From Xestospongia bergquistia (Eukaryota > Porifera > Demospongiae > Haplosclerida > Petrosiidae): DNA of 64,000 nt. Where the stretch lies: contig OZ014411.1 of the NCBI GenBank assembly GCA_963965975.1, positions 8,743,501-8,807,500 of the forward strand, in the 5' to 3' direction. This document shows, piece after piece, positions 1 to 64,000 of the stretch. Below the pieces are notes generated by a model. It was not told where the DNA came from. It was given only the letters and a program-made list of their open reading frames with translations, and ran no database searches. Each line of letters opens with the position of its first letter. Position 1 is the stretch's first letter. Position numbers and translations under genes: made by a program.

Positions 1-748
1 AACACCCCAGTTTGACAAATGGAAAATTATTGCTCGTTATCCACCTCCTAAAGTTAGCTACTCAATTATTAGTGTATAACATTATCCATTCATAATAGTA
101 TACTAAAAATCGTCTACAAAGTGGTGAAATTAAGAGCAATATGCAATTATTTGTTATATGGGAAGGAGATTTATCACCAAAATCATCATTAATACAGTTA
201 CCATTACAAGGAGCAAAACAACCCACCAGTATTACATTTCAAACATGTCCAGGTACGTATATATCTAAAATGTATCAAATATGCTAATAAAAATTTGAAT
301 CTGTATTATTGTCATTTTTGATTTTGTAGATGATGATACGCAGGTGAGTAAACTGACAGCAGTTGGTAATGGAGGTATGTTACTACCACATTATGTGTAT
401 AATACATAAGATTTGGACTCTTTAGGTTCTATTACATCTAATGTTAACAGTATGGTTGTTCATTTACAAACTGTTACTGAATTTTTACCATTCTGTGTAT
501 ATCTTGAAATGGACTTCTCTGATTGTCGTAAAATTGAAACTGAGAGACAAGGAGAAGTTGAAGAACAGAAAATTGTTATGTTACAGAAATGGCTTGAAGG
601 AGGAGATCGTAATTGGAGAGATTTTATACGACCTTTTGCACTTTTAGGAAAATGTACTAAAGCAAAAGAATTATCAAATGATCATTCTGTTTATTTTTTT
701 GAACCTGAAATACTCAAAGTTTGTACTAACATAAATGATATGAATTAA
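1..748 (+). CDS. 3' end of a UPA-death domain protein gene (partial, upstream paralogue)
   Basis: This is the tail of a gene that begins before the window. Exons read as 1-73, 99-252, 330-374 and 426-748 (stop TAA 746-748), by one-to-one match with 12361-13108 of the downstream paralogue at a constant offset of 12360 with no indels. The first two exons encode the end of a UPA domain and the last a death domain (FLPFCVYLEMDFSDCRKI, then a W-rich amphipathic helix region). UPA-DD tails follow ZU5 in UNC5, PIDD and ankyrin relatives and mediate autoinhibition or death-fold assembly; the role here is inferred. The intron at 74-98 is only 25 nt. A polyadenylation signal AATAAA follows at about 766. 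Downstream of 748 the two copies lose all similarity. Identity to the paralogue is about 98 percent up to 480 and about 90 percent after it. Confidence 0.8.
74..98 (+). other. 25-nt intron in the upstream paralogue
   Basis: GTATAACATT...CATAATAG. Removing exactly these 25 nt joins two phase-0 UPA exons; keeping them gives an immediate TAA. Same position and length as 12434-12458. Confidence 0.6.
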
Positions 749-2028
749 TAATGGTATAGTATTTGTAATAAAATTGAATGACTGTGATCTTTTATGAAAT
801 AGCTTTTGAGAAATGTTAAGTAAAGTTAACACTGAATTGGAAGCAATTGATGTCAAGGTTATGAATTTTAATTCTGACATTGAAGTTAACAGTGCATTAA
901 TATAACATTATACTCATGTTAGCAAAGTCATTGTTGATTTATAAATTATTTGATTAAATCTGGCCTGTTATAAAGCAGGCCCATAATTGTAAAACTTCCA
1001 TGACTTTTTTAACAGGATTCAGTTTACAATCATCTTAACATACACAATATTTTTGTTAAATAAATTAATGCAGACTTTATTATAATTTTAAAGACAAGAC
1101 TTTAAATTTATGACTATTTTGGCTGTTAATGTTTAATAAAAGTCTTTCATGCATGTATTATTTAGAAAACTTGCTAAGGTAACAGATTCATGCTATGTAA
1201 TAACTTTGTTACTCTCATTATAATACATTAGTTATAAACATTTTAAAAAATAATGCTAGTTAGAAAGATTATACATACTAAACCTTCATCCTTTATGTTA
1301 TGAGGATGTTATCATATTACACCACTTTCTATAGACACACCTGTACTTAGGATCAAAATTAATAATTAGGTGTATAAATACCCTTTACTACACGTTATTT
1401 TAAAGAAATCTATCTACCAATATTTGATGTACAATTATAGTCTATTTACTTTAAATTTGACCTTTTTCTACTATACCTTTTTGTTCAATTATCATTTTTA
1501 GGATAGCATTTATAACGGTGATGAAGTCAATATTTTAGGATATCCATAAAAGCTAAGTTACAACCATGTACAACTGGAGATATCACTATGCATGAATGCT
1601 AGTATAAGCTCTATTGTTATGTCTTTGTTAATAACATGCGTGATGAGTATAAACAATATGGTTATTTCTATAATATAGTTCAAAATGTTTATTTAATTAG
1701 TTTTTTACTCAATTTCTGCAGCTGCCACTGCTTTTATTTGTCATGTTATTAACAACATAAATACATTATTTTGGCAATTGTAATAAATTTCCTTCATGTA
1801 GGTGTCAATATTTATAATGTGGTTTATCAACTACAAGATTATTGGCTGGTATAAGTGTGCAATGTGTTATTAACAAAATAAAATGTATATAGTTTGTACA
1901 ATGTCTTTATATTTCCATCCTTATTACAATGTTTTTGTTTGTCTCATTGTGACTTTTAATACATACAGTAAGTTCTACACAATTCTATATAATTTTACTT
2001 TAAATGATCATTAATAATAGCATTATTG
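749..2028. other. intergenic, no gene recognised
   Basis: AT-rich sequence downstream of the partial death-domain gene. It holds the likely polyadenylation signal of that gene near 766. I see no open frame of useful length, no splice-linked exons and no RNA gene. Confidence 0.5.
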
Positions 2029-2522
2029 AGGTAAAAATATCTGAAGTTTTTTGCAGCTTTTTTTTGATGCAATCATGTAAAGATACTTGTTCTAATAATT
2101 GATCATGCTTTAAAAAATTTTTTAAACCCTAGTAATTTGTAGAAATGTAGTTTGATTCCTTAATATCTGCAATGCTTTGGAGACGTCAAACAATAATATT
2201 AAAGAACCTAGAGGGCTGAAAGTTTTGAAAATTAAAGATGAAGTCAATTACTACAATTATACGGATGGATTTATTTCTACAATAATATTTGACATTTTTA
2301 CAAAGCTATAAACCTTGCTTACTTTAATCACTATTATTATTATATGTTATACAAATCATACAAAGAAATGCATCCGTAAACGTTCATCATTTTCGTTCTT
2401 AAACTTCTCAGCAGGTTGTTACATTATCCATAGAATCAAAAATCACAACAACAGTATTAGAGCAAGTATCTTCACATGATTGCATCAAAAAAAGCTGAAA
2501 AAAATTTCAGATATTTTTACCT
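2029..2522. mobile_element. MITE with about 65-bp terminal inverted repeats
   Basis: The left end (2029 to about 2096, starting AGGTAAAAATATCTGAA) is the reverse complement of the right end (about 2457-2522), with a few mismatches. The roughly 360-bp interior has no coding capacity. A second, deleted copy of the interior and right end lies at about 6470-6713, which shows that this is a dispersed element. I could not find a clear target-site duplication. Non-autonomous DNA transposon; superfamily not assigned. Confidence 0.75.
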
Positions 2523-3315
2523 TAATGCTTACTTAATTGAATCATTTGAATAGTGAGGCTGTGAGACTGGAAGCAGTGGTTGCACGTGAGAGGTTTGTGT
2601 TTTAAGTTTGCTTTCATATGAACGTGAAAACATCCTTGTTTCATCTCTAGGTTTAGTATACAATGTACGAACTGAGAATATGACAATTAGGTCAGCAGTC
2701 CCAGCTATGTTTCACTGACAGAACTCAGTAAATGAAGATAAGCCTTACAGGAAGATATCCAGAAATATAGAATAATGTTGCTATTTTACACACAATCTAT
2801 ATTTTCCTGGCCATGATTAGAGAAAAAGTAACTTTAATATTTTAGCCACAATTTAAGTGAATAAAGTACAAATAAACAGTTATTACAATTTAGACAAATG
2901 CAAAGTAATTCTAAAAATTGATCAATTAATATTGAAAAACATCAAAAGTTGAAAATGTTCTGAAGTATTATAAACATATTTCTATTACATTTAAAAAAGG
3001 TATGTTTTGTTATCCAAACAAGCTTACTGACTCAACGGTGGAACTTATTATCCAGGATCCATTGAAAACTTTAATATTGACAATGTTGTGATGATAGCTC
3101 TAGCACAAGGAGATCTTCAGTCAGTGAGACATCACGGTGATGTTTCACATATTATTGTAGTCGTCAGTGTTATGTTGAACTGAAATTAAAGGAACTTCCA
3201 ATATGTCCTTTAATTTTGACTTTTAACAACTAAAACTTAATATTAACTTTATTTTGGATTGACTGAAATTTCTTGTAGTTTAAAATAAAGCTAAGATTTA
3301 TTAAAAATAAAAAAA
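2523..3315. other. intergenic with weak coding-like scraps
   Basis: No gene can be supported. Two short plus-strand stretches look weakly protein-like: about 2553-2700 (two pieces separable by a possible GT-AG intron) and about 3045-3180 (open for about 45 codons). Neither matches a domain I recognise. They could be relics of an exon disrupted by the adjacent MITE. Confidence 0.3.
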
Positions 3316-3830
3316 AAACATGTTGTGTTGCCCAAACGATTCCTACTCGCTCACCCACTCAGGCTTCCACTTAGGCTCCAGGATTCCCTGCTATTGCTAG
3401 CTGGGACCGCCACCTGGCTTGGTAACCCTCGTCTTCGCGAGGTAATCCTGGCTGGAGCATCGCCCTAACTTAAAACCAGCCGTACGGGATTCCAGCTCTT
3501 AGGGAATGTCGCATTCAGGAACCGGGAACCACAAATACACCAGCCTCTTCTCGTTTAAAGGGAGACTACCAGCCCTATCCTAGTCGGCCTTTCGGATACT
3601 CCGTAGAGTATGCTGGTAACCATCTCAGAGGTCTGATGCATTGCAGAACGCTGGCCCACAACACAACCTATCCAAGGTGGTTTTCATTTCCTTTTATATG
3701 TACTGCAGATTTTGTCTTCGTGCTCTTGTGGGGCGCGCTGTTTGTCGCCTATGAATATCATTAACGCTAGTTGTGCGTATTGATTACCAGGATCAGTGAG
3801 CTAACGACACCTGATTACTATAGCATCGAT
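3316..3830. other. GC-rich structured segment of unknown nature
   Basis: Base composition changes abruptly from AT-rich flank to roughly half G+C for about 500 bp, then back. It contains short perfect hairpins, for example CCTCG...CGAGG with a 6-nt loop near 3428-3443 and ATACTC-CGTA-GAGTAT near 3596-3611. There is no long open frame on either strand. It may be a SINE, a 5' piece of a LINE, or a structured non-coding RNA; I could not match it to tRNA, 5S, 7SL or spliceosomal RNA from memory and found no convincing A/B-box pair. Confidence 0.4.
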
Positions 3831-4012
3831 GAGACTGTTAAAATATTTAATACTACTAAAATACTGTAACTTTTAAGGGCCAAGAATAAAACTAGTCCTA
3901 CTTAATAAGCAAACTAGAACAACACGACTAAAGATAATAATTTTTATCATAATTATTTTAATTTTATAGGGGCTTTAAAAAATAAAAATCATTACCTAAC
4001 ACTTTTCTTCAT

Positions 4013-4270
4013 TTATCTAAATTTATAACAGTCACTTGATATAGTTGGTACACTTTGTACTTGATGACGTACATGACAATGTGTATTGAGATTAGTTTCT
4101 AGACTAAATGTACACTTACAGTCTGGACAGTGATAGGGTTTGTCACCAGTGTGATGAGAACGGATATGATAAGTCATAATGTTACAATCAGTACTAGTCA
4201 CATGATGACACAGAGGACAACAGAGAATCCCTTCTTTTGAGGAACAGTGATTGTTGAGCAACACTTTCAT
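4013..4270 (-). CDS. C2H2 zinc-finger ORF, isolated fragment
   Basis: An 85-codon open frame encodes two C2H2 zinc fingers: CPLC...H...H (about residues 18-40), the linker TGDKPYH (close to the canonical TGEKPY), and CPDC...H...H (about residues 47-69), followed by a short tail and stop. The frame stays open about ten codons upstream of the ATG and may be one exon of a larger gene, but I see no convincing partner exon. Fingers of this class usually bind DNA. It sits between a MITE, a GC-rich insert and minisatellites, and the first 28 bases upstream (about 4257-4285) recur at about 6085-6113, so the region has been rearranged. Gene fragment or a small solitary gene; I cannot decide. Confidence 0.45.
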   Translation of the reverse strand: MKVLLNNHCSSKEGILCCPLCHHVTSTDCNIMTYHIRSHHTGDKPYHCPDCKCTFSLETNLNTHCHVRHQVQSVPTISSDCYKFR

Positions 4271-4410
4271 CAGTAGAGGAAGTAATGGTTTCTCTTGTTA
4301 GTATTTCTTTACATAAAGTACTAGTATACGACTTCTCTGTTCCTTTTCCATGACAGCTTTAATGCTAGCAGGTGCAATAGCAAACTGTTTTGAAGTACAT
4401 GGGTGTATAG

Positions 4411-4648
4411 GTAAGGACAGTGTGCTGAGTTGTCATGTAAAGACAGTGTGCCAAGTTGTCATGTAAAAACAATGTGTTCAGCTGTTTTGTAAAGACAGTA
4501 TATTGAGTTGTCATGCAAAGACAGTGTGCTGAGTTGTCATGTAAAGACAGTGTGCTGAGTTGTCATGTAACGACAGTGTGCCAAGTTGTCATGTAGTTAA
4601 GACAGTGTGCTGAGTTGTCATGTAAAGACAGTGTGCTGAGTTGTTATG
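4411..4648. repeat. 26-bp minisatellite, about 9 copies
   Basis: Tandem units of the form GTAAAGACAGTGTGCTGAGT followed by TGTCAT, with point differences and one unit expanded by 3 bp. The array ends in GTATAGAGACAAATTGAACA. A short second array of the same unit occurs at about 5309-5385. Confidence 0.9.
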
Positions 4649-5308
4649 TATAGAGACAAATTGAACATTGTAGTTTACATTCATAGATGGTCTGAAGAAA
4701 ATAGCAACAGGAACTCTAACAGACAGAATATCAAAGTTCCTGTTTTATTACAGGTTGACACCTCATACCACCATGGGATTAAAATTGAGATCAAGACTGG
4801 ACCTACTGAAACCAACATTAAGGGATTGTATACAATGTAAACATTATATCTAAGAACAAGTTGCCAACAAAAATACTCAGCCTAGATGTTTTGCAGTAGA
4901 AGACACTGTGCATGCAAAATGATTGCAAAGGGTGAGAATCATTCTGTCACAGGTTTTATTTTAGCTTATGCAGGTCCAAAATTGTCCATCATTCAACTTA
5001 ACAATGGGGATAATCCTTTAATGTACGAAGAAGACACACTCTAAATTAAATGAAGACACAGACTTAACACTGCCATTTACTAACCCAGAGTACACTTCAG
5101 AACCGGATACTCACACAAAGGAATCAACCATTGACTCATGAAGACACATTATTAGTGACCATCTAAATCTCTCCTATGCAGCCACTATACCAAATGATAC
5201 CACCCCAATGGATACCAACAAAAACTGACTTCCCACTCAGAAAGATATCCAATGTGCAAGTCACCAAATCATCTAACATATACTAATCTGCAATAAAAAG
5301 GGGAAATG
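4649..5308. other. segment between two arrays of the same minisatellite
   Basis: About 660 bp bounded on both sides by the 26-bp repeat, and the sequence after each array is related (GACAAATTGAACATTGTAGT near 4654 and GACAATTGAACACTGTAGTC near 5382). This suggests a duplication, or an insertion that split one array. Short open frames here show no recognisable domain. Confidence 0.4.
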
Positions 5309-5385
5309 CACTGTTTGTCATGTAAAGACAGTGTTGTCAGTTCTCATGTAAAAACAGTGTACTCAGCTGTCATGAATAAAGACAA
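5309..5385. repeat. 26-bp minisatellite, second short array
   Basis: About 2.5 diverged units of the same repeat as 4411-4648 (TGTCATGTAAAGACAGTG...), followed by the same unique junction sequence. This supports a common origin of both arrays. Confidence 0.75.
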
Positions 5386-6264
5386 TTGAACACTGTAGTC
5401 TGGTTTATATGTGTGTATCTGTTTAAACACTCTAGTTGTTGATATGTATTGTAACCATTGTCTTTGTAAAGTATATAAGATAGCTGTCTTCTATGTTGAG
5501 AGTTGGTTTGCACTCACGATCAATGCATTTGTCAACACGATTGTGCTAACCACAAACAAGCTCAAACCCTTATTTTCAATTCTAACACTGTTGATCGATC
5601 TTGGGTTGAAAACTAGTTCTTGATGCCTTCATGAGCTACCTGACATGGAGAAATGAACTTGTGAAGCTGTTTTTTCTTGATAATTTCAAGTAACCTGAAA
5701 TATCTTGATTAACAAGATACGAATTTCTTATATTGGGTGACGTTCACTAAAGTTAGTGGCTTTGGAGCCCCTTCAATTGAACCTGATCATGAAACTTAGC
5801 ACGATTGAGAAGTACCTGCGTAGGAATCAACTTTTTATAACTTGAATTTAGCATGTATAACTTGGAATTTAGCAAGACAAGGCTAATTTGGAACATAACT
5901 GTCTAGGAGGCTAACCACAACTTCCTATCTGTTTGAACAAGATAGCAATTTAGAGGAGCTAATTCTGTATGGTGGACATAGTGATTGGTAGTGCGATATT
6001 TGTTTCTGTCGGGTAAAGAGAGCTTTGTTCACAAGAGGGGCAATACAGAGGTATGGTTCCTTTTCACCAATTACTAATTGGACAGCAACACTTTCATCAG
6101 TAGAGGAAGTAATAGTACATTGAGAACTAGTTGAGAACTAGTATACGACTTTGTCATTAAAAACATGTTTATGCTCACATTTTCCTCTAGACAGAGGTAA
6201 GCAAGTTTTAAAGCAGTAAGCTTAATGTTCACTTTTAATTTTAATTGCCATTGTCACTTGCTTA
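5386..6264. other. intergenic, no gene recognised
   Basis: AT-rich, no supported exon. Contains at about 6085-6113 a copy of the sequence just upstream of the zinc-finger ORF (CAACACTTTCATCAGTAGAG), followed by a related ACTAGTATACGACT block found also near 4320. The two places therefore share ancestry. Confidence 0.5.
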
Positions 6265-6469
6265 CAATGTTGTAATTCTGAAGCAAGTCATTAAGCAAGT
6301 TTTAAACAACGTTGTAATTCTGAAGCAAGTCATTGAGCAAGTTTTAAACAACGTTGTAATTCTGAAGCAAGTCTTTTAAATTTTTTCACTGGGCACGTTG
6401 TAATTCTGAACCAAGTCTTTTAAATTTTTTCACTGGGCACGTTGTAATTCTGAACCAAGTCTTTTAAAT
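6265..6469. repeat. compound minisatellite of 42- and 44-bp units
   Basis: Core ACGTTGTAATTCTGAAGCAA recurs five times. Early units continue GTCATTGAGCAAGTTTTAAA; later units continue GTCTTTTAAATTTTTTCACT. The last unit runs directly into the deleted MITE copy that follows. Confidence 0.85.
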
Positions 6470-6713
6470 TTTTTTAAACCCTAGTACTTTGCAGAAATGT
6501 AGTATCTGCAATGCTTTGGAGACATCAAATAATATTAAAAGAACCTAGAGGGCTGAAACTTTTGAAAACTAAAGATGAAGTCAATTATTACAATTATACG
6601 GATGATACGGATGGATTTATTTCTACAATAATATTTGACATTTTTACAAAGCTATAAAATCACTATTATATGTTATACAAATCATACAAAAAAATTTCAG
6701 ATACTTTTACCTT
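6470..6713. mobile_element. second, internally deleted copy of the 2029-2522 MITE
   Basis: Matches 2125-2350 (AAACCCTAGTA..., AATGCTTTGGAGAC, GAACCTAGAGGGCTGAAA, ATTTATTTCTACAATAATAT) and then jumps to the right terminal repeat AAATTTCAGATACTTTTACC. The left terminal repeat is missing and the minisatellite abuts that end. A 10-bp duplication (GATGATACGG) is present internally. Confidence 0.8.
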
Positions 6714-7322
6714 GAGTACAATGTACAAGGAATATTGAATATCAACTTGTTTTTAAGACTTGTTTATTGGGTCCTTTGAATAAGTTTAATGTTATCTGTG
6801 TTGGTGAAAGGTGAAAGACTGACAGATTGATAAATGGTGAAAGGTGAAAGACTGACAGATTGATAAATGAATGAACAAATGAACACATACAGGACAAACG
6901 GATAGAGAGATACAGCTTACTGATTTTTTGAATTTTAATGCCTAAGAAAATACTACCACTCTGTACCACATATCTCGTAGCTATTTATATATTGATATAT
7001 GGTTTGATATGGTATGTATGTATTAAGGAATTCCTCAGATTCTTGTGCAACAGTCTAGTTGCTATATGGAATGATGCTTTTAGCTAAGCTATTATAAACG
7101 CCACGCCCCCTCCTGCTAAGAGTGAACATCTCGATGACAAATGTGAATAAATGGTGCATGAGACGACTTCCTATCTCCAATATATTAAAATAAATTATTT
7201 ACATTAATTTATTATATAAATCTAATCATATACCTAGATGAAAGGTTTCTATTTATGCTTTTGTGGTTTGGGGAAACGTCCATTTTTGCTTCTGTTTTGT
7301 GGCTAAAGTTCGGTCTTTCAAT
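6714..7322. promoter_or_regulatory. upstream region of the death-domain gene
   Basis: Contains a short tandem duplication (about 6800-6870, unit GGTGAAAGACTGACAGATTGATAAAT), then AT-rich DNA. A TATA-like ATTATAAACG lies near 7088, followed at once by a GC-box-like CCACGCCCCCTCC (about 7100-7112), some 210 bp before the ATG. These are candidate core-promoter elements only; the transcription start is not visible. Confidence 0.35.
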
Positions 7323-10300
7323 ATGGCACATCATGCTCTTGGTGGTCTTGGTCTTCTTGGCCTTGGCTTAGGTCGACAGGCAGGTCGTATGGCTGGTCGT
7401 CAGGGTGGCTACGCAGCACATCCTCAGGCGACAACATCACCTTTACAAGATGCTACTTCATTACTGATGAAAGCTTTGGGAACTCTTACTTTCAATGAAT
7501 TGTATTATTTAGGGAGTCTACTAGGAGTACCAGAGGGTGCTTACACTCCTGAGATGTTAACACCAAACCAAGGACCAATGGCAAGTAGGCCAGTGATATT
7601 CCAACAAATTTTATACCTTTGGTTACAATATTTGCCAAACCTTACATGGGACGATTTGGTCAGAGCACTGCACAGAATGGGCAAAATTCATCTTGCCTTT
7701 CGTATATGGACTGAATATATGACATCATCACAGACAAACCAAGGAACCAAGGTAGGATCATGTATATTGTTAAATTATGTGATCTTGTTAATAAGTATTA
7801 ATTTCTTGCTATAGTTATAATTAGCTAAAAGTAGTAATTAAAGCCAAAAGTTATATTGCTTAATTTCCAAACTATGGGTATGATATATATATAGCAATTG
7901 GTATGACAAGTAAGTACGTATTTAGATAAATTTCGCTAATTTATATTTGTAGATCCACCAAAGCCATCAATGTTAATTGAGTTGATAGATGTCTTGAAAG
8001 AAATTCCAGATAAATCCAAAGTTGGTAATGTGCTGAAAATCCCATCAAGCGACCTTAAAAGAATTCACAAAACGTATCAAGGATCTGTAATACGATACAG
8101 GGCAATGTTGAGCAAGTACTTACTAGAACATGCCTTTACTTGGGAGGGTATAGTCAGATCCCTTGTTGAAACAAAACACGAGAAATTAGCAAAAGACATA
8201 TGGATCAAATATATTACACCATGCTATTATGGAGGTTTGTTGTTTAATTAATGTCACATTTTAGTTATAATATAATTTTACATACAGGTGTTCCTCCTCC
8301 ATTCATCCCTTTCCTCCCTTTAGAACGTAAGTCAAACATAGCAGATTAAATATATCACTGTTCAAAATAGTTTGGTTGTTTAACCAATTCATGGTCACTT
8401 AGGTTGCATAATATGTCTGCAATAAATATTGAATGTACTGACAATATATAATGTCTTTTATTACTAAGTACTATGGAATTGAAAGTTCATGTCTTTCAAC
8501 TGTGAATGAGTCCTTAAATTAAAGGACAATTATAAATTTCATAGTGACAAGCCATCCCTGCTTCCACAAAAGTTCTTGTATCTTACTAATAATGAGGAAA
8601 AAATTAAAATCATTACAGCTTCAACAATTAGCTTCATGACTGTGTCAATCAACACACACTTTAAAGAAACAATATTATAATTTTTACTACTTCTCAATGT
8701 TCCATTCATGCAACACAAATGTGGATTAGTTAATTCAACTAATTAATTTTCAGTGTATGATGCAAACTTCATTTTCTGTTTGCCTAAATCTTTTCAGTTA
8801 ATCAACAACCTACTCTCTCTGATTTGACATTGAAGTTTTATAACATTGGCCTGGACTGGTTTGTCCTTGGTATATGTCTCTATATATCAGAGGAAGAGTT
8901 ACTAAGGATTGATAAAGAGAACAACAACAAGCCAAGGAAATGTATCATCAAATTGTTTAGCTACTGGCTAAAGCTACGTCGCAGAGGTAATTGGAATGAC
9001 ATACTGGCTGCTTTCACTCATGCTGGTGACAGAGAATATGCTATAAGTATTATGAGTGACCTTAAAACTGAAGACACAAATAAGAAAGGTATTGTGGTAA
9101 TTGACACTGTGTGCAGTTATAATAGCTTTATACAATAGGTCCATTGAATCCTTTCAACCTATTCCAAAAACATCTTGTGAAATACATGCCAAATTTAGAT
9201 TGGTACATATTTGGAGTAGTACTCAATATTCCCCTGTTGTTTCTAGATGAAATTGAGATTGCTCAACATGGACAAACTGAATTGTGCACACTAGAAATAG
9301 TAGACTATGTACATAGAACCAATTCCGAGACAACTTGGAGCAAGATTAGTGATGCGCTTTATAGAATGAGGGAATATGGCTTAGCTATGGATATTATAAC
9401 AGATCACAAGCTACCAGTACCTTATGAATGTGAGTTTTAATTATAAGGTCTTTGTAGTTACTACATGTATATTAATTTTTAATTATATCAATTTCTCATT
9501 AGATGTGCATATATTTGTAGGTAGCTGTTTATTTGCATGAATTTTTTTGATTTTTTTGGTTACATTTGTTTTTAAACAACCTAGAGCTACAAGAATTAAA
9601 GCATTCATTATTAGTATCTCCTAAAAATCTGTATTATTATGTATATAGTGCATACGCATGTAGTACAGACAGTATTACAGCAAAGACAGAGCGGTCAAGA
9701 CCTGGAGCTATCTACTGATGAAAGTCAATACATTTCTTATCTTTTAGAAAAATGTCATATATATTGATACCATAGGAATAGAATTACAAGAAATACGTGA
9801 AAGTCTTCATGTTCAATACGAAATAGAACAGACTTTAAAAGCAAAAATAAATGAATTGCTGCAACAAATAGAGTCAGTTAAACAAGGTAGGACGCATTGT
9901 TTTAAAATAAAGTCTGGCATAGTAAATAGGATTTTGTAGAATTGATTTAAATGAACAAGTTACATGAAATAAAGTTGTTATTAGTATAGGTATTGTATAC
10001 TTTATCATGCTTTTTGTTAATGAGATTATTTTTCTACTGCAAATTAGTAATTATATATAGTAATTTCATGTATCCAATTGAAATTTAAGATTTTTGTACT
10101 TGCAGAAGAATCTGAAGACGTTTTTCATTTAAAAAATGAGTTAGCTCAAAGTCTAATAAGGTTATCTGAAGTCGAACAAAGTATGACATTATAATAATAT
10201 AATATCACCACATGATTGTTATATTTGTAGTGTTAGAACAAACAGTAATGTTGGATAAAGAAAAAAGATTAAATGAAGTTGCAATACAAACAGACAATGA

Positions 10301-13108
10301 AGGTATGTTCACACACAATTGGAACGATATGATAGAGAACCCTAAACCACATGGAAAGAGTGTCTATTTTTTAGTTGTAACATTATAAGCATTTTTTGCT
10401 TTTTTTGCTAATAGAGCAATATAAAGAAATTTTCTACTTAAGAACTGAGTTAACTAAAAGCAAAGAAAAAGTATCTGAACTTGAACAAAGTATAAAACAT
10501 GTTATGTATTTATGACAATTTGATTTTAATAATCAGTGTTGAATCAGAGTCAAGAACAACTAGAGAAGGTAGAAAAAGTCAATGTTCAGAGTCATGAAAA
10601 TGAAAGGGTGTTCACTGAAACTTTATATAATCAAGCAAAAGAACAGGAAACACTAAGAGAACAACTTGAACAATGGAGAACTAGTGCAAAAGATGGTTTA
10701 GAAATAATCAATGATTTAACTCAAACATGTGATAAACTACAATCATTTTTATTGGAAAAAGAAAGTGTTGTCACTGAAGTAGGAGTACAAACTGACAATC
10801 AAGGTATGTGTTGAATAAGTGACTAGTGAATTATATTGCAGATTATAATAATACAAGAAATGTTTAAATTACAAAATCAACTGCATCATATATACAGAAT
10901 CAAACTAACGATTATTATGACTGTGTTTTCACTTTAAAGAACAATCTGAAGAAGTTATACAATTGAGAAACATGTTAGCAAAAAGCCAAGAGGGAGTATC
11001 TGAAGTTAAACAAAGTATATTAATGTAAATGAGTTATAAATTATACAACATTAACACTCACAGTACTAGAGCAAAATCAAGAACAACTAGAAAATGATTT
11101 GAAAGTTAATATATCTGACATGGCTATACAAACCGACATTAAAGGTACAATAATGTCTCTATTTTGGGCATATTTTGAACATTGTAGATATGTTTATATT
11201 TATAAAGTGCTTATCATTTGTTTTGAGAATTAATTATATATATATATATATAACTCGGGCACATAAACTATTATAATATTAACTTATAATTATGCTGATT
11301 TGAGTATTTATCAACATGCTTCTTTTTTACCTTTTAAACTCAATGAAAAGTCAACCTAACTGATACGGCTATACAAACTGATATTAAAGGTACAATATGT
11401 CTACACTTTTGTAGATTTCAATAACATACTAAATTTTATTTTAGAATATGCTGAAAAGTTTACACAAACATCAACAGATCAACTGTTGACATCTGATCAA
11501 GGATCATCACTTGTTATTCTCTTCATTTACACATTATTTACATTAATACTGTGTCTTCCATATTTAGAACAAGACATTGCTAGTATTCGTAAGTATACAC
11601 TTTAGCACATGCATGCATTGAGTTTATGATTAATTGTTATTATTAGCACCATTACCTGGTGTGGATGTTCTTGCATCTAAAAAACTATTAGTAGTTGGTG
11701 GTCAAATGACTCAGTTACATTGGGATGATTTTGGATTGAGGATAGACATACCAGACAATGCACTTCCTTCAGGAATATTGGCTGAGATAGTAATTCGTGT
11801 TAGCACTTCTGGACCATATGTATATTCTAGTCCAGATTATTGGAAACTAGCCAGTTCAATCTACTGGATATCCAGTACTAAAGACTTTATTAATCCTATT
11901 AAACTAGGAATATGGCACAACATCAGGAAGTTCAAGAATTCATCCCAGCTTCGTTTTGTCACAGCATCAGATGAACCTCAAAATGGAAAATACACCTTCT
12001 TGAAAACTTCTAGTGACAGTTATTTTGATCCTAAAGAGTCATATGGATATACATTTTTAAACCATTTTTCAGCCATGGCTGTAGAATCAATTGAAGACCA
12101 ATTTAGCGGTTGTCTTTATCACCGATTATCAAAAGCTGACGAAGTGTGGGAGTATAGCTTTTTAATATATAAAGAATCAAGTGAAGCTGTTCATGAAATG
12201 GTAAGAGACCACTACTCATTTCTGATGCCAGACTTTATGATCTTAAACATTTACATGTACATGTATAGTTGCTGTTAAGAAATGGATACAATAGTTGGAC
12301 AAGAGATTCGTTACCAATCACTGTGGAATTTGATGATAATGACATTTCTATGGACTTAACAACACCCCAGTTTGACAAATGGAAAATTATTGCTCGTTAT
12401 CCACCTCCTAAAGTTAGCTACTCAGTTATTAGTGTATAACATTATCCATTCATTGTAGTATACTAAAAATCGTCTACAAAGTGGTGAAATTAAGAGCAAT
12501 ATGCAATTATTTGTTATATGGGAAGGAGAGTTATCACCAAAATCATCATTAATACAGTTACCATTACAAGGAGCAAAACAACCCACCAGTATTACATTTC
12601 AAACATGTCCAGGTACGTATATATTTAAAATGTATCAAATATGCTAATAAAAATTTGAATCTGTATTATTGTCATTTTTGATTTTGTAGATGATGATGTG
12701 CAGGTGAGTAAACTGACAGCAGTTGGTAATGGAGGTATGTTACTACCACATTATGTGTATAATGCATAAGATTTGGACTCTTTAGGTTCTATTACATCTA
12801 ATGTTAACAGTATGGTTGTTCATTTACAAAGTGTTACTGAGTTTTTACCTTTTTGTGTATATCTTGAAATGGACTTCTCTGATTGTCGTAAAATTGAAAC
12901 TGAGAGACAAGGAGAAGTTGAAGAACAGAAAATTGTAATGGTGCAGAAATGGCTTGAAGGAAGAGATCATAATTGGAGAGACTTTATACGACCTTTTGCA
13001 CTTTTAGGAAAATGTACTAAAGCAAAAGAATTATCAAATGATCATTCTGTGTATCATTTTGACCCAGAGGTTCTTAAAATGTGTACTAACATTAATAGTG
13101 AAAATTAA
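7323..13108 (+). CDS. multi-death-domain, coiled-coil, ZU5-UPA-death domain protein
   Basis: Twenty exons joined in phase give 1198 aa: 7323-7761, 7953-8234, 8288-8326, 8798-9088, 9139-9429, 9649-9723, 9776-9886, 10106-10180, 10231-10302, 10415-10489, 10537-10803, 10940-11014, 11064-11144, 11351-11389, 11445-11588, 11647-12200, 12269-12433, 12459-12612, 12690-12734, 12786-13108. After a Gly/Arg-rich start come four death-fold-like domains, each ending in an exon (pattern L..W...LP.LTWDDLVRALHRMG, then helix). Next is a coiled coil of repeated cassettes, a hydrophobic stretch LVILFIYTLFTLILCL (possible membrane helix), a ZU5 domain (GGQMTQLHWDDFGLRIDIP, then SGPYVYSSPDYWKLAS), a UPA domain and a final death domain. 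ZU5-UPA-DD is the regulatory block of UNC5/PIDD-type proteins; four extra N-terminal death folds make this architecture unusual. Every intron up to the ZU5 exon is phase 1. The ATG at 7323 is the first in frame. Likely a signalling scaffold; ligand and partners unknown. AATAAA follows at about 13135. Confidence 0.8.
9776..11389 (+). repeat. array of alternating coiled-coil exon cassettes (A/B)
   Basis: Within the death-domain gene, 75-nt A exons (10106, 10415, 10940; each encoding E-x-S/Y-E/K-x2-x-LRxxL...S-EVEQ) alternate with B exons (10231, 10537, 11064, 11351; starting MLEQ or MLNQ and ending in IQTDNE/VQTDNQ/IQTDIK). All begin and end in phase 1 and have lengths divisible by three (72, 75, 81, 267, 39), so any can be skipped or added without changing frame. 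This is tandem duplication of an exon pair. Confidence 0.75.
12434..12458 (+). other. 25-nt intron in the complete paralogue
   Basis: GTATAACATT...CATTGTAG. Upstream exon 12269-12433 is 55 whole codons and downstream exon 12459-12612 opens in phase 0 with YTKNRLQSGEIK. Read through, the frame ends at TAA 12437-12439. The other introns of this gene are about 50 nt or longer. Confidence 0.6.
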
Positions 13109-15148
13109 GTAATTATTATGATTAATAGTATTTCCAATAAACTGATAACTTTTAAACAGACAGATTATACTTTATACATAATTTCAGCTTGTCAATTTTA
13201 GCCAGACATTCTTAATCTAATTGTTTGCATTAATGAAAATGATATTTATATGTAAATAATAATTATAAGGAAACAATAAGAAATGATCTCTTTGTCAATG
13301 GCTATAATATTATACTGAAGCTCATTGTTCTATTTGAATTTCATTTCATAACGTCTGTAAATGATAATATATAAGAACAAGTAATGATTATTGACTTTTT
13401 CTCATATTTTATTATTTATTGTTTGTTTATACTACAAGAACTGTGCCACATTCATGCTTTTTAGACTATTGCGAAGCTGTCAATGGTTCAGAATTAACAC
13501 AACTATGAATGTTTCATTTTTTAAAATTTGGGTGATGAATGACTTTTTTTCTATGCAGTATTTATATCCAAAATATAATATGCTTAAACACTATTTGGAA
13601 CTAACATCAATATGTCTATCACTAGTTGTGTTTGTGGATATTGTATATATAATTTTTATGTACAATATAATATAAATTTGAACAAAATATCATTTACTGA
13701 ATGAAAGTAACTAATATTATTATACAACCTATTATTATTACCTAAAATATATAACATTTTGCTTCGCAAATAAATAAATTAAAACTTTATTTCTATTTCC
13801 TTGACAATGGTAGCATGTTTGATTTAAGACAACCTCAGTAGTGCTGTGATATTATTCTTACCACTGTAATGAATATTGATAAATGAAGAGGCAGGTCACA
13901 TCATTTTCGTATAAGAGAGGATAGCACTCGAATTGCGTGTGTTCCCACAAGTCGAACCATTGCGCTCGGATATGAAAATATGAGCTGTAGCCATGCCTTT
14001 TGGTAGGAATCCATTGAATCAAAGAAACAAATCTCAATACCTAGATCTAGATTGAGCCAGGAAATGAGTGGAGTGACGAATGTTAATTACGGGTCCATAA
14101 GGAAAGAAAACAAGGAGAAAAGCTATCAGTACTATCCCAGCCACGACAAATGATTTGGGTATTAACATCAAAAGTTATTGTTGGTGGTTTAGTTAATTCA
14201 GTCCTACAAACACAGCTATCATTTACTAATAGAAACTTATTTGTCATGATTGAAAAGTCACATTTAGGACTTTACTTTATTTAAGGGCCGTATCATACAT
14301 TTTACTTCGTTATATATTCATGGAGGGCATATTTGTCACATATTAGTTTGGTTTACTTCATAATTTCAGTCATACAGTTATGACAGGAAATATCTTTAGG
14401 TTATAACACATGCTACCAATTTAGTCAATTAATAACAACTTAACAGTGATGTAATTCTATAGAGTAATATCAGTTCGTTGCTTCTTGGTATATGCCATCT
14501 AAAATGCTATTTATATAGTAATTTTCAAAATGTTTTATATTTGTACACATTTAGTGCATAGTATTGTAGTACTGTGTACACATACAAACATTTTTAAAAA
14601 CACTGCTATATATTTTTAGATATAAATTGCAATTGAGAGTATATAATTAATACCAACTTCAGAGTAACTTATTATATAATATTTTTTAAAATTAATTAGT
14701 CAGATTGTTGATAAGTTTTTAGTAAAGTTTTTAAGAGTTTGCATTTATATAGAAACAATTATTACAATTATCATGAATTAATAATACTTTGTAAATATAC
14801 AATTGCAAGTACAATTGTAATTGCATGGATTGTTGACTATATATCACTGTAAATTCATATGTTATTTTAACAGCTAATTTGTAGCTTACATAGATTGTTA
14901 GTTTACAATGGATTCAGAAGTTGTGAATTGCTTACTATGTAATGTGTTGGTATACTGTTACAAACTAACAAATTATATAGTGAGTAATTCACATAATGAA
15001 TTTTAGATTCCATTCATGTAATTCACAAAGTATTTGTTAAGATAACAAATAACATGAACTTTTATTGTGTATGCTAATTACTAAATCATAATGAAAGGGT
15101 TAATATTATAACTTTAGGTTATAATAAAAGTTTTTGTTTAGTCTTCAG
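13109..15148. other. intergenic between convergent genes, no gene recognised
   Basis: Two kilobases of AT-rich DNA between the 3' ends of the death-domain gene and the receptor gene. A less AT-rich patch at about 13880-14110 has a 35-codon open stretch on the minus strand but no domain or splice context. No RNA gene seen. Confidence 0.5.
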
Positions 15149-16211
15149 CTATAGATAGGCACTTTCAATTGTACTTTCATTTTCAGGCTCATATTCTGTT
15201 GGAGATGTAACTGTTTCTGTTCCACTTACAATTGTACCAAATGTATTATATCTTGCATTTTGTGATATCTCTTGGTAAGACTTCTTACAACAAGAAAAAA
15301 AATGTCTTGTTTTGTAAAGTTTGAATTTTCCAAGAAAGAGAAGATGAAGTACAAACGTCACTCCACTAAAAAATCCCCAACTAGGATCAGCCACAGCATG
15401 TACAACCCAAAGGACTTCTTCTTTTGTGTAGCTATCAGAAATGGTGTGATAGAGACGATTAGCTAGTGCCAACCATCCAAGTATCTGAAATATGATAGGA
15501 TATGCTATGAGTAGTAGTGTTTCCTTCAAAGCTTGTCTGTAGCGCACTGCTTCTTGATCAATGCCATCATAATTATGATGAAGACTTTTTACATGCTCTA
15601 TAAGATAGAACAAAAGTCATGACAATAATAAGACCAGTATTAATTGTGCAGAGAATTAACAAAGGAGCATAGCATAATGCAAACTGCTCTATTAGTCCTG
15701 CCAATATTAAGTTGCAATCTTCATCACGTGTTCGAATCCAGCACCATCCACCAGCCAAACCATAGGCATTACTTAGGAATGGTATCCATGTGAAAGTGAT
15801 AGGAAATAAAAAAGAAAATGGCACATAGAAGTATTCAACCTTTTGCACAAGACTGTAACATAAAACTAAGCCAGATAGCACGACTACTACAACTGTAGTG
15901 AACAAAAATTTAGTCCATATTGAAAATTGAACCATAAATCCAACAATAGCACAGAGTAAACTATTTTCATATTGTATCTTGTTTACTACCATTTGAAGTA
16001 ACATTGTACTGGAGCATAACAATGCTGATATCAGCAGGTACAAAGATAATCGATGAGTGAGACTTTTTTGCAACCTAAAGAAACTAAATAAGCATATACC
16101 AATGAGGCATGATATTGTAGAAATAATGGCTGTCGTTCCACGTGCTAAAAATACTTCATGTTTTGTATCAAATAGAAGAGAACAAGAGGAGTTTTTAAAT
16201 GATGTAGTCAT
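15149..16211 (-). CDS. seven-transmembrane receptor, cAMP-receptor/GPR157-like, with one frame break
   Basis: A single-exon receptor read in two frames: residues from ATG 16209-16211 down to about 15590, then a shifted frame to the stop at 15149. Seven hydrophobic helices can be counted: TM1 (TAIISTISCLIGICLFSFF), TM2 after LTHRLSLYLL, TM3 with FLFTTVVVVVLSGLVLCY, TM4 VPFSFLFPITFTWIPF, TM5 LLILCTINTGLIIVMTFVL, TM6 LLLIAYPIIFQILGWLALA, TM7 WGFFSGVTFVLHLLF. The GGWCWI motif in the second outer loop and DPSWGFFSG in TM7 are typical of the Dictyostelium cAR / GPR157 class, which signals through G proteins. The shift falls in the third inner loop at the A5 run of GTAAAAAGTC (about 15585-15592). 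It may be a sequencing or assembly error or a real lesion; a 37-nt intron would fix the frame but delete most of TM5. The N-glycosylation sequon NSS lies at residues 7-9. Confidence 0.7.
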
Positions 16212-18968
16212 CCTATTAATTGCTAAAAGATAAAAATGAAATACTTTAAAAGACTGAAATATATAGCCTATATATGCCTTTAATTACTTTGGGTATTACA
16301 ACTCAGATATCAACATTAATTGAATAGTATTAACTTACTGACATACTTTAGAACAACACAGAGCATCTATACGTAGAAAATACTTATAAATTCTAGACCG
16401 TAAATTACAACATCAATCCGTATATTATGCTTAGCTAGACTTTGCTGAAGCACGATTGTATGTGTAAGCATACTTGGCATTTAAAAAATGTTTGTACGAT
16501 TTTGGAGTTGCATTTTTTTACTCTCCACTTTACTTTTCTATTTCAAATTGTGAGATATGTTTTAGCTTGCATAACTATGGGGAATAATAACTTTGTAAAG
16601 TCTATTTGAATGGATAATTCATTGTGTACATATGATAGTTCCAAAATGGTTTGGCTTCCCCAAGTGATGTTTTACTCTTTGGATTTGTAACCTTTTTACA
16701 GTTTTGTATACTACTTATCATTGCCTGTTTCATCCTAAGTAAATGTATTGTATACATTTCAATAGTTTTTTTCTCCAGTATAATTAAACAGAGTGGTATT
16801 TACTATATTTAATTATGTACTATTTACAAACAAAATGACAATGCAATCAATTCATTCTTGCAATCATATAGCCGACTTGACATTATTGTCTTTCATGTTG
16901 ATACCATTAGTGATCATATACAGCTTGAAGTGCTACTTTCACTTTACCTGTTCTCTGAAAGGGTCCATTCTAGCTAATGGTCCTGGATTCATCTATTGCT
17001 ACGCACTGAAAATAGTGATGTTTTATTTTAACATATCAATTTGTAATTCCCAGACTTAGTAGTTATATATTGATGAATAGGATACCTAAACGGATCTGGA
17101 ATGTGCATACACACATAAAAAACCTTATGTAATTAGTTCATTGTCTAGACTAATGACTTTAATTGGTCAAAAACACAGCTGGCCAATTAAGCATTTGTAA
17201 CGAGTATATTACAACAAACCTTGTCTGTTGAAAACCATTATGTTATACAATACTATAACGATTGTATTACAACAGACCTGTCTGTTGAAAACCATTGTGT
17301 TATATAATACTATATTGATGTGTGAAATGTTATGTAATCTCTAGAATTCTCCTTTATGATTTTGTATTTAGTAGACATGTCATAGGTTGATTATATAAGT
17401 ATCATTATTGCGTTTGTTGTTATAACAAGAGTCTGCCAAACTTAGATCCAAGCGGATTACACATTCAAAACATGGATACCAAGTACCAACTAAGTTCAAT
17501 TTCATAATTATAATTAGATATTTAGTATATTAACTTCTTAAACATTATATCTGAAGGTGTTTCTTTGTGGATGAGTATTAGTGATGTGTTAGTTTTAGTT
17601 TTTCACAAGTGTGTGCATATACATCTTTATTAAATCCATATGTTTCCAAAACTTTGTAAAAGTACTCAACAATCTGCTAATATACAATACCATATTTAGA
17701 GTCAAAGTCACCATACTAATGTATGAAACTTATATAAACAATTTTTATGTCAAAGTGATATAACACATTTATATATATATATAAGACAATAGTAATGAAA
17801 CAATTTGCATCATGCAATCATAACCATATATTGTTTAAATCAACCATTAAGTTTTTTTTTTAATGTGTGTTTTATAACTTAAATTTTTAAAATAATTGTG
17901 ATTGATTGGTTGCTACATTCCACATGTATTATGATTTCTCTTAAAGAAGGGTTTTTATTGACTTACAATTAACTTAAAATTAAAAGTATTGAAAGTAGTT
18001 ACAGCTGTTTAGTTGCAGGACTGCATATAACTCTGATAACGTTGGACTACATTGCATACTTTTGTATTGATTTCTGCGTTTATCACAACCTTAAGCTTTT
18101 CTTTTTGGCACTGAAATCCCTTACATCCTCTTTCCTTTCTTAAAATCGTTATTTATTTTGCTTATAGATATAATATTGTTAGGGTTACTGGGGAGGAAGT
18201 GCCTGCATGGTTATAAATACTTATACCCAAAACAACTTACTACAAAACAAAATCCTGCAGGCAGACACAGAGGGCCAAGTGCTTAATACACTTTGTAGCT
18301 TTTCTTTCTTTCAATTTGAATTCACTACAGAATGTATATTTTACATAGTTACAATGTGTATAACTATTTGTCTGCATACTGTTTCATCCAACACAAACTT
18401 TTGCAAATTTTTATCTGCTTTAATATAAAGGAGACCTATGTAAGTTGGATTAACTATCATCTGTTATGGAATAGCCACAATGTGTAACCTAGTGTCTGCT
18501 GTAAGTACAATTGATTAAGCATGGCTTTGCTTTTAGCAATGACATTTATTTACTTAAACACAAAAACACACAAAATGTATTAATTATTAATATGCATATA
18601 ATTGTTTCTTGTTTGCTGTCTTCTCTTTAAGAAAATGATAACTATAATACTAGTTACTATCATTATTAACATAACACAATTTGTAGCAGCAAATGGTACA
18701 AGAATTGAGCCTGTACAAAATAAAACCAATTAAAATGGCAAATTATTACACAAGAAAAATAATATACAAAATAGATATATTAGTAAAAGTTTATTATACT
18801 TTACGTATATGTTTTATATGATTGATTAATTCATGTATGTAGCTCCATACTTAATCTTAATATGACTATACAAATGAAGGCATATTACTGCCAAAAAGAG
18901 AGGACTTTCACTGTACATGTGTCCTGTTATTACAATTATGAACAATGCAATACTCACTCAAATTTTGG
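16212..18968. other. intergenic, mostly featureless
   Basis: AT-rich DNA upstream of the receptor gene and downstream of the amylase gene. Apart from a two-copy tandem repeat (17199-17317) I see no supported exon, RNA gene or element. The open frames near 16793-17059 and 18207-18428 have no domain, no splice context and skewed composition. Confidence 0.5.
17199..17317. repeat. 59-bp tandem duplication
   Basis: Two adjacent copies of a unit containing TATTACAACA, then TGTCTGTTGAAAACCATT, then GTTATACAATACTATA, with a few substitutions. Confidence 0.8.
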
Positions 18969-21211
18969 TTATGTTCTTCCTTTGATGTAAGATGGATGTC
19001 TAAAAGGAACATCCATATCACTAGACGGATAATATATCTTTGGTAATCCATTTTTAATGTACACTTGAAATTGTCCATTATTTACAACCACAGAGTCAGA
19101 AGTATCTAGCTGATTAACGAGGTCTTGGTTGTTGAACATAGAAATAAAAAGCAATATGCATATACACATGTGAATAAATAATAATAATCATTATTATTAT
19201 ATATCAGTATCTTATTTACTGATAGTCATACAAGCCTACTCACTTGTTCCATCTGAGTATGGATGGTATGTGATAGTACGAGTAAAGGATTGCCCACTTC
19301 CAAGGTTGGTAGTAGCCACAAACACATTACCACGAGTGAAAGCAAAGAATTGATCATCTACATATCTCTGTACCTGATCTGACTCATATAATGCAGACCC
19401 AACACTCTTCCTGAATTTCAACATTGTAGCAATACTTTGATAAAGTATGTGGCTAGTATTGTAATGAGGCCACAGTGACTCTCTGTTATTAGGATCCTGA
19501 CTGCCACTAAAGCCTTGTTCAGTTCCATAATATATAATAGGAATACCCTAAATAATGAACAAATATACATCTTACTTTGCATAATAGGTTATAACCAATT
19601 CAATTTAAGCATTTGTTAAAATGTATAATTAGTTCCATTGACAATACTGAATTATTTTCAATACCTTAGCAAACAAGTTATAAGCCAATGCATTTTGCAA
19701 AGTATTCCAATCTGAATTCTTGCTTAGAAAGCGTGGATTGTCATGATTATCCAGAAATCCACCAAGAATACTGACATCACTAAAAATTTGATTCTATAGG
19801 ACAAAATACATAGCAATTAGAAATGTACCTAAATATAGTCTTACTGCATTGACTCCATCATGTATATTTTTCATTGTCTGTTTCTCTTGAAAAGCATTGT
19901 ACAGTTTATAGTACATAGGATAGTCTAGTACAGCACTCAGTGGTCCTTGATATCCTGAACAGTAATTAGGATCTCCATTAAAGACTTCTCCAATAGTAAA
20001 CACACTAGCAGATTGTGAATACTCAGCCCAAAAATCTTTAGGAACCTATTAATTGCCAAGCATTACATAAACATGCAAAAAATGCTTATAATTGATTATC
20101 TGACTTACCTCTGGTGTTGTGTCAACTCGAAGTCCATCTAAATCATACTTTTGAACTTGCTCTTTGATCCAATTCTTAAGAGTAGATCGAACAAAACTGT
20201 TACTTTGATCTAAATCTGGCAAATTAGCAAGTCTACAAACCTCAACCTATAGAGGTATATGAAATATGAAAGTGAAGCAATGTATCAATAAAGGCATTAT
20301 TAACAAATTGTGATCATATTATTCATCATGTGATATATGTGATATCATAACATATTATTGTAAGTCTATCACATGTATTACCTTATTTAGAATATTTTTA
20401 ATACTATATACTTGATAGCTTTCATATGACTTATGATTTACCATATATGCTTTTAAAAGAGTTGCAATGACATTTTATGCTAATATATGAGTAGTATTTA
20501 ATTGTATTTACTTGATGTTGGTCAGTGAAGTCAGTGATAAGACAATAACTGTGATAGTGCTGTGGCTGATTGAATGGAAAAAATTTAGCAAAATTTGACC
20601 AGTCACCATATTTTTGATTTCCCATATGATTACCAACTCTATAAAAAGACAACAGGAAAATTGTTATGATATACAACAAAATAATCTAGCAAACAATCTA
20701 TTTTTTAAAAGCTATAACTAACTAGATCAACTTCATATTTAAGCTCACAAAGACAATTCAAACTTACACATCTAACATGACCCAGATGTCTCTAGTATGA
20801 CATGCTTGTACTAAGTCCTTCAAATCCTGCTCTGAACCAAAGTTAGGATTGATTTGAGTCAAATTTTGCTGCCAATAACCATGATAACCATTGTCAGTTT
20901 GTAATGGTATGGGAGATATCCATATAGCATTAGCTCCAAGACCTTGTATGTAATCTAACTTTTGTGCTATCCCTTTAAAAGTGCCCCCACAGTAAGTGCT
21001 GAGATTATCACATGATGTAGAATCATCAGACTCCTTTGCAAATCTATCAGTTAGTAACTATAAAGCAATGTACAAAACATAAACAATGTTTGAACTGGTT
21101 GTATGCTACTGTACTTACTTGATAGATGACTCTGCTTTTCCATTCTTCAGCAGAACGACTACTAACAGTGACTATGATGCATAGAAAAAAGAGACACGGG
21201 ATTAACTTCAT
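18969..21211 (-). CDS. secreted alpha-amylase, GH13, fungal (TAKA-amylase) type
   Basis: Eight exons in phase, read on the minus strand: 21119-21211, 20768-21057, 20512-20638, 20109-20246, 19845-20045, 19665-19793, 19244-19547, 18969-19123; 478 aa with an N-terminal signal peptide (MKLIPCLFFLCIIVTVSS). It hydrolyses alpha-1,4-glucan bonds outside the cell or in a digestive compartment. Family hallmarks in order: VIYQLLTDRFA, YCGGTFKGIAQKLDYIQGLG, GYHGYW, region I VVGNHMG, region II DGLRVDT with the nucleophile Asp, region III TIGEVFNGDP with the acid/base Glu, region IV FLDNHDNPRF with the third Asp, then GIPIIYYGTEQGFSG. All catalytic residues are present. The LLTDRFA / CGGT / GYHGYW signature and total length match fungal TAKA-type amylases rather than the classical animal amylase. 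Short introns and normal AT content argue for a long-resident gene, not contamination. It is divergent from the PARP gene. A TATA-like element (TTATAATAAG, about 21229-21238) is very close to the ATG. Confidence 0.9.
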
Positions 21212-21807
21212 ATCAGTCACTGCCAGTACTTATTATAAGGGGTGTGGCTGATAGCTCTGCAGATTATTAACACGTTAGTCTTGTGTCCAGACTACCACGC
21301 CCCAGAGAGAAAAGACGAAACTAATTAACTGTTAACATACGTAGATTGTAAAATAATAACTCCATTAATTTGTAGGCTGACTCAAACGTATAATATAAAA
21401 GTGCATTAGGATATAGCCAAAGAAATTATGGAATATACTTTAGCAGGTACTAACTATAGTCTGGCGCAAGGACAGCCCTTTTAATTCAAGCTTATTGGTA
21501 ACCTAGGCCTCAAATTAATAGTTTTTTTATGTAATCTACGTTTAAATGTATGTATGACCATTGTTGAGAACCTGGAATGCACATGTTTAACAATAATTCA
21601 GTCTGACATTTTTTACTGAAACACGACCATTCCCTGGGGAATCCCCAATGTCCGTCCAAAGCGGTAGTCTTAAGTTAGATGTTAGCAGCAACCTCAGAAA
21701 GGGGATGGGATCATTTTTAAAACACATTGCACTTCCTGTTCTATCGCTTTTCAAAATTCCAACAATTAATAGCCCTTAGTGTTTCTTGTCATATACTAGA
21801 CTAGAAC
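21212..21807. promoter_or_regulatory. 596-bp divergent promoter region, amylase / PARP14-like
   Basis: Intergenic spacer shared by the two head-to-head genes. On the amylase side there is a TATA-like element at about 21229-21238 and a CCACGCCCC box near 21287-21295. On the PARP side there is the kappaB-like palindrome at 21636-21646. Confidence 0.5.
21636..21646. promoter_or_regulatory. kappaB-like palindrome GGGGAATCCCC
   Basis: GGGGAATCCCC is a perfect 11-bp palindrome fitting the NF-kappaB consensus GGGRNNYYCC. It lies 162 bp upstream of the PARP14-like ATG and overlaps a second palindromic ATTCCC-TG-GGGAAT. Binding is inferred from sequence only. Confidence 0.45.
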
Positions 21808-24800
21808 ATGGCCAGGAACGTTATACAATCAACGTTACAACTTTTGGGAGTTCCTGGTGATATCAACGAAGAAACTATTATCAAAACAATGAACAAATAC
21901 GGAGGTAAATTGGTACAAGTGAAACAAGTGAGAATGCTGTCTGATGTCGGGTCTACATTGGTAACAATAACAGCTACAGGGAAGGGTGAGTTCCACTCAG
22001 CTGATCATGATAATAACAAATCTTTAAGATTTGTCAGTTTTTTCAGACTTCTTTTAAAGCTGTTTCAATTTAATATGACCACCATGCATATGTAGAAGAG
22101 AGGAAAGTTTGCATGGGTACTGTTTGCCATATAATTCATTATTAACATTCATATCGTCACTTTACTGTCAAACTACCTGTTCATTTCATAATTGTTTTGT
22201 TCATATTGTAAAAACTTGACAAAAGTATACAAAGGTGTTTGAAGTAGTAGGGCAGGTAGGGTTATTGTCCTACCAATAGTTTTGTGAATATCAATAATTC
22301 ATTATCATTTGAAAAGTGTGATTACTTGCATAGTTTTCAAGAGTGGTATTGCTCAGATAGCATTTTATGTTTTAATTAGATGTATAAATACTCTAATAGC
22401 TTTTTAATTTTTACAGTTACAAAAATATTGTATTTAACTGCCTCATACCATTCATAATAATTGATCACACACTTATGAATAAGTAATAGATAGATACTAA
22501 ATATTGGTAGGCCTTCACATGCCAATCCCTTGCCCTGTCATTCTTATTTGCCTTCTGACAATCATGGTAATAGTGTTTATCCCTTTATACATGTAAATTG
22601 AGAGAGGAGGGGGGGGGGGGGGGAGGGATGGCTAAAACATCCTCCCCTTTTGCCACCCCTTTGAACATGATCACTGAAGTTTGTTTTTACAAAATAACAT
22701 ATACATGTGTCTTAAAAGAAAAGTGAAGTCTACACAAATTTTAGGCATAATTACTTCTGGGAATTGAGCTCCAATATAACTAAGTGTAGTATTATGAATA
22801 CCTAAATATTATGATGCTTTTTTGATATGAAACGAGGTGTTTTAAATTTTGAGTAGTGCAAATAAAGCTGCAAATGTATATGTATAGTACCAACAGGTTT
22901 ATGAACTATAATACCTGATAACCAACATAACTGGGTATATTATTATGCACACAATAGCATGTTGGAATTGTAATAACTCCACGACAAAAGAGTTATTACA
23001 ATCACAGTGTTATCAATTGTAATAGACTGTGGTCACTTTCAGTTTGAGACAGGTTACCTTTTTTATCATAAACAATATTTTAATTAAAAAAATCAACCTA
23101 TAATTGTTTTTAAGGATACTGGTTATCAACAAAACACTGACTAGACTACAAGATCAGAAAAATAGCAGCAACCTCTGGGATAGACTTACATCTATAGAAT
23201 GCTAGAAATATAGGCAGAGAAGAGGGTAATGAGAACCTTTAATCATGACCAAGCACACCATTTTTATAGTACTCATAGTAAACGTTAATGAAATTTGTTG
23301 GTTGCTATATGCATCAGCAGCTAAAGAATACAGTTTGATTTTATTTGTGGCTTTCAAATTGTTGCATCTAGCAATAGAATTAAACAAAGCAAATGGATAT
23401 GCATGAAATATGGTCCAAAACAATTTTAGAAAAAAATGTTTTAGCTTACTATCATAATTTAATAAACATGCCAAGCATATACATAAAGCCAATATACTTA
23501 TTTGATATTATTATTGAAATCCTATGTGAATTGTAAAAGTGTTGAAAATATTGTATTAAGATCATAAATATTATATTTCATTTAGATCTTCAAGATTATC
23601 TAAAGCAGTTTCCTATACAAATTAATAAGAAACAAGTAATATTGGGCAAATTGTGGCGTCATACATCTAAAGGACCTTCTACTGTTATACTGGAAAATCC
23701 ACCTGTTGAAGTAAGCGTTCAGAATGTCAACAAGTACCTGGAAGAAATTGGAATAAATGCTACAATAACTGTTAGCCAAAATTCTGTTCTAATAACACTA
23801 AATGATCCATCAGGTAATAATATTATATATGCAGTACATATATTTCATTGTTAAAAATAAATAAGGTTTAATTTGTTTTCTCATGCACTATAATATAATA
23901 GTCTGATATAGTATTACAACATTACAAACTGGTATTTGTCTTTAATGAGGAATTAATGAAAAAATTTAAATTATTTTAATGAAATGTAAGCATGTTGAAC
24001 TAATTAACATTAGCCATGACCAGAGTATAAATTCCAGTATGAAAATGTTTCCATGTATGTGCTCATTCCAAATCATGGATGATGGATTCATATTTGTTCA
24101 CTAAGAATACATTAAAAATGTATTAAATATCTACGAAAACTGCAGAGGGACATTCCAATTCCTATTTGTAATTTCAATCAAATGGGGTTATACAGAGGTG
24201 CAATATCCATCCTTGGCTTCTGTAAATGACAACATGGACTGGAATGTCCTTCCTCAGTTACCATATACAACATACCTACAATATATAGCCAAAATCAGGA
24301 ACCCAACCCAACTGGAAATGTCTTGCTAACGCTTGATTCTAAGACAGCTTGTGGTACTCTTGCTCTGCGTTTTTATTATTAAATAGCAAGAAAAGCCTAG
24401 AATTGGTACATGTGCCAAGAATGGAATAAGGAATGTGTAATTGAATCCATCAACTGGGTCATTAATTGGAATTTTCAAAATACGCAAAGGTGTGCGGAAG
24501 AAATTTGAAATAAGAATTGGAATGTCCATCTGCGGCTTCTGTAAATATCCTATATTATGAGCTCTAAAACAACAAGCAGTGCTGATTCTGTTTATAGGTC
24601 TATTAAGCTTAATGTGATTGTTTTAATTAATTATCACATTAATGATTTTTGATTATAACTGTATTGTAACCATGTTGCACCATTTATTACAGTGATGTCA
24701 GTTTCTAAGCAAGTATCTAGGATGACATTTATTGATATAATCCTTTGTGATACCAAAGCATGTGTTAACTTAACATTTAGCATATTATTATATTATTATA

Positions 24801-27800
24801 CTAACACATAATTTTATTATTTTGTTACAATTTATAATTAAATAAAACATTTCTTATTTTCAACAGATCTTCCATATTTAGTTACCAAATGTCACACAGT
24901 TAACGATCATCGTATTGTCTTCAAAGAAATATCTTCTCAAAACCCTAACAATCTAACATCTGATACACAAAATGGCTCAATGTCACAGGACTTTCAAAAG
25001 TCCACTGCAATGGATATACCAAGGAATCGTAAAGATAGTTTGCTTCATATTAAAAACCTTCCAGAAGACGCACATTCTTTGTCAATTAAAACCAATTTTA
25101 AAGAATTATTTCAAGAAGGTGGACACACTATGACAGAATTCATACATGTACAACATGACAATGTTGCATATATCAAGTTTAAAGATGAAAACTGTAAGTC
25201 TGTTTTTTACTATATGGTATATACTTTGCAATCAAGTTCAATTAGCTTATTCCCAGTCATGTTTTGGTGTCTCAACCAGTTATGGTGCATGTGGGTTTGA
25301 CCATTCTTCTCCCATATCTTCATTAAAGAGCAAATAGTAGCTGTAATGCCATTGTAGTATGTACTGTAGTCTATAGAACACAATTTAAACCTTGCTTGTT
25401 GAGATATGATAAAAAGCAATGACAACTGTATGCATATATGCAATTCTTTATCGTTTGCATTGCATTAGTAATAATTTTTTTTTTTAATAAACTTTTGGTG
25501 AATTTTATTTTAATTAATAAGTTGATTTGAACCTCATAATGATACATTTTAAAAACACTGTATTGTTATCACATTTGTGTTATCTTATCATTTTAGCAAT
25601 ACCTCAATTACTTGCTAGTCCACCTGATGATAGTACACTACTTGGACATCCAATTAAGTATTCTATTATTGAGGAATCAAAGGTCAAAACACCTAATGAT
25701 CATGTGTTAGTTGTGGATGGGCTCCCTTCTCACATCAGCAATATTGATCAATATCTTTGTGTATATCTGAAGAATACAACAAAGGTTTTATCAATTAAAT
25801 CCTGCAAGGTTGTACAACAGAAGGCTTTTGTTGAATACGAGAGTCCTGAAGGTCAATATCCTTATATATTTACTAAGTACACACACATAGGCTATAGATA
25901 TATTACTACTGATTATATCGGGATCAAGGTTGCAAGTTTTAAAAATAAGTGAACTGGCACTATTACAAGAGTCATTTATGAAAATAGTATGTAGTCTGAT
26001 GTTGCTTTAGATGTGTGTCAGGTGTATATTGGTTGGCCATTTAATTTGTTACACAAACAGTAAAGATAAACTGGTTGGTTGGTTAAACTAATTTAACCAT
26101 ATCATGTAATATAGTACATCAATTCTTTTTTTAGATGTTCAAAACATCATACAGTCGCCACCTCTAGTTCCATTTTTTCAGAAGATTCTACAGTTTACAC
26201 AGTCAACTAAATGTTTTTTAACCGAACCTGAGAATGTTACAATAGCTGGAAATGGAATACTAGAATTGGTCATTGCAGACAACTTACCACCACCATTATC
26301 AGGTTTGTGCATAATAACAACTAAATTATCAACTATGTATACATAGTTGATAATATCCAAATTGGCTCTGCAAGTTCAGACGCCACATGATTCATGCTTA
26401 TGTCAATTGCAAAGAAATGTAGGATGTTTTCCTGATAATGTCATTTAGTTGCCTCTCAAATTTTTTGTTGTAATATGGTTCAGGTTTGCAAAAGTTGGTA
26501 TTACAAAAATTTAAAATAGTGAGGGTTTACTGTATTAAAGTTTGTAACATATCATAACATTATAATAAAAGTTAAAATGATTTGTATTGAAAAGCTTAAT
26601 ACTAATATTTTAACACATATTCTTTTGGAACATGTTTTACTTCTTTGTACTGAATCAATTGCTAGACCAATTAGTGGCTGTAAATAAATTACTGCTTAAT
26701 TCCTTAACAGAAGTACTGTTAGATCAGTAACAGGAGACTGTTTTTAAGCTTCTACAATATATTTAGAGTTACAAAGAAATAGTCAGTAATGGATGTATTC
26801 TTTCTTTTTCAAAACAGAAACTGAAGATCAACTCATTGTTAACCAAGAGAAGTGGCAACTAATTATGAAACATCGAGCTGCTACAACAATTAGCATAATT
26901 GAATCTGAAGCTTTAAAAATGAAAGTCAAATTGACTTATCCAAATGCTGATAATTCAAGTGACGTTATTTGTATTTGTGGTGATGAAACATCAGTACAGC
27001 ACATTAAAAGACAGTTATCAGAGTTATTAGATAAGGTTTTTATCACAGATTTCACAGTAAGTCCGCTTAATCTACATGAACTTGTTATGGATGGAACCAT
27101 TAAAGCAGAATGCCAACAACTGGAAGAAAAGCATAAAACATTTATTAGTTACGACACCAATGAGCTGCCCAGTAGGTCTGAAAATGATCCCACTACACCT
27201 CGTTTACTTGTCAAGGCGACATCTCCTGTAGGGTCAAGGGTCACTGTATATAGTGGCAATACTTTCACTTATGTGAAATGTGATGCTATTGCCTGTTTTA
27301 TTTCTACTACACCTAGTGCTGAAGATCCTGTGCTACTATCCCTTATGTCTGCTGGTGGATCAGAGTTACAACATGAGATAAGCAGTTATTTACACTCAAA
27401 ATCCAAATTGTTGCCTGCCACTCTTCATAGAATTTCAACTGTTGGATCATTAAAGTGTAGAGATGTCTATCTCATAGTACTACCCTGTTATAACGATGAT
27501 CCAAAAAACCTCATTGCCAAGCCTCAATCAAGCCTAGAAACAGCTATCAATGAGCTCATTACTCAGTCTATTGTGTATGGTACTGACATTGTTATTGCGC
27601 CCATTTCCTGTGCTCCTCTCAACTATCCAACCGAACTTGTTGCTGAAGTTCTTATTCAAGTCCTGACTGGCCGTAGTAGTAAAACTGACAATGACTTAAA
27701 TTTTAGCATTTTTGTTGAAAGCTCATCTTGCAAGGCAATTTTTGAATCAAAGATGAGAGAATATGGTTATCATACATATCATCAGTACTTACCTCATCTT

Positions 27801-30800
27801 TCTCAGTCTCCAAGTGAGCTGTCTTTTTCAGTTACTGTTGAACAATTAAAGAAAAGTGTAAAGATTACACAAGGTGACATGATGTCAATTGGGGTAAGGA
27901 TACTAACGTAAATAAGCTAGACATCAAACTAATGATACTCTCTTAAGACTATATACCATATAGCAGGAAATTTTTACTATTTTGGAGGGTTTTTTAAAAA
28001 TACTGCAAAATTTAATGCCATGAAAGTTTTCAACCATGTATCTATCAACAAGTGCTTTGTTGCAAGCAAAACTATGAAAATTTCTTGCTATTCAGTAGGT
28101 TCCTTTTGTGTTAATGTAAGATGTATAACAATAGTATGATTACACTAATTTATAGTGATAATAACCAGTCTATAAAACACAAAAATTAAAGGATTATGTA
28201 CTAAAAACATCTTTTCTACACAGGCTGATGTTTATATCAACTCAACTAATCCAGAATTTGATCTCTCCAAAGGAGTACTTTCTCAAAAATTTAAGCAATT
28301 ATGTGGTCGAAAACTGGTTGATGAAGCTCGTGAATATATTCGAAAATCAGGAAAGCTAAAGCCTGGTCAAGTAGCAGTGACATCAGCAAACAACACTAAA
28401 GCAAAATGTATTTTTCATGTAGCTCTATTAAGGTATATTGAAGAAGATTCTTTAAAAGTAAGTGTTATCAAAACGTATGTTGAACTGTTCCTTATTCAAA
28501 TACATAGTCAATTGACCTGTACATTTATTTATAATGATTTCTATGTAGTAAAATTAAATTTTGATAAAGTGTATCAATAGCAGCTCCCATGCTCATTAGG
28601 TCAGAAGTCAAATATAGCACAATTTTAAACCTTGTTTGTTGCTATTTTCAATATAGTATATGGTATAAAGGAGTAAGTACTTGTGAACTACCTATGTTTA
28701 AAGATAAATTTCTGATAAATATTGTCTAAACTTGAACAATTAAATCAGATAAAATTATCACCAAATGCTTTCATAATTAGTCAATAAATGAATCAAACCT
28801 GAGTGCACTTTAGTAATTGTTCATCATGTTTAAGAACTTGTCCTATAATATTGCAGAATGGTATTAACCAATGATTGTTTAACACATAAGTGATACATTT
28901 TATGTTAATACACTGGTATGTAATTACATAACATTAATTTAATAGTAATATGCTGTATGTGTGTGTGTGTGTGTGTGTATATACACATATATATTTACAT
29001 GTACTTGTTATATACTCGAGTTTGCTCTTTTTTGACAATAATGCTCATAGACATAATCAAATTTGAAACTGTAACAACATAGGCACATTAAAAATTATTT
29101 CTAATTTTTTCTTTGCAGACTTTTAGAGAAACTGTTAAAACAATTTTTCAAAAGACCAGAGAATATGGCTATAGGTCCATAAGTATTCCATGCCTTGGTT
29201 CAGTTGGACTTGGATACCCAGCTTCAGAGACGGCTAAAATTGTTTTTGAGGAAATTATCACTTTTTTATCTGAGAATCCTCAAACAATCATGCATTTTCA
29301 TATTATTGTGTTTCGAACCTCAGATTTTAATGCTTATGCCAAAGAGTTTGATTGTAGTCTAAAGACACAAGACTTCATTGAACTAGTCAAAAAACATTTA
29401 AATCCCAAGTTATACAAGGTTCAAGACAAAATGCGCTTAGAAGACTGTGGTTCTGGAAAACTGACAAGAAATCACTTAATTGTCAAGTTGTGTAATGGTA
29501 GTATAATTGACGAGGAGACTAATGTCATTGTTACAAATACATCTGATGATATGAAAACTGATTCTAAAAAAATTAGTAAAGCAGTTTATGATGCTGCTGG
29601 TCAGCAATTCAAGAAGTCTCTTTTAGCCGATAGTGCAAAGTTTGTTAAAGGCTTAGTTATTCCAATAAATGCCTGTGGAGCATTAAGGTGTAACAAAGTT
29701 TACCATGTACGATTGCCAGGAAAAATGAAAGGGATTCCTCCCAATCAAACACAAAGATGCTTTTTTGAAGATTATATTTATAAATGTCTTCTACTGGCTG
29801 AAAATGAAAAGCAAAAGTCTATATCCTTCCCTGCATTTTGTGTGGGTAGTGGTAATTATAGTATACCAGAGTCAGCAGAACCAACCTTTAATGCAATACG
29901 AAAGTTTACCACAGTTAATCCAATGCATTTGAAAGAAGTTCATATTGTTATTGCTGATCAAGAAATATACGAAGCATTTTATTTTCATTTTCTCCACACC
30001 TTTCCATCATCTGTTGAGAAAAGCAATGAATTGAGTGTTTCTTTAAGATTACAGTCAAATATATTACCTCGTTTTCCAGAACATCTTTGTAAGACACCCA
30101 ATTTAAGAGAGTGCAAACTTAGTTTTAGGATTGTTGCTTTCAACGAAAGGAAGCTAATTGAAGCTAAGAGAGAGTTAATTGCTTCTATTAACAAACAAAT
30201 TGTTGACGATATGGTAGATCTTGGTGAAACAGCTTTTCTTCTCAATGAATCTGATATTGATGAGATCATAGAGTTAGCAGAAAAACATAATATTGATGTC
30301 AAATTCCAACAAAGTCTAAACAGAGTATTGGTATCTGGAGTAGAGACTTCTGTTAAAAATGTGTGTCAACAAATACAGAAAAAAGTGAATGAGCTCTCTC
30401 ATGTGGCAAATGAGTTACGTCCCTATGAATGGTCTTCAAAACATGAGGATGGTACAATAGCAATTTATACTCTTGATGTAACAATGCAGTTAGAACTTGC
30501 ATACAAGAGAGAGCAAAGCAAAGTTCAAGTTGTAATTGATGGCATTCAATGCACTATTGATCTCAAGGCCATGGAAGAACGTCGTGATGATGGGGTTATA
30601 AGGACAATTAAGAGAAATGTGAAGATAGAAGGTATGTAACATCAATTTAATACTTTTAATAGTAGTGGCTATGTGTTGAGCAAAAATTAATACAGTACTG
30701 TTGATGTTTAGGTTTCTTAAAAATGTAGATCAGTTTCATACATGCTGCTATTACTGGACAATTATAATATTTTATAGACTAATAATTATGAAAACTGCTA

Positions 30801-32597
30801 ACCTCATCTTATATTGAAATGTATTTATTATATTGGTAGTACTAATAACCACAAAGATAGCAGGTAGTAGTAGATGGTTGGAGTTTGATGTATAATTTTC
30901 AATTTACTTATTTTCATCTCTTAGATTTTCCACGAGACTGGGATTATGATGCAATGATGTCTAAGGTTGTCCATTATGCTGACATTTCCACTAAATCAAG
31001 CGAATATAAAAAAGCTACTGCATTATTCCTTGAAACTTTAGGGGAATCTTGTCACAATTATGAGATAGTTAAAGTGCATCGAATACAGAATCTTGGAGAA
31101 TATACAAGATACCAGAGTGTAAAAAGGACTTGGTTAAGATATGGTAATGTCAAAGAGAAAGAGCTTTTTCATGGCACAAAGAAAGATAACATTGAATCAA
31201 TATGTTCCACTGGTTTTAACAGAAGTTTTGCTGCTGAATCTAATGGTAAGATAAGCATTATGCCAGTACTATTGTTAACTGTCCTCTTCTTATTAGCTGC
31301 CAATTTTGGTAAAGGGGTTTATTTTGCTTTAAATTCATGGTACTCTCTTCAAGATAATTACTCAACTATAGACTCTGATGGCTACAAACATATTTTAGTG
31401 TGCTCTGTACTTGTTTGTAATGTAACTCGTGGAAAAAGTGACATGAAAGTGCCACCTCCTCTAAATGATAACCCCCAGGTAAGTAATATGCATGGATTGT
31501 AGTTTTGGTAACAATATTATTATAAAGTTAATGGTTGAAATCTTACTATCTTATTATCTTACTAGTTTTGGAAAATAGTCTGTTTATATGCTGCTTTTGT
31601 TTATAATTAAACTCAAAATTAAAATTATAAGCTTAACAAGATTGTCCTGTGATGCTATTGCCATAGTAACATCCTTGTGTTTAATGATGGAATAATTGAC
31701 AGAAACTGTGGAGCAACTGAATCCAATAAATAAAGGAGCAAGCTATACCTAGAAGTTTGATAGCATGTCAGTTACAATAGCTAGAAGAAAGAAGGAAATT
31801 AGCAAGACTATGAAAAGTGTCAAAGATGGTTACACCTATTCTGATTGTGCTCACTATGAAGGATAATTAATTAATTAGTAATTAAATATTTGTCAGTGGT
31901 TAAAAAATCCACTTTAATCTCATTCAATTAACAATAAAAGTGTAGAATGAAGCTTTTAATTACTGCCTGGAAAGCTTTGCATGCCGGTTAAATTTTATTT
32001 AAATGAACAATGTTTTGACCTGAAAGGCCTTCATTGGGCATATAAAGGAATTATGTAGTTGACCTCCTTACAATAGTCTGATGTTGAGACTTTTTAAATG
32101 TTATTGAGATGTGTTGGCTAAGTCAATCCTCAAATATGAAATCACAGTGCTGTATTATCTTCATTTCTCTGACTTAACTCAGTGTTGTGCACTGACCATT
32201 GTTGTAATTTTTCACATAAAATCATTGTGTTTACAGTGTGTTTACACTTCAGTTTCATTTTGTTTGTCACTTAACTGACACATAAAGTTATAGGATAAAG
32301 TGTTAAAAACAGACAAAATAAATACATAGTTAGCATGAGGATCTGGCAAGCATTATGTACCAAGTAATAACGAAACTGTGGCTTCATTTGTTATCATTGA
32401 AATATGGCATAAATCTTTGGACTGCAAAAATATTTGTAGCTACAGGTTGAACAATAATAAAAACAGCTACTATCTTCTTTTAATTTCTCTAGATCCTATA
32501 TGACACTCTAGTTGATGATGAATCTAATCCTACTATATTCGTAGCTATGAGAGATTCACAAGCTTATCCAAACTATTGGATAACAGTGAAAATGTGA
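21808..32597 (+). CDS. PARP14-like macro-domain mono-ADP-ribosyltransferase
   Basis: Eleven exons in phase give 1528 aa: 21808-21985, 23586-23813, 24867-25193, 25597-25851, 26135-26302, 26818-27893, 28224-28457, 29119-30631, 30925-31245, 31297-31478, 32493-32597. N-terminal half: several RRM-like segments (for example LLHIKNLPEDAHSLSIKTNF and HVLVVDGLPSHISN). Then three macro domains: the first degenerate (about residues 500-660); the second with INSTNPEF and PCLGSVGLGYPASETA, closest to ADP-ribose-binding consensus; the third partly degenerate. A KH-like stretch, a WWE domain (YEWSSKHEDGTIAIYTLD) and a PARP catalytic domain (LFHGTK, GKGVYFALNSWYS, NPTIFVAMRD, QAYPNYWITV) follow. The triad reads His-Tyr-Ile, as in mono-ADP-ribosylating PARP10/14/15 enzymes, not the Glu of poly-ADP-ribosylating ones. 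Vertebrate relatives act in interferon and antiviral responses; here that is inference. Introns carry a MITE and palindromes. AATAAA lies near 32742. Confidence 0.88.
22609..22623 (+). repeat. G15 homopolymer in PARP intron 1
   Basis: Fifteen consecutive G, part of a G-rich run GGAGG...GGGAGGG; the complementary C-rich tract CCTCCCC follows about 20 nt later. Could fold or form a G-quadruplex in the transcript. Confidence 0.9.
22967..23002. repeat. 13-bp perfect inverted repeat, 10-nt loop
   Basis: ATTGTAATAACTC (22967-22979) and GAGTTATTACAAT (22990-23002) flank CACGACAAAA within PARP intron 1. Possibly the core of a small foldback element; no other feature is attached. Confidence 0.75.
24141..24530. 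mobile_element. MITE in PARP intron 2
   Basis: Left TGCAGAGGGACATTCCAATT and right AATTGGAATGTCCATCTGCG form imperfect terminal inverted repeats of about 25-30 bp around a non-coding interior of about 330 bp. No target-site duplication was clear. Confidence 0.6.
26325..26354. repeat. 30-bp perfect palindrome without spacer
   Basis: ATTATCAACTATGTA followed directly by its reverse complement TACATAGTTGATAAT. It lies 22 nt past the donor of PARP exon 5. Confidence 0.9.
28957..28979. repeat. (GT)n microsatellite
   Basis: About 11 GT units, continuing into TATACACATATATATTTACA, in the PARP intron before the large macro-3/WWE exon. Confidence 0.9.
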
Positions 32598-33079
32598 ATG
32601 TTTGTGAACTTTTGTTTCTGTTATCTTATGTGGAGCAATGTATCTACAAACAGATCTATTGTGAAATGCATACCTGCAACTGTAATTTTAATATGTGTTA
32701 ATATGGAATTTATTGGTAATACTACAATTAAATTGGACTAAAATAAATAGAATATGACTAACAAAGATCAAACATATAGTATTGGCATAGACAAGCATAA
32801 TAAGTAAACATCAAAAAACATACAATGATGAATTGTATTATATGACATGTACATACATCCTGAAATGATAAATAATCAGGAAGGTGGTAGCACTACCTAT
32901 GGAGGGACAATGTGCTATATTTGATGACTGACATTACTGTGCAACTTTAATCCTAAGTCTGTCACAGTCTTCTCAATCCCTCCCTATGTGAAATGCTGAG
33001 AACTAAGTCATCATGTTTGTTGAGACCTAATCAGGAGGCACTGTTTCAGAGAATTGAGGATAAACTAACACAACAAAAA
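32598..33079. other. 3' flank of the PARP14-like gene
   Basis: Probable 3' UTR with AATAAA near 32742, then AT-rich DNA. Nothing else recognised. Confidence 0.5.
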
Positions 33080-33760
33080 ATGTGGTTATTATAACCCCCA
33101 CACTAACATATTTATTAGTTTGATGAATCTACCTATGTCTTAGGAGATGTGCTCCTTCAACAACAGGATAATGCAGAATGGAGCATATCCTTCAAGAACT
33201 ATAAGTGAGACAGAGCAAAGATATACTCATAGTTGGAAAAAGAGTCTAGCCATTGTCTGGACATGTGGTAAATCTGCAAATTATGTTCTGGGTAAGCATA
33301 TCCAGTTAGAGACCAATCCCAAATCTCTTCTACTTCTCTTGAGCAAGGCCATTGTCAACCTCATATCCTGTGTTTTTGATTACAGATTGTATAGATTTGA
33401 TTATTCCATGTTTATGGCAAGCTACATTATACATGGTATACTCTCCCCTTCTTTTATAGACCCCATTAACTTTGAATGAAAAGGAGAATGGGTGATGACA
33501 AAGGTGCTAACCAAATCAATTGTGACTCCCTTTCCTGCAGACAACCTGATATTATATTGCAATTGTATAGTGATCCTAAAGATCTATAAGTAGAAATCTT
33601 ACATGACACACCTTGGTCACCTAGGTATTATGAAATGCCATATCAGAGAGTTAAATCAACATTGTGGTGGCCAAGTGTCTCTAAACGGATCAGAGTTTTA
33701 AAAGCCTGATGCTGTATGTCCCAAGAACACTGACAAAACTCATTAATTTATAGATCTTTG
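33080..33760 (+). mobile_element. decayed Ty3/gypsy-type pol remnant (fossil)
   Basis: A fragment of an LTR-retrotransposon polyprotein: an RNase H part (SRTISETEQRYTH, LAIVWTC, YVLGKHIQLETNPKSLLLLL) followed downstream by a region resembling the integrase N-terminal zinc-binding part. It is broken, with several breaks, and no LTRs, gag or protease are seen, so it is an old partial copy. It lies between the 3' ends of the PARP and Fringe-like genes. Confidence 0.7.
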
Positions 33761-33948
33761 GGTTAAACATATTGTATATATGAATATGTGAGAATAAATT
33801 TTTACCTTTAAAATTTGAAGCTAAACATATACACATTATGTGAATGTTAAGTCATAATTATATATTTTGATATATTATGTAAACTGATCACAAATAATAA
33901 TTGTAAGTTATATTAAAGGGATAAAAAATAAATAATATAATTACATTT

Positions 33949-36900
33949 TTATTTAAAAGTTGATACTGCAGGTTTAAACATTATATCGGTTACATCATCT
34001 ATACTATGAATATTCACATTACACCACTTCACACTTGGGTATAGTGAACAGTGAAAAGATAAGTACCTAAAGTATGCAATAATAAAATAAGTAATGTACA
34101 TACTTAGTACCAATTTAACTGATAAAATGAAATGTTTCAAAATTTGTATAATACCGGCATGAATGTTGTTTAAAGTGCACATGTTAATATTAACAAGTTT
34201 TGCGTACAACATTGATAATGTTAAGATATTATCTAATTATAAGCCACCCCTGTCAAGTTATTATAATTATCAATTACATTTTATAATTTATAGATTTTTC
34301 TAATAAACCCATGAAACGAGTCAACATAACATGCTTATTACCTGGAAGGATCCACCTCTTTTGTGAAGGTTGCATTTGGGTCATCATATCCATCTAAATT
34401 GACAGTAATCTGAAATGTGGGAAACAGAGATTGCTACTAGGAATATACTGACAAGAAACACATTCAATACTTGTAGGGAGGATGCATTGACATATTCATT
34501 TTAAATTACTCTTTTCCATTTGACATGTGAAGAATAAAGAAAAATATGATTCTTAAATTATCTTAACGATCACAAAGCTCCTCTATATAGTGAAAGCAGA
34601 TGATTATCAATAACGTCGTAGAGTATAATTATATGAACACTCAAAGTAGACAATGAATGCATTTGATTTGTGTACTTTGATACACATACCTGATTTTTGT
34701 ATTCATTGAGTGGAATCTTCATCAGATGTTGAAAATGAAATCCTTCTTCTTCAGTGAAACTATGCTTGAGAACAATCTGTACTATTGCCCCAACTGTAAT
34801 ATCCTCTGGTTGAATTTTATACTTTTTACATGACTTTGAGAATGCCTTCCCTCTAAAAGTAAAATCATCATTATTATTATCATAATCCTATTTTAAGCAA
34901 AGAAAAATTTACAGTTAGTAATTTCTAAATGATCTTAAATTGATCATTTCTTACCTGAGATATTGTTCTACTTCTTTCATTAGTTTTGAACTAAGGCAGT
35001 AAACAGGTCCTCCAGCATAACGAAATGTTTTCCATTTCTACAATAAAATAGTCATATTAAATTAAAATTGAATATAGAATTTACTTTTCTTAGAGATTTT
35101 GGTATAGTTCTTCGGAATTCAAACATTCGGTCTGGAGGGAAGGGAAACTTTCCAATATATCTAAATTCTTCAGTAGGATTGTATTTTTGAAACATGGACA
35201 CAAGACGAGGGATATTTACATAAACATCATCATCAAAGTGACAGAACCACCTAAAGGACAGAAGACATCACAGAAATGAACAATATCTTAACATTATGCC
35301 TATTACTCTACTTTCCATAGTGTTTTGTAAAATTTTATAATGCTCAGGAGTATAAAATAACTTAGTGTCACTGCATGTCTTTAGAATAAATGCACCTAGA
35401 TATCTGCAACTACAGAGTAGTGTTAATGATAAATAGGCCAGATATGATGACTTATTGAAAGTGTATTTGAATTTGAGGAAGTTGTAAACATTAATATAAT
35501 ATTATGAGATTTCTTGTATATGTAAAAATTAATTGGTTGATTTAACCAATATATATGGCTATACAGGTTGCATGAAAAGTGACTAAACAGTCAACAGTCA
35601 ATTTGATAGTACATTGAGAATGAAAACAGTATGATGTTTACTTTCAGTTTGCACATCAAACAAATTTCCCTCATACATGCAACTATAACAAAACAGCTTG
35701 ATCAACAACAACGACATATAAACTAAAAAAGTATTATATATATCATGTATTATGAAAATGTTCTAGAATGTTCTGTAGACTAATTATAACAAGTCCATTG
35801 CCCATATGAATAGGTACCTGGTTCTGATTGTCTAATTATGTTCTAGAGTGTTCTGTAGACTAATTATAATGAATGTTAATACATTACACAACCATATACA
35901 GACTAAATCAACCAATTAATTTTTACAGTGATATAGTCTAAGACTATTTTTGATCATGTCATGACATAATGTAATAATGAATAGAAAATTCCTTATAATC
36001 ATTTGATTGTTCAAATTATTAGACTAAGTTGTACTATGCTGATAAAGAGGCAAGTTCATGATTATAACATACCTACATTATTTGCACAAACATTTCAAGA
36101 TATTGTCAATTTACTTATAATGTCTTCCTTCTTCTATTGTCCTGTAGTAATGATCAAAATCTTCTCCTGACTTACAGCAGAGACTAGCAGAATCATGACC
36201 AATGGGACAGTTGACATGATGAACAGTAATACCTGTAAAGATAAATATTATACGAAAAAAAAATTGTAGATCTAATCAGTCTATGTCATTTATACTGCAT
36301 ATAATTATAGTACAGGATGAGATGCTTCAAAGCAATAAACATCACACTGCTGTCATTATTTAAATAGTTGCTTTAAGGTTAATTACTATAATATATAAGT
36401 ATTCTGTGGTCAGCTTTGCATTGGTATTGAATGTATTATGGCTAACCTTCATACATCCCTTTTAGGAATTGATTTTGACAAGATATAAATATATCTAGTT
36501 AGTAATCAAAACAGTACCTTGCTAAATACTTCTTAATGCATTTATTGTAGATGTATGCAATCCTAGTGGCTATAGAATACAAGTTATTCTATAATGCAAG
36601 TGATTATTGACTATATAATCCAAGTGACTATGAATCAATTTTAAAAACCTATTTTAACAATATTATCATTATTAACAAAAGACTATAAACGACATGTAGT
36701 TGTAGTTGCTTGGTATGCTATTTATTGAAGTTAATAGTCTACATAAATAATAATTGCTGGCATAAATGGAAATTGAATTTCTATTTCATTCAAAACTGAA
36801 CCAAAGATACACACTTTTTTCTCTAATTATTTAATTTTGTTACCAATATTGAATGTGTTCAAAAATATATAGAGTAAAAATGGTTTGCAATACCAGGGTT

Positions 36901-38755
36901 TCATTTAGGGGGGGAGGGGGCAGGGGGGCATTTGCCCCCCCTTGCTAGAGTCTTGCCCCCCTCCCCCCCTTGGAAATTAGGTTAGCCATTTTTTCAAGGG
37001 GTAATTGGATTAATGAATAAAGAACTGAAACTCAACACAAGGAATATACAGCATAAGATAAGCATAGACTAAACACAAGGAGTGTGTACAGTTTTTAACC
37101 TAAACACCAATAGTCTATGGGTGTTATTAAATTACTCCTAAATGCCTTATCAGCACCAGTATAACTTGGTCTATAGGTGTTAATTGTCTTATCATCACCA
37201 GAAATATGGTCATCTCATCATGTCATTTGAAAACCACAAATGGTCTGAAAATGTGCCAGAAGCGATCTCAGAGGGTCTAAAATTTTGCCCCCCTTGTCCA
37301 TTTTTCTAAATGAAACCCTGAATACTGTACATTTATATTTAATAAAAATATCTTTGTTAATAAAATAATCTGCTATACAGTAGTATAAAGTATGAAGTGA
37401 AGGGATTACAAACAGATTCAATTCACATGTATCATAATACATATATCATACATTTTTTCTTACCCATTTGCCTAGCTAATTTCAACCATTTATCTTCTTT
37501 CTTATCTGAGTCAATTTTGTCAGTTATAATGTTTACCTAAATCATGAGAAAATATCAGCTATCAATTTTATGTCATTAATTCTTAGGATCATCTACTTAT
37601 CAAAAAGAACTCGTTTGCATGTTTACTAAGAGATTACTTTTGCAATAAAGATATACCTTCTATTGACATCTGTAACTACTTTATGACATTAATTGAATTG
37701 CTGCACTATTGATTGTTTTGTTATTTTAACTAAGCCCAATCTTTAATCATAATCATGTAAATTAATATTTTTCATATTTTTATATATGTACTTTTATTTT
37801 TTATATATTTTTATTTTGAACTATATATATTTCAATCATAGCAAAAAGAGGCACTTACTACTTGACTAGAACAAACATATAGGTAGCAACTAAACACACA
37901 AAAATTTTAAGAAGTTTTAGAATTATAATATTAGAGTGGTAATCAAATCACAAGTTATATAACAATTAAGTTGACATAGTATATGATTTCTATTATCATT
38001 GACACATGCAGATGACAATACTACTACACTTGAGACTAAAAGAATGGAATTAGAATAGATAACTGACACTTAGTGGTTGCTAATATAGTAATTTGTCACT
38101 TCCTACATTGTACATATAGTTTCAATTAAAAGCAGAATTTCACCTGAGTTATAAACTGTTAAAACACCAGTTTTGTATACATACAGTTGCTATACATGTA
38201 CAAATGTTCATAGCAACTGTATGTATTATACAGAAGTGCTTTTGAGGTGTTTTAACAGTAGTCTCTTTTCACAAATCAGGTCACAGAAGTGTCTCTTATT
38301 GCAGATCATTTTAGTGTCTGTGCAGATCTGTTATATATTTTGGTACAAACACTTACTTGATCTGGATTCAAAGGCTGCATCCAGGTCACCAACAGAGGGG
38401 CGAGTCGATCGTTATGAAATTTGGTTGACGTTTTTACGCTGATATATATAGTATTCAAAATACTAAGCGAGTTGTTAAACAATATGGTCTCGTATATACC
38501 ACGACTTGGTATGATACTAGTCAATGGTACGGCTTTAGTCTGGATACTCTCGCTATGTTTTTCTGAAGTCGTCCTACTATGCCAGCTATTCACAATTGTA
38601 GTACGTTGAATATCCTGTAGAGTTGCTTTGTATTCTTGAGAATCAGTTAACGTATTTAATTCACTCTTCACTTTTTTGTAGGTTATCACACACAGTAGAA
38701 GAAGAATGACAAAAATAACAAAAAAAGCAAACCATTTTCTTCTCCACAATTTCAT
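33949..38755 (-). CDS. Fringe-like beta-1,3-N-acetylglucosaminyltransferase
   Basis: Eight exons in phase on the minus strand: 38357-38755, 37464-37536, 36115-36232, 35085-35250, 34955-35037, 34690-34852, 34342-34409, 33949-34066; 395 aa. Type II Golgi topology: short basic N-terminus (MKLWRRKW) and one signal-anchor helix (FAFFVIFVILLLLCVITY), then a stem and a GT31 catalytic domain. Motifs in Fringe order: IYISVKTSTKFHNDRLAPLL, WFCHFDDDVYVNIPRL with the metal-binding DDD, YAGGPVYCLSSKL, PEDITVGAIVQ with the catalytic-region acidic residues, and FHFQHLM. Fringe enzymes extend O-fucose on Notch EGF repeats; whether this protein uses Notch is inferred. Other GT31 families (C1GalT-like) are less similar in the WFCHxDDD and TVGxIV blocks. 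Introns 1 to 3 hold inverted-repeat elements. Confidence 0.85.
35521..35927. mobile_element. MITE with 24-bp perfect terminal inverted repeats
   Basis: TGTAAAAATTAATTGGTTGA followed by TTTA at 35521-35544 is exactly reverse-complemented at 35904-35927; similarity continues imperfectly inward (GGCTATACA versus GTATATGG). The interior contains a near-duplicate block (TCTAGAATGTTCTGTAGACT and TCTAGAGTGTTCTGTAGACT). Lies in the Fringe-like gene intron between exons 3 and 4. Confidence 0.75.
36894..37320. mobile_element. MITE with 15-bp TIRs and AATAC target duplication
   Basis: CAGGGTTTCATTTAG at 36894-36908 and CTAAATGAAACCCTG at 37306-37320 are perfect inverted repeats. The element is flanked by the direct repeat AATAC (36889-36893 and 37321-37325). 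Subterminal G-rich and C-rich tracts (TTTGCCCCCC, TCTTGCCCCC) pair with each other. CAGGG ends suggest a hAT-like origin, although that superfamily normally makes 8-bp duplications. In the intron between exons 2 and 3 of the Fringe-like gene. Confidence 0.8.
38155..38259. mobile_element. 105-nt foldback element, hairpin-forming
   Basis: Outer arms ACTGTTAAAACACC / GGTGTTTTAACAGT and inner arms CATACAGTTGCTAT / ATAGCAACTGTATG are perfect inverted repeats nested around a 16-nt loop. It lies in intron 1 of the Fringe-like gene. Most likely a tiny MITE; transcribed, it would form a long hairpin. Confidence 0.7.
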
Positions 38756-38934
38756 CTCTCATTCAAACCTGCTGACATGCCATTATAACCACCCACTTTC
38801 ATCTTAGGCAGCCGCACCCATTTTCCTCACAATTAATACGGACTAAAATAACATTAAAAACAATGGACGAACAGTCTATAACAAAACTGATTACATAAAA
38901 TAATAATAATGACTCATTAAAAATTGTCAAATCA
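38756..38934. promoter_or_regulatory. short spacer before the Fringe-like gene
   Basis: Only 179 bp separate the start of the Fringe-like gene from the stop codon of the next gene on the same strand, so this interval must hold both the Fringe-like promoter and the RhoGAP gene 3' end. No TATA box seen. Confidence 0.4.
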
Positions 38935-48205
<9,271 letters not shown>

Positions 48206-48420
48206 GATGTCTTATTGTCAGGAGTCAGTTTAGACTAGAGTATGTGCTCGAGTCTTGAGCATTTTCCTAATCTACCTAGCAATCCACACCCCCACCGCGC
48301 ACGTGGCAAATTGCAACGCCTACTTTAAACACCCACGTGTTACAATCAGCTTGGCTGTAGATCTAGCTCACTCTCATAATCGTTTACTTAAGACCAAGTT
48401 ATTAATACACACATAGCATA
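48206..48420. promoter_or_regulatory. promoter region of the F-BAR-RhoGAP gene with two CACGTG boxes
   Basis: Locally GC-richer than its surroundings (CACACCCCCACCGCGC). Two perfect E-boxes CACGTG lie at 48300-48305 and 48334-48339, 95 and 129 bp before the ATG. CACGTG is the classic bHLH-zip (Myc/Max, USF) site; use here is inferred. No TATA box. Confidence 0.5.
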
Positions 48421-49117
48421 GTCCCTATTGATTAATTGGGCTATCATGATGACTTTAGAGGATTTATACCTTTGTAATTGATCACAGAGTTCTTTTAATG
48501 ATTAAGTTAAAACATTATTCATAATTTATTTTTTAAATTTAATGACAACTGAATATTCAGATTTGGTATGAATAGAACATTTAGAATATAAAGATTAAAA
48601 GATTACTGTAAGGAATTCAAGGACAGACTTCAGATTTCATATGTGAGTTGTCAATCAGTTTTTAAGACATGGAGTATACTACAGCACAGAGAGGCACATG
48701 CTCATTAATCTATCAAGCTAAGGGAATAGATACATGATCATCAACAGGAGAGATCAAGATGGAAGGATATTCATGCTTATATCAGGCAAAGAAACATTTT
48801 TTGTTGATGATACTTTTTAAACCTGCCTAAATCTATTTCATTAAATTTTTATAGTCCATGCCTTCAACAATGATCAAAAATTCTCTTTAATCTTTGCATA
48901 ATTATTGCCTGCTACTTGATTATACCCATAATATTAATTACCCTATATATCTGTGGATTATCTTTGAGATCAAGATTGTAAGAATCAACATTATCTTGTC
49001 AAAGGATGGCCATGGCACAACCAGCTAAAGAAGGTCGTAGAAAAAGCTCACCAAAAATTATTTGAAATTGTCAAAATTTTAAGATTATCTGCTAACAAAC
49101 AAATTTAATTAATTGAA
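48421..49117. other. intergenic, no gene recognised
   Basis: AT-rich DNA upstream of the RhoGAP gene. No exon, RNA gene or repeat family recognised. Confidence 0.5.
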
Positions 49118-49120
49118 AGG

Positions 49121-49152
<32 letters not shown>

Positions 49153-49461
49153 ACCACTAAACTTCTAACAAGTAGGCAAAATGATAAAAAGTATATATTT
49201 ATAGACAAAATGAGCCTATCACATACCTTTGACCCCTACTTTCTGGCCATGTTATGACAATTCATTGTATGTCAGTACAATTCATTTATCACCACCTGTG
49301 CCATTATAAACCATAAAACAATTTATTTGTCGTTCATCAGGATAAGTTCAATGAAGTGATTAATAATTGAGGAAAATATAATAATTATATTTTGTTTATT
49401 TTGACAGTATCAGTTGTAAATCAGTGATAAAGTCGGTATAACAAATTCAATGTCTTCACAA
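49118..49461. repeat. dispersed repeat unit plus block shared with 62256-62385
   Basis: The part 49118-49345 (TA run, then CCCTACTTTCTGG, GACAATTCATTG, CATTATAAACCAT) is related to 49915-50170 and 52376-52505. The part 49327-49461 (CATCAGGATAAGTTCAATGA, ATATAATAATTATATTT) recurs at 62256-62385. These are locus-specific low-copy repeats linked to the SRCR duplications. Confidence 0.6.
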
Positions 49462-49600
49462 ACAGCTGTCTATTTATTAGATGAAATTCAGAATTACAGA
49501 GTACCTCCATCAGAATACAATAGTTTAATTATTTGGCATTACTATAGAGTTGAATTGCTTTGTAATTACATGAACTTAGTAGATGTATAAGTTACAAAAA
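49453..49600 (-). pseudogene. relic of SRCR exon 4
   Basis: Similar over about 150 bp to 56325-56490 (ACAAACAGCTGTC...ATTTATTAG, AGAGTACCTCCATCAGA, and the intron-side AAAAAAGGTAT). The frame is lost. It has the same orientation as the intact SRCR gene. Confidence 0.65.
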
Positions 49601-49782
49601 AGGTATATAAAGGCAAGGGTCCTTAACTTGCCTAAGTTTGATTTAGTTACGATTGTACTATTGCAAAATTAGCACCTTTAAGATAATTAATCATTAGATA
49701 ATTAACAACTAAATAATAGACTTACATGCAACTGCACAGTCAAAAAAACGACTGTTCCCATAGACAGCATTGTGCTAATGAA

Positions 49783-49915
49783 GTATACAGCACAGTTGCA
49801 GTTATATGAAATGCACTGTAGGTACTTTTGATAGTCCACTAACTAATAGATTGAGGAAACATTCATGAATATAGTTATAAAACATGCTTCATTTTAAATT
49901 GAAGAACTCGTGAAG

Positions 49916-49960
<45 letters not shown>

Positions 49961-50592
49961 CCAACAAGTTTGTAATAAGTTGCAAAATGATATGATACAA
50001 AGTAAATATTAATAGGTAAAATCTGCCTATCCCATATTATTGATCCCTACTTTCTGGTATGACAATTCATTGAACATCACTGACAAATCATGTTGTTAAT
50101 ATAATATTCATTCATTGTCACTTGTATCATTATAAACCATTAAATGTATTTGTCTGTCATCATGAAAATGAGATATTCTGTCATCATCTGCATAACTCTT
50201 TAAGTAGTGTGATATACATTGCAATACTCCATTTAAAGTTTTAGAAAAAATATTTTTTCAATAACAAACTTTTAAAATTTTAATGCATTAAATCATTTAA
50301 AAGGGAATCACTAATTTTGTAGCAAAAAATCATAAGACAGCTTTATTAAATCTTGTTCAGCAAATGTTCCAATGTTTTACTTACAATATTGGCAAACACA
50401 GACTTGTTTTTCTCTAAAAGGTATAAAATATATAATATACATTTGATTGGACACTGACAACTCACGTATCACAAGTCCCATCAAAACATTTCCTTTTCCT
50501 TTGGCAGTAAGTACTGCAGCGATAATTTTTAGCATCCTCTAATTAAAGTGTACATATATATTATAAATATATTCTATATTATTGTCAGCATA
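49783..50592 (-). pseudogene. duplicate of the SRCR gene 3' end (last two exons and flank)
   Basis: About 810 bp nearly identical to 52147-52932. It includes minus-strand exon copies at 50466-50538 (Cys-rich NYRCSTYCQRKRKCFDGTCD) and 50377-50413 (EKQVCVCQYCK then TAA), both with open frames, correct splice sites and the AATAAA just downstream. No matching upstream exons in the right order are present, so it is probably an orphan tail, but it could serve as an alternative 3' end if transcription reaches it. Confidence 0.7.
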
Positions 50593-51051
50593 GCCTTGCA
50601 TTTCTTTTTTAAGAATTATATATATGATAGCCTCAAATAAAATAATCTATACCATACTCTTCTATAGTGCTCAAAGTTTGCAAAATTTAGGGGTTAATAA
50701 ATTTTCGTACATGCCTCTTAAGCTTGTGTCCGAAACTTATTTAACATGTCAATTTTTTACAAGAAATTTTTGTAACTCGAACGTTTCACGATCTACAGTA
50801 TTTTAAAACATGCTAATAATAAGATTGTACTATTAATACAATTAATGTATTATAAAACAAGCCTACATTAAGATAGTATGCATGCAAATTGATTATGCAC
50901 AATTATAGTTGTTATTTGTCCAATGATTAATTATGGTGGAGTTGCAGATGTTGCTGTAAATTATAATATTGAAGGAAACGGAAAGGATGTTTTTATCATT
51001 GTAGCCATTATTGTTTGCATTTCTGTATGTTGTAAACACATGATGCTTGCA

Positions 51052-51795
51052 GGACCAGCTTACTATATGTGAAAGTTTTGCTGTGGACCTTACTTTTACT
51101 GTAGTCCATTGTGTTCATCTTTATTTAGTTGTTTTTTTCGTATTCATCTAGTTACAAAACAGCATTAGTTACTGTGATCCTATTAGAGATACAGTCAATT
51201 TACAATGTTCACCATCTTATAGTCGAAACCCCAAACCATTAATTGAATGCATCACAATTGTTATCCTATAATAATATTTCTTTTCATTTAATAATGGCCT
51301 ATAATTTACTATTTTATTTCAGACAATTGTTCAACTAACTATGATGTACGTCTTGTTGGTGGTAAATGCAGCAATGAGGCAGATTAGAAATTTGTTATGA
51401 TGGAAAATGGAATAGTTTCTGCAGATATTATATACTAGTTATTATAATATCTATAATATAGCTAGCTCAACAACTTGGCTTTACAGCTACTAACTGTAAG
51501 TACATCTCTTTTCCTTGATGAGTAAGATTACTTGTCTGTCCTTACTTATAAATTATTTGTGGTATATATAAATTTTTATTAAAAGTCCAATCCAAAGTTC
51601 ATGTTATCGTGTACACAGATGCAGCTGTCTTTAGTGATAAAAGATTTGGTCGAGGACATAATTCTTGCTTTCTCCAATTTTCTTACTGCTCCTCTGGATA
51701 TAGTCATGTCAAATACTGTGGTTTTAATATACAATCATGCAGCTTTGCTTGCCCAAATACTTATCATCAAATTGGATTGAGGTGTTATGGTGAAT
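51052..51795 (+). pseudogene. inverted SRCR relic (exons 5, 6, 7)
   Basis: Plus-strand copies of three exons of the minus-strand SRCR gene: 51052 to about 51221 (exon 5-like, ending SYCDPIRDTVNLQCSPSY), 51324 to about 51500 (exon 6-like, NYDVRLVGGKCSNEA then an in-frame stop), and 51618-51795 (exon 7-like, DAAVFSDKRFGRG, frame open). The first has lost its reading frame in the middle and the second has a stop, while the third is intact. A fragment of an SRCR paralogue inverted relative to its parent. Confidence 0.75.
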
Positions 51796-52020
51796 CAATA
51801 AATAATAATAAGATATATACTGTATATACCTTATTATATAATACTTTATACACTGGAAATTGGTCTTGTTTAGATACATTTCTGAGAGTGAGATGTTCAA
51901 TCTGTAAAATGTATTTGCAAAATATTTTTTATCATAAGAATTTCTTTATATATTTTTAAAACATTATCTAAATAACTTATGTTCTACTTTGACTTAGTCG
52001 TCAGTCAGAACCCACAAATC

Positions 52021-52145
52021 TGTATCTACAATACACTGTAGCTCTACTGTGTCTCCTGTTTATGCTACAACAACCTGAATATGTTCTATACCAACTGCTG
52101 TAAGAGCTACAGCTAAACAATTTGTATTAGGATGGACTGTATGGA
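52021..52145 (-). pseudogene. relic of SRCR exon 3
   Basis: Matches 56961-57085 (TATCTACAATACACTGTAGC, AAGAGCTACAGCTAAACAAT, AGGATGGACTG) in the same orientation as the parent gene, truncated and with frame damage. Confidence 0.7.
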
Positions 52146-52349
52146 CTATACAGCACAGTTGGAGTTATATGAAAAGCACTGTAGGTACCTTTGATATGTC
52201 CACTAACTAATAGATTGAGGAAACATTAATGAATATAGTTATAAACATATTATTAATGGTTTATTTTAGATTGAAAGTTTATTGAACTTATGAAAGTATG
52301 TATATATATATAGAATTTATATATATTTATATAATATATATAATATTTA

Positions 52350-52384
<35 letters not shown>

Positions 52385-52717
52385 TTTCAACAAGAGTTGT
52401 CAAAATGATATACAAAGTATTTATTAGCAGGTTGTTAATAAAATATTCATTTGTTGTCACTTGTTCCAATACAAACCATTAAATGTATTTGTCTGTCATC
52501 ATGGAAATGACATATTATGTCATCATCTTCATAACTTTTTCTTTCAGTAGTATCATATACATTGTAATAATCCATTTAAAGTTTTAGAAATAATATTTTT
52601 TCAACAAAATCTTTAAAATTTTAATGCATTAAATCATTTAAAAGGGAATCACTAATTTTGTAGCAAAAAGTCCTAAGACAGCTTTATTAAATTTTGTTCA
52701 GCAAATGTTCCAACATT

Positions 52718-55700
52718 TTACTTACAATATTGGCAAACACAGACTTGTTTTTCTCTAAAAGGTATAAAATATATAATATACATTTGATTGGACACTGACA
52801 ACTCACATATCACAAGTCCCATCAAAGCATTTCCTTTTCCTTTGGCAGTAAGTTCTGCAGCGATAATTTTTAGCATCCTCTAATTAAAGTGTACATATAT
52901 ATTATAAATATATTCTATATTATTGTCAGCATACCCAATTGAATGTTGAGAGCATAGTCTGTAACAAAAAAGATAATGATATTGCTTTAAACTATATTAC
53001 AAACTAACATGGATTATTATAAGATTGAGCACATGACTCACAAGTACAATCTCCACTAAAATGAGAAAGAAATGTAAATACTAACTATAGAACTATCTGG
53101 TTTATTCTTACTATTTACTTAACTTGCTGCCAATACAATGTTCACTTTTCTCCAAACAGACCTGAGCACATCCCTTCATAGCAAAACTAACAGAATCTTA
53201 TAAAAGATGAGAATTAATTGGGAAAATATAATTAAGCTTGACTACTTACTACATCTGACAGAAGTAGTCAGAGTAATCCTAATTGCATTTGTTGGTGTTG
53301 TAGGAGGTAATGGTGATGTTTCTATTATAATAAACTCATAAACTCATGTTAAATATTGAATATCCTATTCTCATTAAAAAACTCAGTAACAGAAGCAAGC
53401 TGTGGATAATTAGCCATTATAACATTAGTGTATAAAAATACATTTTATAATATATGAGATACATAACTATATATATAACATACCCTGACAATTAACTCCA
53501 GCAACTTCTGAATTTGTATATCTAGTTGCAGAATTGATGATGTGTTGATTACATTCTGAGAGTTTAGTTTCAGTTCCTGTACAATTCACATTACTATGAG
53601 TAATATATCGTCGTGGTTTGCCAAATGTAGAATTTAGTACAGCAACACCAGCTGAAACAAAGTGATATTATTATTTAGACACAATCAGAATGTAATTACA
53701 TACAATTGACATTGAACAGTTGACGACAAACAACTTGGGCATCTCTATCATCCCATCCATTATCAGATACAAGTCCCCAAATATCATTTCTACATATTTG
53801 AACTGTACCATTTGATGCAACTGGACCTCCAACAAGGCGAACATCATCCTCCTCACATCCTATGTCATAAAATTAGAATATAATAGAACTAATAGATACA
53901 TTTAATGCAGCTAAAGTGAAAACTTATCTGTTCAGAAGTTATGTATTCTTTATTAGTGCTAGCATGTATATAAAATTACATACAGCAGGTCTTAAGTTCT
54001 ATTAGATCATTTTTATATACAACATCAAAGACTTTCTCACATCATTTAACAATATCAAAAGAGAGTATGATTTCTATACTAGTTTTGTTTTAGAGGTAGA
54101 AATTTTATTTTTGATACCATTCATTTTCTGATGTCATTTTTAAACTACGATATTGAATAGCACATACAGACATTTATAATTAGACATAATTTACAAGAAG
54201 TGTTTATCCATAAAATTTGCTAACCATCATAGCAATGTAGACCAATAGTGTATTGACGATTACAATAGAAGTATGGAAATTCAGATTTTTGACATTCGGA
54301 TATCGTATTTTCATGTCCAAAACAATTTACATGTGCGTAGACCATTGGTCCTTCACCATCACCAAATTTAGAATTTGTAGATATTATAGCACCTGTAAAC
54401 ATAAGAATGAATTAAATATAATATAGATCCCTCTTAACAAAACTATAATAAAATTCATCCTATAATAGTTGTTTTGGTGATACTAATATTAAGCTAGCAG
54501 ATGATATTGACAGACTAAAAATTGCTAGAAAAAAAAGCGCGTAGAAAGTTACTAAAGATTGGAATTCAATAATCATATCAATCATTGTAACACACTCAAA
54601 AAAGCTAACAATAAAATTATGTGTTGTTGGTTAAAACAACACGATGCATTCAGAATAAAACAACGCAAGTAGTAGTGGACATAACTTTAACTATATAGAT
54701 TGCTTAAAAGGAGAGCAGAAATTGCCTAAGCAATTATAGGATTGTTTAACACATATAGCATGTTTGTGAAAGATATCATTAAATGATACAGTCTATTCCA
54801 CTTAAGTGTACATTAACTATTTGTTTTATTAAAGGTGTAGTGGTGGAATTAATTAGTACTCTTTAGAATATCCGTACCAACTGTTTATTTTAAAATCTTT
54901 TAATAATTTTTGTATAATGCTATATTTTATTATATATATACTACATTAGTTATAACAACAAATATATTCTTGAGCTAACAACAACATGTGTGATTAATAT
55001 ATAGGCACATACCATTGACATCATCGTGTCCTAACTGTTTACATGCTACATAAGCTGAAGAAAGTGCAAAGTCATGACTACATACTGTACCCCAGACACC
55101 ACCAGTACACACTTCTAATCGTCCCTCAATCTCAACAGTTCCATTAACAAGTCGAACATCTCCTTCGTTACAGTTTTGGGGTTCTGAATGAAGATAATAG
55201 TCAAGGTAGACTAAAATTTATTAAAAATATCTAAAGAAATTTTTATGATAGAAATTTTTTTAGAAAATATACTTTACTGATTGAACATCCCACTCTCAGA
55301 AATTTATCTAAACAAGACCAATTTCCAGTGTATAAAGTATTATATTAATAAATGTATATACAGTATGTATTTTGTTATTATTTATTAAATTACCATAATA
55401 ACATCTCAATCCAAATTGATGATTATTTTCTGGACAAGGAGAGCTGCATAATTGTATACCAAATTCACAGTATTTGACATGACTATATTCAGGGCACCAA
55501 TAGAATTGAAGAAAGCCAGAATTTGCTCCTCGACCAAATCTTCCATCATTAAAGACAGCTGCATCTGTGTACATAATAATATGAACTTTGGATTGCCCTT
55601 TTAATATAAAATTTATATATACCACAAACAATTTATAAGTAAGGACACAAAAATAATCTTTCTCACAAGGAAAGGTTCACATGTACATATCATCAATAAT

Positions 55701-57698
55701 AAGAGATGTACTTACAGTTAGTAGATGTGAAACCAAGCTGTCGACAAGCTGTTCTAGCTAACATATAGATATTTTCAATATTATAATCATAATAGTCACA
55801 GAAACCATTCCATTTTCCATCATAACAAATTTCTAATCTGCCTTCATGACTGTGTTTACCATTAACAAGACGTACATCATAGTCAGTAGTACAATCGTCT
55901 GAAACAGATAAAATAGTAGATTAATGGTCATTATTAAATGAAAAGAAATATGTAATTAAATATTATAGGCTAACAATAGTGATGCATTCAAATTAATACA
56001 CAGTTTTTTCATTTCTTACCATAAGATGGTGAACAAAGTAGACTGACTGTATCTCTAACAGGATCACAGTAACCAATATTGGTTCTATAACTAGATGGAT
56101 AAGAAGAGCAATTACATAAAGATGAGTATGATGGACTACAGTAAGAGTAAGGTCCAAAACCAAACTCTGGCCATGATCCGTTATTCACATGGTAAGCTGG
56201 TCCTGCAAGTGTCAAAATTTTAATAGATATATCTAATGACAGGACAATAAGATTAATCTTACGTGTATTTGAAAAGCCAAGTTGTTTACAGGCAACTCTA
56301 GCATGGTCACATCCCCAGTCATAGTCACAAACAGCTGTCCATTTATTAGTTGAGCTACAGATTTGCAGAGTACCTCCATCAGATACAACAGTTTCTTTAG
56401 CATTATTGTAGAGTCGAAGTTCTTTGGAATTATTACATGATCCTAACATGTATAATTTGAATACAAAAAAGGTATTCAAAGGTAAGGGTCTTTAACTTGT
56501 TTAACAATGATTTAGTTTGGAAACAGCTAGATGCTGAAAAGTAATTTTTTGCTTTATGTGTTTACAACATGCAGAAATGTAAGCAGTAACAACTCCAATG
56601 ATGAAAACAACATTTCAATTTCCTGTATTATTACAATTTATGGCAACATTAGCACCTTCAATATAATTAACCATTCGACAATTACCATAGATTGAGAAAA
56701 GTTTGCGTTACAAAAGTTTTGTGTAAAAAATTAATATGTTGAAACATTTCGAAAACAATTAAATACTGTAAATATTCCTACCATAAATATTTTAATTCAT
56801 AATAATTTTAATGTGTTTATTTTTTGTACATCATCCAACATTCCAATTTTTTTCACAATGAAACATTCCTGGTCTATGGTAACAACTACATAATAGACAT
56901 ACATATATACTATCTTAATATCAACTTGTTTTCTAATAGATTAATTGTATACTGACCTGTATCAACAATACACTGTAGCTCTACTGTGTCCCTGTTTGTG
57001 TTGCAAAAATATGTGTCTGTTCTCCACCAGCTATTATAAGAGCTACAGCTAAACAATGTGGAATAGGATGGACTGCATGAAGAATATGGTCCAAATCCAT
57101 ATATTGGCCAACCACCACTGTTAACACATGTAATTGGATCTGCAGTATAATAGTACATAATAAAAAATCTATTGAATGCACATAATGTGTGATAATTAAT
57201 ATTAAAGTAATCAGCATGCATCCAATAAGTATGCAGCACTTGACACTTTTATTGATCAGTATAATTATAATTAAAATGAAATATAACATCACATGTATGA
57301 AATGTTATTGTTACTTGAATTGTTGTATCCTAGTTGTTTGCAGGCCACAATTGAGTGATAGTGAGTCCAACCATGGTCACACACAGCAGTCCATCGATTA
57401 TATGAGTCACATATCTGAAGCATGCCTTTATTTGATGTTGATGTATCATTGAAGAGACGAATGTCACCGTATTCACAGGCATCTACAAATTAAAGAAAAT
57501 CTAAGCCACATTTTAACAACACAGTTATAGCTAATAATACAAACCCATCAACCAACAACATCATTATTGTCTATGGTATTACTCCTTTTATAGCTATAAC
57601 TTAATTATTACAGATGCTTCATTGACTATACCTGCTGTGCCAAGTGTGAGATAAATTACCAAAAGAATGGCAGTTACTTTCATCATCATTGTATCCAT
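52718..57698 (-). CDS. secreted protein with five SRCR domains and a Cys-rich tail
   Basis: Seventeen exons in phase give 707 aa: 57632-57698, 57315-57482, 56957-57139, 56263-56442, 56020-56202, 55716-55898, 55394-55564, 55013-55183, 54225-54392, 53704-53859, 53484-53651, 53250-53321, 53124-53196, 53009-53055, 52935-52958, 52807-52879, 52718-52754. Exon 1 is a signal peptide (MKVTAILLVIYLTLGTA). Exons 2 to 11 encode five scavenger-receptor cysteine-rich domains, each split into an N-half exon (for example DVRLVNGTVEIEGRLEVC ... ACKQLG) and a C-half exon (for example FGRGANSGFLQFYWC ... GLRCYYG), all phase 1. A Pro/Thr linker (ETSPLPPTTPT) and a tail with about 15 Cys follow (MKGCAQVCLEKSEHC, GDCTCESC, KCFDGTCD, VCVCQYCK). 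There is no transmembrane segment, so it is probably secreted. SRCR proteins bind polyanions or microbes; sponges use many in adhesion and recognition. TATA box at 57733-57742; AATAAA at 52683-52688. Confidence 0.85.
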
Positions 57699-57732
57699 GC
57701 AAGTAGACTAGAGGTCAGGCTTAGCAGTTTGC

Positions 57733-57742
57733 CTTTATATAA
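57733..57742 (-). promoter_or_regulatory. TATA box of the SRCR gene
   Basis: TTATATAAAG on the minus strand, about 35-44 nt before the ATG. The same element is present in the duplicate at 58681-58690 and altered in the one near 60485. Confidence 0.6.
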
Positions 57743-58339
57743 GAGAGCACATGCAGGTCTGAACTTATGGTACCATTGGCAAAAGGTCATCTAATTAACA
57801 CAGTCCTTTTAACAGGTGTCAGTTGTAGATTCTTATATTCCTAATCTCTCTATCTTTGTAGTTATGTTTTTAATAAATCACTCTCTCAATTAATGAGGTC
57901 AACAGGGCAGATGTTGCAAAACATTATCAAAAAAATTTGTCCAATCGTGATAATACCCACTAGCTTATACAAACAATATTATTTTTGTAAAAATCTAGAT
58001 AATAGTAACAGCTGTTACTACTATATCTATATTTCTTGTACAAAGTTCAGATAGATCATCAATGAAATTTAAAATCCACCTTCAAGTTAATAGAATGATC
58101 AAAGATCATATGTAAAGGCCCTTGTACATGACTATTATATAGTATTGCTACAGATTATGGGCAACTGAATATATTTGCATACACTTATAGGGAGTTTTCA
58201 GAAGAACCTAGAGAAAAAAAGAAGAGATACCATTAAGATTACATTGCTAACATACATAGAGACTTACATGTAGCCCTTAAAGAGCTTAGTATTTCACATG
58301 AGTTCTATAATGAAAAGACTATCTTTTATATCCATCAAT
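57743..58339. other. 5' flank of the SRCR gene
   Basis: AT-rich flank that belongs to the duplicated unit: GTCCAATCGTGATAATACCC, the run AACAGCTGTTACTACTATAT, and TTAAAATCCACCTTCAAG recur near 58.9 and 60.7 kb. No exon seen. Confidence 0.5.
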
Positions 58340-59145
58340 CAATCAGATGAGTCCATAACTGAAACATGCCTTTATTAGATGCTGATGCATGTATCATTCA
58401 AGAGACGAATATCCCTGTATGCACAGGTATCAACAAATTAAAGAAATTATTAGCTATATTTTAGCAACACAGTTATAGCTAACAATACAAACCCATCAAC
58501 CTGCAACATCATTATTGTCTATGGTATTACTCCTTCTATAGCTATAACTTAATTATTATAGATGCTCCATTGACTATACCTGCTATGTCAGAGTAAGAAA
58601 ACTTAACAAGAGGATGGCAGTTACTTTCATCATCATGGTATCCACGCAATTGACTTGTGTTTGAGGTGATCAAGTTTGCCTTTATATAGGAGAGCATGGG
58701 CAGGTTTGAACTTATGACATCATTGGTCTCATAAATGATGAGAATGATAGTAATGTAAATAGGTACACCTGACATCTATTAAAAGTATTGAATTGATTAC
58801 ATAACCTTTGAAGAGGATGACACATTTGATAAAAGTTCATAAAGCACAACACTGCTATTGAAACATGGTACCCACTAGCTTTTACAAAAAATATTATTTC
58901 AGTGAAAAGTGTAGATAATGACAGCTGATACTACTATTGAAACATGCTTGTACAAAATTCAGATAGAGTAAGATATCATTAATGAAATTTAAAATCCACC
59001 TTCAAGCTAATAGATCATATGTAAAGGGCCTTGCAAATGACTGTTATATATAGTATTGTATGGCTAACTGACTATGCATACATATATAGGGAACATTCAG
59101 AAGAATCATGAGATAAAAAAGATATACTATTAAGATTAAGTTGCT
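58340..59145 (-). pseudogene. duplicate of SRCR promoter, signal exon and exon 2 (copy B)
   Basis: Contains, in parental order on the minus strand, a TATA box (58681-58690), a signal-exon copy starting at ATG 58634-58636 (MMMKVTAILLL, then an in-frame stop before the donor), the same intron, and a partial exon 2 copy (about 58355-58432). The downstream flank also matches the parent. No further SRCR exons follow. Broken by the stop. Confidence 0.75.
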
Positions 59146-60164
59146 AGCATAGTGAATCACAAAACAAAGCCCTCACAAATTATAAGACTGTTGTTCACAC
59201 CCTCAAACTTGGAAGACATTTATCCTGTCAGGCTATTGATCACAGCAACATTGATAATGCTCTTAAATCATTAACTTCCTGCAATTACATTTGAGCATCA
59301 CTTCAGTCAGTTTCAGTCTACCAACAACCAAAATCCTTACATTACTTTGGTGTGTGCAACACAGATTATTTTTAATTTTTGATTTCTGGTATTACTTAGT
59401 CAGAAATAAAGCCCAGTTTGGGTGAAAACATTTGTTGTATTTACTTAGCACTACAATAACATTCTAATTAATGTAATTACACTAACTTAACTATCTTAAA
59501 AGTGAAAAATGACTGCTAATAAAATAACACAAGATTTCTTACAAGTGTAGCTACACCCACCAAACATTTCATGGTTACAAGTACTGAGAATCATTCTTAA
59601 TTAAAAGTGACAAAGATAGGCAAAATACATACATGTATATTTTTGTATGGGTTTGAGGGAAGAGAAAGGGCATTTTGTCCTCTAGGTAACACATCCAGAA
59701 AATTAATAGCATAATCATATCCTAGTATATATATTAATCATTACTTTACTTTATTGTTATTTACAAATAAAAATTAATTTTTAGCTGTTACATCAATGAA
59801 AAAGTATATCTGCAATCTGATTAGCTTTTATCATAGGCACAAACACATTGATGGCACTAGTGACTACTTAATTATGATAGAAAGATGTACTGGATTGACT
59901 ATCCAAAAGTATTAAATTTAAATTTGCACAGAATAGACAGTGAACTGAAGTTTAGTAAGTACTGAAGAATGGTTTAGAATGGCAGCAATTATCAAAGATA
60001 ATGAATGTCAATTGATGGTTTTGAATGAAGAAAAGATTGAAATAAATAAGTATTCTGCAGATGTTATGACCTCTTAATGTTGTATTTTAATAAGTCTGTG
60101 GAAGCTTAGGATTTCATAAGTGTTTTATAATGAAAAAGCTAGCTCTTTTGGCCAACAACCAGAT
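59146..60164. other. intergenic, part of a larger duplication with 60.9-61.25 kb
   Basis: Includes a 47-codon plus-strand open stretch at about 59150-59292 (contains HTLKLGRHLSCQAIDHSN) of unknown origin, and blocks (GGCACAAACACATTGATGG, TTAAATTTGCACAGAA) repeated at 61138-61230. No gene supported. Confidence 0.45.
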
Positions 60165-60560
60165 AAGTCACATATTGGAAACATGCCTTTATTAGATGCT
60201 GCTGTACCATTCGACTGATGAATATCCTTGTATCTACAGGCTTCTATGACTTAAAGAAATTCTTAGCCACATTGTAACAACACAATTATAGCTACTAATA
60301 TAAACCCATCAACCAGTAACATAATTATTGTCTATGATATTACTCCTTCTATAGCTATAACTTAATTATTATAGATGCTCCATTGACTATACCTGTTATG
60401 TCAAGAGTGAGATAAATTACCAAGAGAATAGCAGTTACTTTCATCATCCAAGCAAGTAGACTAAAGGTTTGGGTTACCAATTTTTCCTTCATATAAGAGA
60501 GCAACATGCAGGTTTTAGCTATTTACATTACCATTAATCTTATTTTCCTACTGATATTTC
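60165..60560 (-). pseudogene. duplicate of SRCR promoter, signal exon and exon 2 (copy C)
   Basis: Third copy of the same unit. The signal exon from ATG 60445-60447 is open (MMKVTAILLVIYLTLDIT then a GT donor) and the partial exon 2 (about 60172-60243) is open for about 25 residues including SNKGMFPICD. The TATA element is changed to CATATAAG. No further SRCR exons follow before copy B, so it is probably non-functional, though it could splice into downstream exons. Confidence 0.7.
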
Positions 60561-62509
60561 AATTAAATCACTCTCTCAATTTATGAGGTCAAGAAGCCAG
60601 ACAAAAAGGTGTTAATAAAGTTTGTCCAAAGAGGATAATACACAGAGCAAAACATCCACTCACTAGCTTATACAAACAATACTATTTTTATAAAAATCTA
60701 GATAATAGTAACAGCTGTTACTACTATATCTATATTTCTTGTACAAAGTTCAGATAGAGTAAGATATCATTAATAAAATTTAAAGTCCACCTTCAAGCTA
60801 ATAGAATGATCAAAGATCATATGTAAAGGACCTTTGCTCTTGACTGTTATATAGAATTGCTACAAGTTATAGGCAATTGAGTACACATGCATATACATAT
60901 AAGAATTATCAGAACTTGGTGACTTACAAAGCAAAGCCCTCATAATTACAAGACGATTGTTTGCACACCTGCTTGTACTCCAGGTATACCACCATAAAAT
61001 TATTAGCATAATCATATACTATTATATACATTAAATCACTAATTTTAACGTTATTGACCAGTCAGATTGTAATTAAAGTGTTTCACTGTTATGTCAGTGA
61101 AAAAAGCGTATCAACAATCTGATTGGCTGTTGCCACAGGCACAAACACATTGATGCTGCTAGGGACTAATTAAGATTAAAAGATTCTGAAATCATTGTTC
61201 AAAACTATTTAATTTAAATTTGCACAGAACAGAACTTCAGTAAATTACAAAAGGGTTGAGTTTAGTATAATTATTGTGACACTCAAAATAGTTCAGGGCG
61301 AATATCTTGTGTTCATTGTTTTAAAAAAAGTGTCAGGTATGACTTGCTTGACTACAGGCTATGATGGGTAGAGAGTTAGAAAAAAAGTTGGATGATATGT
61401 AAGAATTTACTTTTTATAATTTTATTACTGTTATCATTGAACAGTTTACTTACCTCCTTTATTGGTAAGTATAACTGTAAAATACAGTGGAATCAGTACA
61501 TGGCTTTACGTTATAAATGGATTGGTTCATTCCCAATATAATATTGTCATCTACAAGTTAAATAAATATAATGAGTCATAATAAAATATTGATTACCCTT
61601 CTCCCCTCCTCCCACCACACACACACACACATTCAAATATAATATAACTATATATATATATATAATTATATATATATATATAATTATATATATATATAAT
61701 ATTACATTATTCATACATTCATATTGTCACCGCTATATATTAAACTTAGAGCTCTCAGCTAACACAAAGAGGTGAGGCGAAGAAGTTATATTAATTATTT
61801 ACTTCAATGCGCATGTGCAAAGAGGCAACGCGGTTCATTCAAGTAAGCTTTTACACAAACTTAAATGGCCTTTTTTACCTGCAGAAATCAGCGCTTAATC
61901 TTGGCACTATTTTAAAGCGCGTTGTATACAAGTCAAGCTTAGATAATTTATTATTGTTTTTGTTATCTCCTGGAACCCCTTAAGTCAAGCTATATAAGTC
62001 TCAATAATGTCTATAGTAACTGATAAAGGTAATTGATAACTATTATTTTATGTGGTTTAAGAACTTCCATATAGATCTAGTCATGATCAATCATGGTCTG
62101 GTGTAAAAAATCAAGTGGAATCATTGTATCAGAGGTAAATATATAGAAATTATTTATATAATAATCTGTTACACCAGAGAACGATGAATTAAGAGCTACT
62201 TGTGAGAGATAGGTACTAACATATTTATTTTACCCTAGATTTTTGTTTGTTAAGCTACATCAGGACAAGTTCAATGAAGAGATCTACAATTGAGCCAAAT
62301 ATAATAATTATATTTGTTTTATTTTGACAAAGTATTGGTTTAGGGTCATTGGTAAAGTCAGTAAAACAAATTCATCATCTCCACAGTAAGAATGATTTAT
62401 ATATAATCAAAGTTATAAACTGATTTTTACCTGACAATATTTTTATATTTGATTCCAGCTTGTCTCATTTTTAACAAAAGTGTTTTTTACTGAACTAAAA
62501 ACAGATATT
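60561..62509. other. intergenic with low-copy repeats and microsatellites
   Basis: The first 700 bp continue the SRCR-flank duplication. (CA)n and (TA)n runs occur at about 61615-61632 and 61650-61700. The block 62256-62385 repeats 49327-49461. A less AT-rich patch lies at 61790-61930. No gene supported. Confidence 0.5.
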
Positions 62510-63870
62510 AAATATTGACACCACACCGCATCTCCTCTATTATGCTCCACAACACAGCTCGTAGTATTTCACTTCCTCTTTTGCTTATTTTCAATTCCTC
62601 CATCACAACAGGCATTTCACTTTGGATTGAAAAAACTCCAATATCGTCCTATTCCTAAATCGAAAAACTCTTCTTCATTCTCCTCAGACTATGGCCCAAT
62701 CTCTCTATTTTCTCTCCCAAGTAAGATTCTGGAATGTCACATCTTTAATTATCTGTAGGACATGTTCCACTCATAACATTCTTACTAGATGTCAGTCAGT
62801 TTAGTTTCTGACTTGGATTCTCAACAGAAACAGCTCTATTATCTATTGTTAACATTTGGTTTTCTTCATTGGGTCTCAATAAAGCAGTCTGTGCTGTCTT
62901 TTTTTATCTCACAAAAGCGTTTGACTCTGTCCTTCGCAAGCCCCTATTTGACTCTTTATCATCACTCAACCTTACCCCTCTTCTTTTGTCTTGGCTCCAT
63001 AGTTATCTACAAGGCCAGTAGTCATAAATGGTTCTATCTCCTCTAAATGTCAAGTCACCTCTGGTGTGCCCCAAGGATCTATTTTCAGAGCTCTGTTATT
63101 CATATTTATATAAATGACCTTGCAAAGCTACTCCTTTTCTTCAACCATCTCACACTTATGCTGATGACATTCTTCTACCTCAAGAGATTTTTTTTCTTAC
63201 TTAAATGTCAACTGTTCAATCTAACATCAATCTCATTACATAATGGATTATCTCACCATCAACTACAAAAAAATATATGATCATTTCATGCAAATCTCCC
63301 TTTTTTTCAGCCACCCTCTATCCTCTTATCTTAAACAGTTTTCAACTTGAATGTGTCGATTTATTTAAATATCTTGGTGTTAATATCCAATGTGTTCACT
63401 CTAAAGTTTGTCAAACTATTAAAGTCATTCACCATAATTTCAATCAGCATGCTTCTTCTCAAACTTTTTTCACATTGTGTCGCTCCCTTGTCATTCCCTA
63501 TTTCACCTATTGCACTTGTATCTGGGACACACCAGCATCTTCCAACAATTCTGAAAATTTTTAAAAAAGTCAATGTTTTTCTTTTAAAAGATGTTCTTGT
63601 AAATAGGACAGCGATTATTTGTCTCTTCTCTCAACCTTTAATCTTTCACCCCTTTCAACTCGTCACTCTAATTCTAAATTTTGTCTTCTATATAAAATTA
63701 CTAATAACCTCCTTTATTTTTCTTATGATATTTTAATCCATAAATCTCCTCCAGGTCATGTTTCTCATCACTTTGATCCTCTCACCTTTGCATCCCTTTT
63801 TCTCGCTCATCTGCTTCACAAAACTCATTTTCACTTTCTTATAATGTGAAATCTAGCTCATCTCTGATCA
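62510..63870 (+). mobile_element. 5'-truncated LINE (non-LTR retrotransposon) with reverse transcriptase remains
   Basis: Reverse-transcriptase blocks appear in order but in shifting frames: SDYGPISLFSLPSKILE (62685), SHKSVDSVLRK-like with LTKAFDSV in place (about 62905-62950), TSGVPQGSIF (about 63060), YADD-equivalent LMLMTFFYL (about 63155), FKYLGVNIQ (63365), and the C-terminal SLVIPYFTYCTCIWDT (63485). At least three frame changes and one or more stops are present and no endonuclease domain is seen, so it is a dead, 5'-truncated copy of a Jockey/CR1/L2-like element. No clear polyA or repeat tail by 64000. Confidence 0.75.
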
Positions 63871-64000
63871 CTTTTAAATCTAATGTAAGTATATTTATTC
63901 ACTAATCAAAGCATTTATTTTATTTCAATTTGTTGTTGAAAAGTAATAGATTGTCTTAATTCACACAATTAATCTGTGTCATATATATATAACTTTTTTC
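63871..64000. other. end of window, AT-rich
   Basis: Possible 3' UTR of the LINE, ending in an ATATATAT run. Nothing else seen. Confidence 0.4.

Follow-up and report, generated by a model that had tools for sequence, protein, structure and literature searches.

Comparison with diverged members of the same gene family indicates that a stop-bearing stretch in a tandemly duplicated gene of the sponge Xestospongia bergquistia is most probably a real and ordinary GT–AG intron of 46 nt, located at 12413–12458 (53–98 in the neighbouring copy) at a site common to all paralogues examined. A sequence-only reading had proposed that exactly 25 nt are removed here, at 12434–12458 and 74–98, as one of the smallest animal introns; its donor appears to have been misplaced. 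Coordinates refer to the window, the whole stretch of 64,000 nt that was analysed (C1:8743501–8807500, from a genome of 146 Mb in 21 contigs).

Locus and gene structure

The window holds two copies of the gene, A and B, which are 98% identical without gaps over 1–300 and 12361–12660. A third tandem copy, with the identical 25-nt arrangement, lies outside the window; it precedes copy A by about 17 kb (C1:8726316–8726658). The features of copies B and A are as follows (a slash marks an exon–intron boundary).

11646..12200, + strand: ZU5-like exon, copy B; 9 further genome sites at 46–98% identity
12201..12268, + strand: intron beta, 68 nt, ATG/GTAAGA ... TATAG
12269..12412, + strand: exon U1, ending ...RYPPPK, phase 0; the paralogue alignment reaches the same point
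12413..12458, + strand: intron gamma, copy B, in the 46-nt reading, AAA/GTTAGC ... CATTGTAG/TAT; site and phase common to 9/9 paralogues
12413..12433, + strand: VSYSVIS stretch, 21 nt; exon in the sequence-only reading, read here as the 5′ part of intron gamma
12434..12458, + strand: 25-nt string GTATAACATTATCCATTCATTGTAG; intron in the sequence-only reading, here assigned to the 3′ part of intron gamma
12459..12612, + strand: exon U2 (YTKNRLQSGEIKSNMQ...), copy B
12690..12734, + strand: short exon flanked by introns delta (77 nt) and epsilon (51 nt)
12786..13108, + strand: death-domain-like exon including the stop codon; Pfam Death in 2/5 family members scanned
53..98, + strand: intron gamma, copy A, in the 46-nt reading, AAA/GTTAGC ... 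CATAATAG; the 25 nt at 74–98 are its 3′ part
99..251, + strand: exon U2, copy A, as matched; the match ends 1 base before the donor
425..745, + strand: death-domain-like exon, copy A, as matched; followed by the stop codon

Between copies A and B, the death-domain-like exon (425–745 versus 12785–13105) has 27 differences in 321 bases, U2 has 1 in 153 and the ZU5-like exon 8 in 555. Given this uneven divergence along the gene, the upstream part of the two copies looks like the result of gene conversion. Elsewhere, the window contains the exons of a PARP14-like gene (24842–31502, with Pfam matches to macro and WWE domains) and an SRCR-domain exon on the − strand (56009–56491; Pfam), around which several direct repeats of 100–300 nt are found between 50 and 61 kb.

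The gene had been described as encoding UPA and death domains. The death-domain label finds some support at the level of the family, through the Pfam Death matches (best E 7.7e-06), but the window protein itself has no Death match; in a profile search of the PDB the Fas death domains ranked top (E 0.0031). The UPA label is not confirmed by Pfam: PF17217 matched neither the five members nor the genome, in a genome search whose controls were likewise silent. Pfam ZU5 was matched by one of the five members (E 0.015), and the ZU5-like exon is homologous to genome stretches that match PF00791 above the cut-off. Weaker matches of the ZU5-like search overlap Pfam ZU5 matches (for example C3:3558341–3558757 and C3:3558485–3558709). 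At least 150 genome matches to this exon were obtained (150 of 210 candidates scored), and judged by these matches its family is very large.

A strong donor-like CAG/GTGAGT occurs at 12704, inside the short exon 12690–12734, and is found at the equivalent place in the other two tandem copies. It scores 8.95 with the family donor matrix described below, above 20 of the 44 family donors, and joining it to the next acceptor breaks the death-domain frame; it may be a decoy or an alternative donor. A 16-nt intron starting at this GTGAGT was rejected, as the stretch stays in frame and sits within an exon of the spliced gene.

Reading frame and evidence for splicing

Several elements of the sequence-only reading are confirmed. 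The 25-nt GT...TAG strings are present at 12434–12458 and 74–98, with the same length and two base differences; they have phase-0 flanks on either side in both copies, and read-through meets a stop at the second codon (TAA, 12437–12439 in copy B). It does not hold, however, that exactly 25 nt must be removed. The in-frame donors before the acceptor at 12458 lie at 12434 (25 nt), 12425 (34 nt) and 12413 (46 nt; position 53 in copy A), and because removal of 46 nt keeps the frame in all three tandem copies and removal of 34 nt in two of them, the 25-nt length was assumed rather than forced. Nor is the equal length in A and B, which had been offered as evidence, an independent observation, since the copies are recent tandem duplicates of 98% identity without gaps. 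The donor at 12425 was discarded (its GT reads AT in copy A, and its matrix score is −6.89). By arithmetic, the frame is lost with the GT at 12432 (27 nt) or with that located 63 nt upstream of the acceptor; by inspection, it is lost with the acceptor at 12480–12481 as well.

That something is spliced out is supported by the exons that follow the stop-bearing stretch. Between tandem copies, the omega of U2 plus the death-domain-like exon is 0.24–0.34, with 0.15–0.26 for the exons before the stretch. The matched U2 and death-domain-like exons of A and B show 28 base differences and 11 amino-acid changes, compared with 21.0 changes expected at random. When the 28 differences were placed randomly, none of 2000 placements gave so few amino-acid changes and 1673 created a stop codon; the real A and B sequences contain none. 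The death-domain-like exon supplies 27 of these 28 differences and nearly all of the selection signal, U2 alone offering one to three differences per pair. On this comparison of copies, the downstream exons evolve under purifying selection. The downstream part must therefore be translated, and a useful share of transcripts, if not more, must have lost the stop-bearing stretch. The presence of an intron and the acceptor originally assigned to it are supported, its removal joining two phase-0 exons.

The shared intron site in paralogues

The donor was located by reference to nine diverged paralogues obtained by genome search (four on C2, three on C6, one on C13 and one at C1:8.236 Mb). The C13 and C1:8.236 Mb members were found by the ZU5-like search only, and the weaker matches of that search lie outside the set. 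Two of the C6 members, at 7.827–7.837 and 7.852–7.862 Mb, may be incomplete or degraded genes, since their match to the ZU5-like exon is limited to its end.

All nine paralogues have a phase-0 intron between the codons aligned with PPPK and YTKN, with lengths of 45, 45, 50, 50, 48, 45, 45, 51 and 46 nt. The GT of GTTAGC in the window (12413 and 53) falls exactly at this site, which puts the donor 21 nt upstream of the one proposed and leaves the 25-nt length unsupported. The three C6 members also share with the window the AAA codon just before the donor (..CTTAAA/GTAAGA compared with ..CCTAAA/GTTAGC). With this donor, the site and phase of intron gamma agree in all 12 members examined, and the trio's intron measures 46 nt in 3/3 copies, inside the 45–51 nt of the paralogues. 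The intron had been called conserved, with a survey of the family suggested: an intron at the same site is found in every paralogue examined, but its length there is 45–51 nt, and a conserved 25-nt string is seen among the recent tandem copies only.

The trio and the paralogues share site and phase but differ in donor: the shared site has GTAAGA in seven paralogues, GTAAAA in one and GTCATT in one, whereas the C1 trio has GTTAGC. The acceptor is TAG/TAY in eight paralogues and CAG/TAC in the C13 member. In all nine, the shared-site donor is the top-scoring in-frame GT (scores of 5.0–9.85, these donors being part of the training set), unlike in the tandem trio. Three paralogues (two on C2 and that at C1:8.236 Mb) also carry one or two extra in-frame GTs preceded by sequence free of stops, and use of these would make the intron 34–38 nt long; the shared and extra donors score 9.85 versus 6.46, 9.85 versus 0.10 and 6.69 versus 4.84, with the chosen donors again included in the training set. 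Such GTs evidently arise readily, and intron length is poorly predicted by the smallest removal that keeps the frame. The shorter readings of these three introns still do not get down to 25 nt. The C1:8.236 Mb paralogue (intron at C1:8236684–8236729) resembles the window gene in its unusual donor, GTCATT, with an in-frame GTAATA 12 nt downstream.

Protein fit and intron lengths

Each of the three tandem copies was scored in its two spliced versions with an HMM built from the nine paralogues alone. The 46-nt version scored 85.1, 84.5 and 83.5 bits and the 25-nt version 74.1, 73.5 and 72.4 bits, a loss of about 11 bits due to a seven-residue insert. When 46 nt are taken out, the window protein joins the family alignment without a gap at the junction; when 25 nt are taken out, VSYSVIS (in copy A, VSYSIIS) is inserted precisely where the paralogues have their intron. 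Pairwise global alignment placed the 46-nt version ahead in 27 of 27 comparisons. The insert has the pattern expected of a piece of intron read as exon, although a recent exonization of 21 nt would also be compatible with it.

The 44 other introns of the twelve family genes, a set that leaves out the three disputed introns and the unplaced beta intron of the C13 member, range from 45 to 122 nt (median 55.5 nt), with none below 45 nt; they are not independent, since the twelve genes include near-identical copies. The epsilon intron of C2c is 119 nt long. Kinase matches were left out of the intron-size evidence. A label-free spectrum of donor–acceptor spacings over 247.5 kb hints at a mode near 45 nt, with 41 pairs at 40–49 nt against 18 in the control and 17 against 14 at 25–29 nt; the same spectrum is noisy, other bins, such as 190–194 nt (21 against 7), differing as much. 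Genome-wide, AGGTAAGT and TTTTAG occur as 84 pairs at a spacing of 20–32 nt, many of them identical repeat copies, and the controls for this count scatter between 33 (swapped order), 42 (backward pattern) and 97 (backward swapped pattern).

Donor strength and branch site

The donor consensus is CAG/GTAAGT, and in fixed register the 46-nt donor matches it at 5/9 positions and the 25-nt donor at 3/9. In the matrix built from the 44 family donors, GTTAGC (46 nt) scores −0.01 and GTATAA (25 nt) 3.19, both below the training minimum of 4.26 and hence below every training donor; without duplicate strings the scores become 1.14 and 2.36, respectively. T at donor position +3 is found in 0/44 family donors, and C in 4/44. 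The free energy of pairing with the U1 5′ end is −2.8 kcal/mol for the 25-nt donor and −1.6 kcal/mol for the 46-nt donor. Taken together, splice-site strength as computed here mildly favours the 25-nt donor. We nevertheless retain 46 nt, because the site shared by 9/9 paralogues, the gap-free junction and the length range weigh more than the weak donor.

A possible branch site, GTATAAC at 12434–12440 with its A at 12439, is a weak candidate, with a 4/7 match to TACTAAC; another site in the intron matches better. In the 46-nt reading this A would precede the acceptor by 19 nt and follow the donor by 26 nt; in the 25-nt reading it would be 5 nt from the donor, and the bases of GTATAAC are those of that donor itself.

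A 46-nt intron with a weak donor would not be exceptional, since splicing is documented for human introns as short as 43, 49 and 56 nt, and of the 22 human ultra-short introns listed in that study none has strong signals at all three sites (PMC4463651). Weak splice sites are common in human ultra-short introns (<66 nt), as here, but 12 of the 15 supported ones are G-rich, whereas the window intron is AT-rich (PMC4463651).

Competing explanations

In the favoured explanation, the normal spliceosome would remove the 46 nt at 12413–12458 and 53–98. Intron gamma was probably inherited from the common ancestor of the ZU5-like/death-domain family, because its site and phase are common to diverged members. 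The donor would then have changed to GTTAGC in the ancestor of the tandem trio, on the direction of change that we infer, and this weak donor presumably still works and is the one chosen. The first 21 nt of the intron would by chance be free of stops and followed by another in-frame GT, which is why a 25-nt intron looked possible.

The evidence may also be read as a slide of the donor by 21 nt downstream, through which the trio's intron is being, or has been, shortened from 46 to 25 nt while intron sequence turns into seven new codons; we consider this unlikely. Its completed form, in which the ancestral donor of the trio decayed, splicing shifted 21 nt downstream and the protein gained seven residues, is more improbable still. 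The slightly better matrix score and U1 pairing of GTATAA speak for it, as do the 21 nt that stay in frame without a stop in 3/3 copies, and a 25-nt animal intron would have a precedent: dicyemid mesozoans have introns of the proposed size, with a mean of 26.2 nt (n = 16; PMC2222250) and a median of 27 nt in a genome survey (PMC6543705). The statement that 25 nt is exceptional for animals needs to be limited to that extent. In dicyemids, however, short introns are the genome-wide rule, whereas here 0/44 family introns are below 45 nt, and even the shortest of them exceeds the proposed intron by 20 nt. It would also carry the seven-residue insert at a cost of about 11 bits, GTATAA too scores under every training donor, and 25 nt would probably leave scant space for a branch site.

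Use of both donors, yielding two in-frame isoforms seven residues apart, we regard as very improbable. In its favour, 3/3 copies carry a pair of weak donors in the same frame, spaced by 21 nt, and in the sponge Amphimedon 12.7% of alternative-splicing events involve alternative donors (PMC4432959). Yet the length arguments against 25 nt hold equally for a minor form, and the second GT of the trio needs no function, since in-frame second GTs are also found in 3/9 paralogues beside better-scoring primary donors. It is most improbable of all that the stretch is usually retained and a short protein ends at the TAA at 12437–12439. The donors are weak, and the same study describes Amphimedon introns as markedly small (average 327 bp), with frequent retention as the commonest form of alternative splicing (PMC4432959). 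Against this stand the omega of 0.24–0.34 for U2 plus the death-domain-like exon, and the 11 amino-acid changes in place of 21.0, with no stops.

Implications

If the downstream donor of such a slide were used, these animal genes would have a 25-nt intron beside other placed introns that are all at least 45 nt long. Were the 25-nt junction real, the trio and its nine longer-intron paralogues would form a natural series on the minimal intron size of an animal spliceosome. If the 46-nt reading holds, as we consider probable, the intron itself has little significance and the claim of a record-small animal intron falls away; the case would then serve as a caution against reading an intron length off the smallest removal that keeps the frame in a single gene.
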